NCBI GenBank assembly: GCA_007693765.1
Contig: RECZ01000124.1
Location: 1-46,835, forward strand
Reading direction: 5' to 3'
DNA from: Phycisphaerales bacterium
Lineage (GTDB): Bacteria; Planctomycetota; Phycisphaerae; Phycisphaerales; UBA1924
DNA length: 46,835 nt
Part shown: positions 1 through 46,835 of the stretch, piece after piece
Position numbering within the stretch: position 1 is the first letter of the stretch
How the letters are laid out: each line of letters opens with the position of its first letter
Translations under genes and position numbers: made by a program
Notes under the pieces: model-generated
What the model was told of the DNA's origin: nothing
The model's database searches: none
What the model saw: only the letters and a program-made list of their open reading frames with translations

Positions 1-482
1 CGCTCGGCAACTTCCGCGCCGATTTCGCCAAGGCGTTCCTCGCGCAGATGGCCGAACTCGTCGGCGAGGGCGGCGCGCTGCTCATCGGCCTCGATCTCCA
101 GAAGGACACCGAGACGCTCGAGGCCGCGTACAACGACAAGGCCGGCGTCACCGCGGCATTCAACACCAACCTGCTGCGGCGCATGAACCGCGAGCTCGAC
201 GCCGATTTCGATCTCGACGCCTTCGAGCACCAGGCCTTCTACAACGAGGACGACGGGCGCATCGAGTCGCACATCGTCTCCCTCCGCGACCAGACCGTCC
301 GGGTGGCGGGCCGCGCGTTCTCGTTCGCGAAGGGCGAAACCATCTACACCGAGTGCTCGCACAAGTACACGCTGCAGGGCTTCGCCCGCATCGCCAGCGC
401 CGCCGGATTCCGCGTTGAACGGGTCTGGACGGACGAGGACCGCCTCTTCAGCGTGCAGTACGCCGTGTGCGTCCGGTCATAA
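1..482 (+). CDS. egtD: L-histidine N(alpha)-methyltransferase EgtD, C-terminal part (5' end outside window)
   Basis: Partial gene, open from the window edge; codons are in frame from base 3. EgtD trimethylates histidine with S-adenosylmethionine to hercynine, the first step of ergothioneine synthesis in the cytoplasm. The first visible residues are LGNF, the end of the GSTLGNF-type SAM-loop motif of the family. They are followed by LLIGLDLQKD, AYNDKAGVTAAFNTNLL, a long insert, and a C-terminal ETIYTECSHKYT stretch that supplies substrate-binding residues in the known enzyme. About 159 residues are present, so roughly the first half is missing. The ATG at 48 is internal, not the start. The partner egtB would be sought upstream of the window. 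Confidence is high from several family motifs in order. Confidence 0.9.
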   Translation, partial: LGNFRADFAKAFLAQMAELVGEGGALLIGLDLQKDTETLEAAYNDKAGVTAAFNTNLLRRMNRELDADFDLDAFEHQAFYNEDDGRIESHIVSLRDQTVRVAGRAFSFAKGETIYTECSHKYTLQGFARIASAAGFRVERVWTDEDRLFSVQYAVCVRS

Positions 483-528
483 AGATCGAAATAATCTCGA
501 ATCTGCGCTGGCGTTCCGGGCCGCGTCG

Positions 529-534
529 TATCAT
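529..534 (+). promoter_or_regulatory. Candidate -10 box (TATCAT) of the choice-of-anchor B gene
   Basis: TATCAT lies in the 83-base gap after egtD, 31 bases before the ATG at 566. The same hexamer serves as the likely -10 of folC in this window. I see no clear -35. The gene has no Shine-Dalgarno sequence in front of its ATG, so the start rests on the signal peptide that follows. Confidence 0.35.
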
Positions 535-565
535 GATGCACCATCCCCCGTCCCCTCCCGCCCCC

Positions 566-2452
566 ATGAAGAGGAGCGTGTCTGTGCGTGAATTGAACGG
601 ATCGTGCATCGCGTGGGCGCGCAACGCGGCGTTCGCCGCCGCCGCGGCCCTGACCCTTGGTCTCGCAGCGCCCGCCGCCGCGGAGGGCGTCGATCCCAGC
701 GCGATCTCCTCGGGAGAGAACCACATGTGCGGCTGCGGCCCGTCGTGCGCGTGCGGCTCGGGGTGCGGCTGCCCCGATTCCTCCGTGATCGGACCGCCCA
801 GACTCGCCGGCGTCGAGGGGTTCGAATCCGAGAACGTGGTGCTGCTCTCGCGTATCAGTCTCGGCGACTTCGGCGCGCAGTACACCAGCGGCAACGATTC
901 GTGGGGGTACACCTCCCCCTCCGGGCGCGAGTACGCGCTCATGGGCCTCAACAGCGCCACCGCGTTCGTGGAGATCACCAACCCGCGCGACCCCGTCATC
1001 ATCGCCACCATCCCGCACCCAAGCTCCCTCTGGTCCGACATCAAGGTGTACGGCCATCACGCCTACGTGGTGAACGAGAACTTCTTCGGCGGCGGCCTCC
1101 AGGTCATCGACATGCAGGGGATCGACGACGGCGTCGTCACCCTCGCCAACACCGTGACGCACGGCGGATCGCTCCGCCGCGCCCACAACCTCGTCGTGGA
1201 CGAGGACTCGGGCTACCTCTACCTCTGCGGCGCCAACTGGCCCACGAGCGGCCTCGTCGCCTACAGCCTCGCCGACCCCGCCAACCCCGTGTACGTCGGC
1301 GCGTACTCGAGCGTGTACGTGCACGACGCCCACGTCGTGACGTACACCACCGGCCCCCACGCCGGGCGGCAGATCGCCTACTGCTCCGTGGGCTCGTACG
1401 GCATCGACATCGTCGACGTCACCGACAAATCCAACATGTTCCGTGTCTCGCGCACCACGTACTCGGATCTCGCGTATTCGCACCAGGGCTGGGTCGACGT
1501 CGAGCGGCAGCTCTTCTACCACGGCGACGAACTCGACGGCGACAGCGTCAACGTCACCACCACGCGCGTTTTCGACGTCTCCGACCTCGCCTCTCCCCAG
1601 TACCTCGGTTGGTTCACCTCCGGCGTCGACGCCATCGATCACAACCAGTACCTCCACGAGGGGTTCCTTTTCCAAGCCAACTACCGCAGCGGCCTGCGCA
1701 TCTTCGACACCCGCGACGACCCGGTCTCCCCGCCGCAGACGGGCTGGTTCGACACCTACCCCGACGGGCTGGGCACGTTCTTCAACGGCGCCTGGAGCAA
1801 CTACCCGTACTTCCCCAGCGGGACCGTGATCGTGAGCGACATCGAGGGCGGGCTCTTCGTGCTCGACCCCACGTTCGCGCTCAACGGCGGCGTGCCCCTC
1901 GCCGTCTCTTACCCCGACGGGCTGCCCGTAGCCGTCGCCGCGGAGGGCGCCTCGCTGCGCGTGCGCATCGAGGGCGTGAACGGGCGCTCGGTCGTTCCCG
2001 GCTCGGGCGTGCTGGTCGTCACCGGCGACGGCCACACCGCGACGATCCCCCTCGTCCCCACCGGCGGCGATGAGTACACCGCCAACTTCCCCAAACTCGG
2101 CTGTGTCTCCGAAGTGACCTTCTACGTCGCCGCCGACGCGGACAACGGCCTGACCGTCAACGACCCTCTGCACGCGCCCACGCTCGAGCACGCGGCCTCG
2201 GTGACGCCCGCTCGAGCCGGTGGATCCCACGCCGGTCCGCGCAGCGGCGCGGCCGGCCCCGTCGGCTTCGTCTGCGCAGTGCCCGGCGACATCGACGGCG
2301 ACGGCGTCGTCGATTTCGCCGACATGAGCATCGTGCTCAACCAGTTCGGGCTCAGCGGCCCCTCGCTCCCCGGCGATGTCAACGGCGACGGCGCCGTCGA
2401 TTTCGCGGACCTGAACATCATCCTCTCCAACTACGGAGCCAACGCATGGTGA
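566..2452 (+). CDS. Secreted choice-of-anchor B family protein with Cys-rich N-terminus and two dockerin-like repeats
   Basis: About 628 residues. The chosen ATG gives MKRSVSVRELNG followed by a hydrophobic signal segment ending AAPAAAEG; an in-frame ATG at 467 would overlap egtD and place an odd 33-residue extension before the signal. After the signal comes a compact Cys cluster (CGCGPSCACGSGCGC, about residue 53-67), then a long beta-propeller-like region with LVIVD-style repeats (VYGHHAYVVNEN, GGLQVIDMQG, YGIDIVDVTD, SGLRIFDTRD), as in choice-of-anchor B proteins. The last 60 residues hold two calcium-binding dockerin-like repeats, GDIDGDGVVDFADM and GDVNGDGAVDFADL. The protein is expected outside the cytoplasm; its ligand is unknown. 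The stop codon overlaps the start of the next gene by 7 bases, so the two are probably co-translated. Confidence 0.8.
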   Translation: MKRSVSVRELNGSCIAWARNAAFAAAAALTLGLAAPAAAEGVDPSAISSGENHMCGCGPSCACGSGCGCPDSSVIGPPRLAGVEGFESENVVLLSRISLGDFGAQYTSGNDSWGYTSPSGREYALMGLNSATAFVEITNPRDPVIIATIPHPSSLWSDIKVYGHHAYVVNENFFGGGLQVIDMQGIDDGVVTLANTVTHGGSLRRAHNLVVDEDSGYLYLCGANWPTSGLVAYSLADPANPVYVGAYSSVYVHDAHVVTYTTGPHAGRQIAYCSVGSYGIDIVDVTDKSNMFRVSRTTYSDLAYSHQGWVDVERQLFYHGDELDGDSVNVTTTRVFDVSDLASPQYLGWFTSGVDAIDHNQYLHEGFLFQANYRSGLRIFDTRDDPVSPPQTGWFDTYPDGLGTFFNGAWSNYPYFPSGTVIVSDIEGGLFVLDPTFALNGGVPLAVSYPDGLPVAVAAEGASLRVRIEGVNGRSVVPGSGVLVVTGDGHTATIPLVPTGGDEYTANFPKLGCVSEVTFYVAADADNGLTVNDPLHAPTLEHAASVTPARAGGSHAGPRSGAAGPVGFVCAVPGDIDGDGVVDFADMSIVLNQFGLSGPSLPGDVNGDGAVDFADLNIILSNYGANAW

Positions 2453-3027
2453 ACACGCGCCCCCGTTCCACGAAGTCCTCGACGCTGTGCCTCGTGTTCG
2501 CCGCCGCGGTCGCGGGCGTCGCGGGGTGTTCCTCGGGCCCCACCGCCGAGCAGCGCGCGTTCTTTGATGCGCTCTGCGCCATGCAGGGGCAGACGTACGA
2601 GGGTCGGGCGCTCTACGCCTCCACGCCGGACGACCCCTTCCTCACCGAGCGACTCGTCATGCACGTCGAATCCTGCGACGGCGGCGTCATCCGCGTCCCG
2701 TTCCGCGTCGGCGACGACCGATCCCGCACCTGGATCATCACGCTCGGCGACGAGGGCATGCTGCTCAAGCACGACCACCGCGACCCCGACGGCACACTGC
2801 ACGACCTCACCGACTATGGCGGCTGGGCCACACGCAGCGGGTCCGCCCACGCGCAGAGCTTCGAGGCCGACGACGACACCGCCCGCATGCTCCCCGAGGC
2901 CAGCACCAACGTCTGGACGATGGAGATCGATCGCGAGCGCAACGTCTTCATCTACGACCTCACCCGCCACGCCCAGCCGCGCTTCCGCGCCGAGTTCGAC
3001 CTCTCGCGGCCCATCCCCAACCGCTGA
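2446..3027 (+). CDS. Putative lipoprotein of unknown function
   Basis: 193 residues. The N-terminus has basic residues (NTRPRSTK), a hydrophobic stretch and a lipobox VAGC with the Cys at residue 28, followed by SSGP, so it should be lipidated and exported. The rest is a soluble domain of about 160 residues without a motif I can name; it contains YEGRALYASTPDDPF and WTMEIDRERNVFIYDLTR. This resembles small planctomycete lipoproteins that are only described as hypothetical. The ATG overlaps the stop of the upstream secreted protein, which suggests translational coupling and a shared location outside the cytoplasm. Confidence 0.75.
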   Translation: MVNTRPRSTKSSTLCLVFAAAVAGVAGCSSGPTAEQRAFFDALCAMQGQTYEGRALYASTPDDPFLTERLVMHVESCDGGVIRVPFRVGDDRSRTWIITLGDEGMLLKHDHRDPDGTLHDLTDYGGWATRSGSAHAQSFEADDDTARMLPEASTNVWTMEIDRERNVFIYDLTRHAQPRFRAEFDLSRPIPNR

Positions 3028-3171
3028 TCGCGAGCACCAGTTTCGGGGCGGGGGTCCGCTTCAGGCCGCGGCGCATCGGTGCATCCGCCGCGCCGGGCCA
3101 GGCGAACGCACTGTCGCACGCCACAGCGCGCCCGCCCACACCCCCGAAGCGCCCACCGCCGCGAGCCAACA

Positions 3172-3642
3172 ATGAAGACGCACCTGCTCGAAGCCGAGAC
3201 CCGCCTGCCACGCCCAATCGACGAGATCTTCCCCTTCTTCGCCGATGCGCAGAACCTCGAGCGCCTCACCCCCGCGATGCTGAACTTCCGCATCGTCACG
3301 CCTACGCCCATCGAGATGCGCGAGGGCGCCCTCATCGACTACCGCCTGCGCGTCCGCGGCGTGCCCATCAAGTGGCGAACCCGCATCAACGTGTGGGAGC
3401 CGCCGTATCGATTCGTTGACGAGCAGATTAAGGGCCCGTACCGCCTGTGGCTGCACGAGCACACCTTCGAGGCCGACGGCGACCACACCATCTGCCGCGA
3501 CCGCGTCGAGTACGCCGTGCCCTTCGACTTCATCGCCCACAAGCTGCTCGTCAAGCGCGACGTCGAGAACATCTTCGCCTACCGCGAGCGCGTGCTGCGC
3601 GACATCTTCCCGGCGCAGCGCGGCGTGGGCGCGACGGCGTAG
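3172..3642 (+). CDS. SRPBCC-fold (ligand-binding, START-like) protein
   Basis: 156 residues from ATG 3172. An upstream in-frame ATG at 3079 would add an Arg-rich extension unlike the family. SRPBCC hallmarks are present: an N-terminal strand THLLEAETRLPRPIDEIFPFFADAQNLERLTP, LNFRIVTPTPIEMREGALIDYRLRVRG in the middle, and the C-terminal helix LLVKRDVENIFAYRERVL. Proteins of this group bind small hydrophobic ligands in a helix-grip fold; the ligand cannot be read from sequence. It ends 10 bases before the stop of the convergent RMD1-type gene. No Shine-Dalgarno sequence is seen before the ATG. Confidence 0.8.
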   Translation: MKTHLLEAETRLPRPIDEIFPFFADAQNLERLTPAMLNFRIVTPTPIEMREGALIDYRLRVRGVPIKWRTRINVWEPPYRFVDEQIKGPYRLWLHEHTFEADGDHTICRDRVEYAVPFDFIAHKLLVKRDVENIFAYRERVLRDIFPAQRGVGATA

Positions 3643-3652
3643 CCGCGCGGCG

Positions 3653-4798
3653 TCAGACCAGCATCAGCACGATCGAGATGGCGATCAGCACAATGATGAT
3701 CCACTCGAGCACCTCCAGCCGCACCGTCGCCTGCTGGTCGGTGAGCTTCTGGTAGATGCTGTCCGCCGTGTCGAGCTTCCGGATGATGCTCGCGTCCCAC
3801 TGGGGCAGGTGCATGCGCTGCGAGGCCAGCCGGTACACCCGCGCCAGGTGCTGGTCGCCGATGAGCTTGAGGGCGTTGTTCACGCCCTCGAAGAGCAGGG
3901 CGCTGTCCATCTGCAGCTCCGCCATATGACGCAGGTCTGTCGACGCGGCGCCGGGGAGGAAGTGCCGCCACCACTGTTGGCGCGACATCGTCTGCATGGC
4001 CCGGTCCAGCGCCTCGTCGAGTTGATCATCGAGGTATCGCATCTCGAGAAGCTCGACGTTCACGTACTCGAGCACGGAGCGGAGGTCGTCGTCCTCGGGG
4101 CCGAAGGCGATGGCGGCGTTCCAGTCGATCAGGGCGGCGTCGTCGGGGCTGTAGGAGATGCGGCACGACAGCGCATCGGAGATCTCGTCTCGAGACAGCT
4201 CCCCGGGCTCGGAGCGCAACACCCGAGCCAGCATCGCCCGGTGCTGATCCAGCATCGCGTCCACGCCGGTGTCGGTTTCGGACGACCGCACGTCGTAGAG
4301 CACGTAGTCCTCGACGAGGGACGAGAACCGGGGCTTGGCCACGGCGGGGCGGATCGCCGCGGCTAGCGTCTCGACCCGTGAACGCGCCTCCTCGTGCAAC
4401 GTGTCGTTGTCGTAGAGCGTCTCGCTCAGCGTCAGCAGTTCGCGGAGGGTGCAGCGGAAGTGGATGGCGTAGGTGACGGACACCGCGCCGAAGTCGAAGA
4501 TCACGCTCTCGACGGCGTCGCTGGTCGAGAACCCGCCGAGGGCGATGGGGGGCGCCAGGTGGGTCACGCGCAGCGGCGCGGGCTGCATGTCGAAGTAGCG
4601 GGGGCTGCGTCGGCGCCGGCGCAGCAGGGTCCGCGATGTGGCGTCGGTGATGCGGCGCTCCGCCTCGTCGAGCTGCACCGAGAGGCCGACGTCGTACGCG
4701 AACATCGCGTAGCAGACACCGCTGACGACGCCGGCCTCGTCCCGCGGTGCTTCGCCCTGCGGCTCCGCCGTTGTGCCCGCCGCCTCCGTGTGGTCCAC
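3653..4798 (-). CDS. RMD1 / DUF155 family membrane-anchored protein
   Basis: 381 residues from a GTG start preceded by a purine-rich GAGGGG sequence. The N-terminal about 40 residues are low complexity. The DUF155 (RMD1) core follows: a region with VESVIFDFGAVSVTYAI (the F/Y-D-F-G-x-V/A-x-V core strand), a long helical part, and a C-terminal helix ending RLEVLEWIIIVLIAISIVLMLV, a single membrane span typical of RMD1 proteins. Yeast RMD1 is needed for sporulation and its human relative is mitochondrial; the bacterial role is not established. It is divergent from the HAD gene with 66 bases between the starts. Confidence 0.75.
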   Translation of the reverse strand: MDHTEAAGTTAEPQGEAPRDEAGVVSGVCYAMFAYDVGLSVQLDEAERRITDATSRTLLRRRRRSPRYFDMQPAPLRVTHLAPPIALGGFSTSDAVESVIFDFGAVSVTYAIHFRCTLRELLTLSETLYDNDTLHEEARSRVETLAAAIRPAVAKPRFSSLVEDYVLYDVRSSETDTGVDAMLDQHRAMLARVLRSEPGELSRDEISDALSCRISYSPDDAALIDWNAAIAFGPEDDDLRSVLEYVNVELLEMRYLDDQLDEALDRAMQTMSRQQWWRHFLPGAASTDLRHMAELQMDSALLFEGVNNALKLIGDQHLARVYRLASQRMHLPQWDASIIRKLDTADSIYQKLTDQQATVRLEVLEWIIIVLIAISIVLMLV

Positions 4799-4852
4799 GC
4801 TCGCCGTCCCCTCTGTTCAGGTCCGCGTCCTGCATCCGGGCCCGCACGGGCG

Positions 4853-4858
4853 TACGCT
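4853..4858 (+). promoter_or_regulatory. Candidate -10 box (TACGCT) of the HAD gene
   Basis: TACGCT ends 6 bases before the ATG at 4865. If used, transcription would begin at or next to the start codon, giving a leaderless mRNA. There is no Shine-Dalgarno sequence between it and the ATG. No -35 match is visible, so this is weak on its own. Confidence 0.3.
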
Positions 4859-4864
4859 CCGCCG

Positions 4865-5575
4865 ATGCGGCTCACCGACTTCGACGCGATGACGTTTGAT
4901 TGTTACGGCACCATCATCGACTGGGAGCGGGGCATCCTCGCAATCCTTGCCCCGTGGGCCCGCGAACAGGGCCTCGAGACCACCGACGACGGCCTGCTGG
5001 AAGCCTTCGCCGCCCTCGAAGGCGACATCCAGCGGATGAACCCCACACAGCCCTACCCGGAGGTGCTCCGCGACGTTTTCATGGGCCTTGCCAGGCGCCT
5101 CGGCGCCCTGGCCGACCCCGAGCAGGCTCGGGCCTTCGGCGAGTCGGTGGGGGAGTGGCCCCCCTTCGCCGACTCCGCCGCGGCCCTCCAAAGCCTCAAA
5201 CGCACGCACCAACTGGCGATCCTCTCCAACGTCGACAACGCCTCCATCCGGCGTTCGGTCGCTCGGCTCGGGGTGGAGTTCGACCTCATCGTGACGGCGG
5301 AGGACGCGGGCGCGTACAAGCCCGCCCACAACCACTTCGAGAACGCCTTCGCGTGGTTCGAGCGGCACGGGACGCCCCCTGAGCGGATTGTGCACGTCGC
5401 CCAGAGCCTCCATCACGACCACGTGCCGGCAAAGGCCCTCGGCATGCGCACGATCTGGGTCGATCGTCGCCGCGGCAAGCCCGGCGGCGCCACGCCGACG
5501 ACCTCCGACACGGTGACGCCGGATCTCGTCGTGGCTTCGCTGGAAGAGCTGGCGCAAATGTCAGTGTCTGGATAG
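4865..5575 (+). CDS. HAD-superfamily hydrolase, haloacid dehalogenase type II-like
   Basis: 236 residues. HAD motif I is DFDAMTFDCYGTIIDW with the nucleophile Asp in FDCYGT. Motif II is ILSNVDN, motif III the Lys in DAGAYKPAH, and the last part reads VHVAQSLHHDHVPAKALGM. This matches the type II haloacid dehalogenase subgroup, where QSLxHD replaces the usual GDS..D. The family hydrolyses carbon-halogen or phosphate-ester bonds; the substrate here is not determinable. The ATG start fits the family N-terminus, and an upstream in-frame start is not supported. It stands alone between divergent RMD1 and convergent LOG-family genes. Confidence 0.85.
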   Translation: MRLTDFDAMTFDCYGTIIDWERGILAILAPWAREQGLETTDDGLLEAFAALEGDIQRMNPTQPYPEVLRDVFMGLARRLGALADPEQARAFGESVGEWPPFADSAAALQSLKRTHQLAILSNVDNASIRRSVARLGVEFDLIVTAEDAGAYKPAHNHFENAFAWFERHGTPPERIVHVAQSLHHDHVPAKALGMRTIWVDRRRGKPGGATPTTSDTVTPDLVVASLEELAQMSVSG

Positions 5576-5597
5576 TGGCGCCGCAGCGCCGTCGTCC

Positions 5598-6377
5598 TCA
5601 GATCGCCGGCTCGTCCGGGCTGTGTTTTGCGAACGTCGTGTTGCGGGTGCTCACGCCGACGCGGGTGCCCTCGGCCGTCACCTCGCCCGCGGGGCCCTTT
5701 ACCTCAGGCAGTTCGCACAGACCCGTGCCGCCCTTGATGTGCGAATCGACGACGTCGACGATCTCATCGATGTCGTCGGACACGCGCAGCAGGTCGAGGT
5801 CGCCCGGCGAGATGGTCTTGAAGCGCTCGCTGAGCGTGCCGCGCATCCAATCGATGAGCGGGCTCCAGAACTCGGTCCCGTAGCACATCACCGGGTAGGC
5901 GGGCATCTTGAGCGTCTGCATGAGCGTGAGCGACTCGAAGCACTCGTCCAGCGTGCCGAACCCGCCGGGGAAGAGGACCAGCGCCCGCGAGTACTTCACC
6001 AGCATCACCTTGCGGGCGAAGAAGTAGTCGAAGTGGAGGGCGTGCGTCTGGTAGGGGTTGGGCTCCTGCTCCATGGGCAGCGAGATGTTCAGCCCTATGG
6101 AGCAGCCGCCCGCCTCGTACGCCCCTTGGTTCGCCGCGGCCATGATGCCCGGCCCGCCCCCGGTGATGATCGCCCGCCCCCGCTTGGCGAAAAGTTCTGC
6201 GCAGCGCCGAGCGGCCTGATAGTCGGGATGATCGGTCGGGGTGCGGGCGGAGCCGAAGATCGTCACCGCCTCGGGGATGTCCCGCAGCAGGTCGAACCCG
6301 CCGACGAACTCCGACATGATTTTAAAGACCCGCCAAGCCTCGCCGCCCATCTCCGTCGCTCGGGTTGACTGCTGCAT
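5598..6377 (-). CDS. LOG-family (TIGR00730-type) Rossmann-fold protein
   Basis: 259 residues from an ATG with AAGGAG six bases upstream. It carries the lysine-decarboxylase-like/LOG signatures: VTIFGSART, GGGPGIMAAANQGA, and the catalytic-region motif FPGGFGTLDECFE (PGGxGTxxE). Members with this motif can act as cytokinin riboside 5'-monophosphate phosphoribohydrolases, or cleave other nucleoside monophosphates; annotation as lysine decarboxylase is usually wrong. The extended N-terminal helix (WRVFKIMSEFVGGFDLLRD) and length fit the longer LOG subgroup. It is divergent from folC across an AT-richer promoter region. Confidence 0.85.
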   Translation of the reverse strand: MQQSTRATEMGGEAWRVFKIMSEFVGGFDLLRDIPEAVTIFGSARTPTDHPDYQAARRCAELFAKRGRAIITGGGPGIMAAANQGAYEAGGCSIGLNISLPMEQEPNPYQTHALHFDYFFARKVMLVKYSRALVLFPGGFGTLDECFESLTLMQTLKMPAYPVMCYGTEFWSPLIDWMRGTLSERFKTISPGDLDLLRVSDDIDEIVDVVDSHIKGGTGLCELPEVKGPAGEVTAEGTRVGVSTRNTTFAKHSPDEPAI

Positions 6378-6488
6378 CCGGGGCTCCTTGTTTGGAGATC
6401 GTCAGGTACGGAAGACGGCGTTGGCGCTAATGCGGCAAAAACGCGTCCGGGAGTAAGTCGCCGCAAACTATTGTAAGTAGTTGTTATA

Positions 6489-6501
6489 CAAGCGATTAGG
6501 G
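6489..6501 (+). promoter_or_regulatory. 13-base motif CAAGCGATTAGGG, shared with a second promoter region
   Basis: This 13-mer sits in the AT-richer gap between the LOG gene and folC, and occurs again exactly at 20220-20232, upstream of a CTERM gene. Both copies lie in non-coding DNA ahead of plus-strand genes. It could be a regulator site or part of a promoter; two copies are too few to decide. Confidence 0.25.
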
Positions 6502-6520
6502 CCTATTTTTGGCATGGAAG

Positions 6521-6549
6521 TTGGTGTTTACGAAAGATTCGCGTATCAT
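6521..6549 (+). promoter_or_regulatory. folC promoter candidate: TTGGTG -17 bp- TATCAT
   Basis: TTGGTG at 6521-6526 and TATCAT at 6544-6549 are separated by 17 bases, the ideal spacing for a primary-sigma promoter. The folC ATG follows 8 bases after the -10, so the predicted start of transcription falls on the start codon. No Shine-Dalgarno sequence is present. This suggests a leaderless transcript. Confidence 0.5.
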
Positions 6550-6557
6550 CCTAGACT

Positions 6558-8030
6558 ATGCCCAAATCCGCCGCCGCTCCCTCCTCACGGCGCTCCTCCA
6601 AAAAGACGTCCGGTAATACTCCAAAGACCCCCGGCGCGAAGCCAGCAGGCATGCGTGGCAAGGTCTTTGTGAGCTATCAGGCCGCGCACAAGTACCTTTT
6701 CGACCGGGTCGATTTCGAGCGATCGCGTCTCACCCGGGAGCACCGGGGCTCGTTCAAGCTCGATCGGATGAAGGCCATCCTCAAGGCGCTCGGCGACCCG
6801 CAGGACAGCGTCCGCTGCGTCCACGTGGCCGGGACCAAGGGCAAGGGCTCAGTCTGCGCCATGACCGCCTCCTGCCTTGAGGCGTGCGGCTACACGGTGG
6901 GCATGTACACGAGCCCTCACCTCGTCGATGTCCGCGAGCGCATCGTGATCAACGGCGCCATGATGCCGACCGCCGACTTCACCAAGCTGATGGGGGTCGT
7001 CGCCGTCGCCAGCAGCAGCGTCGAGGGCAAGCACGGCGAGGCGACGTTCTTCGAGATCATGACCGCCTTGGCGTTGGTCTTCTTCGCCGACCAGGCTGTG
7101 GACATCGCCGTCATCGAGTGCGGCCTCGGCGGGCGTCTCGACGCGACGAACCTCGTGAAGCCCGACGTCACCGTCGTCACGTCCATCAGCCTCGACCATA
7201 CGCAGATCCTCGGCGACACCGTCGAAGAGATCGCGCGCGAGAAGGCCGGCATCTTCAAGAAGGGCGTGCCCGCGCTCACCGGCGAGCAGACTAAGGGTGT
7301 GCTGCAGGTGCTGCGTGAAGAGGCCGAGAAAGCCGGCACAACGCTCGAGGTCCTCGGCAGCGACGTCGACTTCAGCTTCCGCTTCGAATCCAGCCCCGAA
7401 CTCGGGCCGCACCGGCGCGTCTGCGTCGCTTCCAAGCACTCGAGCTTCGAGCACCTCGCGGTGCCGCTTCCCGGCGAGCATCAGGCGTTCAACTGCGGCC
7501 TGGCGCTGACCGTGCTCGACCGCCTGCGCGACCGTGGCTTCGACACGCCCGAGGCCCGCGTGGCCGTCGGCCTGTCCCGCACGCGCCTGCCCGGGCGCAT
7601 GGAGCTGGCCTGGCAGCGCCCGCGCATCCTGCTCGACGGCGCCCATAACGCCGCCTCGCTGCACGCGCTCATCCGAGCGATCGGTGCGCACGTGCAGTAC
7701 GACTCCATGGTCATGATCTTCGGGTGCGCCGCCGACAAGGACGTCGACGCAATGCTCGAGAAGATCGCCCTCGGCGCCGACAAACTCATCTTCACCCGCG
7801 CCTCGGACAACCCCCGGGCCATGGACCCCCGCGAGCTGCAGAAGCGGTTCACGGCCATCTCCGGCAAGATGACGCAGGTCGCCCCAACGCTGCACGAGGC
7901 GCTCAACCTCGCCGCCCGCGCGGTCACCCGCGGCGACATCATCTGCGTGACGGGGTCGTTCTTCCTCGTGGGCGAGACCAAGCGGTACCTCGCCGACCTC
8001 GTCGCCAAGCGCGCCGCCAGCGCCGTGTAA
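6558..8030 (+). CDS. folC: Bifunctional folylpolyglutamate synthase / dihydrofolate synthase
   Basis: 490 residues. FolC joins glutamate to dihydropteroate and then extends the polyglutamate tail of folates, using ATP, in the cytoplasm. The ATP-binding loop GTKGKGS is at about residues 92-98. The Mur-ligase-like core continues with YTSPHLVDVRERI, ECGLGGRLDATN, TSISLDHTQILG and EKAGIFKKG. The C-terminal domain carries LPGRMELAWQRPRILLDGAHN with the substrate-binding DGAHN. The first 40 residues are Ser/Pro/Lys rich and extra compared with typical FolC, so a later start (Met 31, ATG at 6651) is possible, but the promoter just upstream supports the ATG at 6558. Confidence 0.92.
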   Translation: MPKSAAAPSSRRSSKKTSGNTPKTPGAKPAGMRGKVFVSYQAAHKYLFDRVDFERSRLTREHRGSFKLDRMKAILKALGDPQDSVRCVHVAGTKGKGSVCAMTASCLEACGYTVGMYTSPHLVDVRERIVINGAMMPTADFTKLMGVVAVASSSVEGKHGEATFFEIMTALALVFFADQAVDIAVIECGLGGRLDATNLVKPDVTVVTSISLDHTQILGDTVEEIAREKAGIFKKGVPALTGEQTKGVLQVLREEAEKAGTTLEVLGSDVDFSFRFESSPELGPHRRVCVASKHSSFEHLAVPLPGEHQAFNCGLALTVLDRLRDRGFDTPEARVAVGLSRTRLPGRMELAWQRPRILLDGAHNAASLHALIRAIGAHVQYDSMVMIFGCAADKDVDAMLEKIALGADKLIFTRASDNPRAMDPRELQKRFTAISGKMTQVAPTLHEALNLAARAVTRGDIICVTGSFFLVGETKRYLADLVAKRAASAV

Positions 8031-8105
8031 GCACCGTCCCCGACCCGGTGCGGGCCTTCGAGCATCCCCAAGCAGACCGGCGGGCCCGTAGCGCTGTCTG
8101 GCCGG

Positions 8106-8111
8106 TACACT
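8106..8111 (+). promoter_or_regulatory. Candidate -10 box (TACACT) of leuS
   Basis: TACACT ends 9 bases before the leuS ATG, and no Shine-Dalgarno sequence lies between. The same hexamer is found upstream of secG and rpsL. The implied leader is 0-3 bases. A -35 match is not evident. Confidence 0.4.
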
Positions 8112-8120
8112 GATCGCCCA

Positions 8121-11054
8121 ATGCCCCACGCAGCCGACGATCACGCGCGCCCCGAGGGCGCTTCAGACGCGAACGACGCCCCCCCCGGAGCCCACAGCGA
8201 CACCGGCGCTCAAGCCACGGGCCGCGGCCCGCGCAACCGCTACACCGCCGCCCTCGCCGAAGAGATCGAGACCCGCTGGCAACGCCAGTGGGAGCAGCAC
8301 GAGGCCTTCCGCGCCCCCAACCCCGGCGACGTGGGCTTCGACCCCGCCAAGCCCAAGTTCTACGCCCTGGACATGTTCCCGTACCCCTCCGGCTCGGGCC
8401 TGCACGTCGGCCACCCCGAGGGCTACACGGCGACGGACATCCTCTCGCGGTACATGCGGATGCGGGGGCGCAACGTGCTGCACCCGATGGGGTGGGACGC
8501 CTTCGGCCTGCCCGCCGAGCAGTACGCCGTGGTGAACAACGTCCACCCGCGCGACACCACCGTGAAGGCCATCACCACCTTCCGGCGCCAGCTCAAGCGG
8601 TTCGGCTTCTCCTACGACTGGTCGCGTGAGATCTCGACCATCGACCCCGCCTACTACCGTTGGACGCAGTGGATCTGGCTCCGCTGCTACCACGCCTGGT
8701 ACGACCACCGCGTCGAGAACAAGGGGCGGGCGCCCGGCAGGGCACGCCACATCGACACCCTCATCCAAGACCTCGCCAAGGAGCGGCTGCTCGTGGGCCC
8801 CTCCGGCGAACTCATCGAGCCCGGCGCCCAGGGCGCGCTCGGCTCCATCGGCGGCGAGCCCATGGGCGGCGTCAGCGGCGGGTTCGCGCGCAAGTGGATC
8901 GAACTCACGGAGCAGGAACGTAAAGAGGTCGTCGACAGCCGCCGGCTCGCCTACCTCGGCGAGCAGACCGTGAACTGGTGCCCGGCGCTGGGCACAGTGC
9001 TGGCCAACGAGGAAGTCATCGACGGACGCTCCGAACGCGGCGGGCACCCGGTGAACCGCGTGCCCATGCGCCAGTGGATGTTCCGCATCACCGCGTACGC
9101 CGACCGCCTCCTCGAAGACCTCGACCTCGTCGACTGGCCCCATTCCACACGCACCCAGCAGGCGGAGTGGATCGGCCGCAGTGAGGGCGCCGAGATCGAC
9201 TTCCCGCTCTTCGGGCCCTCGGGCGAGCCCGAGCAGCAGTCACTCCGCGTCTTCACCACGCGCCCCGACACCGTCTTCGGCGCCACCTTCATGGTCTGCG
9301 CGCCGGAGCACCCGCTCGTCGACGAGATCACGACGCCCGGGCAACGCGCATCGGTCGAGGCGTACCGCGCCGCCATCGCCGGCCGCTCCGACGTCGACCG
9401 CATGGAGTCGAAAGACAAGTCCGGCGTCTTCACCGGCGCCCACGCCATGAACCCCGCCACCGGTGAGCGCATCCCCGTGTGGATAGCCGATTACGTGCTG
9501 ATGGGATACGGCTCCGGCGCGATCATGTCCGTCCCCGGGCACGACGAGCGCGACTACGAGTTCGCCGCAGCGCACGGCCTGCCGGTGCGCGTGGTCGTTG
9601 CGCCAGAGGCGGGCGCGATCGTCGAGCCACCCTACGCGGGGCAGGGTGTCGGGGTGGGATCCTCCAACTCCGAGGTCTCGCTGAATGATCTGCCCACGCC
9701 CGAGGCCAAACGCGTGATCATCGCGTGGCTCGAGACGGAGGGACTCGGCTCCGGCACTGTGCAGTACAAGCTGCGCGACTGGCTCTTCAGCCGCCAGCGC
9801 TACTGGGGCGAGCCCTTCCCCGTCGTCTACGACGAGCACGCCGAGCCGCACCCGCTGCCTGAATCGGCGCTCCCCGTCGTGCTGCCCGACCTCGACGACT
9901 TCCGGCCCACCGAGAGCGACGACCCCAAGCCCCCGCTCGGTCGCGCCGGCGATTGGCTGCGCGTCGAGATCGACGGCAAGACCTACACCCGCGAGACGAA
10001 CACCATGCCCAACTGGGCCGGTTCGTGCTGGTACTACCTCCGCTACTGCGACGCCCACAACGATGAGCGATTCATCGGCGAGGAGGCCGAACGGTACTGG
10101 ATGGGCGGCGGCGGCGTGGACCTCTACATGGGCGGCGCCGAGCACGCCGTGCTGCACCTGCTCTACGCCCGCTTCTGGCACAAGGCGCTGCACGACCTCG
10201 GGTTCGTCAGCACGCCAGAGCCCTTCAGGAAGCTGCGCCACCAGGGGTTGATCCAGTCCTACGCGTACCAGCGCAGCAACGGCTCGCTCGTCCCCACCGA
10301 CGAGGTCGAGGAGCGCGACGGCGCCTTCGTCGAGATCAAGAGCGGCGAGCCGGTGAAGCAGATCGTCGCCAAGATGAGCAAGAGCCTCAAGAACGTCGTC
10401 AACCCCGACGACGTCATCGCCGAGTTCGGCGCCGACACCTTCCGTCTCTACGAGATGTACATGGGCCCCATCGAGGCCGCCAAGCCTTGGAACACCCGCG
10501 ACATCATCGGCCCCTTCCGCTTCCTGCAGCGTGTGTGGCGCCTCGCCGTCGACGAAGACACCGGCGAACTCAGCCTGCGCGAGACGCCGCACGAGGGCGT
10601 CGAGCGCGCCCTGCACAAGGCCACGCACAAGGTGCGCCACGACATCGAGAACCTCGCCTTCAACACCGCCATCGCCGCGATGATCCAGTTCGTGAACGAG
10701 GCCACCGGCGAGGGCGTCACCCGCGACCAGCTCCACCGCTTCGTGCGCATCCTCGCGCCATTCGCGCCGCACATCTGCGAGGAGCTCTGGTCGCGTCTGG
10801 GCGAGACGGGCTTCGTCTCGCTCGCCCCGTGGCCGGCGCACGACGAGGCCATGCTGGTCGACGACACCGTCGAGATCGCCGTGCAGATCAAGGGTAAGGT
10901 CCGCGCCAAGCTCATGGTCCCCGCCGGCGCCGACGCCGCCACGCTCGAAACGCTCGCGCTCGAACACCCCGACGTGCGGTCGTTCCTCGAGGGGCTCACC
11001 GTCCGCAAGGTGATCGCCGTGCCCGGGCGCCTCGTCAACATCGTGGCGACATGA
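8121..11054 (+). CDS. leuS: Leucyl-tRNA synthetase
   Basis: 977 residues; charges tRNA-Leu with leucine using ATP. Class I signatures are present: the HIGH motif as HVGH at residues 95-98 inside YPSGSGLHVGHPEGYTATD, and KMSKS at residues 751-755 followed by LKNVVNPDD. The editing (CP1) domain includes FTTRPDTVFGATFMV and the conserved GHDERDYEFA. The length exceeds the usual 860-880 residues. The extra comes from an N-terminal Ala/Asp-rich tail of about 45 residues and from inserts in the catalytic part (for example NKGRAPGRARHIDTLIQDL near residue 200 and VPTDEVEERDGAF near residue 730), which are common in planctomycete LeuS. It is probably transcribed on its own, after folC. Confidence 0.95.
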   Translation: MPHAADDHARPEGASDANDAPPGAHSDTGAQATGRGPRNRYTAALAEEIETRWQRQWEQHEAFRAPNPGDVGFDPAKPKFYALDMFPYPSGSGLHVGHPEGYTATDILSRYMRMRGRNVLHPMGWDAFGLPAEQYAVVNNVHPRDTTVKAITTFRRQLKRFGFSYDWSREISTIDPAYYRWTQWIWLRCYHAWYDHRVENKGRAPGRARHIDTLIQDLAKERLLVGPSGELIEPGAQGALGSIGGEPMGGVSGGFARKWIELTEQERKEVVDSRRLAYLGEQTVNWCPALGTVLANEEVIDGRSERGGHPVNRVPMRQWMFRITAYADRLLEDLDLVDWPHSTRTQQAEWIGRSEGAEIDFPLFGPSGEPEQQSLRVFTTRPDTVFGATFMVCAPEHPLVDEITTPGQRASVEAYRAAIAGRSDVDRMESKDKSGVFTGAHAMNPATGERIPVWIADYVLMGYGSGAIMSVPGHDERDYEFAAAHGLPVRVVVAPEAGAIVEPPYAGQGVGVGSSNSEVSLNDLPTPEAKRVIIAWLETEGLGSGTVQYKLRDWLFSRQRYWGEPFPVVYDEHAEPHPLPESALPVVLPDLDDFRPTESDDPKPPLGRAGDWLRVEIDGKTYTRETNTMPNWAGSCWYYLRYCDAHNDERFIGEEAERYWMGGGGVDLYMGGAEHAVLHLLYARFWHKALHDLGFVSTPEPFRKLRHQGLIQSYAYQRSNGSLVPTDEVEERDGAFVEIKSGEPVKQIVAKMSKSLKNVVNPDDVIAEFGADTFRLYEMYMGPIEAAKPWNTRDIIGPFRFLQRVWRLAVDEDTGELSLRETPHEGVERALHKATHKVRHDIENLAFNTAIAAMIQFVNEATGEGVTRDQLHRFVRILAPFAPHICEELWSRLGETGFVSLAPWPAHDEAMLVDDTVEIAVQIKGKVRAKLMVPAGADAATLETLALEHPDVRSFLEGLTVRKVIAVPGRLVNIVAT

Positions 11055-11120
11055 ACGCTCCGCGCGGCGTCGGTTAGAGAGAATTCGTCGTGAACGCGGC
11101 CATCCCCGGGCCCCAGTCGG

Positions 11121-12311
11121 TCAGCGGCCCATGGCCTCGACGAGCGCCTTGAGGTGCATCAGCAACTCCTCGTTGTTGCGCACCCGCTCCGCGATGCGCT
11201 CACGCACCGCGGGGTTCAGTTCCTGGTCGTCGTTGAGGATCATCCGATCGCCGGCCAGTCGCGCCTCGATCTCTTCGACACGGCGGACCAACGCCGGGAA
11301 CCCACCGGCGCCGTTTTCACGCTCGCGCTCCTGGATCACCTGCACATCGAGCATCGCCTGATCGCCACGCGGGCGCACTTCGAAGCGAATCTGCCCACGC
11401 ATTTCCTCGCGCGAGATACCGGCGCCCGCCGCGTTCACCAAGCCTTCGAGGCGGCGCTCGATCGAGCCGAGCGGCGTGCCGCCGGCGACCAGCACATCCG
11501 GCGTCGGCACGACACGCGAGGCGCGCTGCCCGATGTGGGCGGGCTCCAGCGTGCGACGCACCGCGGCGCGTCCGTCTGTCGTCGGGGTTCGCAGCGCCTG
11601 CGGCGACACGCCGATCGCGTCCTCCGCGGCCGTACGCACCAGCCCAAGACGCCGCGCCCTCGCCTCCCACGCGCCGACGATGTCCGCACGGCTCAGCGAC
11701 CCCGGCGCGTTGAGCCCGGCGAACGTGCCGAGTTGCACGCTGAGCGAGACGTCCTCGTCGCCGCGGCGGATGACCATCGGCACGAACTCGCCCGGCTCGT
11801 ACGACAGGATGGTGTGGCGGAGCGCCTCGAGATTGGGCCGCACGCGGAAGTCGGCGTCGCCGAGCGTGAGGATCAGGTCGTTCGGGCGCAGCACGCGGGC
11901 GGCGGGGAAGCCCGCGTTGACCACGTTCACGATCAGGATGCCCGAGGGCTGCGGCTGCATCTGTATGCCCAGCGCGGGGCGGGCGCCGTCGAGGAACCGC
12001 TCGCGCAGCACGCCGATCAACCGCTCGCGCTGCTCGGGGAGCAGGTCTCGCCTGTGGATGACGGCGATGATCTTGTCGTCACCGGGGTTCAGCGCTGCGA
12101 GGGCGGCGCTGGCCTCCTCGCGACGGGAGTAGTCGTCCGAGGCGAACGCCTCGAGCAGGCTCTCCAATGTGCCCTGTTCCGTGGCGGTCGCCGTGGCCGG
12201 CCCCGCTTTGGCGGCGTCATCGCCGTTGGCTGGCATCGCCGGGCCGGCGCACAACGCGAGGCCGAGCAGGCCTGCGGTCGCGAACGTGCTGAAAGAGTGG
12301 CGGTGGGTCAT
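11121..12311 (-). CDS. Exported PDZ-domain protein
   Basis: 396 residues with a signal peptide (ATAGLLGLALCAGPAMPANG). A short helical part (LLEAFASDDYSRREEASAALAAL) resembles a HEAT-like element. One PDZ domain spans about residues 105-195: ALGIQMQPQPSGILIVNVV, then GFPAARVLRPNDLILTLGD and the strand pair VPMVIRRGDEDVSLSVQLG. The C-terminal 200 residues have no recognised domain. There is no protease domain, so it is not a DegP or CtpA enzyme; a scaffold or sensing role in the envelope is likely but unproven. A TATCCT box at 12327-12332 lies 15 bases before the ATG. It is convergent with leuS, 66 bases apart. Confidence 0.75.
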   Translation of the reverse strand: MTHRHSFSTFATAGLLGLALCAGPAMPANGDDAAKAGPATATATEQGTLESLLEAFASDDYSRREEASAALAALNPGDDKIIAVIHRRDLLPEQRERLIGVLRERFLDGARPALGIQMQPQPSGILIVNVVNAGFPAARVLRPNDLILTLGDADFRVRPNLEALRHTILSYEPGEFVPMVIRRGDEDVSLSVQLGTFAGLNAPGSLSRADIVGAWEARARRLGLVRTAAEDAIGVSPQALRTPTTDGRAAVRRTLEPAHIGQRASRVVPTPDVLVAGGTPLGSIERRLEGLVNAAGAGISREEMRGQIRFEVRPRGDQAMLDVQVIQERERENGAGGFPALVRRVEEIEARLAGDRMILNDDQELNPAVRERIAERVRNNEELLMHLKALVEAMGR

Positions 12312-12326
12312 AGATGTGGCAGCTTA

Positions 12327-12332
12327 AGGATA
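12327..12332 (-). promoter_or_regulatory. Candidate -10 box (TATCCT) of the PDZ gene
   Basis: On the minus strand TATCCT lies 15 bases upstream of the ATG at 12311, leaving a leader of less than ten bases without a ribosome binding site. It fits the short-leader pattern of several genes in this window. Confidence 0.3.
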
Positions 12333-12477
12333 CCCCCCTCAGACACCCCGGTTCAAGCGATGTTTCACCAGCCTCGGTGGCGGGGGCCGCGTCCAAGGGC
12401 GCGGTCGTGCGACATAAGCTGGTTATGAGCCCACGAGCAGGCACACTTGGTGGTATACCCCGAGTGGTTGAAGCGGA

Positions 12478-13776
12478 TTACTCGGTGACCAGGTCGTACA
12501 GCTCGGAAGCGTGGCTGCGCATCCATCCCGCCTTGCGTTCGACCATCCGCAGGAAGGCCCCGCCCTCGAGCCCCGCGAAGGCGCCCGTGGCCGCGATGGG
12601 CACGACCGCCTCGACGATCAACGCCTCGATCATCAGCCACGGCACCGCCCGCAGTTCGGCCGTGCTGATGACGCAGCCCTCCACGGCGTCGTAGCCGCGG
12701 CAGAACCGCTTGAAGCGCGACTCGTCGAGGTAGTCCGGCCAGGACTCCAGCTCCGAGCCGTTCATCGTGATGCTGTACTGCAGGGCGCCGTTGGCGACGT
12801 CCATCGCGCGCGCCTCGTGCCGTGCGCTGTCGAAATCGATCACCGCGATCACCTTCGGCCCGCGGTAGAGCGTGTTGCCCGGGTGCCAGTCGCCGTGCAC
12901 GATCTGACGCGGCCAGCTCGGCAGGCCCGCTTTGTCCGCCTGCGCCGCGGCGTGCTGGTACGCCTCGCGGAGCGTGGCGCACGTGGCGCGCAGGGCCGCG
13001 TCTTCGGAGCGTGCGCCGATGTGATCGAGCTGCTCGGGGATCGACTGCGCACCGTGGTAGCTCGAGGCGTGCGCCGGCGCCTCCCGCGGCGCCTCGTGCT
13101 CCGCGAGGAGTTTATGGAACAGCGCCAGCGTGCGTCCGGCCTCCATCGTCGCGGGCAGCGAGGCGTCGTACTTCGTGCCGGGGATGAATTCGAACAATTC
13201 GTACGTGCGCCCCGCGAAGCGCAGCGCCGTCTTGTCCGTGTCCTCGGTGTGGATGAGCCGCGGCAACGGGAACTGGCGCTCCGCCAGGAACCGCTGCACC
13301 TCGTGGCTGAGGCGCACACGCTCCGGGTCGTCGCGCCCGGGCGCGCGCCGCTTGAGCAGGAACGTGCCCTGCGCCGACTTGATGAGCAGCTTGGGAGAGC
13401 GTCGTGAGCCGCGACGGAACTCGAGGATCGCGTCGATCGGCCCGAGGTCGTAGTGCGAGAGGACGATGGCCAGTTCCTCGACGCCGTAGGTCTCGCGGGC
13501 CTGCTTCGGCGCACCGGGGCGTTCGGCCGAACTGGCGATCAGCCCCACGCTGGCGCTGAGCCGCAGGCCCGTGCCAGAACCGGGCAGGTGCGCCATGAGC
13601 GCATCGCGCTGCGCTTGGGCGATCTGGCTGGCGTGTTCGAGGGAGTGGGGGGTGGCGTCGGAACGGTCGTCCGACGCCCCGGTCCCGTCCGGCGCGGGTG
13701 CGTCGGGAGCGCTCTCGCTCCGCCGCGCTTCGTCGGCGTGCTCGTGCGTCGGGTTTGGCTCTTCGCGTGTGCTCAC
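12478..13776 (-). CDS. APH-type phosphotransferase (homoserine kinase II / choline kinase-like fold)
   Basis: About 432 residues from the GTG at 13776; an upstream in-frame ATG at 13851 would add an Arg/Pro-rich extension. The first 100 residues are disordered (Glu/Pro/Ala/Asp rich). The kinase core then shows a nucleotide-binding Lys in FLLKRRAPG, the hinge YELFEFIPGTKYD, the catalytic-loop motif IVHGDWHPGNTLYRG (HGDxHxxN), and the metal-binding VIAVIDFDSARHE. This is the aminoglycoside phosphotransferase Pfam fold, which includes sugar and amino-acid kinases; resistance is not implied. The substrate is unknown. It sits just downstream of yicC and may share its transcript. Confidence 0.8.
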   Translation of the reverse strand: MSTREEPNPTHEHADEARRSESAPDAPAPDGTGASDDRSDATPHSLEHASQIAQAQRDALMAHLPGSGTGLRLSASVGLIASSAERPGAPKQARETYGVEELAIVLSHYDLGPIDAILEFRRGSRRSPKLLIKSAQGTFLLKRRAPGRDDPERVRLSHEVQRFLAERQFPLPRLIHTEDTDKTALRFAGRTYELFEFIPGTKYDASLPATMEAGRTLALFHKLLAEHEAPREAPAHASSYHGAQSIPEQLDHIGARSEDAALRATCATLREAYQHAAAQADKAGLPSWPRQIVHGDWHPGNTLYRGPKVIAVIDFDSARHEARAMDVANGALQYSITMNGSELESWPDYLDESRFKRFCRGYDAVEGCVISTAELRAVPWLMIEALIVEAVVPIAATGAFAGLEGGAFLRMVERKAGWMRSHASELYDLVTE

Positions 13777-13864
13777 GAGCGTCCGTCGCGGAGGGTACGT
13801 CGCGCGGCCCCGACTCGGCGCCGCGCTGCGGGGATTGTACGCCCGACGCACGCCGGGTGCGTCG

Positions 13865-14752
13865 TCACTCGACGTTCTGGACCTGTTCCTTGATGCGATC
13901 GATCGCGCCCTTCACTTCCACGATGTCGCGCGCCACGGCGTTGTCGCCGGACTTGCTGGCGATCGTATTCGCCTCGCGCAGCATCTCCTGGGCGAGGAAG
14001 TCGAGCGTGCGCCCGACGGGGCGCCGGTCTTTGTTCTCGATGAGCTCGGCGAACTGCTCCATGTGTCCGCGCAGGCGCGCCAACTCCTCGGCGATGTCGG
14101 AGCGTTCGGCGTACACCGCGATCTCGCGGATGAGGTCCGCCGGCTCGACCTTCAGGTTGGAGCCCTCGAGCAACTGGTTGATGCGGGACCGGAGGCGCGC
14201 CTCGTACTCCTGCACCACCTGCGGCGCCCGCTCGGAGACGCTGTCCAGCCGCGTGATGATCACGTCGCGCTGGTCGAGCAGGTCGCGCAGGACGATCTCT
14301 CCCTCGCGCTCGCGCATCTGCTCGAGCTGATCGCACGCCTTGTTCAGCAGCTTGAGCATCGCGTCGCGGGCGCGGTGCAGCCGTTCCTCTTCATCCGCCG
14401 GCGGCTGTAGCACGCCCGGGAGCGAGAGCAGGGCGCCCCCGTCGATCGTCACGCCGTCGGATTCGAGGTTCGCTTCGCGCAACTGATCGAGGTAGCGGCG
14501 CAGGGCCGCGGCGTTGATGGTGTGCGTAACGCTGGCGCTGGCGTCGGTGCAGCGCGCCATGAGGGTGACCGCGCCGCGCGTGAGCCGGCGGCGCAGCGAC
14601 GACTCCAACTCCGCCTCGAGGCCCTGCAGGTCCTCGGGCAGGCGGATCACGCACTTGAAGTACTTGTTGTTCAGGCTGCGGACGTCGAGGAAGTAATGCA
14701 CCCCGTCCTCGTGGGACGACGCCTCGCCGTAGCCGGTCATGCTTCGGATCAC
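13865..14752 (-). CDS. yicC: YicC/YloC family endoribonuclease
   Basis: 295 residues from GTG, giving the family N-terminus MIRSMTGYG. GGAG lies seven bases before the GTG, which decides the start. Conserved blocks are LDVRSLNNKYFKC near the N-terminus, a central coiled-coil region (ARDAMLKLLNKACDQLEQMREREG), and the C-terminal signature PVGRTLDFLAQEMLREANTIASKS. YicC in E. coli and YloC in Bacillus are RNA endonucleases that take part in sRNA or mRNA turnover. Downstream, the phosphotransferase follows; upstream, secG reads the same way 70 bases away. Confidence 0.92.
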   Translation of the reverse strand: MIRSMTGYGEASSHEDGVHYFLDVRSLNNKYFKCVIRLPEDLQGLEAELESSLRRRLTRGAVTLMARCTDASASVTHTINAAALRRYLDQLREANLESDGVTIDGGALLSLPGVLQPPADEEERLHRARDAMLKLLNKACDQLEQMREREGEIVLRDLLDQRDVIITRLDSVSERAPQVVQEYEARLRSRINQLLEGSNLKVEPADLIREIAVYAERSDIAEELARLRGHMEQFAELIENKDRRPVGRTLDFLAQEMLREANTIASKSGDNAVARDIVEVKGAIDRIKEQVQNVE

Positions 14753-14822
14753 GCCGTGCTCCCGACACGCCTCTGATCACACCCCGTCACGACCAGCGAT
14801 GAACTCCGCTCGTATGGATGCA

Positions 14823-15260
14823 TCAAGGTGTCTCGTCTGATTCGTCCGCATCGTCAACGTCGTTCGTGTCGGGCCGCGTCTCCGAGGGCGCAGTTTCGAC
14901 GCGGATCTGCCGGTCCTCCACGCGACGCTCCGCCTCATCGTCGACCATCGCCCCCGGCGCCGCCGACATCTCGGGAACCACCGGGGCGCGGTTGGCCCGC
15001 AGCGCGAAGTTCAGCCCGATCGAGACCAACAGGAACACGCAGAAGATGAGGATCGTCGCGATCGTCAGCGCATCGCCTGTGCGGGCGCCGAAGGCCGTCT
15101 GCCCAGAACCCGCGGACGACGCCCCGAAGGCGCCGCTCAGGCCACCGCCCTGCGGCTTCTGGATCAACACGATCAGGATCATCAGCACCGCGACGAAAAG
15201 AAACGCCACGACAAGCAGGGCGGGAACCCAATTGACGTCGGCGAGTGTGAGCGTAAGCAA
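14823..15260 (-). CDS. secG: Preprotein translocase subunit SecG with long acidic tail
   Basis: 145 residues from a TTG start. AGGAG ends six bases before the TTG and the hydrophobic helix begins soon after, so an in-frame ATG at 15392 that adds 44 residues is rejected. SecG assists SecYE in protein export across the inner membrane. Two membrane helices are visible (VPALLVVAFLFVAVLMILIVLI and ALTIATILIFCVFLLVSIGL), joined by the conserved LIQKPQGGGLSGAFG and GQTAFGART loop. A C-terminal tail of about 55 residues is strongly acidic (DDEAERR, NDVDDADESDETP) and is absent from ordinary SecG proteins of 75-110 residues. Confidence 0.9.
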   Translation of the reverse strand: MLTLTLADVNWVPALLVVAFLFVAVLMILIVLIQKPQGGGLSGAFGASSAGSGQTAFGARTGDALTIATILIFCVFLLVSIGLNFALRANRAPVVPEMSAAPGAMVDDEAERRVEDRQIRVETAPSETRPDTNDVDDADESDETP

Positions 15261-15331
15261 AGCGGACTCCTGGACTGGCAGCCTGAAAAACCGACCCTCT
15301 GGAACGGGCCGGAACGCGTGGGAAGGGGGAT

Positions 15332-15337
15332 AGTGTA
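15332..15337 (-). promoter_or_regulatory. Candidate -10 box (TACACT) of secG
   Basis: On the minus strand the box is part of CGCTACACTA, a 10-mer that also occurs upstream of rpsL. It would give a leader of roughly 65 bases before the TTG start. Confidence 0.4.
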
Positions 15338-15403
15338 GCGAACCGGTCGGCCCCGCGGCGTCCCCCATGCCCATCCTTCCGATTCCACACACCCCTCTTC
15401 CGC

Positions 15404-15451
15404 CCCCGGAACCTACCCCGGAACCTCCCCCGGAAGGGCCCCCGGAACCGT
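15404..15451. repeat. Tandem repeat, four units of 12 bp (CCCCGGAA + 4 variable bases)
   Basis: Four adjacent 12-base units each begin CCCCGGAA and end CCTA, CCTC, GGGC and CCGT. They lie in the 258-base non-coding stretch between the secG start and the tpiA stop, just upstream of the secG promoter candidate. Read on the minus strand they could encode Arg-Gly-Arg-Phe repeats, but no start or neighbouring conserved sequence supports a gene. Nothing else is seen in this stretch. Confidence 0.7.
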
Positions 15452-15518
15452 CCCCGCCCGATCCGGACCCGCACGCATCACCCGGGATGGTTCGGCCGAG
15501 CCCACCGATACGCGCGGT

Positions 15519-16298
15519 TCACCGCGGTACGGCCGCGAGGCAGATGGCCACGAAGTCCTCCGCCTTGAGCGAGGCGCCCCCGATCAGGCCGCCGTCGATA
15601 TCCGGCTGGGAGAAGAGTTCCTTCGCGTTGGCCGGCTTCACCGACCCGCCGTACTGGATGCGCACCCGTGCGGCCGCATCCGTGCCCAGCACGTCCGCCA
15701 GCACCCGCCGGATGTGCGCGTGGGCCTGCTGGGCGTCCTGCGGCGTGGCGGTGCGACCGGTGCCGATCGCCCACACCGGCTCGTAGGCGATGACGAGCAT
15801 GTCGGGGTCGCGCACCGCGGCGCCCTCGAGCGCCGAGCGCAGTTGCCGCTCGTTCACCTCGTTCGTCGTCCCCGCGTCGCGCTCATCGAGCAGTTCGCCC
15901 ACGCACAGGACGCAACGCAGCCCCGCCGCGAGCGCCGCGTGCGTCTTGCGCCGGATGAGCGATTCCGGCTCCCCGATGACGTGCCGGCGCTCCGAGTGCC
16001 CGACGAGGACGGCCCGCGCCCCGACGTCGAGCAGCATCGGCGCCGACACTTCGCCGGTGAACGCGCCCTCGGGCTCCGGGTGCAGGTCCTGCGCGCCGAG
16101 TTCGAGCGGGGAGCGGTCGTCGCTCAGGGTTGTGCCGACGCTGTCCAGGTAGACGAACGGCGGGAAGACGCCCACATCGAGCCGCGCGGCGTCGACGTCG
16201 TGCGCACGCAACCCCTCACCGACCTCGCGCGCCAGCCGCACCGCGCCGATCCGCGTCAGGTGCATCTTCCAGTTCCCGCCGACGATGGGGCGTCTCAT
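15519..16298 (-). CDS. tpiA: Triosephosphate isomerase
   Basis: 259 residues. Interconverts dihydroxyacetone phosphate and glyceraldehyde 3-phosphate in glycolysis. The ATG at 16298 gives the family start MRRPIVGGNWKMHL with substrate-binding Asn9 and Lys11; GGAG lies nine bases upstream. Other conserved parts are the catalytic His in VLVGHSERRHV, the catalytic Glu in VIAYEPVWAIGTG, and the phosphate-binding loops RIQYGGSVKPANA and DGGLIGGASL. It is separated from the upstream mraZ region by a strong terminator, so it needs its own promoter in the roughly 100 bases between, where I recognise none. Confidence 0.96.
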   Translation of the reverse strand: MRRPIVGGNWKMHLTRIGAVRLAREVGEGLRAHDVDAARLDVGVFPPFVYLDSVGTTLSDDRSPLELGAQDLHPEPEGAFTGEVSAPMLLDVGARAVLVGHSERRHVIGEPESLIRRKTHAALAAGLRCVLCVGELLDERDAGTTNEVNERQLRSALEGAAVRDPDMLVIAYEPVWAIGTGRTATPQDAQQAHAHIRRVLADVLGTDAAARVRIQYGGSVKPANAKELFSQPDIDGGLIGGASLKAEDFVAICLAAVPR

Positions 16299-16405
16299 GC
16301 GTGCGTGCTCCGTGGGCTCATGGGCAGCGAGCATACCGCACGCCCTCCCTCGACGAAGCACACACCGCGAGCGTGAGGAACGCTCCGCTGATCGTGAGCC
16401 GGCCC

Positions 16406-16442
16406 AAAAAAAGCCGCACCCCGCAGGAGAACGGGGCACGGC
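16406..16442 (-). terminator. Intrinsic terminator closing the region downstream of mraZ
   Basis: On the minus strand an 11-bp stem (GCCGTGCCCCG / CGGGGTGCGGC) with an 8-base loop is followed directly by seven T. Two central positions are G-U pairs in the minus-strand RNA but would be A/C mismatches in plus-strand RNA, and the T run is only on the minus strand, so the direction is clear. No minus-strand gene lies just upstream; the nearest is mraZ, about 550 bases away. Confidence 0.85.
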
Positions 16443-16990
16443 AGGCGGTGGGGTGTACAACCGCCCGCGACGCGCTCTCACGCGTCGGGGCGTATCTCTC
16501 TCTTCCCTCTATCCGTCTCCGGCGCATCCATGCGTCGGGCCGGGCGCATCCATGCGCCAGGGGGTCTGAGAATCACCACGCCGGCCTTGCGGGTCAGCGT
16601 GGCGTGTTGAGGCGTGCTCCGAAGCGTCTCAACCGGGCCTGTCCGGCGGCGCATCGCGATCTGGTCATCGCGGCGGGGCTGCGCTCGGGCTCTCGGCGTA
16701 CATGGCGGCGTCGCTTCCTTGCGACCGTCGCTTCTCGAGAGCCCGCTGAGTCGTTCGATTCCTTTCGAGGCTTCTGTCGGCACGTCTCTGTGCGGCCCGA
16801 ACTGCGCCGCGGGGAAGGGGGGGTGCGGCGATCCTTCGCCGCGTCGTCTCCGGCTCTCGCGAGCCGTTCGTCCTTGAAGCGGCGTGCCTCGCGCTCTCGC
16901 GCGGGGCGCCGCGGGTTCGTCAGGGACGCCCGCCGCCGATACGTGCGGGTCGTCCCGTGGTCGTGCGGGCGGGGCGCACGCGTGGTGCGC
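16443..16990 (-). ncRNA. Candidate structured RNA or long structured 3' region downstream of mraZ
   Basis: About 550 bases with no credible gene on either strand, but with many clean hairpins in the minus-strand direction ending in the terminator at 16406. In order down the minus strand I see GGCTC-GCGA-GAGCC (GNRA loop), GCGGCGA-AGGA-TCGCCGC, GTCGC-AAGGAA-GCGAC, CGCGAT-GACCAG-ATCGCG, a GTTGAG...CTCAAC stem, CACGCC...GGCGTG, two copies of CGCATGGATGCG 22 bases apart, GACGCG-TGAGAG-CGCGTC, and GGCGGT...ACCGCC. It could be a separate small RNA or the 3' end of the mraZ transcript. I checked it by eye for RNase P RNA, tmRNA and SRP RNA core sequences and found none. The 5' end cannot be placed. 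Confidence 0.45.
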
Positions 16991-17446
16991 TCAACCGCCG
17001 CGTTTCTTGGCGGCGCTGCGGGCGATGAGCTCCGGCAGACGGGCGAGCCGGTCCTTCATGCCCTCGCGCCACGTGTTCCGATCGTGAACCTCCAGCCGAT
17101 CCCCGGCGCCAACCAGGACGACCTCCCCGGCGAGCCCGCTGAGCGTGAGCACCTCGTCCGGGAGACGGATGCGCCCCGCCGAATCCATCTCGAGCCGCCG
17201 CGCCATCCCGAAGAGGTTGACCTGCAGAGCCGCCTCGTCCTCCTCGGGGGTGAGGGTGAGGGACATGTCCGCGGCCAGCGTCTCGAACCGGTTCTCGCTG
17301 TAGAGCCGCAGCACGTTCCCCGGCCAGGGCATCGCGTACCACGCCTCGCCGTCGCGCTTGGTCTGCCACCGCGACCGAACCTCGGCGGGGATCGCCAAGC
17401 GGTTCTTGGCGTCGATCACATGCTCGTATTGGCCGGTGAAGAGCAC
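16991..17446 (-). CDS. mraZ: Transcriptional regulator / cell division protein MraZ
   Basis: 151 residues. The start MLFTGQYEHVIDAKNRLAIPAEVR is the first SpoVT/AbrB-like DNA-binding repeat; the second follows with VNLFGMARRLEMDSAGRIRLPDEVL (DxxGR..P pattern). MraZ binds repeated GTGGG-type boxes upstream of its own operon and normally heads the division and cell wall (dcw) cluster with rsmH. Here rsmH and the rest are absent on the downstream side, where a structured non-coding region and a terminator follow. Two box-like repeats lie 38-53 bases upstream of the ATG, consistent with autoregulation. Planctomycetes lack FtsZ-based division, so its present targets are unknown. Confidence 0.92.
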   Translation of the reverse strand: MLFTGQYEHVIDAKNRLAIPAEVRSRWQTKRDGEAWYAMPWPGNVLRLYSENRFETLAADMSLTLTPEEDEAALQVNLFGMARRLEMDSAGRIRLPDEVLTLSGLAGEVVLVGAGDRLEVHDRNTWREGMKDRLARLPELIARSAAKKRGG

Positions 17447-17483
17447 TCATCAGGCCCTCGTGGTGGGGTGTCATGGGAATCTA

Positions 17484-17499
17484 CCCCACCTCGCCCCAC
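17484..17499 (-). promoter_or_regulatory. Two MraZ-box-like repeats (GTGGGG, 10-bp period)
   Basis: On the minus strand GTGGGG occurs at 17494-17499 and 17484-17489, exactly one helical turn apart, upstream of the mraZ ATG. MraZ boxes in E. coli are TGGGN repeats with a 10-bp period. A further GTGGGG in the opposite orientation is at 17463-17468. This supports self-regulation. Confidence 0.6.
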
Positions 17500-17565
17500 A
17501 TTGCAACAGTCTTCATTCCGAGCCCCCCAACCTGTGGAAATCTCCGCGCCCCGGTGGAGAACTTC

Positions 17566-17618
17566 TCGGACGTGACGCGCAACCTGCTTCGCTGCAAGCG
17601 TTTGCACGTGACGTCCGA
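17566..17618. repeat. Inverted repeat TCGGACGT ... ACGTCCGA in the mraZ / flavin reductase gap
   Basis: Eight-base arms at 17566-17573 and 17611-17618 flank 37 bases that include the smaller palindrome TGCAAGCGTTTGCA. The stretch from 17500 to 17782 has no gene; besides this repeat and the mraZ boxes I recognise nothing certain. It may be a regulator site for either divergent gene. Confidence 0.35.
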
Positions 17619-17782
17619 AAACCGGCCACCGGATCTCCGTCACCACCGAGTCAGCCCGCAATGTCGGTCCGGGGGCGTGGGCGTAAGTCGGTGGCTAGGT
17701 GGCTTTTGCGCACGATCCGAGCGATAGTGCGAAGTACTTCCCCAAGGCTGGGCAGTGTGGGACGCGCCAAAGGAGGAAGACA

Positions 17783-18277
17783 ATGACCCAGCGAGGAGAT
17801 GGTCCGTGCATGTCGGCCGAGGCTCGCGAGGCCATGCGCGCACTCGACTCGATGCCCTCTGCTCCCTTCGTCATGACGGCGTGCTACGAGGACGATCGCG
17901 TCGGCGTGCTGATCGAGTGGGTGCAGCGGTGCTGCGCTGATCCGCCGCTCGTGAGCGCGGCCCTCCGGCGCGGGCATCTTATCGAGCCGCTCATCCGCGA
18001 CAGCCGCGCCTTCGCGCTGTGCAAGGCGCCGCCCAACGACAGGCTCTGCCTCAAACGGTTCGGCCCCGACGCCAGCCCCGACGCCGACGCGTTCGACTCG
18101 ATGGAGATCGAGACGCTCGTCACCGGCGCGCCGTGCCTCGTGCGCGCCGAGTGCGTCTTCGATTGCGAGTTGCACCAGCACTACGATCTGGATTGCGACT
18201 ACGAGATGTACATCGGCGTGGTGCGCGCCGTCCGCGTGCGCGAAGCGCCGACACGCCCGAAGTCGCGACGCAAATAA
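17783..18277 (+). CDS. Flavin reductase-like domain protein (FMN-binding split barrel)
   Basis: 164 residues. The start is decided by a strong AGGAGG six bases before the ATG. The flavin reductase-like pattern is visible: SAPFVMTACYEDDRVGVLIEWVQRCCADPPLVSAAL near the N-terminus (the stretch that binds FMN in the family), then LIRDSRAFALCKA, and a C-terminal YEMYIGVVRAVRVRE strand. Family members bind FMN and reduce it or act as the reductase part of two-component oxygenases. The partner enzyme is not in this window. Lys/Arg-rich end (RPKSRRK). The gene ends just before a hairpin that terminates the opposite-strand rpsG. Confidence 0.75.
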   Translation: MTQRGDGPCMSAEAREAMRALDSMPSAPFVMTACYEDDRVGVLIEWVQRCCADPPLVSAALRRGHLIEPLIRDSRAFALCKAPPNDRLCLKRFGPDASPDADAFDSMEIETLVTGAPCLVRAECVFDCELHQHYDLDCDYEMYIGVVRAVRVREAPTRPKSRRK

Positions 18278-18301
18278 ACAACGCCCCGCGGGTGCGGGGC
18301 G
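18271..18301 (-). terminator. Intrinsic terminator of rpsG
   Basis: An 8-bp perfect stem (CGCCCCGC / GCGGGGCG, 18282-18301) with an ACCC loop on the minus strand is followed by TTGTTTATTTG. The T-rich side faces away from rpsG, so it stops minus-strand transcription. It overlaps the last codons of the convergent flavin reductase gene. Confidence 0.75.
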
Positions 18302-18361
18302 CTGGTGGGGGGTGGGGGATTGCGTGCGGGGGTTCGCCGGCGGGGGGCGCCGGGCGTCGCG

Positions 18362-18856
18362 TCACCAGGCGAAGTGGGCGAATGCCTTGTTGGCCTCGGC
18401 CATGCGGTGCACCTGCTCGCGGGTCTGCATCGCCTTGCCCTCGCGACGGGCGGCGTTGTAGATCTCCTCGGCGAGGCTGCGGGCGATGGGGCGACCCTTC
18501 TCGCTGCGGGCGGCCTCGCGGATCCAGCGGAACGCGAGGGACGTCTGCCGGCGTGAGTTCACCGGCATGGGCACCTGATAGTTGGCGCCGCCGACGCGCT
18601 TGGAGCGAACCTCGACGTGCGGCTTCACGTTGTCGATGGCCATGTGGAAGACCTCGACGGCCGTCTCGGGCGCATCGGGGATCTTCTCCTTGTCGAGCTT
18701 GTTCTGGATGAGGTCGAGCGAGTCGTACATCACGCGGATGGCGACGGACTTCTTGCCGTCGACCATGATGCAGTTGATGAACTTCGACAGCGTCTTGTCG
18801 TTGAAGCGGGGGTCGGGGCGGAGCTGCTGCTCCGACTTCGTGATGCGTCCGGCCAT
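18362..18856 (-). CDS. rpsG: Small ribosomal subunit protein uS7
   Basis: 164 residues; binds the 3' domain of 16S rRNA and starts assembly of the 30S head. The ATG at 18856 has AAGGAG nine bases upstream, which excludes the ATG at 18910. Typical S7 parts are visible: [61 protein letters not shown], and the C-terminal [27 protein letters not shown], which is the canonical end. rpsL lies upstream on the same strand but a terminator-like hairpin stands between them, and fusA does not follow. Confidence 0.97.
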
Positions 18857-18961
18857 TCGTCGCGTCTCCTTGAGGCTCATCCACCCCGTGGAACGGGGCT
18901 CGCTGTTCACCGGCGCGGCCCGCGTGGCCGACGCCGATTACTTGCCTGTGTATGAAAGTTC

Positions 18962-18988
18962 CGAAGAAAACAGGGCCACGCGGCCCTG
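18962..18988 (-). terminator. Terminator or attenuator between rpsL and rpsG
   Basis: On the minus strand CAGGGCC-GCGT-GGCCCTG (7-bp stem) is followed by TTTTCTTC. It lies 41 bases after the rpsL stop and about 105 bases before the rpsG ATG. It may end rpsL transcripts, or reduce read-through into rpsG. Confidence 0.7.
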
Positions 18989-19029
18989 CGGTATGCGTCA
19001 TCGTCGCGCGCCGGGCGGCACGCGGTGGA

Positions 19030-19404
<375 letters not shown>

Positions 19405-19490
19405 GTCGGGAACGGTTCCTGCGGTGATTCGGTCGGTGTCGTTGAGTGGGGGAGGCGCCGGCCCCACCGGGCCGACGTCGCGAGCCGAGT

Positions 19491-19496
19491 AGTGTA
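19491..19496 (-). promoter_or_regulatory. Candidate -10 box (TACACT) of rpsL
   Basis: It is embedded in CGCTACACTA on the minus strand, the same 10-mer as upstream of secG. The box is 87 bases upstream of the rpsL ATG. The gap 19405-19668 otherwise shows no gene. Confidence 0.45.
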
Positions 19497-19668
19497 GCGG
19501 CACGTTCGGCGGTTGCAAGGCGTTCCAAGCCCGCCCGCACGCGGCCCGCCTGCGACCCCCCGTCCCGCCGCCTCCGCCCGCCGAGGGAAGCCTCCGGGGT
19601 CGAGCGGCGTTCGTCAGGATATGAGCGCCCAGAACCTCTGGGCGCCGAGCCTTCCACGGAGACGGACC

Positions 19669-20031
19669 ATGCAGAACAAAGACCGAATCCTCGGGGCCGG
19701 CCTGCTCCTCGTCGGCGCGGCGATGGGCGCCGCGTTGTCGGCCCCCGCTCGCGTTCAGGCCCAGGGCGGCGGGGGCCACGCCGAGCGGTGGGAGTACGCC
19801 ACGATGAGCCTGCAGGGAAACAGCGCCCGGCTCTGGACGCCCGAGGGCGGGTACTTCTATCAGGTCGATTCGAGCCGTCAGCCAGAGGCGTATCTGAACA
19901 ACCGCAGCGTGCGGGCCTTTCCCCCCGCGATGGTCCAGCATCTCAACGCCGCCGGCGAGATGGGCTGGGAGGCGTTCGACCAGCGTGAGGACGGGCACGC
20001 GTTCGTGATCTTCCTGCGACGCCAACGCTGA
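19669..20031 (+). CDS. Small exported protein, DUF4177-like
   Basis: 120 residues. GGAG lies seven bases before the ATG at 19669. The N-terminus has a signal peptide or anchor ([25 protein letters not shown]). The mature part holds [16 protein letters not shown] and [27 protein letters not shown], the two halves of the DUF4177-like fold (WEYxxx ... LNxxGxxGWE). The function of this fold is unknown. It stands between the rpsL promoter and a CTERM gene on the same strand, with about 390 bases to the latter. Confidence 0.7.
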
Positions 20032-20423
20032 GCGTGCGCATCAACAGCGTGCGCTGCTCGCATCGTGCGCCACGGCGTCGTCGGGCGAATCGTCGCTCCA
20101 TAAACACACACCGAACATACCGGACGGGTGTGCGGCGATCGCGCGCGAGACGCACGCCGAAAATACGCCGATTGCGAGCCATCCCTACAGCGATCCTGAT
20201 TGTGAATACATCGGAAAATCAAGCGATTAGGGTTGGCCCGCGCCTCGTATTTTGCTAGGGTGTCATGATCAGGAGGGAACACGTCGTAGAGTCCGCCGCG
20301 TCACCGTGGTGCGTCTCGCCCCTCCACGCAATTCGTTCCTCTGTCAGCTGTCGTGCGGCTTCCGCACGTTCGGCGCGACACGTGCGCCCCGTGCGCACGA
20401 CGTCTGTTCAAGGAGAACCCCGC
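20032..20423. other. Non-coding stretch with AT-richer promoter region
   Basis: No credible gene in 392 bases. It contains a CACACC...GGTGTG inverted pair near 20105-20135, the motif CAAGCGATTAGGG at 20220-20232 that also occurs upstream of folC, and TATTTTGCTA at 20248-20257, a possible -10 region. The downstream gene would then have a leader of about 160 bases. Confidence 0.4.
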
Positions 20424-21341
20424 ATGAAAGCCCTTCTTTGTACCACGCTCGCGATCGGCCTGATGACGACGGCCGCCGCGGCGGGCCCGCGTTTCGTCAT
20501 CGGCGTGGATTCCAGCGCCAACGCCGCGCACCTGTTCGATCCCAACACCGGCGCGCTCGTGCAGCAGAACTACCTCGAGTGGGGCGACCTGCTCGGTGGC
20601 GGCAGCACGGCCAAGCACGCACTGCAGGTCGGAAACCAGATCTGGGTCTCCGATCAGATCCGCGACGTGATCTACCGCTTCGACTTCAGCGGCGGCCACC
20701 TCGGAAATATCGGCGCCCAGGGCCTCGACAACATCAAGGGCATGGCGGTCGTCGGCAACGAGGTGTGGGTCACCAACGCCGGCACGCAGAACGACGCCCC
20801 CGGCAACTCGATCGTCAAGATCGACATCGCCACCGCCTCCATCACCGGCTCCGTCGCGACCAGCGGCTCGCTCTTCGATCTCGTGACCTACCAGGGGCGC
20901 GTGCTCGGCAGCAACATCACCACCCAGAACCTCGAGTGGTACGACAGCAACGGCAACTTTGACGGCAACTTCCACGTGCCCACGCCCCCCGGGCTGCGCT
21001 TCCCGCAGCAGTTGTTCGAGAAGGACAACGGCAACATGCTCGCCGCCGGTTTCTCCACCGCGGGCGGCAACATCTCCGGCGTGTACGAGTTCGACGCCGA
21101 CGGCAACCAGATCGGCATCATCGCGGGCGAGGGCTTCGGTCCCCGCGGCGTGCTCCAACTCGACAACGGCCAGATCATGTGGACCAACGGCGCCGGCTTC
21201 TGGGTCGACGGAACGAACGTCTTCGACGGCGACGGCTCCACCGTCTCCGGTCAGTACCTGAGCTTTGTCGTCATCCCCGCGCCCGGTGGCGCCGCGATGC
21301 TCGCCATCGGCGGCCTGCTCGCGGCCCGTCGTCGTCGCTGA
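20424..21341 (+). CDS. Secreted protein with PAPG-type C-terminal sorting signal, beta-propeller-like
   Basis: 305 residues. AAGGAG lies eight bases before the ATG. Signal peptide MKALLCTTLAIGLMTTAAAAG. The body has NHL/SMP-30-like propeller features (LQVGNQIWVSDQIRDVIYRFDFSGG, LDNIKGMAVVGNEVWVTNAG, GPRGVLQLDNGQIMWTNGAGFW), suggesting a six-bladed propeller without a visible active site. The C-terminus FVVIPAPGGAAML + hydrophobic helix + AARRRR matches the PEP-CTERM type of sorting tag, with PAPG in place of PEP. Such proteins are handled by an exosortase and are often linked with exopolysaccharide. A strong terminator follows. Confidence 0.75.
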   Translation: MKALLCTTLAIGLMTTAAAAGPRFVIGVDSSANAAHLFDPNTGALVQQNYLEWGDLLGGGSTAKHALQVGNQIWVSDQIRDVIYRFDFSGGHLGNIGAQGLDNIKGMAVVGNEVWVTNAGTQNDAPGNSIVKIDIATASITGSVATSGSLFDLVTYQGRVLGSNITTQNLEWYDSNGNFDGNFHVPTPPGLRFPQQLFEKDNGNMLAAGFSTAGGNISGVYEFDADGNQIGIIAGEGFGPRGVLQLDNGQIMWTNGAGFWVDGTNVFDGDGSTVSGQYLSFVVIPAPGGAAMLAIGGLLAARRRR

Positions 21342-21388
21342 TCACGAGCCCCAAAGACGCGGCGCACCCCCCGCCGCGACGACCAACG

Positions 21389-21429
21389 CCGCCCGTCCGC
21401 GACACACCGCGGGCGGGCGGTTTTTGTTT
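21389..21429 (+). terminator. Intrinsic terminator after the CTERM gene
   Basis: CCGCCCG-T-CCGCG, loop ACACAC, CGCGG-G-CGGGCGG (13 positions with one T-G pair), followed by TTTTTGTTTG. The T run is on the plus strand. Confidence 0.85.
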
Positions 21430-21443
21430 GTGCATGCTACGCG

Positions 21444-21770
21444 TCAGTCCGGGCGCAGCGCCTGGACGTCATCGAGCGTGATCAGCCCGCTGTGCAGCAT
21501 GGGTGTCAGCGTGTCGACAAACGCCTCGATCGCCTCGCGCGCGTCGATGATCTCGACGACCACGGGAAGGTCCTCGGAGAGGCGCAGGATTTTTGACGTT
21601 CGTATGCGGCTGTCGCGCCCGAAGCCCATCGGCCCGCGCAACACGGTTGCCCCCGCGAGGCCCTCCTCGCGCGCCGCGAAGACAATCGCCTCGTAGAGCG
21701 GCTTGCCGTCGTGCTTGTCGGTCTCGCCCAAGTACACGCGCAGGCGGAGGGCGTTGTCGAATGTCGCCAT
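21444..21770 (-). CDS. DUF190 family protein, partner of CrcB
   Basis: 108 residues. DUF190 proteins are ferredoxin-like, PII-type small proteins. The pattern is visible in LRVYLGETDKHDGKPLYEAIVFAAREEGLAGATVLRGPMGFG and RLSEDLPVVVEIIDAREAIEAFV. The gene starts 3 bases after the crcB stop, the usual arrangement, and is presumed to regulate or assist fluoride export. This role is inferred from co-occurrence in many genomes rather than from direct evidence here. Confidence 0.85.
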   Translation of the reverse strand: MATFDNALRLRVYLGETDKHDGKPLYEAIVFAAREEGLAGATVLRGPMGFGRDSRIRTSKILRLSEDLPVVVEIIDAREAIEAFVDTLTPMLHSGLITLDDVQALRPD

Positions 21771-21773
21771 AGG

Positions 21774-22163
21774 TCAGACTCCGTAGATTCGTTGCGCGAG
21801 TCGATAGCCGATCCACACGCCGATGAGGCACAACGCGTTGGTGAGCAGCACGTACATGCCGGCTTTCGCCCACTCGCTGTCGTTCGCGAGGGCCAGGGTC
21901 TCCTTGGCGAACGTCGAATAGGTCGTGAACCCCCCCAGCAGCCCGACCAAGAGCGCCACGCGGACCTCCTCGCGCATCTGCTGGGTGCTGCTCATGAGCG
22001 CCCCGGTGAGGAACCCCGCCGCGAAACAGCCGAGCGCGTTGACCACGAGCGTGCCCAGCGGGAAGCCCTCGCCCGTGATGCGCTGCGTCATGCCCGACAC
22101 GCCGTATCGCAGGACGGCGCCGAGCGCGCCCGCGGCCGCGATGAGGGTGATCTTGAAGATCAT
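21774..22163 (-). CDS. crcB: Fluoride channel / exporter CrcB (Fluc)
   Basis: 129 residues from the ATG at 22163; an in-frame ATG at 22235 would add a charged, non-membrane extension. Four membrane helices are seen. Conserved parts: ALGAVLRYGVSGM (with the Arg of helix 1), GTLVVNALGCFAAGFLTG with the Asn that lines the pore, and the GGFTTYSTFAKE motif with the Phe and Thr/Ser of the fluoride path. Fluc works as a dual-topology dimer that releases fluoride from the cell. I looked for a fluoride riboswitch upstream and did not find one. Confidence 0.93.
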   Translation of the reverse strand: MIFKITLIAAAGALGAVLRYGVSGMTQRITGEGFPLGTLVVNALGCFAAGFLTGALMSSTQQMREEVRVALLVGLLGGFTTYSTFAKETLALANDSEWAKAGMYVLLTNALCLIGVWIGYRLAQRIYGV

Positions 22164-22257
22164 GGCTCCGTCCTGTCTCGTGTGGGCGCCATCGGCACGA
22201 TCAGACCCCGTGCGGCGCGCCGCGTCAATAGGCACAGGGGCGTCCGGGACGCGGGCG

Positions 22258-23466
22258 TCACGCCCCGGGTCGCCGCCGACGCGCCGCGCCCACGCTCCCG
22301 AGGCAGACCGCCAGCGCGAGCCCGACGCCCGGCGCCGGGATGACCGTCAGGCGCACGCGATCGGGGAGCACGTCGAGCCGGAACAAGGACGCCGTGCCGC
22401 GGTCGTCGAAGACGACCGACGCGAACGCGCCGTCGACGGCGCCGGCGACGAGCAGGTCGAAGACGTCGCCTTTCGTCGGCGTGGGGCCCGGCGCGAAGCC
22501 GATCTCCAGGGCGCCGCCCAGCGAGGCGTCGCCCGCGACCGTCACCGGGGCGGCGAGGCCTGGCGAGCCGAGTTCGAACCGCAGTGTCGAATGCGCCCCC
22601 AGCGTGATCGCGCCCGCCTCGATCCGCCCGCCCTGGGAGAGCGCGATGCTCGCGTCGCCGCCGTGGGCGCCGCTGACGATCTCCCCCCCCACGATCCAGC
22701 GTGAGCCGGCGCCATCGATGCGCACCGCCCCAGAACCCACCGCGTCCAACCCAACCCCACCGGAGGCGCTCGTCACCGCGGCGCCCGACTCGATGCGCAG
22801 CGTGCCCGCTCCCGCGTCGCCGACGTTGATGCCGGTTTGTGTCGAGATTCTCGACGACCCGCCGCGCACCTCGACAACGCCCGTGGAGCCCGCCCCGAAG
22901 CCGATGCGCAGCGCGGCGTCGGGATCTATCTGCGTCATCCGTGCGCCGTTCTCGAGCACCAGCCTTCCGTCTCCGAACACTCCCACCAAGACGCGGCGCG
23001 CGGGGGCGAAGCGTGCGCCGGCGCCGGAAAAGCGCAGCGTCCCACTCGCCGCGGCGTCGGAGCCGAACTCGGCGTCGATGGTTTCGAGCCGTCCGTTGAG
23101 CACCCGGAGCATCGCGTGGTCCGCCGGTTCGACGCCGAGCCGCAGGCTCGCGGGCTCGTCGCCGGAGAGCACGTACGTTCCGTTGCCGAGATCGAACGTC
23201 ACGTCGTCGTGACCGATTACGAGCCCGGCGCTGAAGACAAGCGAAGACACCTGCACGGTGTACGAACCGCCCAGCCTGAACCACGCGATGTCGTTGACGT
23301 TCGGCACGCTGGCCCCGGACCAGTTCTGCGCGTTCTGGAACGCGCCGCCCTCGGGAGCGTTCCAGAAGGAGATCGACGCCGCGTGTGCGCCGGGGTGCGC
23401 CAGCGCAAGCATCGCGGCGCAGAGGGGTAGGCTTCGTGGGGCGCGGTATGGGTCGGGTCGGCGCAT
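22258..23466 (-). CDS. Secreted protein with repeated beta-strand (PEP-CTERM-associated) repeats and PAPG sorting tail
   Basis: 402 residues from the ATG at 23466. Signal peptide (RSLPLCAAMLALAHPGAHA) followed by WNAPEGGAFQNAQNWSGASVPN, a common start of this secreted group. The body consists of short Gly/Ser-rich repeats such as LRVLNGRLETIDAEFGS, VLVGVFGDGRLVLENGA and INVGDAGAGTLRIESGA, the repeat associated with PEP-CTERM and autotransporter passenger domains, expected to form a beta-helix. The C-terminus LTVIPAPGVGLAL + hydrophobic helix + ARRRRPGA is a sorting tag. No catalytic domain. It may be a surface or matrix protein. Confidence 0.75.
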   Translation of the reverse strand: MRRPDPYRAPRSLPLCAAMLALAHPGAHAASISFWNAPEGGAFQNAQNWSGASVPNVNDIAWFRLGGSYTVQVSSLVFSAGLVIGHDDVTFDLGNGTYVLSGDEPASLRLGVEPADHAMLRVLNGRLETIDAEFGSDAAASGTLRFSGAGARFAPARRVLVGVFGDGRLVLENGARMTQIDPDAALRIGFGAGSTGVVEVRGGSSRISTQTGINVGDAGAGTLRIESGAAVTSASGGVGLDAVGSGAVRIDGAGSRWIVGGEIVSGAHGGDASIALSQGGRIEAGAITLGAHSTLRFELGSPGLAAPVTVAGDASLGGALEIGFAPGPTPTKGDVFDLLVAGAVDGAFASVVFDDRGTASLFRLDVLPDRVRLTVIPAPGVGLALAVCLGSVGAARRRRPGA

Positions 23467-23593
23467 GGTTGCGGGTTCTCCGTCGCGTCGCTTCCCGGCG
23501 ACATCATACCCCCGGCTTCCCACGATTCACGCAAAATATCCGTGGAAACAACCCGGCCGCACGCCTCCGCGCCCGGCCGGGGGCGCGGCGTGC

Positions 23594-24913
23594 TCAGCGG
23601 AAGAGCGTCTGGTCGCGGTTCGGCCCCACGCTGACGATGCCGACGGGCACGCCGACGCTCGATTCGATCCGTTCGACGTAGGCCTTGGCGGTCGGGGGCA
23701 GTTCGTCGTACGAGCGGGCGGCGCTGATGTCCTGCGCGAAGCCGGGCAGCGTCACATAGACGGGCTCGGCGCGCACAAGCACCCGGGCGTCGGGGTGGAA
23801 GCGGTCCGTTTCGACGCCGTCGATCCGGTACGCGACGCAGACCTTGATCTCGTCGAACCCCGAGAGCACGTCGAGCAGCATGATGGAGAGCGTCGTGACG
23901 CTGTTGACCATCACGGCGTAGCGCAGCGCAACGAGATCGAGCCAGCCCGTCCGGCGCGGGCGGCCGGTGGTGGTGCCGTACTCGCGCCCGCGTTCGCGGA
24001 TGCGCTCGCCCGTGGCGTCGCGCAGCTCTGTGGGGAACGGCCCGGCTCCGACGCGCGTGCAGTACGCCTTCATCACGCCCACCACGCTCCCGACGCGCCG
24101 TTCCGAGACGCCCGTCCCGGGGCCGATGCCGAGCACGGTCGTGCTCGACGACGTGACGTAGGGGAACGTGCCGTGATCGACGTCGAGCAGCGTGGCGTTG
24201 GCGCCCTCAAACAGCAGCGATTTGCCGGCGTCGAGCAGCCCGTGCAGCATGTAGACGGTGTCCGTGATGTGCGGGCGCAGCCGCTCGCCGCAGGCGCTGA
24301 GCCGTTCGAGCAGCGACTCCGGGTCGTATTCCTGCGAAGGGGCCGTCGGCGTCGAGGGGATGCGCGGGATCGTGCGCGACTTCATGGCGCACGCGCTGTG
24401 CAGCGCCGGGCCGAGCGCTTCGGGTCGGAGCAGGTCGCCGACGCGGATCGCGGTGGCGCGGTGGATCTTGTCGGCGTAGGCCGGCCCGATGCCCCTGCGG
24501 GTGGTGCCGATGGATCGATCGCCCTTCTCCGCGCCGGGGTCGGTGTGCTCGTCCTCGGCGACCCCGGTGAGGATGGTCTCGCGGATGGCGTCCTCGTCCT
24601 TGTGGTACGGCAGCACGACGTGGGCGCGGTCGGAAACGACGAGGTTGCTCACGTCGACGCCGCGGGCGCGCAGGCCGTCGATCTCCTTGAGCAGGCTCTC
24701 GGGGTCGACCACCACGCCGTTGCCGATGACCGCGTGCTTGCCCGGCGTGAGGATCCCCGAGGGCACGACGTGCAGCGCGTAGCGCTCGCCCTTGATGGAG
24801 ACGGTGTGCCCCGCGTTGGCGCCGCCGTTGTATCGGACGGTCGCGTCGTGACGCGCCGCGAGGATGTCCACGATCTTCCCCTTGCCCTCGTCGCCCCATT
24901 GCAGGCCGACCAC
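23594..24913 (-). CDS. purA: Adenylosuccinate synthetase
   Basis: 439 residues from GTG. Joins IMP and aspartate using GTP, in AMP synthesis. Visible motifs: GTP-binding GDEGKGK at residues 7-13, NAGHTVSIKGERYALH with the catalytic His, the IMP-site TTRRGIGPAYADK, GANATLLDVDHGTFPYVTSSS, and TTGRPRRTGWLD. The GTG is the only standard start codon after an in-frame stop, yet it lies inside the first beta strand: the reading frame continues upstream as CTAVVGLQWG with about 40 more codons and no ATG, GTG or TTG. The real start may be a non-standard codon (an ATA lies about 37 codons upstream) or the sequence may hold an error there. Confidence 0.93.
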   Translation of the reverse strand: MVGLQWGDEGKGKIVDILAARHDATVRYNGGANAGHTVSIKGERYALHVVPSGILTPGKHAVIGNGVVVDPESLLKEIDGLRARGVDVSNLVVSDRAHVVLPYHKDEDAIRETILTGVAEDEHTDPGAEKGDRSIGTTRRGIGPAYADKIHRATAIRVGDLLRPEALGPALHSACAMKSRTIPRIPSTPTAPSQEYDPESLLERLSACGERLRPHITDTVYMLHGLLDAGKSLLFEGANATLLDVDHGTFPYVTSSSTTVLGIGPGTGVSERRVGSVVGVMKAYCTRVGAGPFPTELRDATGERIRERGREYGTTTGRPRRTGWLDLVALRYAVMVNSVTTLSIMLLDVLSGFDEIKVCVAYRIDGVETDRFHPDARVLVRAEPVYVTLPGFAQDISAARSYDELPPTAKAYVERIESSVGVPVGIVSVGPNRDQTLFR

Positions 24914-25127
24914 GGCGGTGCAGGGCGCATCGTGGCGGGTCGCACCGGGCGTGGCGGCGGGGGGGTTGGTCGGGCTGGATGGGGTGGTCGTTATGGGGCC
25001 GCCTGAGTTGGGGGAATGTTGGGTCGAAGCGGGGAAGCCTTCCGGCGCCGGTCAAGAGCCGCGCAACGTCCGCCGATGAGCCATCACGCGCGACGTGCGC
25101 GCTCCTGCCTCAAGAAGGAGCTCACCA

Positions 25128-25331
25128 GTGCCGGACGATGTTATCAGGATCATGTGTCCCAAACTCACGTGCCGCCGCATCCTCGCGGTCCCCGTGACGG
25201 CGAGGGGTCGCACCGTCCGTTGCCGCGGCTGCGGGTCGAACATCCGCATCCCGACACAGCCCGCCAGCGGATCTCCCGGGGCGGGAGCGGGCATGCCCAA
25301 GGGCGATACGTCCGGGCGCGCCGGGATGTAA
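25128..25331 (+). CDS. Small zinc-ribbon protein
   Basis: 67 residues from a GTG with AAGGAG seven bases upstream, a good ribosome site that rejects the ATG at 25095. The sequence MCPKLTCRRILAVP, GRTVRCRGCGSNIRIP matches the short zinc ribbon common at the N-terminus of planctomycete proteins (C..C, about 18 residues, CxxC followed by a VP-like strand), but with four residues between the first two Cys instead of two. It ends with a Gly/Pro-rich tail. No partner domain follows, so it may be a free regulator or an RNA/DNA-binding miniprotein; function unknown. It lies between purA and the FHA gene. Confidence 0.6.
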   Translation: MPDDVIRIMCPKLTCRRILAVPVTARGRTVRCRGCGSNIRIPTQPASGSPGAGAGMPKGDTSGRAGM

Positions 25332-25367
25332 TCGGAGATCGCGACAGGGGCGCAGCGCACGCGCGGT

Positions 25368-25940
25368 TCACCGCTTGCCGTCCTCGTCTTTGCCGCCGTT
25401 GTTTTCGTCGAGATCGAAGTCGAAGTCGAAGACGCTGCTGTCGTCGCTTTCGCCGGCGTCGGCGATCAGCTTGCCGAGTTCTTCTTCTTCGTCGCCATCC
25501 GAGTCGCTCACGGCGGGGGCCGACATGCTCGAGCCCGAGTCGTCGCTGCTGTCCGGCACGGGGACCACGGGCTTGGGGAGCGTGGCGGGGGTGTCCGTGT
25601 CGTCCGCGTCGTCATGACGGGAGCGTGTCGGCACGATCTCGCCGGGCTCGCCGTTCACCTGCACCGTGAAGATGGCGGGGCCGATGGTCAGCCGGTCCCC
25701 GGGGGACAGGGTGGCCTCCTGCACGCGCACCTCGTTGAGGAACGTGCCGTTGCTGGAGCCGAGGTCGCGGAGTTTGATCTCGTCACCGTCGATCACCAAC
25801 TCGCAGTGCTGACGCGAGACCGTCGAGACGGGGATCTGCAGCTCGCACCCCGGTTTGCGCCCGATGACGCAGCGGCCGCCCTTCACGCGGAAGTCCTGGC
25901 GTTCACCGTCGCTCTTGAAGGCCACCAGCGTCACGTTCAC
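25368..25940 (-). CDS. FHA-domain protein with acidic tail
   Basis: About 190 residues from the GTG at 25940; a second GTG at 25934 and an ATG at 26036 are alternatives. The forkhead-associated domain is complete: CVIGRKPGCELQI, VSTVSRQHCEL, LRDLGSSNGTFLNEVRV, with the phosphothreonine-binding Arg, Ser-Arg-x-His and Asn residues in place. The FHA domain reads phosphothreonine on partners, and planctomycetes have many Ser/Thr kinases, though none is in this window. The last about 80 residues are Asp/Ser/Glu rich, ending DFDFDLDENNGGKDEDGKR, and are probably disordered. It is divergent from hemW. Confidence 0.82.
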   Translation of the reverse strand: MNVTLVAFKSDGERQDFRVKGGRCVIGRKPGCELQIPVSTVSRQHCELVIDGDEIKLRDLGSSNGTFLNEVRVQEATLSPGDRLTIGPAIFTVQVNGEPGEIVPTRSRHDDADDTDTPATLPKPVVPVPDSSDDSGSSMSAPAVSDSDGDEEEELGKLIADAGESDDSSVFDFDFDLDENNGGKDEDGKR

Positions 25941-26081
25941 GGCGGATGCGTTCCTCTCGTCGCGGCGGCCAGTGATGCTCCCTGCGGAGGGAGCGGGGGG
26001 GCGCGCGGCCCGGTGCGGGCGTACAGTCATTGTCATCGACGGACGCGGCAGCCTGCTTCACAGGCCGGATCGAGGCGACAC

Positions 26082-26087
26082 TATAGA
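26082..26087 (+). promoter_or_regulatory. Candidate -10 box (TATAGA) of hemW
   Basis: TATAGA ends 13 bases before the hemW ATG, leaving a leader of about 7 bases with no Shine-Dalgarno sequence. No convincing -35 was found. Confidence 0.4.
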
Positions 26088-26100
26088 GATTCGACTGCCC

Positions 26101-27372
26101 ATGCAAGGCGAGGCGCAGGCCTCGGATCAGACGGCTCGCGACGCCCTCTCGGGCCCTCACGAGCCCGCGCGGTCGCTCTATCTCCACGTCCCGTTCTGCT
26201 TCCACAAGTGCCATTACTGCGACTTCTACTCCTTCGTCGACACCCGCGACCGGCAGGAGGCGTTCGTCGACGCCCTGGCCCTCGAACTCCACGCCCTCGC
26301 CCCGCACGCGGCCGCGCCGCTGGAGACGATCTTCGTCGGCGGCGGCACCCCCAGCCTCCTCCGGCCGGAGCTCTGGGAACGCCTCACGCGGCATATCGGC
26401 GAGACCTTCGACCTCTCACACATCCGCGCCGGCCGCGGCGAGTGGACCGTCGAGTGCAACCCCGAGACGGTCACCCCGGAATTGATGCGCGTGCTCCGCG
26501 ACGGCGGCGTGAACCGCGTGAGCGTCGGCGCGCAGTCCTTCGACCACCGCCACCTCAAAGCCCTCGAACGATGGCACGACCCCGAGAACGTCCCCCGCGC
26601 CCTCGCCCTCGCCGCCGACGCCGGGATCGAGCGCCGCAGCCTCGACCTGATCTACGCCATCCCCGGCCAGACGCTCGGTGATTGGAAACGCGACGTCGAG
26701 ACCGCCCTCGCCATCGACCCACCGATCGAGCACATCTCCTGCTACGCCCTGACCTACGAGCCCAACACCGCGATGACCGCCCGCCTGCGCCGCGGCGAGT
26801 TTCAGGCCGCGCCCGACGAACTCGAGGTCGAGATGTACGAATGGCTCGTCGAGCGCCTGCGCGTCGCGGGGCTGGAACGCTACGAGGTGAGCAACTTCGC
26901 CCGCCGCGGCGCCGAGTGCGCCCACAACCTCGCGTACTGGCGCCAGCGCTCGTGGCTCGCGGCGGGGCCCTCGGCGTCAGGCCATGTGCGCACGGCCGGC
27001 GAACGCGCCAACGCCTTCGCGCCGCCGGGGAATCGCTGGAAAAACGTGCCGCAACTCACCGCGTGGATGGACGGCGTGAAGCGATCCGAGGGCTGGAGCC
27101 CCGTCGTCGAGCACGAGACCCCGGACGACCGGCGCGCGATCATCGAACGCGTCATGACCGGCCTGCGCCTCCGCGAGGGGCTGGACGAGGCGTCGCTGCT
27201 CGAGGCCGCGGCGACCATCGGGGATGCATCCGAACTCCGGGCGACGATCGCGCGCGCACGGGCATCGGGTCTGCTTTACGACGACATCGACGGCCACCTC
27301 ACCCTGACAGACCGCGGCTACCTCTTCGCCGACGGCGTCGCCGCGGACCTGATGAGCACCATTCCCAGCTGA
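26101..27372 (+). CDS. hemW: Radical SAM protein HemW (heme chaperone; coproporphyrinogen III oxidase-like)
   Basis: 423 residues from the ATG at 26101. Radical SAM cluster motif CFHKCHYC with Cys33, Cys37 and Cys40 in LYLHVPFCFHKCHYCDFYSF; then FVGGGTPSLL, WTVECNPETVTPE, NRVSVGAQSF, and the C-terminal HemN-like wing. The Cys pattern and the lack of the extra HemN N-terminal residues point to HemW, which binds heme and hands it to respiratory proteins, rather than to the oxidase HemN. The next genes downstream, on the other strand, encode the heme-containing succinate dehydrogenase. Confidence 0.88.
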   Translation: MQGEAQASDQTARDALSGPHEPARSLYLHVPFCFHKCHYCDFYSFVDTRDRQEAFVDALALELHALAPHAAAPLETIFVGGGTPSLLRPELWERLTRHIGETFDLSHIRAGRGEWTVECNPETVTPELMRVLRDGGVNRVSVGAQSFDHRHLKALERWHDPENVPRALALAADAGIERRSLDLIYAIPGQTLGDWKRDVETALAIDPPIEHISCYALTYEPNTAMTARLRRGEFQAAPDELEVEMYEWLVERLRVAGLERYEVSNFARRGAECAHNLAYWRQRSWLAAGPSASGHVRTAGERANAFAPPGNRWKNVPQLTAWMDGVKRSEGWSPVVEHETPDDRRAIIERVMTGLRLREGLDEASLLEAAATIGDASELRATIARARASGLLYDDIDGHLTLTDRGYLFADGVAADLMSTIPS

Positions 27373-27406
27373 ACGGCCCACGCCACTGCGGTCGCCAACT
27401 TCACAG

Positions 27407-27505
27407 CGGGTGCCACACCACAGCCCTTGGCTGTGGTGTGCCGAATGCAACCTGTGCGGCCGAACGCACAACCACTGCTGCCCTTCGGGTCAGCAGTGGC
27501 ACCCG
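27407..27505. repeat. 99-bp palindromic element folding as a cloverleaf (outer stem + 3 hairpins)
   Basis: The element lies between the convergent hemW and sdhB stops. A terminal inverted repeat (CGGGTGCCAC at 27407-27416, GTGGCACCCG at 27496-27505) encloses three hairpins: 27414-27440 with a 12-bp stem (CACACCACAGCC, loop CTT), 27453-27470 (TGTGCG, loop GCCGAA), and 27472-27499 (CCACTGCTG with a TTCG-capped inner stem). With the first and third hairpins formed, six outer base pairs remain, giving a four-way junction. It is not a tRNA. It looks like a mobile palindromic repeat of the REP/MITE kind and could also stop transcription from both sides. Confidence 0.7.
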
Positions 27506-27545
27506 GATTGCGATTGGCCTGACCGCGCAGCGGCAGCGCTGGGCC

Positions 27546-28373
27546 TCACCGCCCCATGAAGAACTTCTTGATGTTGTGCACCGTGACCGCACGCCCCATC
27601 GCCGCGATGGATTCGGTGAGCGGGATCTCCTTGGGGCACACCTTCACGCAGTTCTGTGCGTTGCCGCAGTCGTTCACGCCGCCGGCATCGGAGAGGGCGT
27701 CGAGGCGCTGGTCTTTCAACGCGGCGCCCGTTTTGTGCAGATTGAAGAGGCGCGCCTGGCTGAGAGCGTGGGCGCCGACGAAGGACTGGTCCCACTTCGC
27801 GGGGTCGTCTTCGCGCTGGTACTGGGGGCAGGCTTCGAGGCAGCAGCCGCACGACATGCACGTCGAGAGCACGTAGCGCGTGGCCTGATCGTCGGGGGAT
27901 TCAAGCGGGCCGGAGCCGAGGTGGTGCGTGCCGTCGATGGGCACCCAGGCCTTCACGCGCTCGAGGGCGCGGAACAGGCGGGAGCGGTCCACCGAGAGGT
28001 CGCGCACCACGGGGTACTTGGTCATCGGCTCGATCGTGATCTCCTGACCGGCCATCGATTCGTCGATCACGAAGGAGCACGATTGGCGCACCTTGCCGTT
28101 GACGACCATGGTGCAGGCGCCGCACACCTCTTCGAGGCAGCCCGAGTCCCACACCACGGGCGTGGTGCGCTCGCCGTTCACGGTCACGGGGTTGGCGGCG
28201 ATCTTCTGCAGGCACGCGATGATGTTCAGTCCCGGCTCGAGGGGCACATCAAACGACTGCCACTGCTCGGGCTTGCCCGGCCCGTCGCAGCGCTTGATGC
28301 GCAGGCGGATGGATTTCTTTGCGCTGCTGCTGGTCGCGTGGGGGGCGCCGTTGGTGGTGGTCGCTGTGGTCAT
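27546..28373 (-). CDS. sdhB: Succinate dehydrogenase iron-sulfur subunit
   Basis: 275 residues from the ATG at 28373. Carries electrons from SdhA to quinone through three clusters. The [2Fe-2S] part is WDSGCLEEVCGACTMVVNGKVRQSC. The ferredoxin part has CMSCGCCLEACPQY and NCVKVCPKEIPL, which hold the [4Fe-4S] and [3Fe-4S] clusters. A Thr/Ala-rich N-terminal tail of about 18 residues precedes the domain. It is the last gene of sdhCAB, 35 bases after sdhA. No clear Shine-Dalgarno sequence is visible. Confidence 0.95.
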   Translation of the reverse strand: MTTATTTNGAPHATSSSAKKSIRLRIKRCDGPGKPEQWQSFDVPLEPGLNIIACLQKIAANPVTVNGERTTPVVWDSGCLEEVCGACTMVVNGKVRQSCSFVIDESMAGQEITIEPMTKYPVVRDLSVDRSRLFRALERVKAWVPIDGTHHLGSGPLESPDDQATRYVLSTCMSCGCCLEACPQYQREDDPAKWDQSFVGAHALSQARLFNLHKTGAALKDQRLDALSDAGGVNDCGNAQNCVKVCPKEIPLTESIAAMGRAVTVHNIKKFFMGR

Positions 28374-28408
28374 GGCGTGTGTCGTTTCGTGCGTTGCTGG
28401 TTGGTGGG

Positions 28409-30337
28409 TCAGGCCGTGGCCCCGACGGGCTTCTTTGCGCCGGCCGCGCCGCTCTCCGTCTTGCCGTACGTGCGGGCGCGGGGCTTGACGAGTCCCGTCT
28501 CGACATCCTCGAACGTGATCCTGGACTTGCCGGTCGATGCGTCGTGCTCGGCGACGGTGGTCTTGAGGAAGTTGGCGTCGTCGCGCTCGGTGTAGTCGGT
28601 GCGGTAGTGGGCGCCGCGTGATTCCTTCCGCTCCAGCCCGCCGCGCAGAACGACGTCGGCGAGGGCGAGCATGTCGCCGAGGGCGCGGGCGTAGGAAAGG
28701 TTCTGGTTCGTCCACATGCCCGTGTCGGAGAGGGAGATCTTCGCGTAGCGGGCGCGCAGCTCGTCGAGCCGGGCGAGCGCCTTCTCCAGACGCGGGCCGG
28801 ACTTCACCACGGTGGAGGCCGCGGTCATCTCGTCGCCCAGTTCGCGACCGATCAGGTAGGGGTTCTCGCTGCCCTGCGCGGCGGTGAGTTTCTGGACGAG
28901 CGCCTCCTCCGCCTTAAGGGCGCCATCGAACACGCTCTGCGGCAGGTCGGCCGCGCGACGCTCGGCGCTATCGCGGACGTAGTTCACCACGCCCAGGCCG
29001 CAGAAGAGGCCGTCGAAGATGCACGAGAGCAGGGCGTTGGCGCCGAGACGGTTGGCGCCGTGGTACTGGTAGTTGACCTCGCCGAAGGCGTAGAGGCCGG
29101 GGATGTTGGTGGTCATTGAGTCGGGCGCGCCGGCGACCATGCCGCGGAGATCGTCCTTGGCGCTGTAGGTCGTCCAGAGGCCGCCCATGGAGTAGTGGAC
29201 GCCGGGGAAGATGCGCATTGGGACCTCGGCGGGGTCCTCGCCAACGAACTTGCGGTAGATCTCGATGATGCCCAGCAGCTTGCGCTCGAGGTACTCGCGT
29301 CCGAGATGGGTGAGGTCGAGGTAGACCATGTTCCCGCCCATGACGCCCATGCCGTCCATGCAGATGTTGAAGATCTCACGCGTCGCGATGTCGCGGGGCA
29401 CGATGTTGCCGTACTTGGGGTACCGCTCCTCGAGGAAGTAGTAGCGCTCGCTTTCGGGGATCTGCCGCGGGTCGCGCGCGGCGTCGGGGTGCGGGCCCCA
29501 CCCGCCGTCGCCGCCCTTAATCGCGGGCACCCACACGCGCCCACCCTCGCCGCGCGCCGACTCGGACATCAACCGCAGTTTGTCGGCGCCGGGGATGGCG
29601 GTGGGGTGCACCTGGATGAACTCGCCGTTGCCGTATTTGGCGCCGTGGACGTAGCACCGCGCCGCCGCGGCGCCGTTGCACATCACGCTGTTTGTCGACT
29701 TCCCGAAGACCAGCCCGCACCCGCCGGTGGCCATGACCACCGCGTCCGCGCGGAAGGCGCGGATCTGCATGGTGCGCAGGTCCTGGGCCACGACGCCCTT
29801 GCACACGCCCTGATCGTCGACGATGGGGCGCAGAAACTCCCAGTGCTCGTACTTCGTGACGCGCCCCTCGGCCTCGTAGCGTCGCACCTGCTCGTCGAGG
29901 GCGTACATCAGTTGCTGGCCGGTGGTGGCGCCCGCGAAGTGGGTCCGCTTGTAGAGGGAGCCGCCGAAGAGTCGCAGGTCGCGCTGGCCCTCGCTGGTGC
30001 GGTTGAAGGGCACGCCCATGCGGTCGAGCAGGTCGATCACGCGGGGGGCCCAGTGCGTCATCTCGTAGACGGGGGGCTGGTGCTGGAGGAAGTCGCCGCC
30101 GTAGACGGTCTCGTCGAAGTGCTCGTACTCGCTGTAGCCCTGCTGGCGGGCGACCTCGTTGCAGGCGTTGATGCCGCCCTGTGCGCATACGCTGTGGGAG
30201 CGCTTCACGGGCACGACCGAGAAGAGGTCCACCGGCAGGCCGGACTCGCAGATGCGCACCGTGCCGGCGAGGCCGGCGAGGCCGCCCCCGACGACGATGA
30301 CTCGAGGTGTTGTGTTGGAGCCGCTCATAGTGCTCAT
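28409..30337 (-). CDS. sdhA: Succinate dehydrogenase flavoprotein subunit
   Basis: 642 residues. Oxidises succinate to fumarate with covalently bound FAD. Visible parts: the FAD dinucleotide fold VIVVGGGLAGLAG (residues 13-25), the flavin-linking His48 in RSHSVCAQGGINA, the active-site QVHPTAIPG, SARGEGGRVWVPA, the HYSMGGLW motif, and the C-terminal YANRLGANAL-like block NRLGANALLSC. The type with a single cytochrome b subunit (sdhCAB order, no sdhD) matches the Bacillus/epsilon-proteobacterial form that uses a low-potential quinone. ATG at 30337 or the ATG three codons later can both serve. Confidence 0.96.
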   Translation of the reverse strand: MSTMSGSNTTPRVIVVGGGLAGLAGTVRICESGLPVDLFSVVPVKRSHSVCAQGGINACNEVARQQGYSEYEHFDETVYGGDFLQHQPPVYEMTHWAPRVIDLLDRMGVPFNRTSEGQRDLRLFGGSLYKRTHFAGATTGQQLMYALDEQVRRYEAEGRVTKYEHWEFLRPIVDDQGVCKGVVAQDLRTMQIRAFRADAVVMATGGCGLVFGKSTNSVMCNGAAAARCYVHGAKYGNGEFIQVHPTAIPGADKLRLMSESARGEGGRVWVPAIKGGDGGWGPHPDAARDPRQIPESERYYFLEERYPKYGNIVPRDIATREIFNICMDGMGVMGGNMVYLDLTHLGREYLERKLLGIIEIYRKFVGEDPAEVPMRIFPGVHYSMGGLWTTYSAKDDLRGMVAGAPDSMTTNIPGLYAFGEVNYQYHGANRLGANALLSCIFDGLFCGLGVVNYVRDSAERRAADLPQSVFDGALKAEEALVQKLTAAQGSENPYLIGRELGDEMTAASTVVKSGPRLEKALARLDELRARYAKISLSDTGMWTNQNLSYARALGDMLALADVVLRGGLERKESRGAHYRTDYTERDDANFLKTTVAEHDASTGKSRITFEDVETGLVKPRARTYGKTESGAAGAKKPVGATA

Positions 30338-30371
30338 GGATTCGTCCCGTCCGGCGTGTCGGATGTGGTCA

Positions 30372-31229
30372 TCATCGGTCGTTGGGTGTGGTGGGGGCGC
30401 TCGTTGTGGTCGGTGCGTCGGCGGGGGCCACGACTTCGACGCCGGGGCCGCGCAGCATGGCTTCCTCCACGGCCCGCGCCTCGGCGGGGTCGAGCGTCAG
30501 GAACCCCAGCACGGCGCTCCACGCCATCACCATCATCCCCGCGCCGAGGCCCGCGCACGCGTACCCCCAGCGGCGTTGTGCGGCCTTGGAGATCGTCAGC
30601 CCCCACGTGATCGCGGCCGTCCACAACCCGTTGGCGAAGTGGAAGACCAGGAGGCTGGCGCCGAGCAGATAGAACAGGCTGACCACGATCCCCCACACGG
30701 TGATGGACTCGCCGCCCCGCAGCGCCATCGCCATGGTCGACGCGGCGTACTCCGCGGACCACTTCGTGCCCCCGGGCACCAGGAACGTCCAGCCCCAGCG
30801 CAGCGTGGCGACGTGATAGAAGATGAACAACACGCCGACGTAGCCGCTCACGCGCTGCAGGGTGTAGCGCCAGTTATCTTGATAGCCGTAGTGGGCGACG
30901 TTGCTCTTGCCCGTCGTCGCGTAGTAGACGCCGAGGATGGAGTGGAACGCGATGGGCAGCCACAGGCCGAAGATCTCGATGAGGAGCAGCGCCGGCAGGC
31001 TGTGGATGAAATTCACCTCGTGCTGAAACGTGTACGCTCCCGCGTGCCCCGGCACGCTCCGCGACCCGTTCAGGATGCCCCAGACGATCGACGAGTTCGT
31101 CGTCAGGTGCACGATCAGAAACACGCCGATGGGCATGACGCCCGTCAGCGAGTGCAGGCGGCGGAGCAGGAAGTGATGACGCTGCATGAAACCCACGCTC
31201 TTCGGGGCGGGTTCGGCCTTCTCGGGCAC
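30372..31229 (-). CDS. sdhC: Succinate dehydrogenase cytochrome b subunit (SdhC, diheme type)
   Basis: 285 residues from the GTG at 31229, with GAGGAG eight bases upstream; the ATG at 31364 is rejected because it only adds an Arg/Pro-rich stretch. Five membrane helices carry His residues in place for two b hemes: HHFLLRRLHSLTGVMP, GVFLIVHLTTN, HSILGVYYATTG, VGVLFIFYHVATLRWG, and LLVFHFANGLWTAAITWG. It anchors SdhAB and passes electrons to quinone. A C-terminal tail of about 50 residues is Ala/Pro/Thr rich. First gene of the operon. Confidence 0.92.
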   Translation of the reverse strand: MPEKAEPAPKSVGFMQRHHFLLRRLHSLTGVMPIGVFLIVHLTTNSSIVWGILNGSRSVPGHAGAYTFQHEVNFIHSLPALLLIEIFGLWLPIAFHSILGVYYATTGKSNVAHYGYQDNWRYTLQRVSGYVGVLFIFYHVATLRWGWTFLVPGGTKWSAEYAASTMAMALRGGESITVWGIVVSLFYLLGASLLVFHFANGLWTAAITWGLTISKAAQRRWGYACAGLGAGMMVMAWSAVLGFLTLDPAEARAVEEAMLRGPGVEVVAPADAPTTTSAPTTPNDR

Positions 31230-31405
31230 GGTGCGGTCTCCTCGGAGGGCATCGGGTCTCGGCGCCGCGATCCGTTCACGCGGACGCCGAACACACGGCG
31301 TCGACACGCGGGGCGGCCGTCGACACGGGATCAAGATCGTAGGGCGGTTCCTGCGATCCGGCAATAAGTATGGTCATGCAAGACGTTGCGCGGGGCGCCG
31401 AATCG

Positions 31406-31903
31406 TCAGGTCGAGACCTGCGGCCCGCCCGACTTCTGACCGGGCCCGCCTCCGGGCGTCTCGCCGGGGGCTTCTCCGCCGGGGGCCTGCCCTGCGTCGC
31501 CCTTGCGCGACTCCTCGACGTAGCCGCTCAGGCGCACGTAGCGGGTGCGCAGCTCGTGCAGCACTTCCTTGATCTCTTGCGCTTCGTCTGCGCTCAGATT
31601 GCCCTTGGTCTTCTCCTCGAGCACGCCGAGCAGATCGATGTAGTGCCGGGCGTAGTCGAGCGCGACGATGGCGCGCCCGGTCTCGGGGTCGGGGAAGCCG
31701 CCGAGATACATCAGCGCCTGCGTGGCGAGCACGCCCACGAGCGTGCGCATATCGGCGGGGGGCATGCCCTGCGGGTCAGCGCCCGCGGCGCCCTTGGCGG
31801 GTCGGGCGGCCTCCTGCTCCGTCAGGCGTTCCTTCTCGGCCTGTGCCTGGGACTTCCAGTCGCTGTCGACGATGATTTTCGGCTGCTCGCCCGTCTCGGA
31901 CAT
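31406..31903 (-). CDS. DUF1844 domain protein
   Basis: 165 residues; GGGAG lies five bases before the ATG. The DUF1844 core is at about residues 50-125 (LVGVLATQALMYLGGFPDPETGRAIVALDYARHYIDLLGVLEEKTKGNLSADEAQEIKEVLHELR), the conserved helical pattern of this family. The N-terminus is charged and the C-terminus is Gly/Pro-rich with short GxxPG repeats. The role is unknown; the family is common in planctomycetes and delta-proteobacteria and often lies near translation or respiratory genes. It reads away from the SurA-like gene through a shared promoter region. Confidence 0.8.
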   Translation of the reverse strand: MSETGEQPKIIVDSDWKSQAQAEKERLTEQEAARPAKGAAGADPQGMPPADMRTLVGVLATQALMYLGGFPDPETGRAIVALDYARHYIDLLGVLEEKTKGNLSADEAQEIKEVLHELRTRYVRLSGYVEESRKGDAGQAPGGEAPGETPGGGPGQKSGGPQVST

Positions 31904-31947
31904 CGGGGCTCCCGTGCTGGAGGATGGGTCTCTCGCGTCGTGTGTGG

Positions 31948-31954
31948 TAGTCTA
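31948..31954. promoter_or_regulatory. Overlapping divergent -10 boxes (TAGTCT / TAGACT)
   Basis: TAGTCTA reads as TAGTCT on the plus strand (31948-31953) and TAGACT on the minus strand (31954-31949), so one site could serve both the SurA-like gene (ATG 32015) and the DUF1844 gene (ATG 31903). The two transcripts would compete. No -35 boxes are clear. Confidence 0.3.
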
Positions 31955-32014
31955 GCCATCGAGCGGCGCCGGCGCACGACGGAGCGTTGCCCACGCCGCT
32001 CGGGAGCGTCGATT

Positions 32015-33355
32015 ATGACACGATACGGACGACTCTGGCAGACCCAATGGCCCCGCGCAGCCGCGGCTCTGGCCAGCGGTATCGCGATGACCGCGCTCGG
32101 CGCGTGCGCAGGCTCTGGGGGCATGTCCGGGGGCACGTCGGGGGGACGATTGTCGGCGGGCGACTTCGTCGCCGCCGATGCCTCTGAGTCGGTCCACATC
32201 GCCAACGCCGGCACAGACCCCAGCGCCGGCATCCGCACCATCGGGCCGGAGGAGGCGAGCGCGGGCGTCGACGATGTGCGCGTGATCGTGGGCGGGCCCT
32301 CCCCCGCCCCCGCCGCGGGCGGCGGGCGGCAATCGTCGTCGGAGCGGATCGCACGCGATGCGCGCGACCCGAACCGTGCAGCCTCGGTCGTGCTCGTCGA
32401 TTCGATGGTGGGGCAGATCAACGGCAGGCCCGTGTACGCCTCGGAGTTCCTCCGACCGATGGACAGCCGCCTCCGCGCCGAGGCGCGCACCATGTCGCCC
32501 ATCGAATGGCGGCGCAGCGCCCAGCGGCAGATCCGCGCTGCCCTGCTCGAGCGCATGCGCGACGAGATCCTCCTCGCCGAGTTCGAATCCACCCTCGACC
32601 AGCAGCAGCGCATGGGCGTGATCGCCTTCGTGCAGGGCCTGCGCGAAGACCTCATCCGCGAGAACTTCGGTTCCGAAGAGCTGGCCCGCCGACGTCTCCT
32701 TGAAGAAGAGGGCATGACGCTCGACGAGAAGATCCGCACCCAACGCGACCGCGAGCTCATCCGTGCGCAGGTCCGCCGGGCGTTGGGCGACCGCGCCTAC
32801 GTGAGCTGGCGCGAAGTACGACTGCAGTTCGAGCGCGACATCGATCGGTACACGCCCCCGGGGCGCGCCACGCTGCGGATGATCCAGGTCCGCACCCGCG
32901 ACACGGCGCGGATGGAGCGTGTGCGCGCCGCGCTGGCCGAGGGCGCCGCGTTCGCGGATGTGGCGTCGCGCGACAGCGACTTCAACCCCACCAACGGCGG
33001 CCGATACGAGATCACCATCAACGCCCCCACGTTCCGCGAGGGCGTGATCTTCAGCGACGAGGCGCTCAACGCCCAGGCCCGCGCGCTGGAGGTCGGCGAG
33101 ACGACCGAGCCCTTCGAATGGAACGACTCCACCGTGTGGCTCCACCTCGAGTCGTACGACCGCCCGCCGGCCAGCACGCTCTATGAGGAGCAACTCGCGA
33201 TCTTCGCCGACCTGCGGTCGCGCCGGCTCTCGGAGGAGGAGTTCCGGTACTTCACGCGGCTCTTCGCCCGCTCCAGCGTGAGCGACGTCGACGACATGGA
33301 GCGTCGCCTGATGGTCATCGCCGAGCAGCGCTACCTCGGCGAGCAGGGGCGCTGA
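32015..33355 (+). CDS. SurA/PpiC-like peptidyl-prolyl isomerase lipoprotein
   Basis: 446 residues; GGGAG eight bases before the ATG. Export signal with lipobox LGAC (Cys at about residue 31) then Gly-rich linker (GSGGMSGGTSGG). After a disordered part comes GQINGRPVYASEF, the usual start of SurA-like chaperone domains, a long helical region (MRDEILLAEFESTLDQQQRM), and a parvulin-like part (RATLRMIQVRTRDTARMERVRAAL and NPTNGGRYEITINAPTFREGV). It is likely an outer-membrane or periplasmic folding factor; parvulin catalytic residues are only partly recognisable, so it may be chaperone-only. yraN starts 2 bases after its stop. Confidence 0.75.
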   Translation: MTRYGRLWQTQWPRAAAALASGIAMTALGACAGSGGMSGGTSGGRLSAGDFVAADASESVHIANAGTDPSAGIRTIGPEEASAGVDDVRVIVGGPSPAPAAGGGRQSSSERIARDARDPNRAASVVLVDSMVGQINGRPVYASEFLRPMDSRLRAEARTMSPIEWRRSAQRQIRAALLERMRDEILLAEFESTLDQQQRMGVIAFVQGLREDLIRENFGSEELARRRLLEEEGMTLDEKIRTQRDRELIRAQVRRALGDRAYVSWREVRLQFERDIDRYTPPGRATLRMIQVRTRDTARMERVRAALAEGAAFADVASRDSDFNPTNGGRYEITINAPTFREGVIFSDEALNAQARALEVGETTEPFEWNDSTVWLHLESYDRPPASTLYEEQLAIFADLRSRRLSEEEFRYFTRLFARSSVSDVDDMERRLMVIAEQRYLGEQGR

Positions 33356-33357
33356 GC

Positions 33358-33813
33358 GTGCCGCTGATGCGTCGGTGGCACGCGCTGGTCGCGGCGCTCG
33401 CCCCGTCGCGTCCTCCGCCGCCGCCGCGCCAGGGCCTGCGCGACCCGCTGGGCCCCGCCGGCGAGCGCGTGGCCGCCCGGCACATCCGCGCCGAGGGGAT
33501 GCGCATCCTCGAACGCAACGCCCGCACCCGCGTGGGCGAAGTGGACCTCATCGCCCTCGATCCGGACAAGCGCACCATCGTGCTCGTCGAGGTCAAGGCC
33601 CGGCGCATCGACGCAGAAGACGAGCGGCGCTCGCCGCGCCCCGAGGCGGCGGTGGGGGAGCGCAAACGGCGCAAACTGCTGATGCTGGCCGAGTCGCTCG
33701 CCCGCACGCGCGGGTGGCGAGACCGGCCGATGCGCATCGACGTCGTCGCCGTGGAGTGGCCGGAGCGAGGCCGCCCGCGTGTCCGCCGCTTCGAGCGCGC
33801 GGTCACGTGGTGA
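33358..33813 (+). CDS. yraN: YraN / UPF0102 family endonuclease-like protein
   Basis: 151 residues from the GTG at 33358, two bases after the previous stop; an ATG at 33367 is an alternative. The restriction-endonuclease-like fold of the family is seen: GPAGERVAARHIRAEGMRILERNAR, then VGEVDLIALDPDKRTIVLVEVKARR with the PD-(D/E)xK residues (Asp of GEVDLI, Glu-Val-Lys), and MRIDVVAVEW. Members are thought to be DNA or Holliday-junction-type nucleases, but no firm substrate is known. Its last 11 bases overlap the convergent histidine kinase stop. Confidence 0.9.
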   Translation: MPLMRRWHALVAALAPSRPPPPPRQGLRDPLGPAGERVAARHIRAEGMRILERNARTRVGEVDLIALDPDKRTIVLVEVKARRIDAEDERRSPRPEAAVGERKRRKLLMLAESLARTRGWRDRPMRIDVVAVEWPERGRPRVRRFERAVTW

Positions 33814-35539
33814 GCGTGTCGGCGGCGCCGCGCGGGCCCGCGTCGTCGGCGTCCGGCGATGTCTCTCGCGTGTCGTCGCCGGGCTCGGGTTCGGCGTCCT
33901 CGACGCCGGCTGGCGCATCGGCGTCATCGGCCGCGGCCGGCTCGGGCGGCTTCGGCAGTTCGATCTCGAGCGGCACGAGCAGGCTGAACATCGAGCCGCT
34001 GGCGGGGGCGCTGACGACATGGATCTCGCCCTGCAGCGCGTGTGCGAGCTCCTTGGCGATGGCGAGCCCGAGGCCGGTGCCCGCGTGGTGGCGCGTGTGC
34101 CCGCCGTCGAGCTGGCGGAACTTCTCGAAGATCGTTTTCTGATCCTCCTCGGCGATGCCCGGACCGGTGTCGAGCACGCTCACGCGCACGCGCGGCTCGC
34201 CGTCGGAGCCCACCAGACGCTCGGCCCGCAGCGTGACCATGCCGCCCTCGGGCGTGAACTTCACCGCGTTGCTGAGGAAGTTGAAGACGATCTGCTGGAA
34301 CTTGCGGGGGTCGGTGGTCACCAAGGGCAGGGGCGCCTCGGGTCGGCCCGCGGCGGCCTCTCTGGTCGCGGGCGTCTCGAGCACGAGCCGGATCGACTTG
34401 CGATCCGCCAGCGGGCGGATGAGCGCCCCGAGGCCCTCGCACGTCTCCTCGACGTTCATGGGCTCGAGCCGAAGGTCGAGCTTGCCCGCCTCGATCCGGG
34501 CCATGTCGAGCAACTCGTTGATCATCTCCAGCAGCGAGCGCCCGGCCCCGACGATGTTCTCGAGATAACGGTTGCGCCGGGCGAACTGGGCGTGCCGTTC
34601 GGGCGTGATCTCCGCGGCGCTGGCGTCGCCCTGGGCGATCTCCTGCAACAGCTCCGCGAAGCCGATGATCGAATTCAGCGGCGTGCGCAGCTCGTGGCTG
34701 ACGTTGGCGAGGAACTCCCCCTTGAGCCGCGCCGCCTCGTGCAGGGCGACGTTGCTCTGGGCCAATTCGTTGATGCGCAGGTCGAGGCTGCGGTTGCTCG
34801 AGCGCAGCTGATCCTGCGCGGCGCCGATGTTTTCCAGCATGGCGTTGAACGTCTGCGCCAACTCCTCGAACTCATCACCGGTCTGGATCTCGGCGCGGCT
34901 GGAAAGATCGCCTTCGCGCACGCGCTCGGCTGTTCGGCGCAGTTGTCGCACCGGGCTGAGGATGATCCGCATGGTGATAAGGTAGAACGCGAGGATCGCC
35001 AGGGCCCCCGCCAGCAGCCCCGCCGCGACGACGTACATGCGGTTCACGAAGAGCTGATCGGCCGCCCGCGGCGAGCGGCGCTCCACCAGCACCACGCCGG
35101 TCAGCTCGCCCGTCTCCTGATCGCGCTGCGCGAGGGCGTAGCGGTAGACGCGGGCCGCGTCCTCCCACACGCTCTCGGTGTGCTCCGACGCGGGGCCGGT
35201 GCGACCCGGCTCGGCGGTGAAGCGGCGCACCGCCGCGCCGACGAAGGGCGACGACGAACTCGCGGCCTCGAGGCGGGCGCCCTCGAAGACCTCGATCCGC
35301 TGGCCCGCGGCGTCGGAGTCGCGCGGCGCATCCTCGGTGCGCAGCGCCAGGGGCCAGCCCGCGCTCCGCTCCGCCTGCTGCCACAGGATCGCCAACTGAC
35401 GCGACGTCTCGAGTTGGCTGGCGTCCACGATCGCGCCCATCACGAACCACGGCACGAGCAGCGCGCCCGAGAGGAGCACGAGGATCGCCGCCCCGAAGAG
35501 GAGCTGGCATTTATCGGCGAGGCTCAGCCCGCGGATCAT
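33803..35539 (-). CDS. Membrane sensor histidine kinase, no partner regulator nearby
   Basis: 578 residues. Two membrane helices (about residues 12-37 and 166-190) flank a periplasmic sensor of about 130 residues with no known domain. Then HAMP (ILSPVRQLRRTAERVREGDLSSRAEI), a coiled coil, and the HisKA box FLANVSHELRTPLNSIIGF with the phospho-acceptor His at residue 282. ATPase boxes: N (FNFLSNAVKFTPEGG), G1 (DTGPGIAEED), F (FEKFRQ) and G2 (GTGLGLAIAKELA). The tail of about 60 residues is acidic and Pro/Ala rich. No response regulator is adjacent; it lies 34 bases after panD and may be co-transcribed with rsfS-panD. Confidence 0.92.
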   Translation of the reverse strand: MIRGLSLADKCQLLFGAAILVLLSGALLVPWFVMGAIVDASQLETSRQLAILWQQAERSAGWPLALRTEDAPRDSDAAGQRIEVFEGARLEAASSSSPFVGAAVRRFTAEPGRTGPASEHTESVWEDAARVYRYALAQRDQETGELTGVVLVERRSPRAADQLFVNRMYVVAAGLLAGALAILAFYLITMRIILSPVRQLRRTAERVREGDLSSRAEIQTGDEFEELAQTFNAMLENIGAAQDQLRSSNRSLDLRINELAQSNVALHEAARLKGEFLANVSHELRTPLNSIIGFAELLQEIAQGDASAAEITPERHAQFARRNRYLENIVGAGRSLLEMINELLDMARIEAGKLDLRLEPMNVEETCEGLGALIRPLADRKSIRLVLETPATREAAAGRPEAPLPLVTTDPRKFQQIVFNFLSNAVKFTPEGGMVTLRAERLVGSDGEPRVRVSVLDTGPGIAEEDQKTIFEKFRQLDGGHTRHHAGTGLGLAIAKELAHALQGEIHVVSAPASGSMFSLLVPLEIELPKPPEPAAADDADAPAGVEDAEPEPGDDTRETSPDADDAGPRGAADTLTT

Positions 35540-35573
35540 CGTGCGCCGTGCTCCTGCGCCGCGCCGGCGCGTC

Positions 35574-35966
35574 TCAGCGATCGCGCTCGGGGTGCGGCCC
35601 GGGCTCGTAGTGGATGACGTCCTGCACGCGGTTGTCCGGGGTCATGAGCGCGACCGGGGGGCGGTGCGCCCAGTACTCTTCGTCCGTCATGTGCGCGTAA
35701 TGGAAGATGATGACGCGGTCGCCCTTCTCCACGAGATGCGCCGCGGCGCCGTTGACCTCGATCTTCCCCGAGCCACGCTCGCCGGGGAAGACGTACGTCT
35801 CGAACCGGGCCGCGTTGCGGTGGTTGGCCACCAGCACCGCGTCGCTCACGCGGATGCCCGTCGCGTCGAGGATGTCGAGGTCGATGGTGATCGAGCCGAC
35901 GTAGTCCGGGCACGCGGCGGTGACCGTCGCGAGATGGATCTTGGCGAAGAGAACCTTGCGCAGCAC
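35574..35966 (-). CDS. panD: Aspartate 1-decarboxylase
   Basis: 130 residues from the GTG at 35966, with GAGGAA nine bases upstream. Makes beta-alanine for pantothenate and coenzyme A. The proenzyme cleaves itself at Gly24-Ser25, present as YVGSITIDLDIL at exactly these positions, giving a pyruvoyl group. Other conserved parts are KIHLATVT, NAARFETYVFPGERGSGKIEVNGAAAH and GDRVIIFHYAHM. It lies 19 bases after rsfS on the same strand. No maturation factor PanZ is seen. Confidence 0.95.
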   Translation of the reverse strand: MLRKVLFAKIHLATVTAACPDYVGSITIDLDILDATGIRVSDAVLVANHRNAARFETYVFPGERGSGKIEVNGAAAHLVEKGDRVIIFHYAHMTDEEYWAHRPPVALMTPDNRVQDVIHYEPGPHPERDR

Positions 35967-35985
35967 GGTGTCTTGTTCCTCGTGG

Positions 35986-36465
35986 TCAGCGGCGCTGATC
36001 GCTCGCGCCGTTCCGCGCGGCGCCGGCATGGCCGGGGGTTTGTCCGGGGGTTTGTCCGGGGGCGTTGTCGCGTTCCCATTCCACGCGTTGGCTGTCGCCC
36101 CAGAGCATCTCTAGATCGTAATACGCGCGGGCGCCAGGCTCGAAGACGTGCACCACGAGGTCGACGAAGTCCAGCACGATCCACGTCTGCTGCGCCTCAT
36201 CGACGTTCGAGCGGTAGAGGCTGAACCCCCGCTCCTTGGCCAGCCGGGCGACCTCCGACGCGCTGCTGCGGATCTGCCGATCCGACGAGCCGGAGCCGAT
36301 GACGAAGAAGTCCGTCACCAGACTGCGGCCGCGGAGGTCGAGCACGACGACGTTCTCGCACTTATCGTCCGCGAGCGAGCGGGCGGCCTCGATGGCGAAA
36401 GCGCGGGCCGCTTCGTGGTCCTTGCCGGGGGTGGGACGTGGGTGTTGAGGCTGCTCATCGGGCAT
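35986..36465 (-). CDS. rsfS: Ribosomal silencing factor RsfS
   Basis: 159 residues from the ATG at 36465. RsfS binds uL14 and keeps 50S from joining 30S when nutrients are low. The core is clear: ENVVVLDLRGRSLVTDFFVIGSGSSDRQIRSSASEVARLAKERG and WIVLDFVDLVVHVFEPGARAYYDLEMLWGD. The C-terminus has a short Pro/Gly repeat (GQTPGQTPG, from two exact 12-bp units at 36032-36055). No good ribosome site is seen before the ATG. Typically it lies with nadD; here panD and a kinase follow. Confidence 0.95.
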   Translation of the reverse strand: MPDEQPQHPRPTPGKDHEAARAFAIEAARSLADDKCENVVVLDLRGRSLVTDFFVIGSGSSDRQIRSSASEVARLAKERGFSLYRSNVDEAQQTWIVLDFVDLVVHVFEPGARAYYDLEMLWGDSQRVEWERDNAPGQTPGQTPGHAGAARNGASDQRR

Positions 36466-36601
36466 AGGGAGATAGGGTAGCCGCCCCGGAGGACGCGCAT
36501 CCACCCCGGGGCGTTCCGGATCTCGGGAGCCCGCCCCTCGCGGCGATCCCGATGGTACCCTCGGCCCGCCCGGCGCCGCGCCAGGACCAGACCACACTGC
36601 C

Positions 36602-37729
36602 GTGCCAGAACGCAACGTGCCACGACCGTCGATACTTTTCCTGAGCACGTCCTTCCTGACGCGCCGTGAGAACAAGGCGCTGCGGGGCGTGCAACTCTTC
36701 GACATGCTCCTGCTCGAGCAGATGCTCGCCGAGCCCATCAACGTGACGCTCATCGCCGAATCGACGTGGGAACGGCGCCTCCGCGACCGGATCGACCTCA
36801 GCGGGGCGACCGTCATCCGCACGCCCAGCCTCATCAAACCGCTCTGGAACACCCTCGTCGCGGCTCCCAGACTGCTCGCAACGCGCCATGACGCGGTCGT
36901 CGTCGGCAACCCGACGCGCGGCCTCGCCCCGGTGATCCGCCTAATCCGGCGGCGCCACCCCGCGACGCCGTTCACGGTGCTCGCACACCGGGAAGTCCGC
37001 CCCGCCTTCGCCCGCGCCTTCTCCCGCGCCCCAGTGACGGTGGTGTGCGTGAACGACGCCATCGCCACCCACGCCCGCGGCCTCATGCCCGGCGCCCGCG
37101 TCGAGACCTTCTACGGTGTCGCCGACGCGGACCGTTTCTTCCCCCGTGCATCGCCCAAGCCGGCGGGCGAACCCGTCCGTTTCGGCGTGCTCGGCAAACT
37201 CGACAACCCGTGGAAGGGCGCCGACGACGCCGTCCGCGCCTACCTCGCGCTCCCCGATGACCTGCGTGCCCGCTGCCGCCTCTGTCTTGGTTCGTACGAA
37301 CGCCCCCAGAACAAGCCGCGCATCAACGAGCCCGGCGTCGAGGCCCTCGACTGGATGGACTCGAAAGAAACGCCGGGCTTCCTCCGCACGCTCGACGTGC
37401 TGATGGTGCCCTCGACCTCACACGAGACGTTCTCGCAGGCGATCGTGCAGGGCATGCTGACCGGTCTGCCCGTCATCGCCCGCGACATGCCCGTCCTGGC
37501 GGAGAAGCTCGACAATGGCGCGGGGATCGTCGTGGGCGACGTCGGCGCGATGACCGCGGCGATGGCCCGTCTCGCGCAGGAGCCGGAGACGCGCGCCGCC
37601 ATGGGCGCCGCGGCCCGCGCGACGGCGCTGGAGCGCTACGTCTGGCGCACGGACAGATTCCTCGCGGACTACGCCTTAGGCGACGCGGCCGGCTGGCCGG
37701 CCTCGGTCCGCGTCCGCCCCGGCTCGTAG
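36602..37729 (+). CDS. GT4-type glycosyltransferase
   Basis: 375 residues from GTG. Two Rossmann-like halves: the N-terminal SILFLSTSFLTRRENKALRGVQLFDMLL and the C-terminal donor-binding RFGVLGKLDNPWKGADDAV, CRLCLGSYERPQ, then VPSTSHETFSQAIVQGMLTGLPVIARD. In the usual EX7E motif the second Glu is replaced by Gln (ETFSQAIVQ). The donor sugar and acceptor are unknown. It starts next to rsfS on the other strand, and its 3' end overlaps the convergent sulfotransferase by 61 bases. With four sulfotransferases beside it, a role in building a sulfated glycan is a reasonable inference. Confidence 0.8.
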   Translation: MPERNVPRPSILFLSTSFLTRRENKALRGVQLFDMLLLEQMLAEPINVTLIAESTWERRLRDRIDLSGATVIRTPSLIKPLWNTLVAAPRLLATRHDAVVVGNPTRGLAPVIRLIRRRHPATPFTVLAHREVRPAFARAFSRAPVTVVCVNDAIATHARGLMPGARVETFYGVADADRFFPRASPKPAGEPVRFGVLGKLDNPWKGADDAVRAYLALPDDLRARCRLCLGSYERPQNKPRINEPGVEALDWMDSKETPGFLRTLDVLMVPSTSHETFSQAIVQGMLTGLPVIARDMPVLAEKLDNGAGIVVGDVGAMTAAMARLAQEPETRAAMGAAARATALERYVWRTDRFLADYALGDAAGWPASVRVRPGS

Positions 37730-38514
37730 CCGAGTTGGCGCAGCGTGCCGCCGATCGCCTGCTCGACGTCCTCGATGGCGCCCCGCTGCTCATCGCGGTG
37801 CTGGGAGATCTTCTCCGGCTTGATGTGCCCGGTGAGAAACTCGCGGGTCTCATCGTCCATCTTCAATCCAAGGAACGACGCGATCCGCTCGGTCTCTCCC
37901 ACGGGGTCGCGGCAGAGATCCTCGAACCGCGTCTCGAACCGCCGCTCCCGGGGGATCATGCGGGCGGCGTACTCGTTGAACAGATTGACCTGATACGCCC
38001 ACGACCGAGCCGCCTGAACGTGGGGAGGCTCGTGCATCGCATCGATGCGCGTGAGCAGCAGGCGGCCGAGCGTGGTGGACGGGTCGCTGGTGCGGTGGTG
38101 CTTGAAGGCGAGGTCGCGCCCGTCGCGGATGATGTGGATGTACTTCGCGCGGGGGAAGATGTGGTTCAGGTGCGCGATCAAGAGGTAGCACTCCGGGTAT
38201 TTCCATCCCCACGGCGAGCCCTTGATGTTCTTGGTGCGCCAGCGCTGGATGATCTTCGCCAGACGCCGCATGTCTTCGAGCGGCGGGTCGTCGCCGACGT
38301 CCCAGCCGCGGGCGGCGCGGGCGAGTTCGCCGCGGAACCGCTTGTCGATGGGGTCGCCCGTGCCGGTGTTCTTCGTGAAGCCGAGGTCTACGCCGAGCAT
38401 CTGCACGGCGTACGCGAGCACGCGCGTGCCCGAGTGGCCGCGCCCCATCAGCAGCACGGGTTGTTCGTCGCGGAGCGCGTGGAGCGCCTTGTCGGGGTTG
38501 AACAGGAAGGACAT
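37669..38514 (-). CDS. Sulfotransferase family protein (paralogue A)
   Basis: 281 residues, ATG at 38514. PAPS-dependent sulfotransferase fold: the 5'-phosphosulfate loop PVLLMGRGHSGTRVLAYAVQ, the 3'-phosphate motif YIHIIRDGRDLAFKHH (with the usual Arg and Ser/His positions), then WAYQVNLFNEYAARM and RFETRFEDLCRDPVGETERIASFLGL. Close to the gene at 39421: both have the pattern WGWKYPE/WGWKFPE, LGRLLL and SWAxQV. Sulfate acceptor unknown. It is the last gene of a minus-strand run of four sulfotransferases. Confidence 0.82.
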   Translation of the reverse strand: MSFLFNPDKALHALRDEQPVLLMGRGHSGTRVLAYAVQMLGVDLGFTKNTGTGDPIDKRFRGELARAARGWDVGDDPPLEDMRRLAKIIQRWRTKNIKGSPWGWKYPECYLLIAHLNHIFPRAKYIHIIRDGRDLAFKHHRTSDPSTTLGRLLLTRIDAMHEPPHVQAARSWAYQVNLFNEYAARMIPRERRFETRFEDLCRDPVGETERIASFLGLKMDDETREFLTGHIKPEKISQHRDEQRGAIEDVEQAIGGTLRQLGYEPGRTRTEAGQPAASPKA

Positions 38515-38618
38515 ATCGCGCCTCGTGTGCGGAGTGTGGAGTCGGAGGCCCCGATTCCAAGGGCCGGCGCCACCATCATCGACAAGCCGGGCCGCGCGTC
38601 AACAGCGTGGGCGGCTCG

Positions 38619-39413
38619 TCACGACGCCGGCGCCGGCGAACGGCGACCGGGCACGCGGGTGTGCGCGGCCCGGTAGACCTTGTTCCACAGCCTGCCGGTG
38701 CGGTACCGCCAGCGGAAGTCGTGGGTGTAGGTGTTGAACGTGGGGACGCTCGCATCGGGCTCGAGCCCGACGCGCCGGCACCGCTCGGGGAAGACCTCCT
38801 CGACGACGTAGCGGTGGAGTTCGATGTCCAGCGCGTTGTGCTCGCGCGCGAAGGCCAGTTTGGCGCCGTCGGCCAGCACCTCGTTCTTGACGCGGTCGTT
38901 CTTGGGGATGACGTACTTGCGGTAGTTCAGGTTCAGCGGCTCGGGGGTGACCCGCCCGAGCAGGTGCAGCGAGAGGTCGAAGCGCTCCGTCAGGCCGACG
39001 AAGTGGAATCGCGCGATATCGCGCTTCGCCTTTTCGAGGTCCTCCGCGCCGGCGATCTTCTTGACCTGGTAGTTGCGGAAGCGGTCCTCGTCGAGAATCG
39101 TCTGCTCGAAGGAGCGGGTATTGCCGCCCCGGAGCACGCTGTCCTGATACTTCGACACCACGCGCACCACGGGGTCGCGCAGCATCGTCATGTAGAACGG
39201 GGCGGGGACGGGCAGCGCGAGCGGGTCCACGAGGTTGTGCCCCGCGAGGCTCTTGAGGCCGGGAAAGAAGCGACGTGCCCGCGCCAGGTCGTCCGCGCTG
39301 AAACGTTTACTGCGGCAGTGGGGGGCGTGGCAGTGGCGCACGCCGAACGTGTTCTCGAGGATGAACCGGAAGGACGTGCCCGCGGCCTTGGGGATGTGCA
39401 GGAAGACGAACAC
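38619..39413 (-). CDS. Sulfotransferase family 2-type protein
   Basis: 264 residues from GTG, seven bases after the previous stop. The start FVFLHIPKAAGTSFRFILEN is the signature of the Sulfotransfer_2 group that modifies glycan chains (heparan sulfate 2-O and chondroitin types in animals). The 3'-phosphate motif is FYMTMLRDPVVRVVSKYQ. The middle contains GLTERFDLSLHLLGRV, usual for the group. It is of a different subfamily from the two neighbours that flank it. Probably one transcript with the genes at 39421 and 40297. Confidence 0.8.
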   Translation of the reverse strand: MFVFLHIPKAAGTSFRFILENTFGVRHCHAPHCRSKRFSADDLARARRFFPGLKSLAGHNLVDPLALPVPAPFYMTMLRDPVVRVVSKYQDSVLRGGNTRSFEQTILDEDRFRNYQVKKIAGAEDLEKAKRDIARFHFVGLTERFDLSLHLLGRVTPEPLNLNYRKYVIPKNDRVKNEVLADGAKLAFAREHNALDIELHRYVVEEVFPERCRRVGLEPDASVPTFNTYTHDFRWRYRTGRLWNKVYRAAHTRVPGRRSPAPAS

Positions 39414-39420
39414 CGTGCGG

Positions 39421-40281
39421 TCACTCCGGGGCCTTCACGGGCGTCGCAGGGGCGTAGCCGAACGTTTCGAGCGTGGGCCCGATCGCCGCCTCGACCTCCG
39501 CGATCATCTCGGGCGGCTTCTCGCGGTGCTGCGCCGCCTTGGCGGGGTTGACCTTGTCCGCCAGGTACTTGCAGCATTCCTCGGTCACGGGCAAGCCAAG
39601 AAACGTGGCGCACCGTTCGAGCACGACGAGGGGCGTCGTGACAAGATCCTCGAAACGCACACTGAGCAGGCGCCCTTCGGGCAGCGTGGCGGCGAACTCG
39701 GCGAAGCGACGCACCTGAAACGCCCACGACATCGCGCCGCGGATGTGCGCCGGCGCGTGCAGCGCGTTCTCGTGCTGGAGTAGCAGCCGGCCGAGGGTAC
39801 GTTTCGGGTCGTCGGTGAGGTGCGATTTGAACGCCACGTCTCTGCCGTCGCGCAGCAGCTCGATGTAGCGCGCGTTCGGGAACGCCAGCGCCACCACGGG
39901 GCCGATCAGGTACGTCTCCGGGAACTTCCATCCCCACAACGGGCCCGTGGGCCGCATGCCGGCCTCGCGCCGCTGCTCGTCCATCCACTTTCGGGTGCGC
40001 GCCGCGTGCGAGAGAAGGTCGTCCGCTTGGCGACGCGTGGCGCGATCGTCCGTCTCGCCGCGCAGTTGCGCGCAGGCGATGTCCTTGATGCAGTCCGTGA
40101 AGCGCCGGTCTTGGATATCGGCGGTTTTTTTCGTCACGACGGCGCCGAGGTCGACGCCCAGCGATTGGATCGCCCACCCGAGCACACGGGAGCCCGAGTG
40201 CCCGCGCGTCATGATCACGACCGGCGACTGCTCGTGGAGCGCCCGGGCGCGATCGTCAGAGAACATCGAGCGCAACGCCAC
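39421..40281 (-). CDS. Sulfotransferase family protein (paralogue B)
   Basis: 286 residues from the GTG at 40281, with AGGAG nine bases upstream; the ATG at 40266 is possible too. Motifs: SPVVIMTRGHSGSRVLGWAIQ (phosphosulfate loop), ARYIELLRDGRDVAFKSH (3'-phosphate site), WAFQVRRFAEFAATL, RLLSVRFEDLVTTPLVVLERCATFLGL. The residue pattern follows paralogue A over its whole length, so the two come from a duplication, with a different sulfotransferase gene now between them. Distance to the upstream sulfotransferase is 15 bases. Confidence 0.82.
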   Translation of the reverse strand: MALRSMFSDDRARALHEQSPVVIMTRGHSGSRVLGWAIQSLGVDLGAVVTKKTADIQDRRFTDCIKDIACAQLRGETDDRATRRQADDLLSHAARTRKWMDEQRREAGMRPTGPLWGWKFPETYLIGPVVALAFPNARYIELLRDGRDVAFKSHLTDDPKRTLGRLLLQHENALHAPAHIRGAMSWAFQVRRFAEFAATLPEGRLLSVRFEDLVTTPLVVLERCATFLGLPVTEECCKYLADKVNPAKAAQHREKPPEMIAEVEAAIGPTLETFGYAPATPVKAPE

Positions 40282-40296
40282 GCCTTAAATCTCCTG

Positions 40297-41097
40297 TCAG
40301 CCCCGCCCGTCCGAGGCGACCGGGGCGGCGTCGGCGGGCGCGGCGTCCTGCGGCGGGTCCCACTGTGTCGGGTAGCCGAAGGCGCGCTGAAAATCGGCAA
40401 GCCGTTCCAGCACCGGCGTGAGCACTTGCAGCACCTCCGGGTCCGTTGGCGTGGCGCGTGACAGGCTGCGCGTCGTCACTTTCTTGCCGTGCTTGCCGCT
40501 GTCGTGCTTGCGGCTCATGGAGTCGAAGATGCCTAGGTCGCCGTCGAGAGGCCAGTCGATCGCTTTGGCGATCTCTTCGCGGTAGGCGGGCTCCTTCACG
40601 AAGGGCTCGTACCGCACGACGACCACGCGGTCCTTTTCGGCTTCGAGCAGGTCGAGCATCATCGGGGCGGTGCGGAGGAAGAGCTTGGCCGGGAAGGGCT
40701 TGCGGAGGCGCCACTGCGTCTTGTTGCGGTTCTGGTGCTTCTCGTAGTACGAAACGAGCGACGCTCGCGCATCGCGCACCGCCAACGCGATGCGCTTCGG
40801 GTCGTAGCGCCGCATCGCGCCGCGTACGTGGTGGCTGCGGATCTCCTTCACGCCGGCGCGGTCGTGCGCGAAGAGGAACGCCGCGAGCGACTCGGGCGTG
40901 ATCGGCTCCTGCGCGCCGACGTGACGGAAGTACTGTTTCTTGCTCTCGCGGTACGCCCGGCGGGTGGTGAGCCTGGGCTCCGCGAGGCACAGCCGCCTCT
41001 TGTCGGGGTTCGTCAGGAGGTTGGTGAACATCGTCGTGCCGCTGCGGGCGAGGCCGACGACGAGCAGGTCGAGTTGTTGATCGGCTTTGGATGGCAT
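40297..41097 (-). CDS. Sulfotransferase family protein (third type)
   Basis: 266 residues from the ATG at 41097. The N-terminus QLDLLVVGLARSGTTMFTNLL is a P-loop-like phosphosulfate site. The second site is KRIALAVRDARASLVSYYEKH (Arg and Ser positions conserved). The rest differs from paralogues A and B. The C-terminal 30 residues are Ala/Pro/Asp rich. First gene of the four-gene minus-strand run; a terminator of hppA stands upstream, so the run has its own promoter. Confidence 0.78.
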   Translation of the reverse strand: MPSKADQQLDLLVVGLARSGTTMFTNLLTNPDKRRLCLAEPRLTTRRAYRESKKQYFRHVGAQEPITPESLAAFLFAHDRAGVKEIRSHHVRGAMRRYDPKRIALAVRDARASLVSYYEKHQNRNKTQWRLRKPFPAKLFLRTAPMMLDLLEAEKDRVVVVRYEPFVKEPAYREEIAKAIDWPLDGDLGIFDSMSRKHDSGKHGKKVTTRSLSRATPTDPEVLQVLTPVLERLADFQRAFGYPTQWDPPQDAAPADAAPVASDGRG

Positions 41098-41143
41098 GGA
41101 TGGCCTCGGCGACGCGTCGCCAGCACATCATATCGCGTTGCAT

Positions 41144-41174
41144 GAAAAACGCGGGGCGCCCGGGCGCCCCGCGT
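41144..41174 (-). terminator. Intrinsic terminator of hppA
   Basis: A perfect palindrome ACGCGGGGCGC / GCGCCCCGCGT with a 4-base CCGG centre is followed on the minus strand by TTTTTC. It is 30 bases after the hppA stop and separates it from the sulfotransferase run. Confidence 0.85.
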
Positions 41175-41204
41175 GGGGGGGATGGCTTCAGCGTTGGGCG
41201 GTCG

Positions 41205-43985
41205 TCAGTTCAGGCCGATGATGCCGCCCACCACGGGCCCGTACTTGACGATGAGGCCCGCGAACACGACCGAGACGATGGAGATGAGCTTGATGAGGAT
41301 GTTGAGCGAGGGGCCGGAGGTGTCCTTGAAGGGGTCGCCCACGGTGTCGCCGACGACGGTCGCCTTGTGGTCCTCGGAGCCCTTGCCGTAGACGTAGCCT
41401 TCGCCGTTGCCATTGCGGCGCATCTCTTCGGCGCGGGCGCCGATGGCGTCGCGGATCTGCTCGGGCACCTTGTTGCGCATCTCGGTGTTGTTGACGAAAT
41501 CGTCGGCGGTGATGCGCCCGTACGACTCGATGAGCTTCTTGGCGTTGTCCCACGCGCCGCCCGCGTTGGCCATGAAGATGGCGACCGCGAAGCCGGAGGT
41601 CAGGCCGCCGGCGAGCAGGCCCACCACGCCCGGCACGCTCAGCACCAGACCGACGAGGATGGGCACGACGATCGCCAGCACCGCCGGCACGATCATCTCC
41701 TTCTGGGCGCCGGCCGTGGAGATCGAAACGCAGCGGGCGTAATCGGGGTAGTCGACGCCCTCGTGCGAGACCTGCTTGGGCCACTGCTCGGGGTCGCGGA
41801 TCTGCTCCTCGCTCATGCCCTGGGCGCGGAAGGCCTCACGCATTTTGGCGAACTGGCGACGGCACTCGACCATCATCCGGTTCGCGGCGCGGCCCACGGC
41901 GTTCATCGTCATGGCGCAGAAGAGGAACGCGAGCAGCACGCCCATGAACAGGCCGCCCAGCACGCGCGGGTTGAGCAGTGTCACGTCGTAGTAGTTCAGC
42001 ACGTCCTTGAGCGAGCCGTTCGTGACGGCCACAAGCTCGACGTTGACGGTGTGCATCTGCTCGCCCTCGCCGTACGCGCCCCGCGCGTACACAACGCGGT
42101 CGGTCGCGGAGGGCATGTCGCCCCGCACGCCGGCGTCGTCGGCGGGGCCACGGACGAGCGTCAGCACCTGGCCGACGGCCATGTTGTCGTAGGCTTCCTC
42201 GGTGAGCTGGTTGCGGTCGATGAGCAGGCCGGCGTCGACGTGCGCAGCGCCCTCGGCGCCGGGGATCACGATGATGAACTTGCCGAAGCCCTGGTGCACG
42301 GCGTGGGGGCCGGCGGGCGCGGTGTAGGCGATCGTCTCGTGCGACGAACGCGCCTGCGTCGTGAGCTGCGTCTGCACGATCTGGATGTACGCCGCGAAGA
42401 GCGCCAGCGCCGTCAGCGCCGCGGAGCCGATGGCGAAGCCCTTGCCGGTCGCGGCGGTGGTGTTGCCCAGCGAGTCGAGCATGTCGGTGCGCTGGCGGAC
42501 GTGGGGGGGCTGGCCGGTCATCTCGGCGTTGCCGCCGGCGTTGTCGGCGATGGGGCCGTAGGCGTCCGTCGCGAGGGTGATGCCCAGCGTGGCGAGCATG
42601 CCGACCGCGGCGATGCCCACGCCGTAGAGGCCCATCAGGAAGTTGTCGCCGCCGCCCGCGAAGGTGAAGGCCGCGATGATCGCGATGGAGACGGTGAGCA
42701 GCGCCGCCCACGTCGACTTCATGCCCTCGGCGATGCCGGCGATGATCACCGTCGCGGGGCCGGTGAGGGCCTGCATGGCGATCTTCTTGGTCGGGGGGTG
42801 CTCGTACGAGGTGTAGTACTCGGTCGCGTAGGCGATCACCAGACCGGCGAGAAGACCAGATGTGATCGCGAGGCCGATGCCCCACCACGTGAAGGGCACG
42901 TCCATTTCGCCCGTCGCGCCGGGGCCCACGAGCAGGAAGAGCATCGCGAAGGCCGCAAAGAAGATCAGGCCCGAGGCCACGTACACGCCCTTGTGCAGGC
43001 CCTTGAGCAACTCGGCGAAGCCGGCGCCCTCACGGGCTTTCACGGTGAACACGCCCGCGATCGAGCAGAAGATGCCCAGACCGGCCAGCGCCAGCGGGGC
43101 GCAGGCGAGCAGCATGGCCAGACGCATCGCTTCAGCGCCGCTGGCGATCGTGAACGCCGCCGCGGCGCCGAGGGCCATCGTGGCGAGCATCGAGCCGTAG
43201 TACGACTCGTAGAGGTCGGCGCCCATGCCGGCGACGTCGCCGACGTTGTCGCCCACGTTGTCGGCGATGGTCGCGGGGTTGCGGGCGTCGTCCTCGGGGA
43301 TGCCCGCCTCGACCTTGCCCACGAGGTCGGCGCCCACGTCCGCGGCCTTGGTGTAGATGCCGCCGCCCACACGCGCAAAGAGCGCCTGCGTCGAGGCGCC
43401 CATGCCGAAGGAGAGCATGATCGTCGTCAGCACGCGGAGGTCCGTCGGCAGGCCCAGCGACTCACCGAAGGTGTTGAGCACGAAGAACCACACCGAGACG
43501 TCCAGCAGCGCGAAGCCCACCACCACCATGCCCATGACGGCGCCGGAGCGGAAGGCGACGGTCAGGCCGTCGTTGAGCGATTCTTTCGCCGCGGCCGCGG
43601 TGCGGGCGGAGGCGTTGGTCGCCATCTTCATGCCGAACCAGCCGCACAGGCCGGAGAGGAAGCCCGCCACCGGCACGCCGATGACAGAGAGCGTCGGCTG
43701 CAGGTTCAGCCCGTAGCTGAGGAAGGCCAGCACGCCCACCAGCACCACGAAGACCATCGCGACGACCTTGTACTGCCGCGAGAGATACGCCATGGCGCCG
43801 TCGCGCACGGCTTGCGCGATGCGGATCATCTCCGCGTCGCCCTCGCTCCGCTCCATGACCTTTCGTGAGAACACGAAGGCCATCGCCAGCGCCGTGATCG
43901 CGCCGAGCGGTGCGAGGTAGTACAGGAAGGGGAGCGACGAAGCCAATGTCGTCACGGGGGAGATGGCGTGGGCCAGGTCAGTCAC
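41205..43985 (-). CDS. hppA: Membrane-bound ion-pumping pyrophosphatase, K+-dependent type, with long extra loop
   Basis: 926 residues from a GTG, with AGGAG eight bases upstream. Splits pyrophosphate and moves H+ or Na+ out of the cell. Signature parts: GGGIYTKAADVGADLVGKVEAGIPEDD, DARNPATIADNVGDNVGD with the Asp-rich metal site, DSLGNTTAATGKGFAIGSAALT, and DNAGGAWDNAKK-like ANAGGAWDNAKKLIE plus GDTVGDPFKDTSGPSLN. The Ala after NTTA and Gly at the following site match K+-dependent enzymes. About 125 residues (536-660, near bases 42000-42370) are inserted between two helices, compared with common lengths of 660-770. The ion, H+ or Na+, is not decidable by eye. Confidence 0.95.
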   Translation of the reverse strand: MTDLAHAISPVTTLASSLPFLYYLAPLGAITALAMAFVFSRKVMERSEGDAEMIRIAQAVRDGAMAYLSRQYKVVAMVFVVLVGVLAFLSYGLNLQPTLSVIGVPVAGFLSGLCGWFGMKMATNASARTAAAAKESLNDGLTVAFRSGAVMGMVVVGFALLDVSVWFFVLNTFGESLGLPTDLRVLTTIMLSFGMGASTQALFARVGGGIYTKAADVGADLVGKVEAGIPEDDARNPATIADNVGDNVGDVAGMGADLYESYYGSMLATMALGAAAAFTIASGAEAMRLAMLLACAPLALAGLGIFCSIAGVFTVKAREGAGFAELLKGLHKGVYVASGLIFFAAFAMLFLLVGPGATGEMDVPFTWWGIGLAITSGLLAGLVIAYATEYYTSYEHPPTKKIAMQALTGPATVIIAGIAEGMKSTWAALLTVSIAIIAAFTFAGGGDNFLMGLYGVGIAAVGMLATLGITLATDAYGPIADNAGGNAEMTGQPPHVRQRTDMLDSLGNTTAATGKGFAIGSAALTALALFAAYIQIVQTQLTTQARSSHETIAYTAPAGPHAVHQGFGKFIIVIPGAEGAAHVDAGLLIDRNQLTEEAYDNMAVGQVLTLVRGPADDAGVRGDMPSATDRVVYARGAYGEGEQMHTVNVELVAVTNGSLKDVLNYYDVTLLNPRVLGGLFMGVLLAFLFCAMTMNAVGRAANRMMVECRRQFAKMREAFRAQGMSEEQIRDPEQWPKQVSHEGVDYPDYARCVSISTAGAQKEMIVPAVLAIVVPILVGLVLSVPGVVGLLAGGLTSGFAVAIFMANAGGAWDNAKKLIESYGRITADDFVNNTEMRNKVPEQIRDAIGARAEEMRRNGNGEGYVYGKGSEDHKATVVGDTVGDPFKDTSGPSLNILIKLISIVSVVFAGLIVKYGPVVGGIIGLN

Positions 43986-44265
43986 AGGGAGGACTCCTCG
44001 CGAGTGGTGCTGGCGCTGCGACGCGACCGTGCGCCGAGCGGAATGAACGGGGTGAGATGTCGAGCACGCGCCGAGATCGGAGCGCGCCGTGCACGGTGCG
44101 GAACGGGCGCGGACCGCTCAGACAAGGCCTGAGCCGACAGCGCCCGCGTCACGCGCCTCCGTGGCGGGGCGCGGGTTCGACCCCGCGGGGGGCCGGGTAT
44201 GCGGAACGTTCACCGGCCCGACCGAGTCCAACCGCTCGGGCCGATGCAGAGAGAACAGACGTCGT
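43986..44265. other. Non-coding gap between rpsU and hppA with hairpins
   Basis: 280 bases without a credible gene. On the minus strand, after rpsU, GGCCGG/CCGGCC and CCCGA/TCGGG pairs can form stems but without a T run, so any rpsU terminator is not clear. Near hppA there is GCTCAG-GCCTTGT-CTGAGC and a GCGGGTTCGACCCCGC palindrome. It should hold the hppA promoter; I see no clear -10. Confidence 0.4.
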
Positions 44266-44448
44266 TCAGACGGTGGGGACGCGCTTGGTGCTCTTGCGCG
44301 CGGCGCGCCGACGGCGCTCGGAGGGCTTCTCGAAGAACTGCTTGCGCTTCACGTCCTTCGTCAGACCTTCCTTCTCGCAGAGCTTCTTGAAGCGGCGCAT
44401 CATCTGCTCCACCGATTCGCCGCCTCGTGACTTGATACGGATCGCCAT
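44266..44448 (-). CDS. rpsU: Small ribosomal subunit protein bS21
   Basis: 60 residues. MAIRIKSRGGESVEQMMRRFKKLCEKEGLTKDVKRKQFFEKPSERRRR is the full bS21 pattern (E-x-x-EQ-x-R-RFK-K, K-x-x-xEKPS-x-x-R). bS21 helps start initiation on 30S. It is monocistronic here. The start at 44448 gives the usual N-terminus; the upstream in-frame ATG at 44562 is not in the family. Confidence 0.95.
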   Translation of the reverse strand: MAIRIKSRGGESVEQMMRRFKKLCEKEGLTKDVKRKQFFEKPSERRRRAARKSTKRVPTV

Positions 44449-44584
44449 TCGCTTTCGTGACCTCGCTGTGTGCGTGTTCTGTTCTCCCTGACAGGGGGGC
44501 GAGAGTATCCGCCACTCACGGGCGTTTGGCAAGGCGCGGCACGCCCCTTCCGCCATCCACATGCAGATCGCGCCCCCCGGCCCG

Positions 44585-44617
<33 letters not shown>

Positions 44618-44690
44618 CGACCCCCCCAGTCTCCTCACCCGGGCGCCGAACGCCGTTCATACGCCCGATAACCACACCAAGCCCCGACCA

Positions 44691-45554
44691 GTGCCCCTCA
44701 TCATCGACGCCTTCAACGCGCTCCACGCCACCGGCGCCATGCCCCGGGGGCTGTCCCCCGACCTCAGCCCCTCGGACGAGTCGGACCTCGCCCGCCTCGT
44801 CGCGGCGAGCAAGTGGCGAACCGGCCAGACGACCATCGTCTGCGACGGCACCGGCGGCGGCCGCGCCGGGCCGGATCTGCGGAAAAACGTCGAGGGCGTC
44901 GAGATCGTCTACGCCGGCCCCGGGCGCGACGCGGATTCGCTAATCGCGCGCATGATCGAGGCCGACACCTCGCCGCGAAAACTGGTCGTGGTGTCGTCCG
45001 ACAGGGCGATCCAGAAGGCGGCGCGAAGACGCCGCGCCGTCGCCATGTCCAGCGAGGCCTTCCTGGGCACGCTCGCCCCCGTCGCCCCGCCCGCGCCGGC
45101 GGCGCACACCTCGCCGATGCGCGACGCCGTCCCCCTCGATCCCCACGGCGTCGCCCGCTGGATGCGCGAGTTCGGCTACGACGCCTCCACGGTCGCCCGC
45201 GCCGCCGGCTCCGCGAAGGGCGTGCCCCGGGCGATCGACAGCCGCGGCGACGGCAAGGCGCCCACCCCCCGAGCCGCGGCCGTCACGCCCGCCCACGCCG
45301 ATCACGCACCAAAGCCGCCCAAACGCGCCACAGAGAAACGCCCCGGCGCCGACCGCAACACGAAACGATCCGCCGCGAACCACAAGCACCACCCCAACGA
45401 CCCCGCCCCCGCTCCCAGCCCGAGCCCCACATCACCCCTTCCCAAAGGCGACGCCGACCCCGTGCTCGACAACCTCCTGCGCGACTGGGCCTCCCACCTC
45501 AACCGCGACGACCTCGACATGCGCAAGTGGATCAACGGCGTGGAGCCGATCTGA
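44691..45554 (+). CDS. NYN-domain (YacP-like) ribonuclease protein
   Basis: 287 residues from a GTG. The NYN/PIN-like domain (DUF901, YacP) covers residues 1-145: PLIIDAFNALHATG with the first catalytic Asp, IVCDGTGGG, GRDADSLIARMIEAD and KLVVVSSDRAIQKAARRRRA with the further acidic residues. A long linker (residues 150-250) is Ala/Pro/Lys/His rich and likely disordered, followed by a C-terminal segment DNLLRDWASHLNRDDLDMRKWINGVEPI. YacP in Bacillus (Rae1) cuts mRNA on the ribosome; a similar role is possible. No ribosome site is seen before the GTG; codons upstream of it include the poly-Pro run and are unlikely to be translated. Confidence 0.82.
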   Translation: MPLIIDAFNALHATGAMPRGLSPDLSPSDESDLARLVAASKWRTGQTTIVCDGTGGGRAGPDLRKNVEGVEIVYAGPGRDADSLIARMIEADTSPRKLVVVSSDRAIQKAARRRRAVAMSSEAFLGTLAPVAPPAPAAHTSPMRDAVPLDPHGVARWMREFGYDASTVARAAGSAKGVPRAIDSRGDGKAPTPRAAAVTPAHADHAPKPPKRATEKRPGADRNTKRSAANHKHHPNDPAPAPSPSPTSPLPKGDADPVLDNLLRDWASHLNRDDLDMRKWINGVEPI

Positions 45555-45580
45555 ACACACCAGCGCACCCGCCCCCCCCA

Positions 45581-45994
45581 AACGAGCCGCGACCGTGAGG
45601 GAGCGCTGTTGAGCGCCCGCCCCCCACGAGGCGTCCGGTTCGCAACGACCCTCCACCCACCTCTACTACCTCTCCCGCCCACGGCGGGAGAGGCCAGGAG
45701 AGGGCTACTGCATCGCTCCCCAACCTACTCTGCCTCCTCTGTCCGACAGCCAACCACTACGCAGCCGACCTCCGAAACACCAAGAACTCAAGCACGATTC
45801 CCGAACACTCCCGCGCACCCACACACTGTTGCAAAGATGAGGCGCGGTAGTTCAAGAAGCGATGCAGGAGCCCTCACCCCGCCCTCTCCCATCGCTGCGC
45901 GACGGGAGAGGTGGCCGGACAGGCGCCGCCGCGCTCGAACCAGCCATACATGGATCGAACGCTCAACAGCGCTCCCTCACGGTCGCGGCTCGTT
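45581..45994. repeat. 414-bp intergenic element bounded by a perfect 35-bp inverted repeat
   Basis: The left arm is at 45581-45615 and its exact reverse complement at 45960-45994; the arm starts AACGAGCCGCGACCGTGAGG. Inside are two more palindromes: CCTCTCCCGCC-CAC-GGCGGGAGAGG near 45670 and CCTCTCCC...GGGAGAGG near 45888-45920. There is no credible gene between the NYN stop (45554) and 46045. The arm sequence resembles dispersed intergenic repeats I recall from planctomycete genomes, but I cannot search for it. No target-site duplication is evident. Confidence 0.75.
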
Positions 45995-46044
45995 GGCGCC
46001 GTGCCTTCCGGGTGACGCGGCCGCGGGGCGCATCATTGTCGCAG

Positions 46045-46835
46045 TCATGCACGCCTCCCCCGCCGCGAAGCGGCCGCGAGCGTGAACGCGAAGAGCGCGA
46101 CCCCGCCCGGCGCGGGGACCAGCGACGCGATGCGGATGCCGCCGCCGAGCGCGAGGCCGCCAGCGGAGGGGAAGAGGTAGTCGTTGTAGTCGACCTGCCA
46201 GTTGTCGTTGCCGCTGCTGCGGAGGAAGCGCTCACCGTGGAGTGACACCTCGCCGTACTCGTTCGTCAGCGGGTGCGTCAGCGTCTCCGTGTACTCCTCC
46301 ACCACGTTCATGATGTTGGTCAGGCCCCAGGGCGTCTCCATCGGGAAGCCGTCGCCGGGGATGCCGCCGTCGTAGGGCGGGAGGTCGTTCGTGCCGTAGG
46401 GCAGCAGCCAGTACCCCTCCTCGCCCTCGCCGTAGCGGTCGGGGTCGTGGTACACCGCCTTGGTCCACTCGTGCAGGTCGGGGAGCCAGTACTTCGCCCC
46501 GGGCGAGCGCGTCCACTGGTCGTTGAACGTCCCGTCGGGGTTGCGGGTGAAGGTGGAGATGTCATACGCGCCGGTGCGCAGCAGGTCGATGTTCGCGTCA
46601 GGGCCCGTGGGGCGGCCGTTGTGCAGCCAGTTGCAGTACATCGCCGCCACCCGCCAGCCCACGACCACCGCCTCCTGCTCGAAGCCGGGGCTGATCGACC
46701 ACCCCGGCGGGCCCGCGGCGGGGTTGAAGTTGTTCGCGCCGATGTATGTCGAAGAGAACGCCGAGTTGGTGCGCGCTTGGCCCCACTCGTCCCAGATGGG
46801 CCAGGCGACGTTGACGAACTCGAACCACTCCTCGA
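46045..46835 (-). CDS. Formylglycine-generating enzyme (SUMF1)-like secreted protein with PAPG sorting tail; 5' end outside window
   Basis: Partial, open at the window's end: about 262 codons are visible and the N-terminus is missing. The typical SUMF1 fold parts are EEWFEFVNVAW (the early VTNxxWxxF region), AVVVGWRVAAMYCNWLHNG (AxxYCNWLxxG), YWLPDLHEWTKAVYHDP (the RLPTxxEWExA equivalent) and GLTNIMNVVEEYTE (GLYDMxGNVWEWT equivalent). The protein ends IASLVPAPGGVALFAFTLAAASRRGRRA, a C-terminal sorting signal like two other proteins here. The catalytic Cys pair of real formylglycine enzymes is not evident in this part, so it is likely a structural or binding use of the fold. Confidence 0.78.
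   Translation of the reverse strand, partial: EEWFEFVNVAWPIWDEWGQARTNSAFSSTYIGANNFNPAAGPPGWSISPGFEQEAVVVGWRVAAMYCNWLHNGRPTGPDANIDLLRTGAYDISTFTRNPDGTFNDQWTRSPGAKYWLPDLHEWTKAVYHDPDRYGEGEEGYWLLPYGTNDLPPYDGGIPGDGFPMETPWGLTNIMNVVEEYTETLTHPLTNEYGEVSLHGERFLRSSGNDNWQVDYNDYLFPSAGGLALGGGIRIASLVPAPGGVALFAFTLAAASRRGRRA

Follow-up and report, generated by a model that had tools for sequence, protein, structure and literature searches.

Four putative sulfotransferase genes and a glycosyltransferase gene in a candidate glycan sulfation cassette beside a membrane pyrophosphatase gene of a Phycisphaerales bacterium

What might four sulfotransferase genes packed against a single glycosyltransferase gene modify in a Phycisphaerales bacterium? 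Sulfated glycans have been measured in microbial mats (PMC9723792) and in granular sludges, in work that calls the bacterial pathways to sulfated glycosaminoglycan-like polymers not well known (PMC10483923). We analyzed such a gene block in a window comprising the whole 46,835-nucleotide stretch of contig RECZ01000124.1 (assembly GCA_007693765.1), for which the original prediction, made from the sequence, was a possible sulfated-glycan locus.

Results

Gene content of the block

The block and its flanks comprise the following features, in which G numbers denote the genomes compared.

33803..35539, minus strand: sensor histidine kinase, flank (HAMP/HisKA/HATPase_c); also behind rsfS in G042, G041, and G009
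35574..36029, minus strand: panD, flank (Asp_decarbox, 131 bits); same order in G042
35986..36498, minus strand: rsfS, conserved flank downstream of the cassette (RsfS, 90.8 bits)
36602..37729, plus strand: GT4-type glycosyltransferase (Pfam Glyco_trans_1_4, 48.9 bits; cut-off 27)
37669..38514, minus strand: putative sulfotransferase A (ST_A), paralogue of C (Sulfotransfer_3, 54.9 bits; cut-off 27)
38619..39413, minus strand: putative sulfotransferase B (ST_B) (marginal Sulfotransfer_2, 22.3 bits; cut-off 22; residues 2 to 108 only)
39421..40281, minus strand: putative sulfotransferase C (ST_C) (Sulfotransfer_3, 55.8 bits; cut-off 27; motifs RGHSG and RDGRD..AFK)
40297..41097, minus strand: putative sulfotransferase D (ST_D) (Sulfotransfer_3, 30.3 bits; cut-off 27)
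41149..41174, minus strand: terminator-like hairpin, 11-bp stem then T5, in the gap between the pyrophosphatase gene and ST_D
41205..43985, minus strand: membrane pyrophosphatase (PPase), flank upstream of the cassette (H_PPase, 775 bits)

The predicted tight minus-strand run of four sulfotransferase genes ending against a GT4 gene is borne out, as all five ORFs lie in place, have a coding-like GC3 (0.88 to 0.94), and match Pfam families. Transcription of the run would begin with D and pass through C and B to A; the intergenic distances are 15, 7, and 104 bp, and the first two suggest that D, C, and B share one transcript. By ORF coordinates, the convergent GT4 gene overlaps the 3′ end of ST_A with its own 3′ end by 61 bp. 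ST_A, ST_C, and ST_D exceed the Pfam cut-offs of both Sulfotransfer_3 and Sulfotransfer_1, and no match to Stf0 (PF09037) is listed for A to D up to an E value of 0.1. The three sulfotransferase subtypes proposed originally are a fair description, corresponding to A/C, B, and D; the proposed Sulfotransfer_2 member is ST_B, a marginal match, 0.3 bits above the cut-off and over part of its length. Among the block's five genes, Pfam identifies no flippase, polymerase, or NDP-sugar gene, and none for PAPS synthesis is present.

Relatives and predicted fold of the sulfotransferases

ST_A and ST_C share 44% identity, and ST_C is 58% identical to its counterpart in G031, a member of another genus; ST_C homologues occur at 22 loci in several phyla. 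The placement of A as sister to C, and with it the idea that A arose by recent duplication of C, is borderline (AU p 0.0495), and A forms a long branch. Residues R26, G27, S29, and G30 and R144, D145, G146, R147, and D148 are invariant in 24 aligned A/C-type sequences, as are H6, K9, and G12, R79 and P81, and S87 in the eight sequences of the ST_B set; we take these residues to be the 5′ and 3′ PAPS-binding motifs. A predicted model of ST_C (pLDDT 91.4) has a sulfotransferase fold (best Z 18.7). The four proteins are thus putative members of the PAPS-dependent sulfotransferase superfamily by Pfam, by motifs in the case of A, C, and B, and by fold in the case of C.

In the aligned set that includes ST_B, Sulfotransfer_2 (PF03567) matches seven of the eight sequences at E 0.01 (best, 3.5e-8) and a Gal-3-O sulfotransferase family matches five of the eight. 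The best relative of ST_B, in G076, is 33% identical; its PDB sequence search returned only two aminotransferases (E 0.4 to 0.5), and its single-sequence model (pLDDT 32) was left unused. ST_D is 57%, 36%, and 33% identical to proteins of G031, G019, and G047, respectively, and at E 1e-12 was found in its own genome only among 397 sampled genomes of the class, a sample that could not contain G031. Its PDB sequence search yielded a designed repeat protein (E 9e-4) and tyrosine sulfotransferases (E 0.2 to 0.3).

The pyrophosphatase-rsfS interval in relatives

The block occupies the gap between the PPase gene and rsfS-panD. Five relatives of the same family (G042, G041, G009, G095, and G039) have an empty site, in which PPase and rsfS are adjacent with 15 to 192 bp between their matched ends. 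In G031, the order is PPase-D-C-GT4, then Methyltransf_24 and GSCFA genes, and then rsfS. Conservation, the check proposed with the original prediction, therefore holds for D-C-GT4, kept in order and in place in another genus, but not for all five genes, as the G031 locus lacks both A and B. Because this D-C-GT4 core is syntenic across genera, the cluster is not a chance arrangement. The corresponding gap in G085 holds two sulfotransferase genes abutting a Kdo/WaaP-family kinase gene, and other sulfotransferases adjoin PPase in G085, G022, G043, and G119.

PPase is present in 74 of 120 family genomes (E 1e-100), and the comparison covers 40 stretches 3′ of it, four of them shorter than 7 kb (G039, 555 bp; G037; G019; G047). 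On a quick PPase tree, the nearest neighbor of the window is G042, with its empty site, and the sulfotransferase-adjacent label needs at least four changes; this tree scores G131, which is near-identical to G099, as having no sulfotransferase, with its flank unread. Sulfotransferases occur in 89 of 120 family genomes, with up to 23 matches per genome (per-genome counts only, with G133, absent from the genomes with matches listed, set to 0). Direct sulfotransferase neighbors of PPase number 6 versus 0.14 expected in 43 genomes, an expectation calculated from 9.4 sulfotransferases per genome and an assumed 3000 genes, for a site picked post hoc in related genomes. Sulfotransferases are common in the family, and hence the enzymes are ordinary; what is new is the recurrent slot.

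The GT4 gene of the window encodes a protein 61% identical to that in the same place in G031, and GT4 genes of this type occur in 27 of 163 family genomes (E 1e-45). We compared 31 copies, 30 places from the family search plus G046. All four PPase-adjacent copies have sulfotransferase neighbors, whereas none was detected for the 27 copies away from PPase. Several of the GT4 stretches cover little sequence or run into the end of a contig (e.g., L070, L178, L179, and L180), so that a sulfotransferase farther out would escape. A Fisher test of the association gives p 3.6e-5, with the 27 distant copies counted as 26 loci and the genomes related. GT4 and sulfotransferase genes also lie beside PPase in a second GT4 lineage. 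A single clade of the four PPase-adjacent GT4 copies is rejected (AU p 7e-7), a result that fits gain, loss, or transfer equally; the GT4 trees omit G115 and G046, and the second also omits L081.

Neighborhoods of C-type sulfotransferases

A glycosyltransferase gene lies within 1 kb of the C-type gene at 11 of the 22 loci, which include close copies (L080/L082, L093/L094, L090/L092, and L078/L085), and none was detected within that distance at the other 11. Glycosyltransferase matches number 18 in 95 kb within 2.5 kb of C-type genes versus 6 in 193 kb farther away, by profiles built partly from the neighbors that they later matched; Pfam confirms glycosyltransferases in 9 of the 11 loci, with L082 unscanned and L075 assigned by 61% identity to the window GT4. 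In the part of the neighbors that was scanned, Pfam names glycosyltransferases, FkbM methyltransferases, LPS kinase-like genes, and heptosyltransferase-family genes. One locus reads KdtA-LpxK-DUF4254-GT9-ST, and in the verrucomicrobial locus L081 the C-type gene is preceded, at about 40 to 60 bp, by a GT4 gene of the window type (32%). The SAR324 loci L078, L083, L084, and L085 have quite different neighbors, including a DSBA-like protein in L078.

PAPS supply and transcription

The original prediction had PAPS coming from outside the window, and the genome has PAPS genes on other contigs. APS kinase is matched on contig C74 only, and ATP sulfurylase is encoded on contig C42, inside a fuller locus whose other genes encode three more sulfotransferases, two GT4 enzymes, a pyruvyltransferase-like protein, and a hexapeptide transferase. 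Given this fuller polysaccharide-sulfation locus, the window block would be a small accessory cassette, not a whole polysaccharide locus. The genome also has a Kdo transferase gene, a hint that the bacterium makes LPS.

G031 also has a hairpin plus T run in the gap between PPase and ST_D. These terminator-like hairpins weaken simple read-through from PPase into the cassette, and PPase and cassette therefore need not be cotranscribed. The terminator call uses the stem and T-run pattern; taken over its full length, this gap in the window has an RNA fold that does not stand out against shuffles (z −1.06). In G043, G119, and G022, a sulfotransferase ORF follows PPase by 24 to 43 bp on the same strand; inspection of these three gaps by eye revealed no hairpin plus T run, and the hairpin in G022 has no T run behind it.

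Discussion

The block is probably a variable cassette whose enzymes sulfate a surface glycan with PAPS as the donor. This reading accords with the conserved D-C-GT4 core, the recurrence of GT4 and sulfotransferase genes beside PPase, the proximity of C-type genes to glycosyltransferases, and the PAPS genes of the genome; it is tempered by the 27 of 31 GT4 copies without a detected sulfotransferase, the half of the C-type loci without a glycosyltransferase detected within 1 kb, and the missing A and B at the G031 locus. In our model, an exchangeable decoration cassette would have been inserted between PPase and rsfS. Its GT4 enzyme would add a sugar in the cytosol to a lipid-linked or LPS-core-type oligosaccharide, and the C/A-type enzymes and D would transfer sulfate from PAPS, made by the ATP sulfurylase and APS kinase encoded on C42 and C74, to hydroxyl groups on that glycan prior to its export, with ST_B as an additional, more divergent sulfating enzyme. 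We infer the glycan acceptor, the single product common to the enzymes, and the cytosolic site. The glycan is perhaps LPS core, and choosing this over an exopolysaccharide is the weakest step.

A variant of the glycan reading, whose odds overlap those of the model above, makes the cassette a source of extra sulfotransferases for an exopolysaccharide of the C42 locus. The content of C42 fits this; the two loci are on separate contigs, however, and homologous loci elsewhere give hints of LPS (KdtA-LpxK and the Kdo/WaaP-family kinase). We regard this variant as possible but doubtful. The 3′ side of PPase might instead be merely a permissive insertion spot for horizontally acquired sulfotransferase and GT4 genes with unrelated substrates, as the varying cassette contents, the abundance of sulfotransferases in the family, and the empty site of G042 would allow. 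We consider this unlikely, since D-C-GT4 is kept across two genera, GT4 at this site has adjoining sulfotransferases in every case, the short gaps point to a single D, C, B transcript, and direct neighbors exceed expectation, subject to the post hoc choice of site and the relatedness of the genomes.

The acceptor of A, C, and D could also be a protein tyrosine, a small molecule, or a lipid. The nearest solved folds to the ST_C model are human and tick tyrosylprotein sulfotransferases (5wrj, 3ap1, and 8w5z; Z 18.7 to 18.0), followed by sulfotransferase domains of polyketide/olefin synthases (Z 17.4 and 16.4), and its best PDB sequence match is likewise a tyrosine sulfotransferase (E 1.6e-5). 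However, identity to these structures is 15 to 22% over the fold (15 to 17% for the tyrosylprotein enzymes, which are eukaryotic), too remote to carry substrate, and the homologue neighborhoods contain the glycan-related genes listed above. We find a nonglycan acceptor quite improbable and retain surface-glycan sulfation as the preferred reading.

Known systems offer partial parallels. The sulfated capsular polysaccharide of Vibrio sp. KMM 8419 is chemically established, and its 80-gene cluster similarly combines sulfotransferases with glycosyltransferases but includes cysNDC and an ABC transporter, whereas the window block has five genes and none for PAPS, sugar nucleotides, or export (PMC11641403). 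LpsS of Sinorhizobium meliloti is a lipopolysaccharide sulfotransferase, acting on the acceptor class suspected here, but belongs to the Stf0 family, unlike the Sulfotransfer_3 and Sulfotransfer_2 enzymes of the window (as cited in PMC12445080). Pontiella sulfatireligans F21, from another PVC phylum, has measured sulfated exopolymers and a putative sulfated glycosaminoglycan-like locus with a sulfotransferase gene among GT2/GT4 genes; that locus is large, with eight potential hexosaminyltransferases, and its description, as far as consulted, mentions no pyrophosphatase-rsfS site (PMC7356697). Open-licence literature on sulfotransferases, planctomycetes, and pyrophosphatases yielded no description of a PPase-rsfS sulfotransferase site.

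The locus offers a compact five-gene cassette at a recognizable site, concrete genes to test, and empty-site relatives as natural controls. More speculatively, the PPase-rsfS interval may be an exchangeable surface-glycan sulfation island in the family, resembling variable O-antigen loci in its changing content between fixed flanks. Sets of GT4 and sulfotransferase genes would have come together at this site on two or more independent occasions, since pyrophosphate removal by the pump would pull sulfate activation forward, a proposal that we hold only tentatively. If this link to the pyrophosphate pump is true, cell-surface sulfation would be tied to membrane energetics.

The cassette lies between two genes that are adjacent in relatives

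The window corresponds to contig C144, part of a 96% complete draft genome of 2.9 Mb in 176 contigs. The original prediction of four sulfotransferases and one GT4-type glycosyltransferase holds, as all five genes are found and named by Pfam:

36602-37729, plus strand, GT4: Glyco_trans_1_4, 48.9 bits
37669-38514, minus strand, ST_A: Sulfotransfer_3, 54.9 bits
38619-39413, minus strand, ST_B: Sulfotransfer_2, 22.3 bits
39421-40281, minus strand, ST_C: Sulfotransfer_3, 55.8 bits
40297-41097, minus strand, ST_D: Sulfotransfer_3, 30.3 bits

The three predicted subtypes are also recovered: ST_A and ST_C are 44% identical, and ST_B and ST_D are distinct types, each apart from that pair. The proposed Sulfotransfer_2 member is ST_B, although it exceeds the cut-off of 22 bits only slightly. 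The gaps are 15 bp (ST_D/ST_C), 7 bp (ST_C/ST_B), and 104 bp (ST_B/ST_A).

ST_D is preceded on its strand by a membrane pyrophosphatase gene (41205-43985), and rsfS, panD, and a histidine kinase gene lie downstream of the block. In five genomes of the same family (G009, G041, G039, G042, and G095), rsfS directly follows the pyrophosphatase gene on the same strand, with 15-192 bp between matched ends; the histidine kinase gene follows rsfS in G042, G041, and G009, as does panD in G042. These five and a further relative, G085, account for the 6 of 40 fetched pyrophosphatase stretches in which rsfS was detected. Because the two genes adjoin in these five relatives, the cassette is a block set between genes that are adjacent in the window's nearest kin. 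The pyrophosphatase itself has 926 aa, while the matching NCBIfam models mostly span about 650-740 positions; several matches break at an extra stretch around residues 545-665, and among complete relatives in the family, open frames run to about 900-1,020 aa.

Conservation of the cluster in related genomes, a check proposed with the original prediction, is partial. The pyrophosphatase-rsfS interval of G031, another relative in the family, retains ST_D (57%), ST_C (58%), and GT4 (61%), followed by a Methyltransf_24 gene, a GSCFA gene, and rsfS at the contig end, but ST_A and ST_B are absent from it. In G085, two other sulfotransferases and a Kdo/WaaP-family kinase occupy the interval, and the kinase ORF shares 4 bases with the next sulfotransferase ORF. 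In G043 and G119, which belong to one genus, sulfotransferases of another type follow the pyrophosphatase, with a GT4 and more sulfotransferases a few kilobases on, and G022 has a single sulfotransferase beside it. Of the 43 genomes in which the 3' side of the pyrophosphatase gene was read, 6 thus have a sulfotransferase as its direct neighbor, five of them in the same orientation and one, G085, convergent; this count leaves out G136, where a sulfotransferase lies about 3 kb away.

Recurrence at the site

Sulfotransferases are widespread in the family: Sulfotransfer_3 matches occur in 89 of 120 genomes (E 1e-5), with up to 23 per genome, and the 43 genomes average 9.4 sulfotransferases each. 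Assuming 3,000 genes per genome, 0.14 direct neighbors of the pyrophosphatase are expected versus 6 seen, a comparison that serves only as a guide, given the kinship of the genomes and a site picked once it had been seen. On a quick pyrophosphatase tree, the sulfotransferase-adjacent label requires at least four changes.

The window-type GT4 family is present in 27 of 163 family genomes (E 1e-45). Surroundings were read for 31 copies. Sulfotransferases accompany all four that adjoin the pyrophosphatase (window, G031, G043, and G119); the remaining 27 showed no sulfotransferase and no pyrophosphatase within the stretch read, which was short in some cases. The GT4 tree separates the window and G031 copies from those of G043 and G119, and a single clade for all four is rejected (AU p 7e-7). 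Therefore, either GT4 and sulfotransferases came together or were exchanged at the site more than once, or an old pairing has since been lost or relocated many times. By eye, the window-type GT4 genes without sulfotransferases at five loci in relatives (L063, L073, and L074; L066 and L068) seem to lie beside the same few genes, which we take to be deoxyhypusine-synthase-like in three and ATP synthase gamma in two.

ST_C and ST_D homologs

Two peptide patterns searched over 84,980 species genomes returned 22 loci with ST_C homologs (C-type), whose record titles read Planctomycetota, Verrucomicrobiales, SAR324, Gemmatimonadota, Desulfobacteraceae, delta-proteobacteria, or Tectomicrobia, besides an unplaced bacterium and a single, odd contig titled Nanoarchaeota. 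A glycosyltransferase gene lies at most 1 kb away in 11 of the 22, several overlapping or within 100 bp; none was detected within 1 kb in the other 11, including four SAR324 loci. Glycosyltransferase matches number 18 in the 95 kb within 2.5 kb of a C-type gene versus 6 in the 193 kb beyond. Locus L095 reads KdtA-LpxK-DUF4254-GT9-ST, with 9 bp between the GT9 and ST ORFs; L076 has GT2, an FkbM methyltransferase, GT4, and a YrbL-type protein, then ST on the opposite strand; L080 has GT2-GT4-ST, after which comes another sulfotransferase in convergent orientation; and L081 (Verrucomicrobiales) has a window-type GT4 (32%), ST, and an FkbM methyltransferase. The SAR324 loci (L078, L083, L084, and L085) have quite different neighbors, with a DSBA-like protein after the C-type gene (by Pfam in L078, by eye in the others). 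The Nanoarchaeota-titled L093 carries its C-type gene at the end of a 34% GC contig and falls very near SAR324 locus L094 on the tree; this contig is probably a misassembly or contaminant. Homologs of ST_D occur in G031 (57%), G019 (36%), and G047 (33%), with otherwise weak matches only, so by sequence search this type appears rare.

The predicted structure of ST_C is confident (pLDDT 91.4). Among solved structures, it most resembles tyrosylprotein sulfotransferases (Z 18.7, 15% identity), ahead of heparan sulfate N- and 3-O-sulfotransferases (Z ~12). The modeled fold supports the sulfotransferase identity and leaves the acceptor unnamed.

Proposed function and acceptor

PAPS was predicted to come from elsewhere, and the own genome bears this out, with APS kinase on contig C74 and ATP sulfurylase on contig C42. 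The APS kinase gene adjoins an inositol-monophosphatase-family gene, presumably CysQ-like, and a transporter gene with a match to CitMHS and a weaker one to Na_sulph_symp. On C42 (L011 and L012), the ATP sulfurylase gene is accompanied by three more sulfotransferases, two GT4 genes, a gene resembling polysaccharide pyruvyltransferase, and one for a hexapeptide transferase. C42 also holds epimerase-like genes (by eye) and two large proteins to which the Pfam scan gave no name. Because these sulfation and glycan genes gather there, C42 is the genome's second, fuller polysaccharide-sulfation locus.

The block is best read as a small cassette that decorates a surface glycan. GT4 would add a sugar; ST_C, ST_A, and ST_D, probably joined by ST_B, would sulfate the product in the cytosol with PAPS as donor; and the host's own machinery would export it. 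The LPS core may be the acceptor, a first guess and the weakest step of the mechanism, prompted by homologous or neighboring-kind loci with KdtA-LpxK or a Kdo/WaaP kinase nearby; the own genome has a Kdo transferase gene. The main alternative is that the cassette acts on the C42 polymer instead.

ATP sulfurylase releases pyrophosphate, and a functional tie between the decoration cassette and the pyrophosphatase through pyrophosphate from sulfate activation is attractive, but only as a hypothesis. Terminator-like hairpins follow the pyrophosphatase gene in the window and G031, which weakens the case for a shared transcript, whereas in G043, G119, and G022, 24-43 bp separate the pyrophosphatase and sulfotransferase ORFs, without a hairpin-plus-T-run by eye.

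Gene clusters for bacterial sulfated glycans are already described for the Vibrio KMM 8419 capsule (PMC11641403), and Pontiella exopolymers (PMC7356697) and LpsS of S. meliloti (as cited in PMC12445080) are further bacterial examples. The Shark Bay study, with 30% identity by BLAST as its criterion, reports that some planctomycete MAGs have sulfotransferases and that most orders of planctomycetes lack them (PMC9723792). The open-licence papers searched yielded no description of a pyrophosphatase-rsfS sulfotransferase site. The enzymes are of a known kind, and what is new is that a cassette of varying content recurs at one fixed place.
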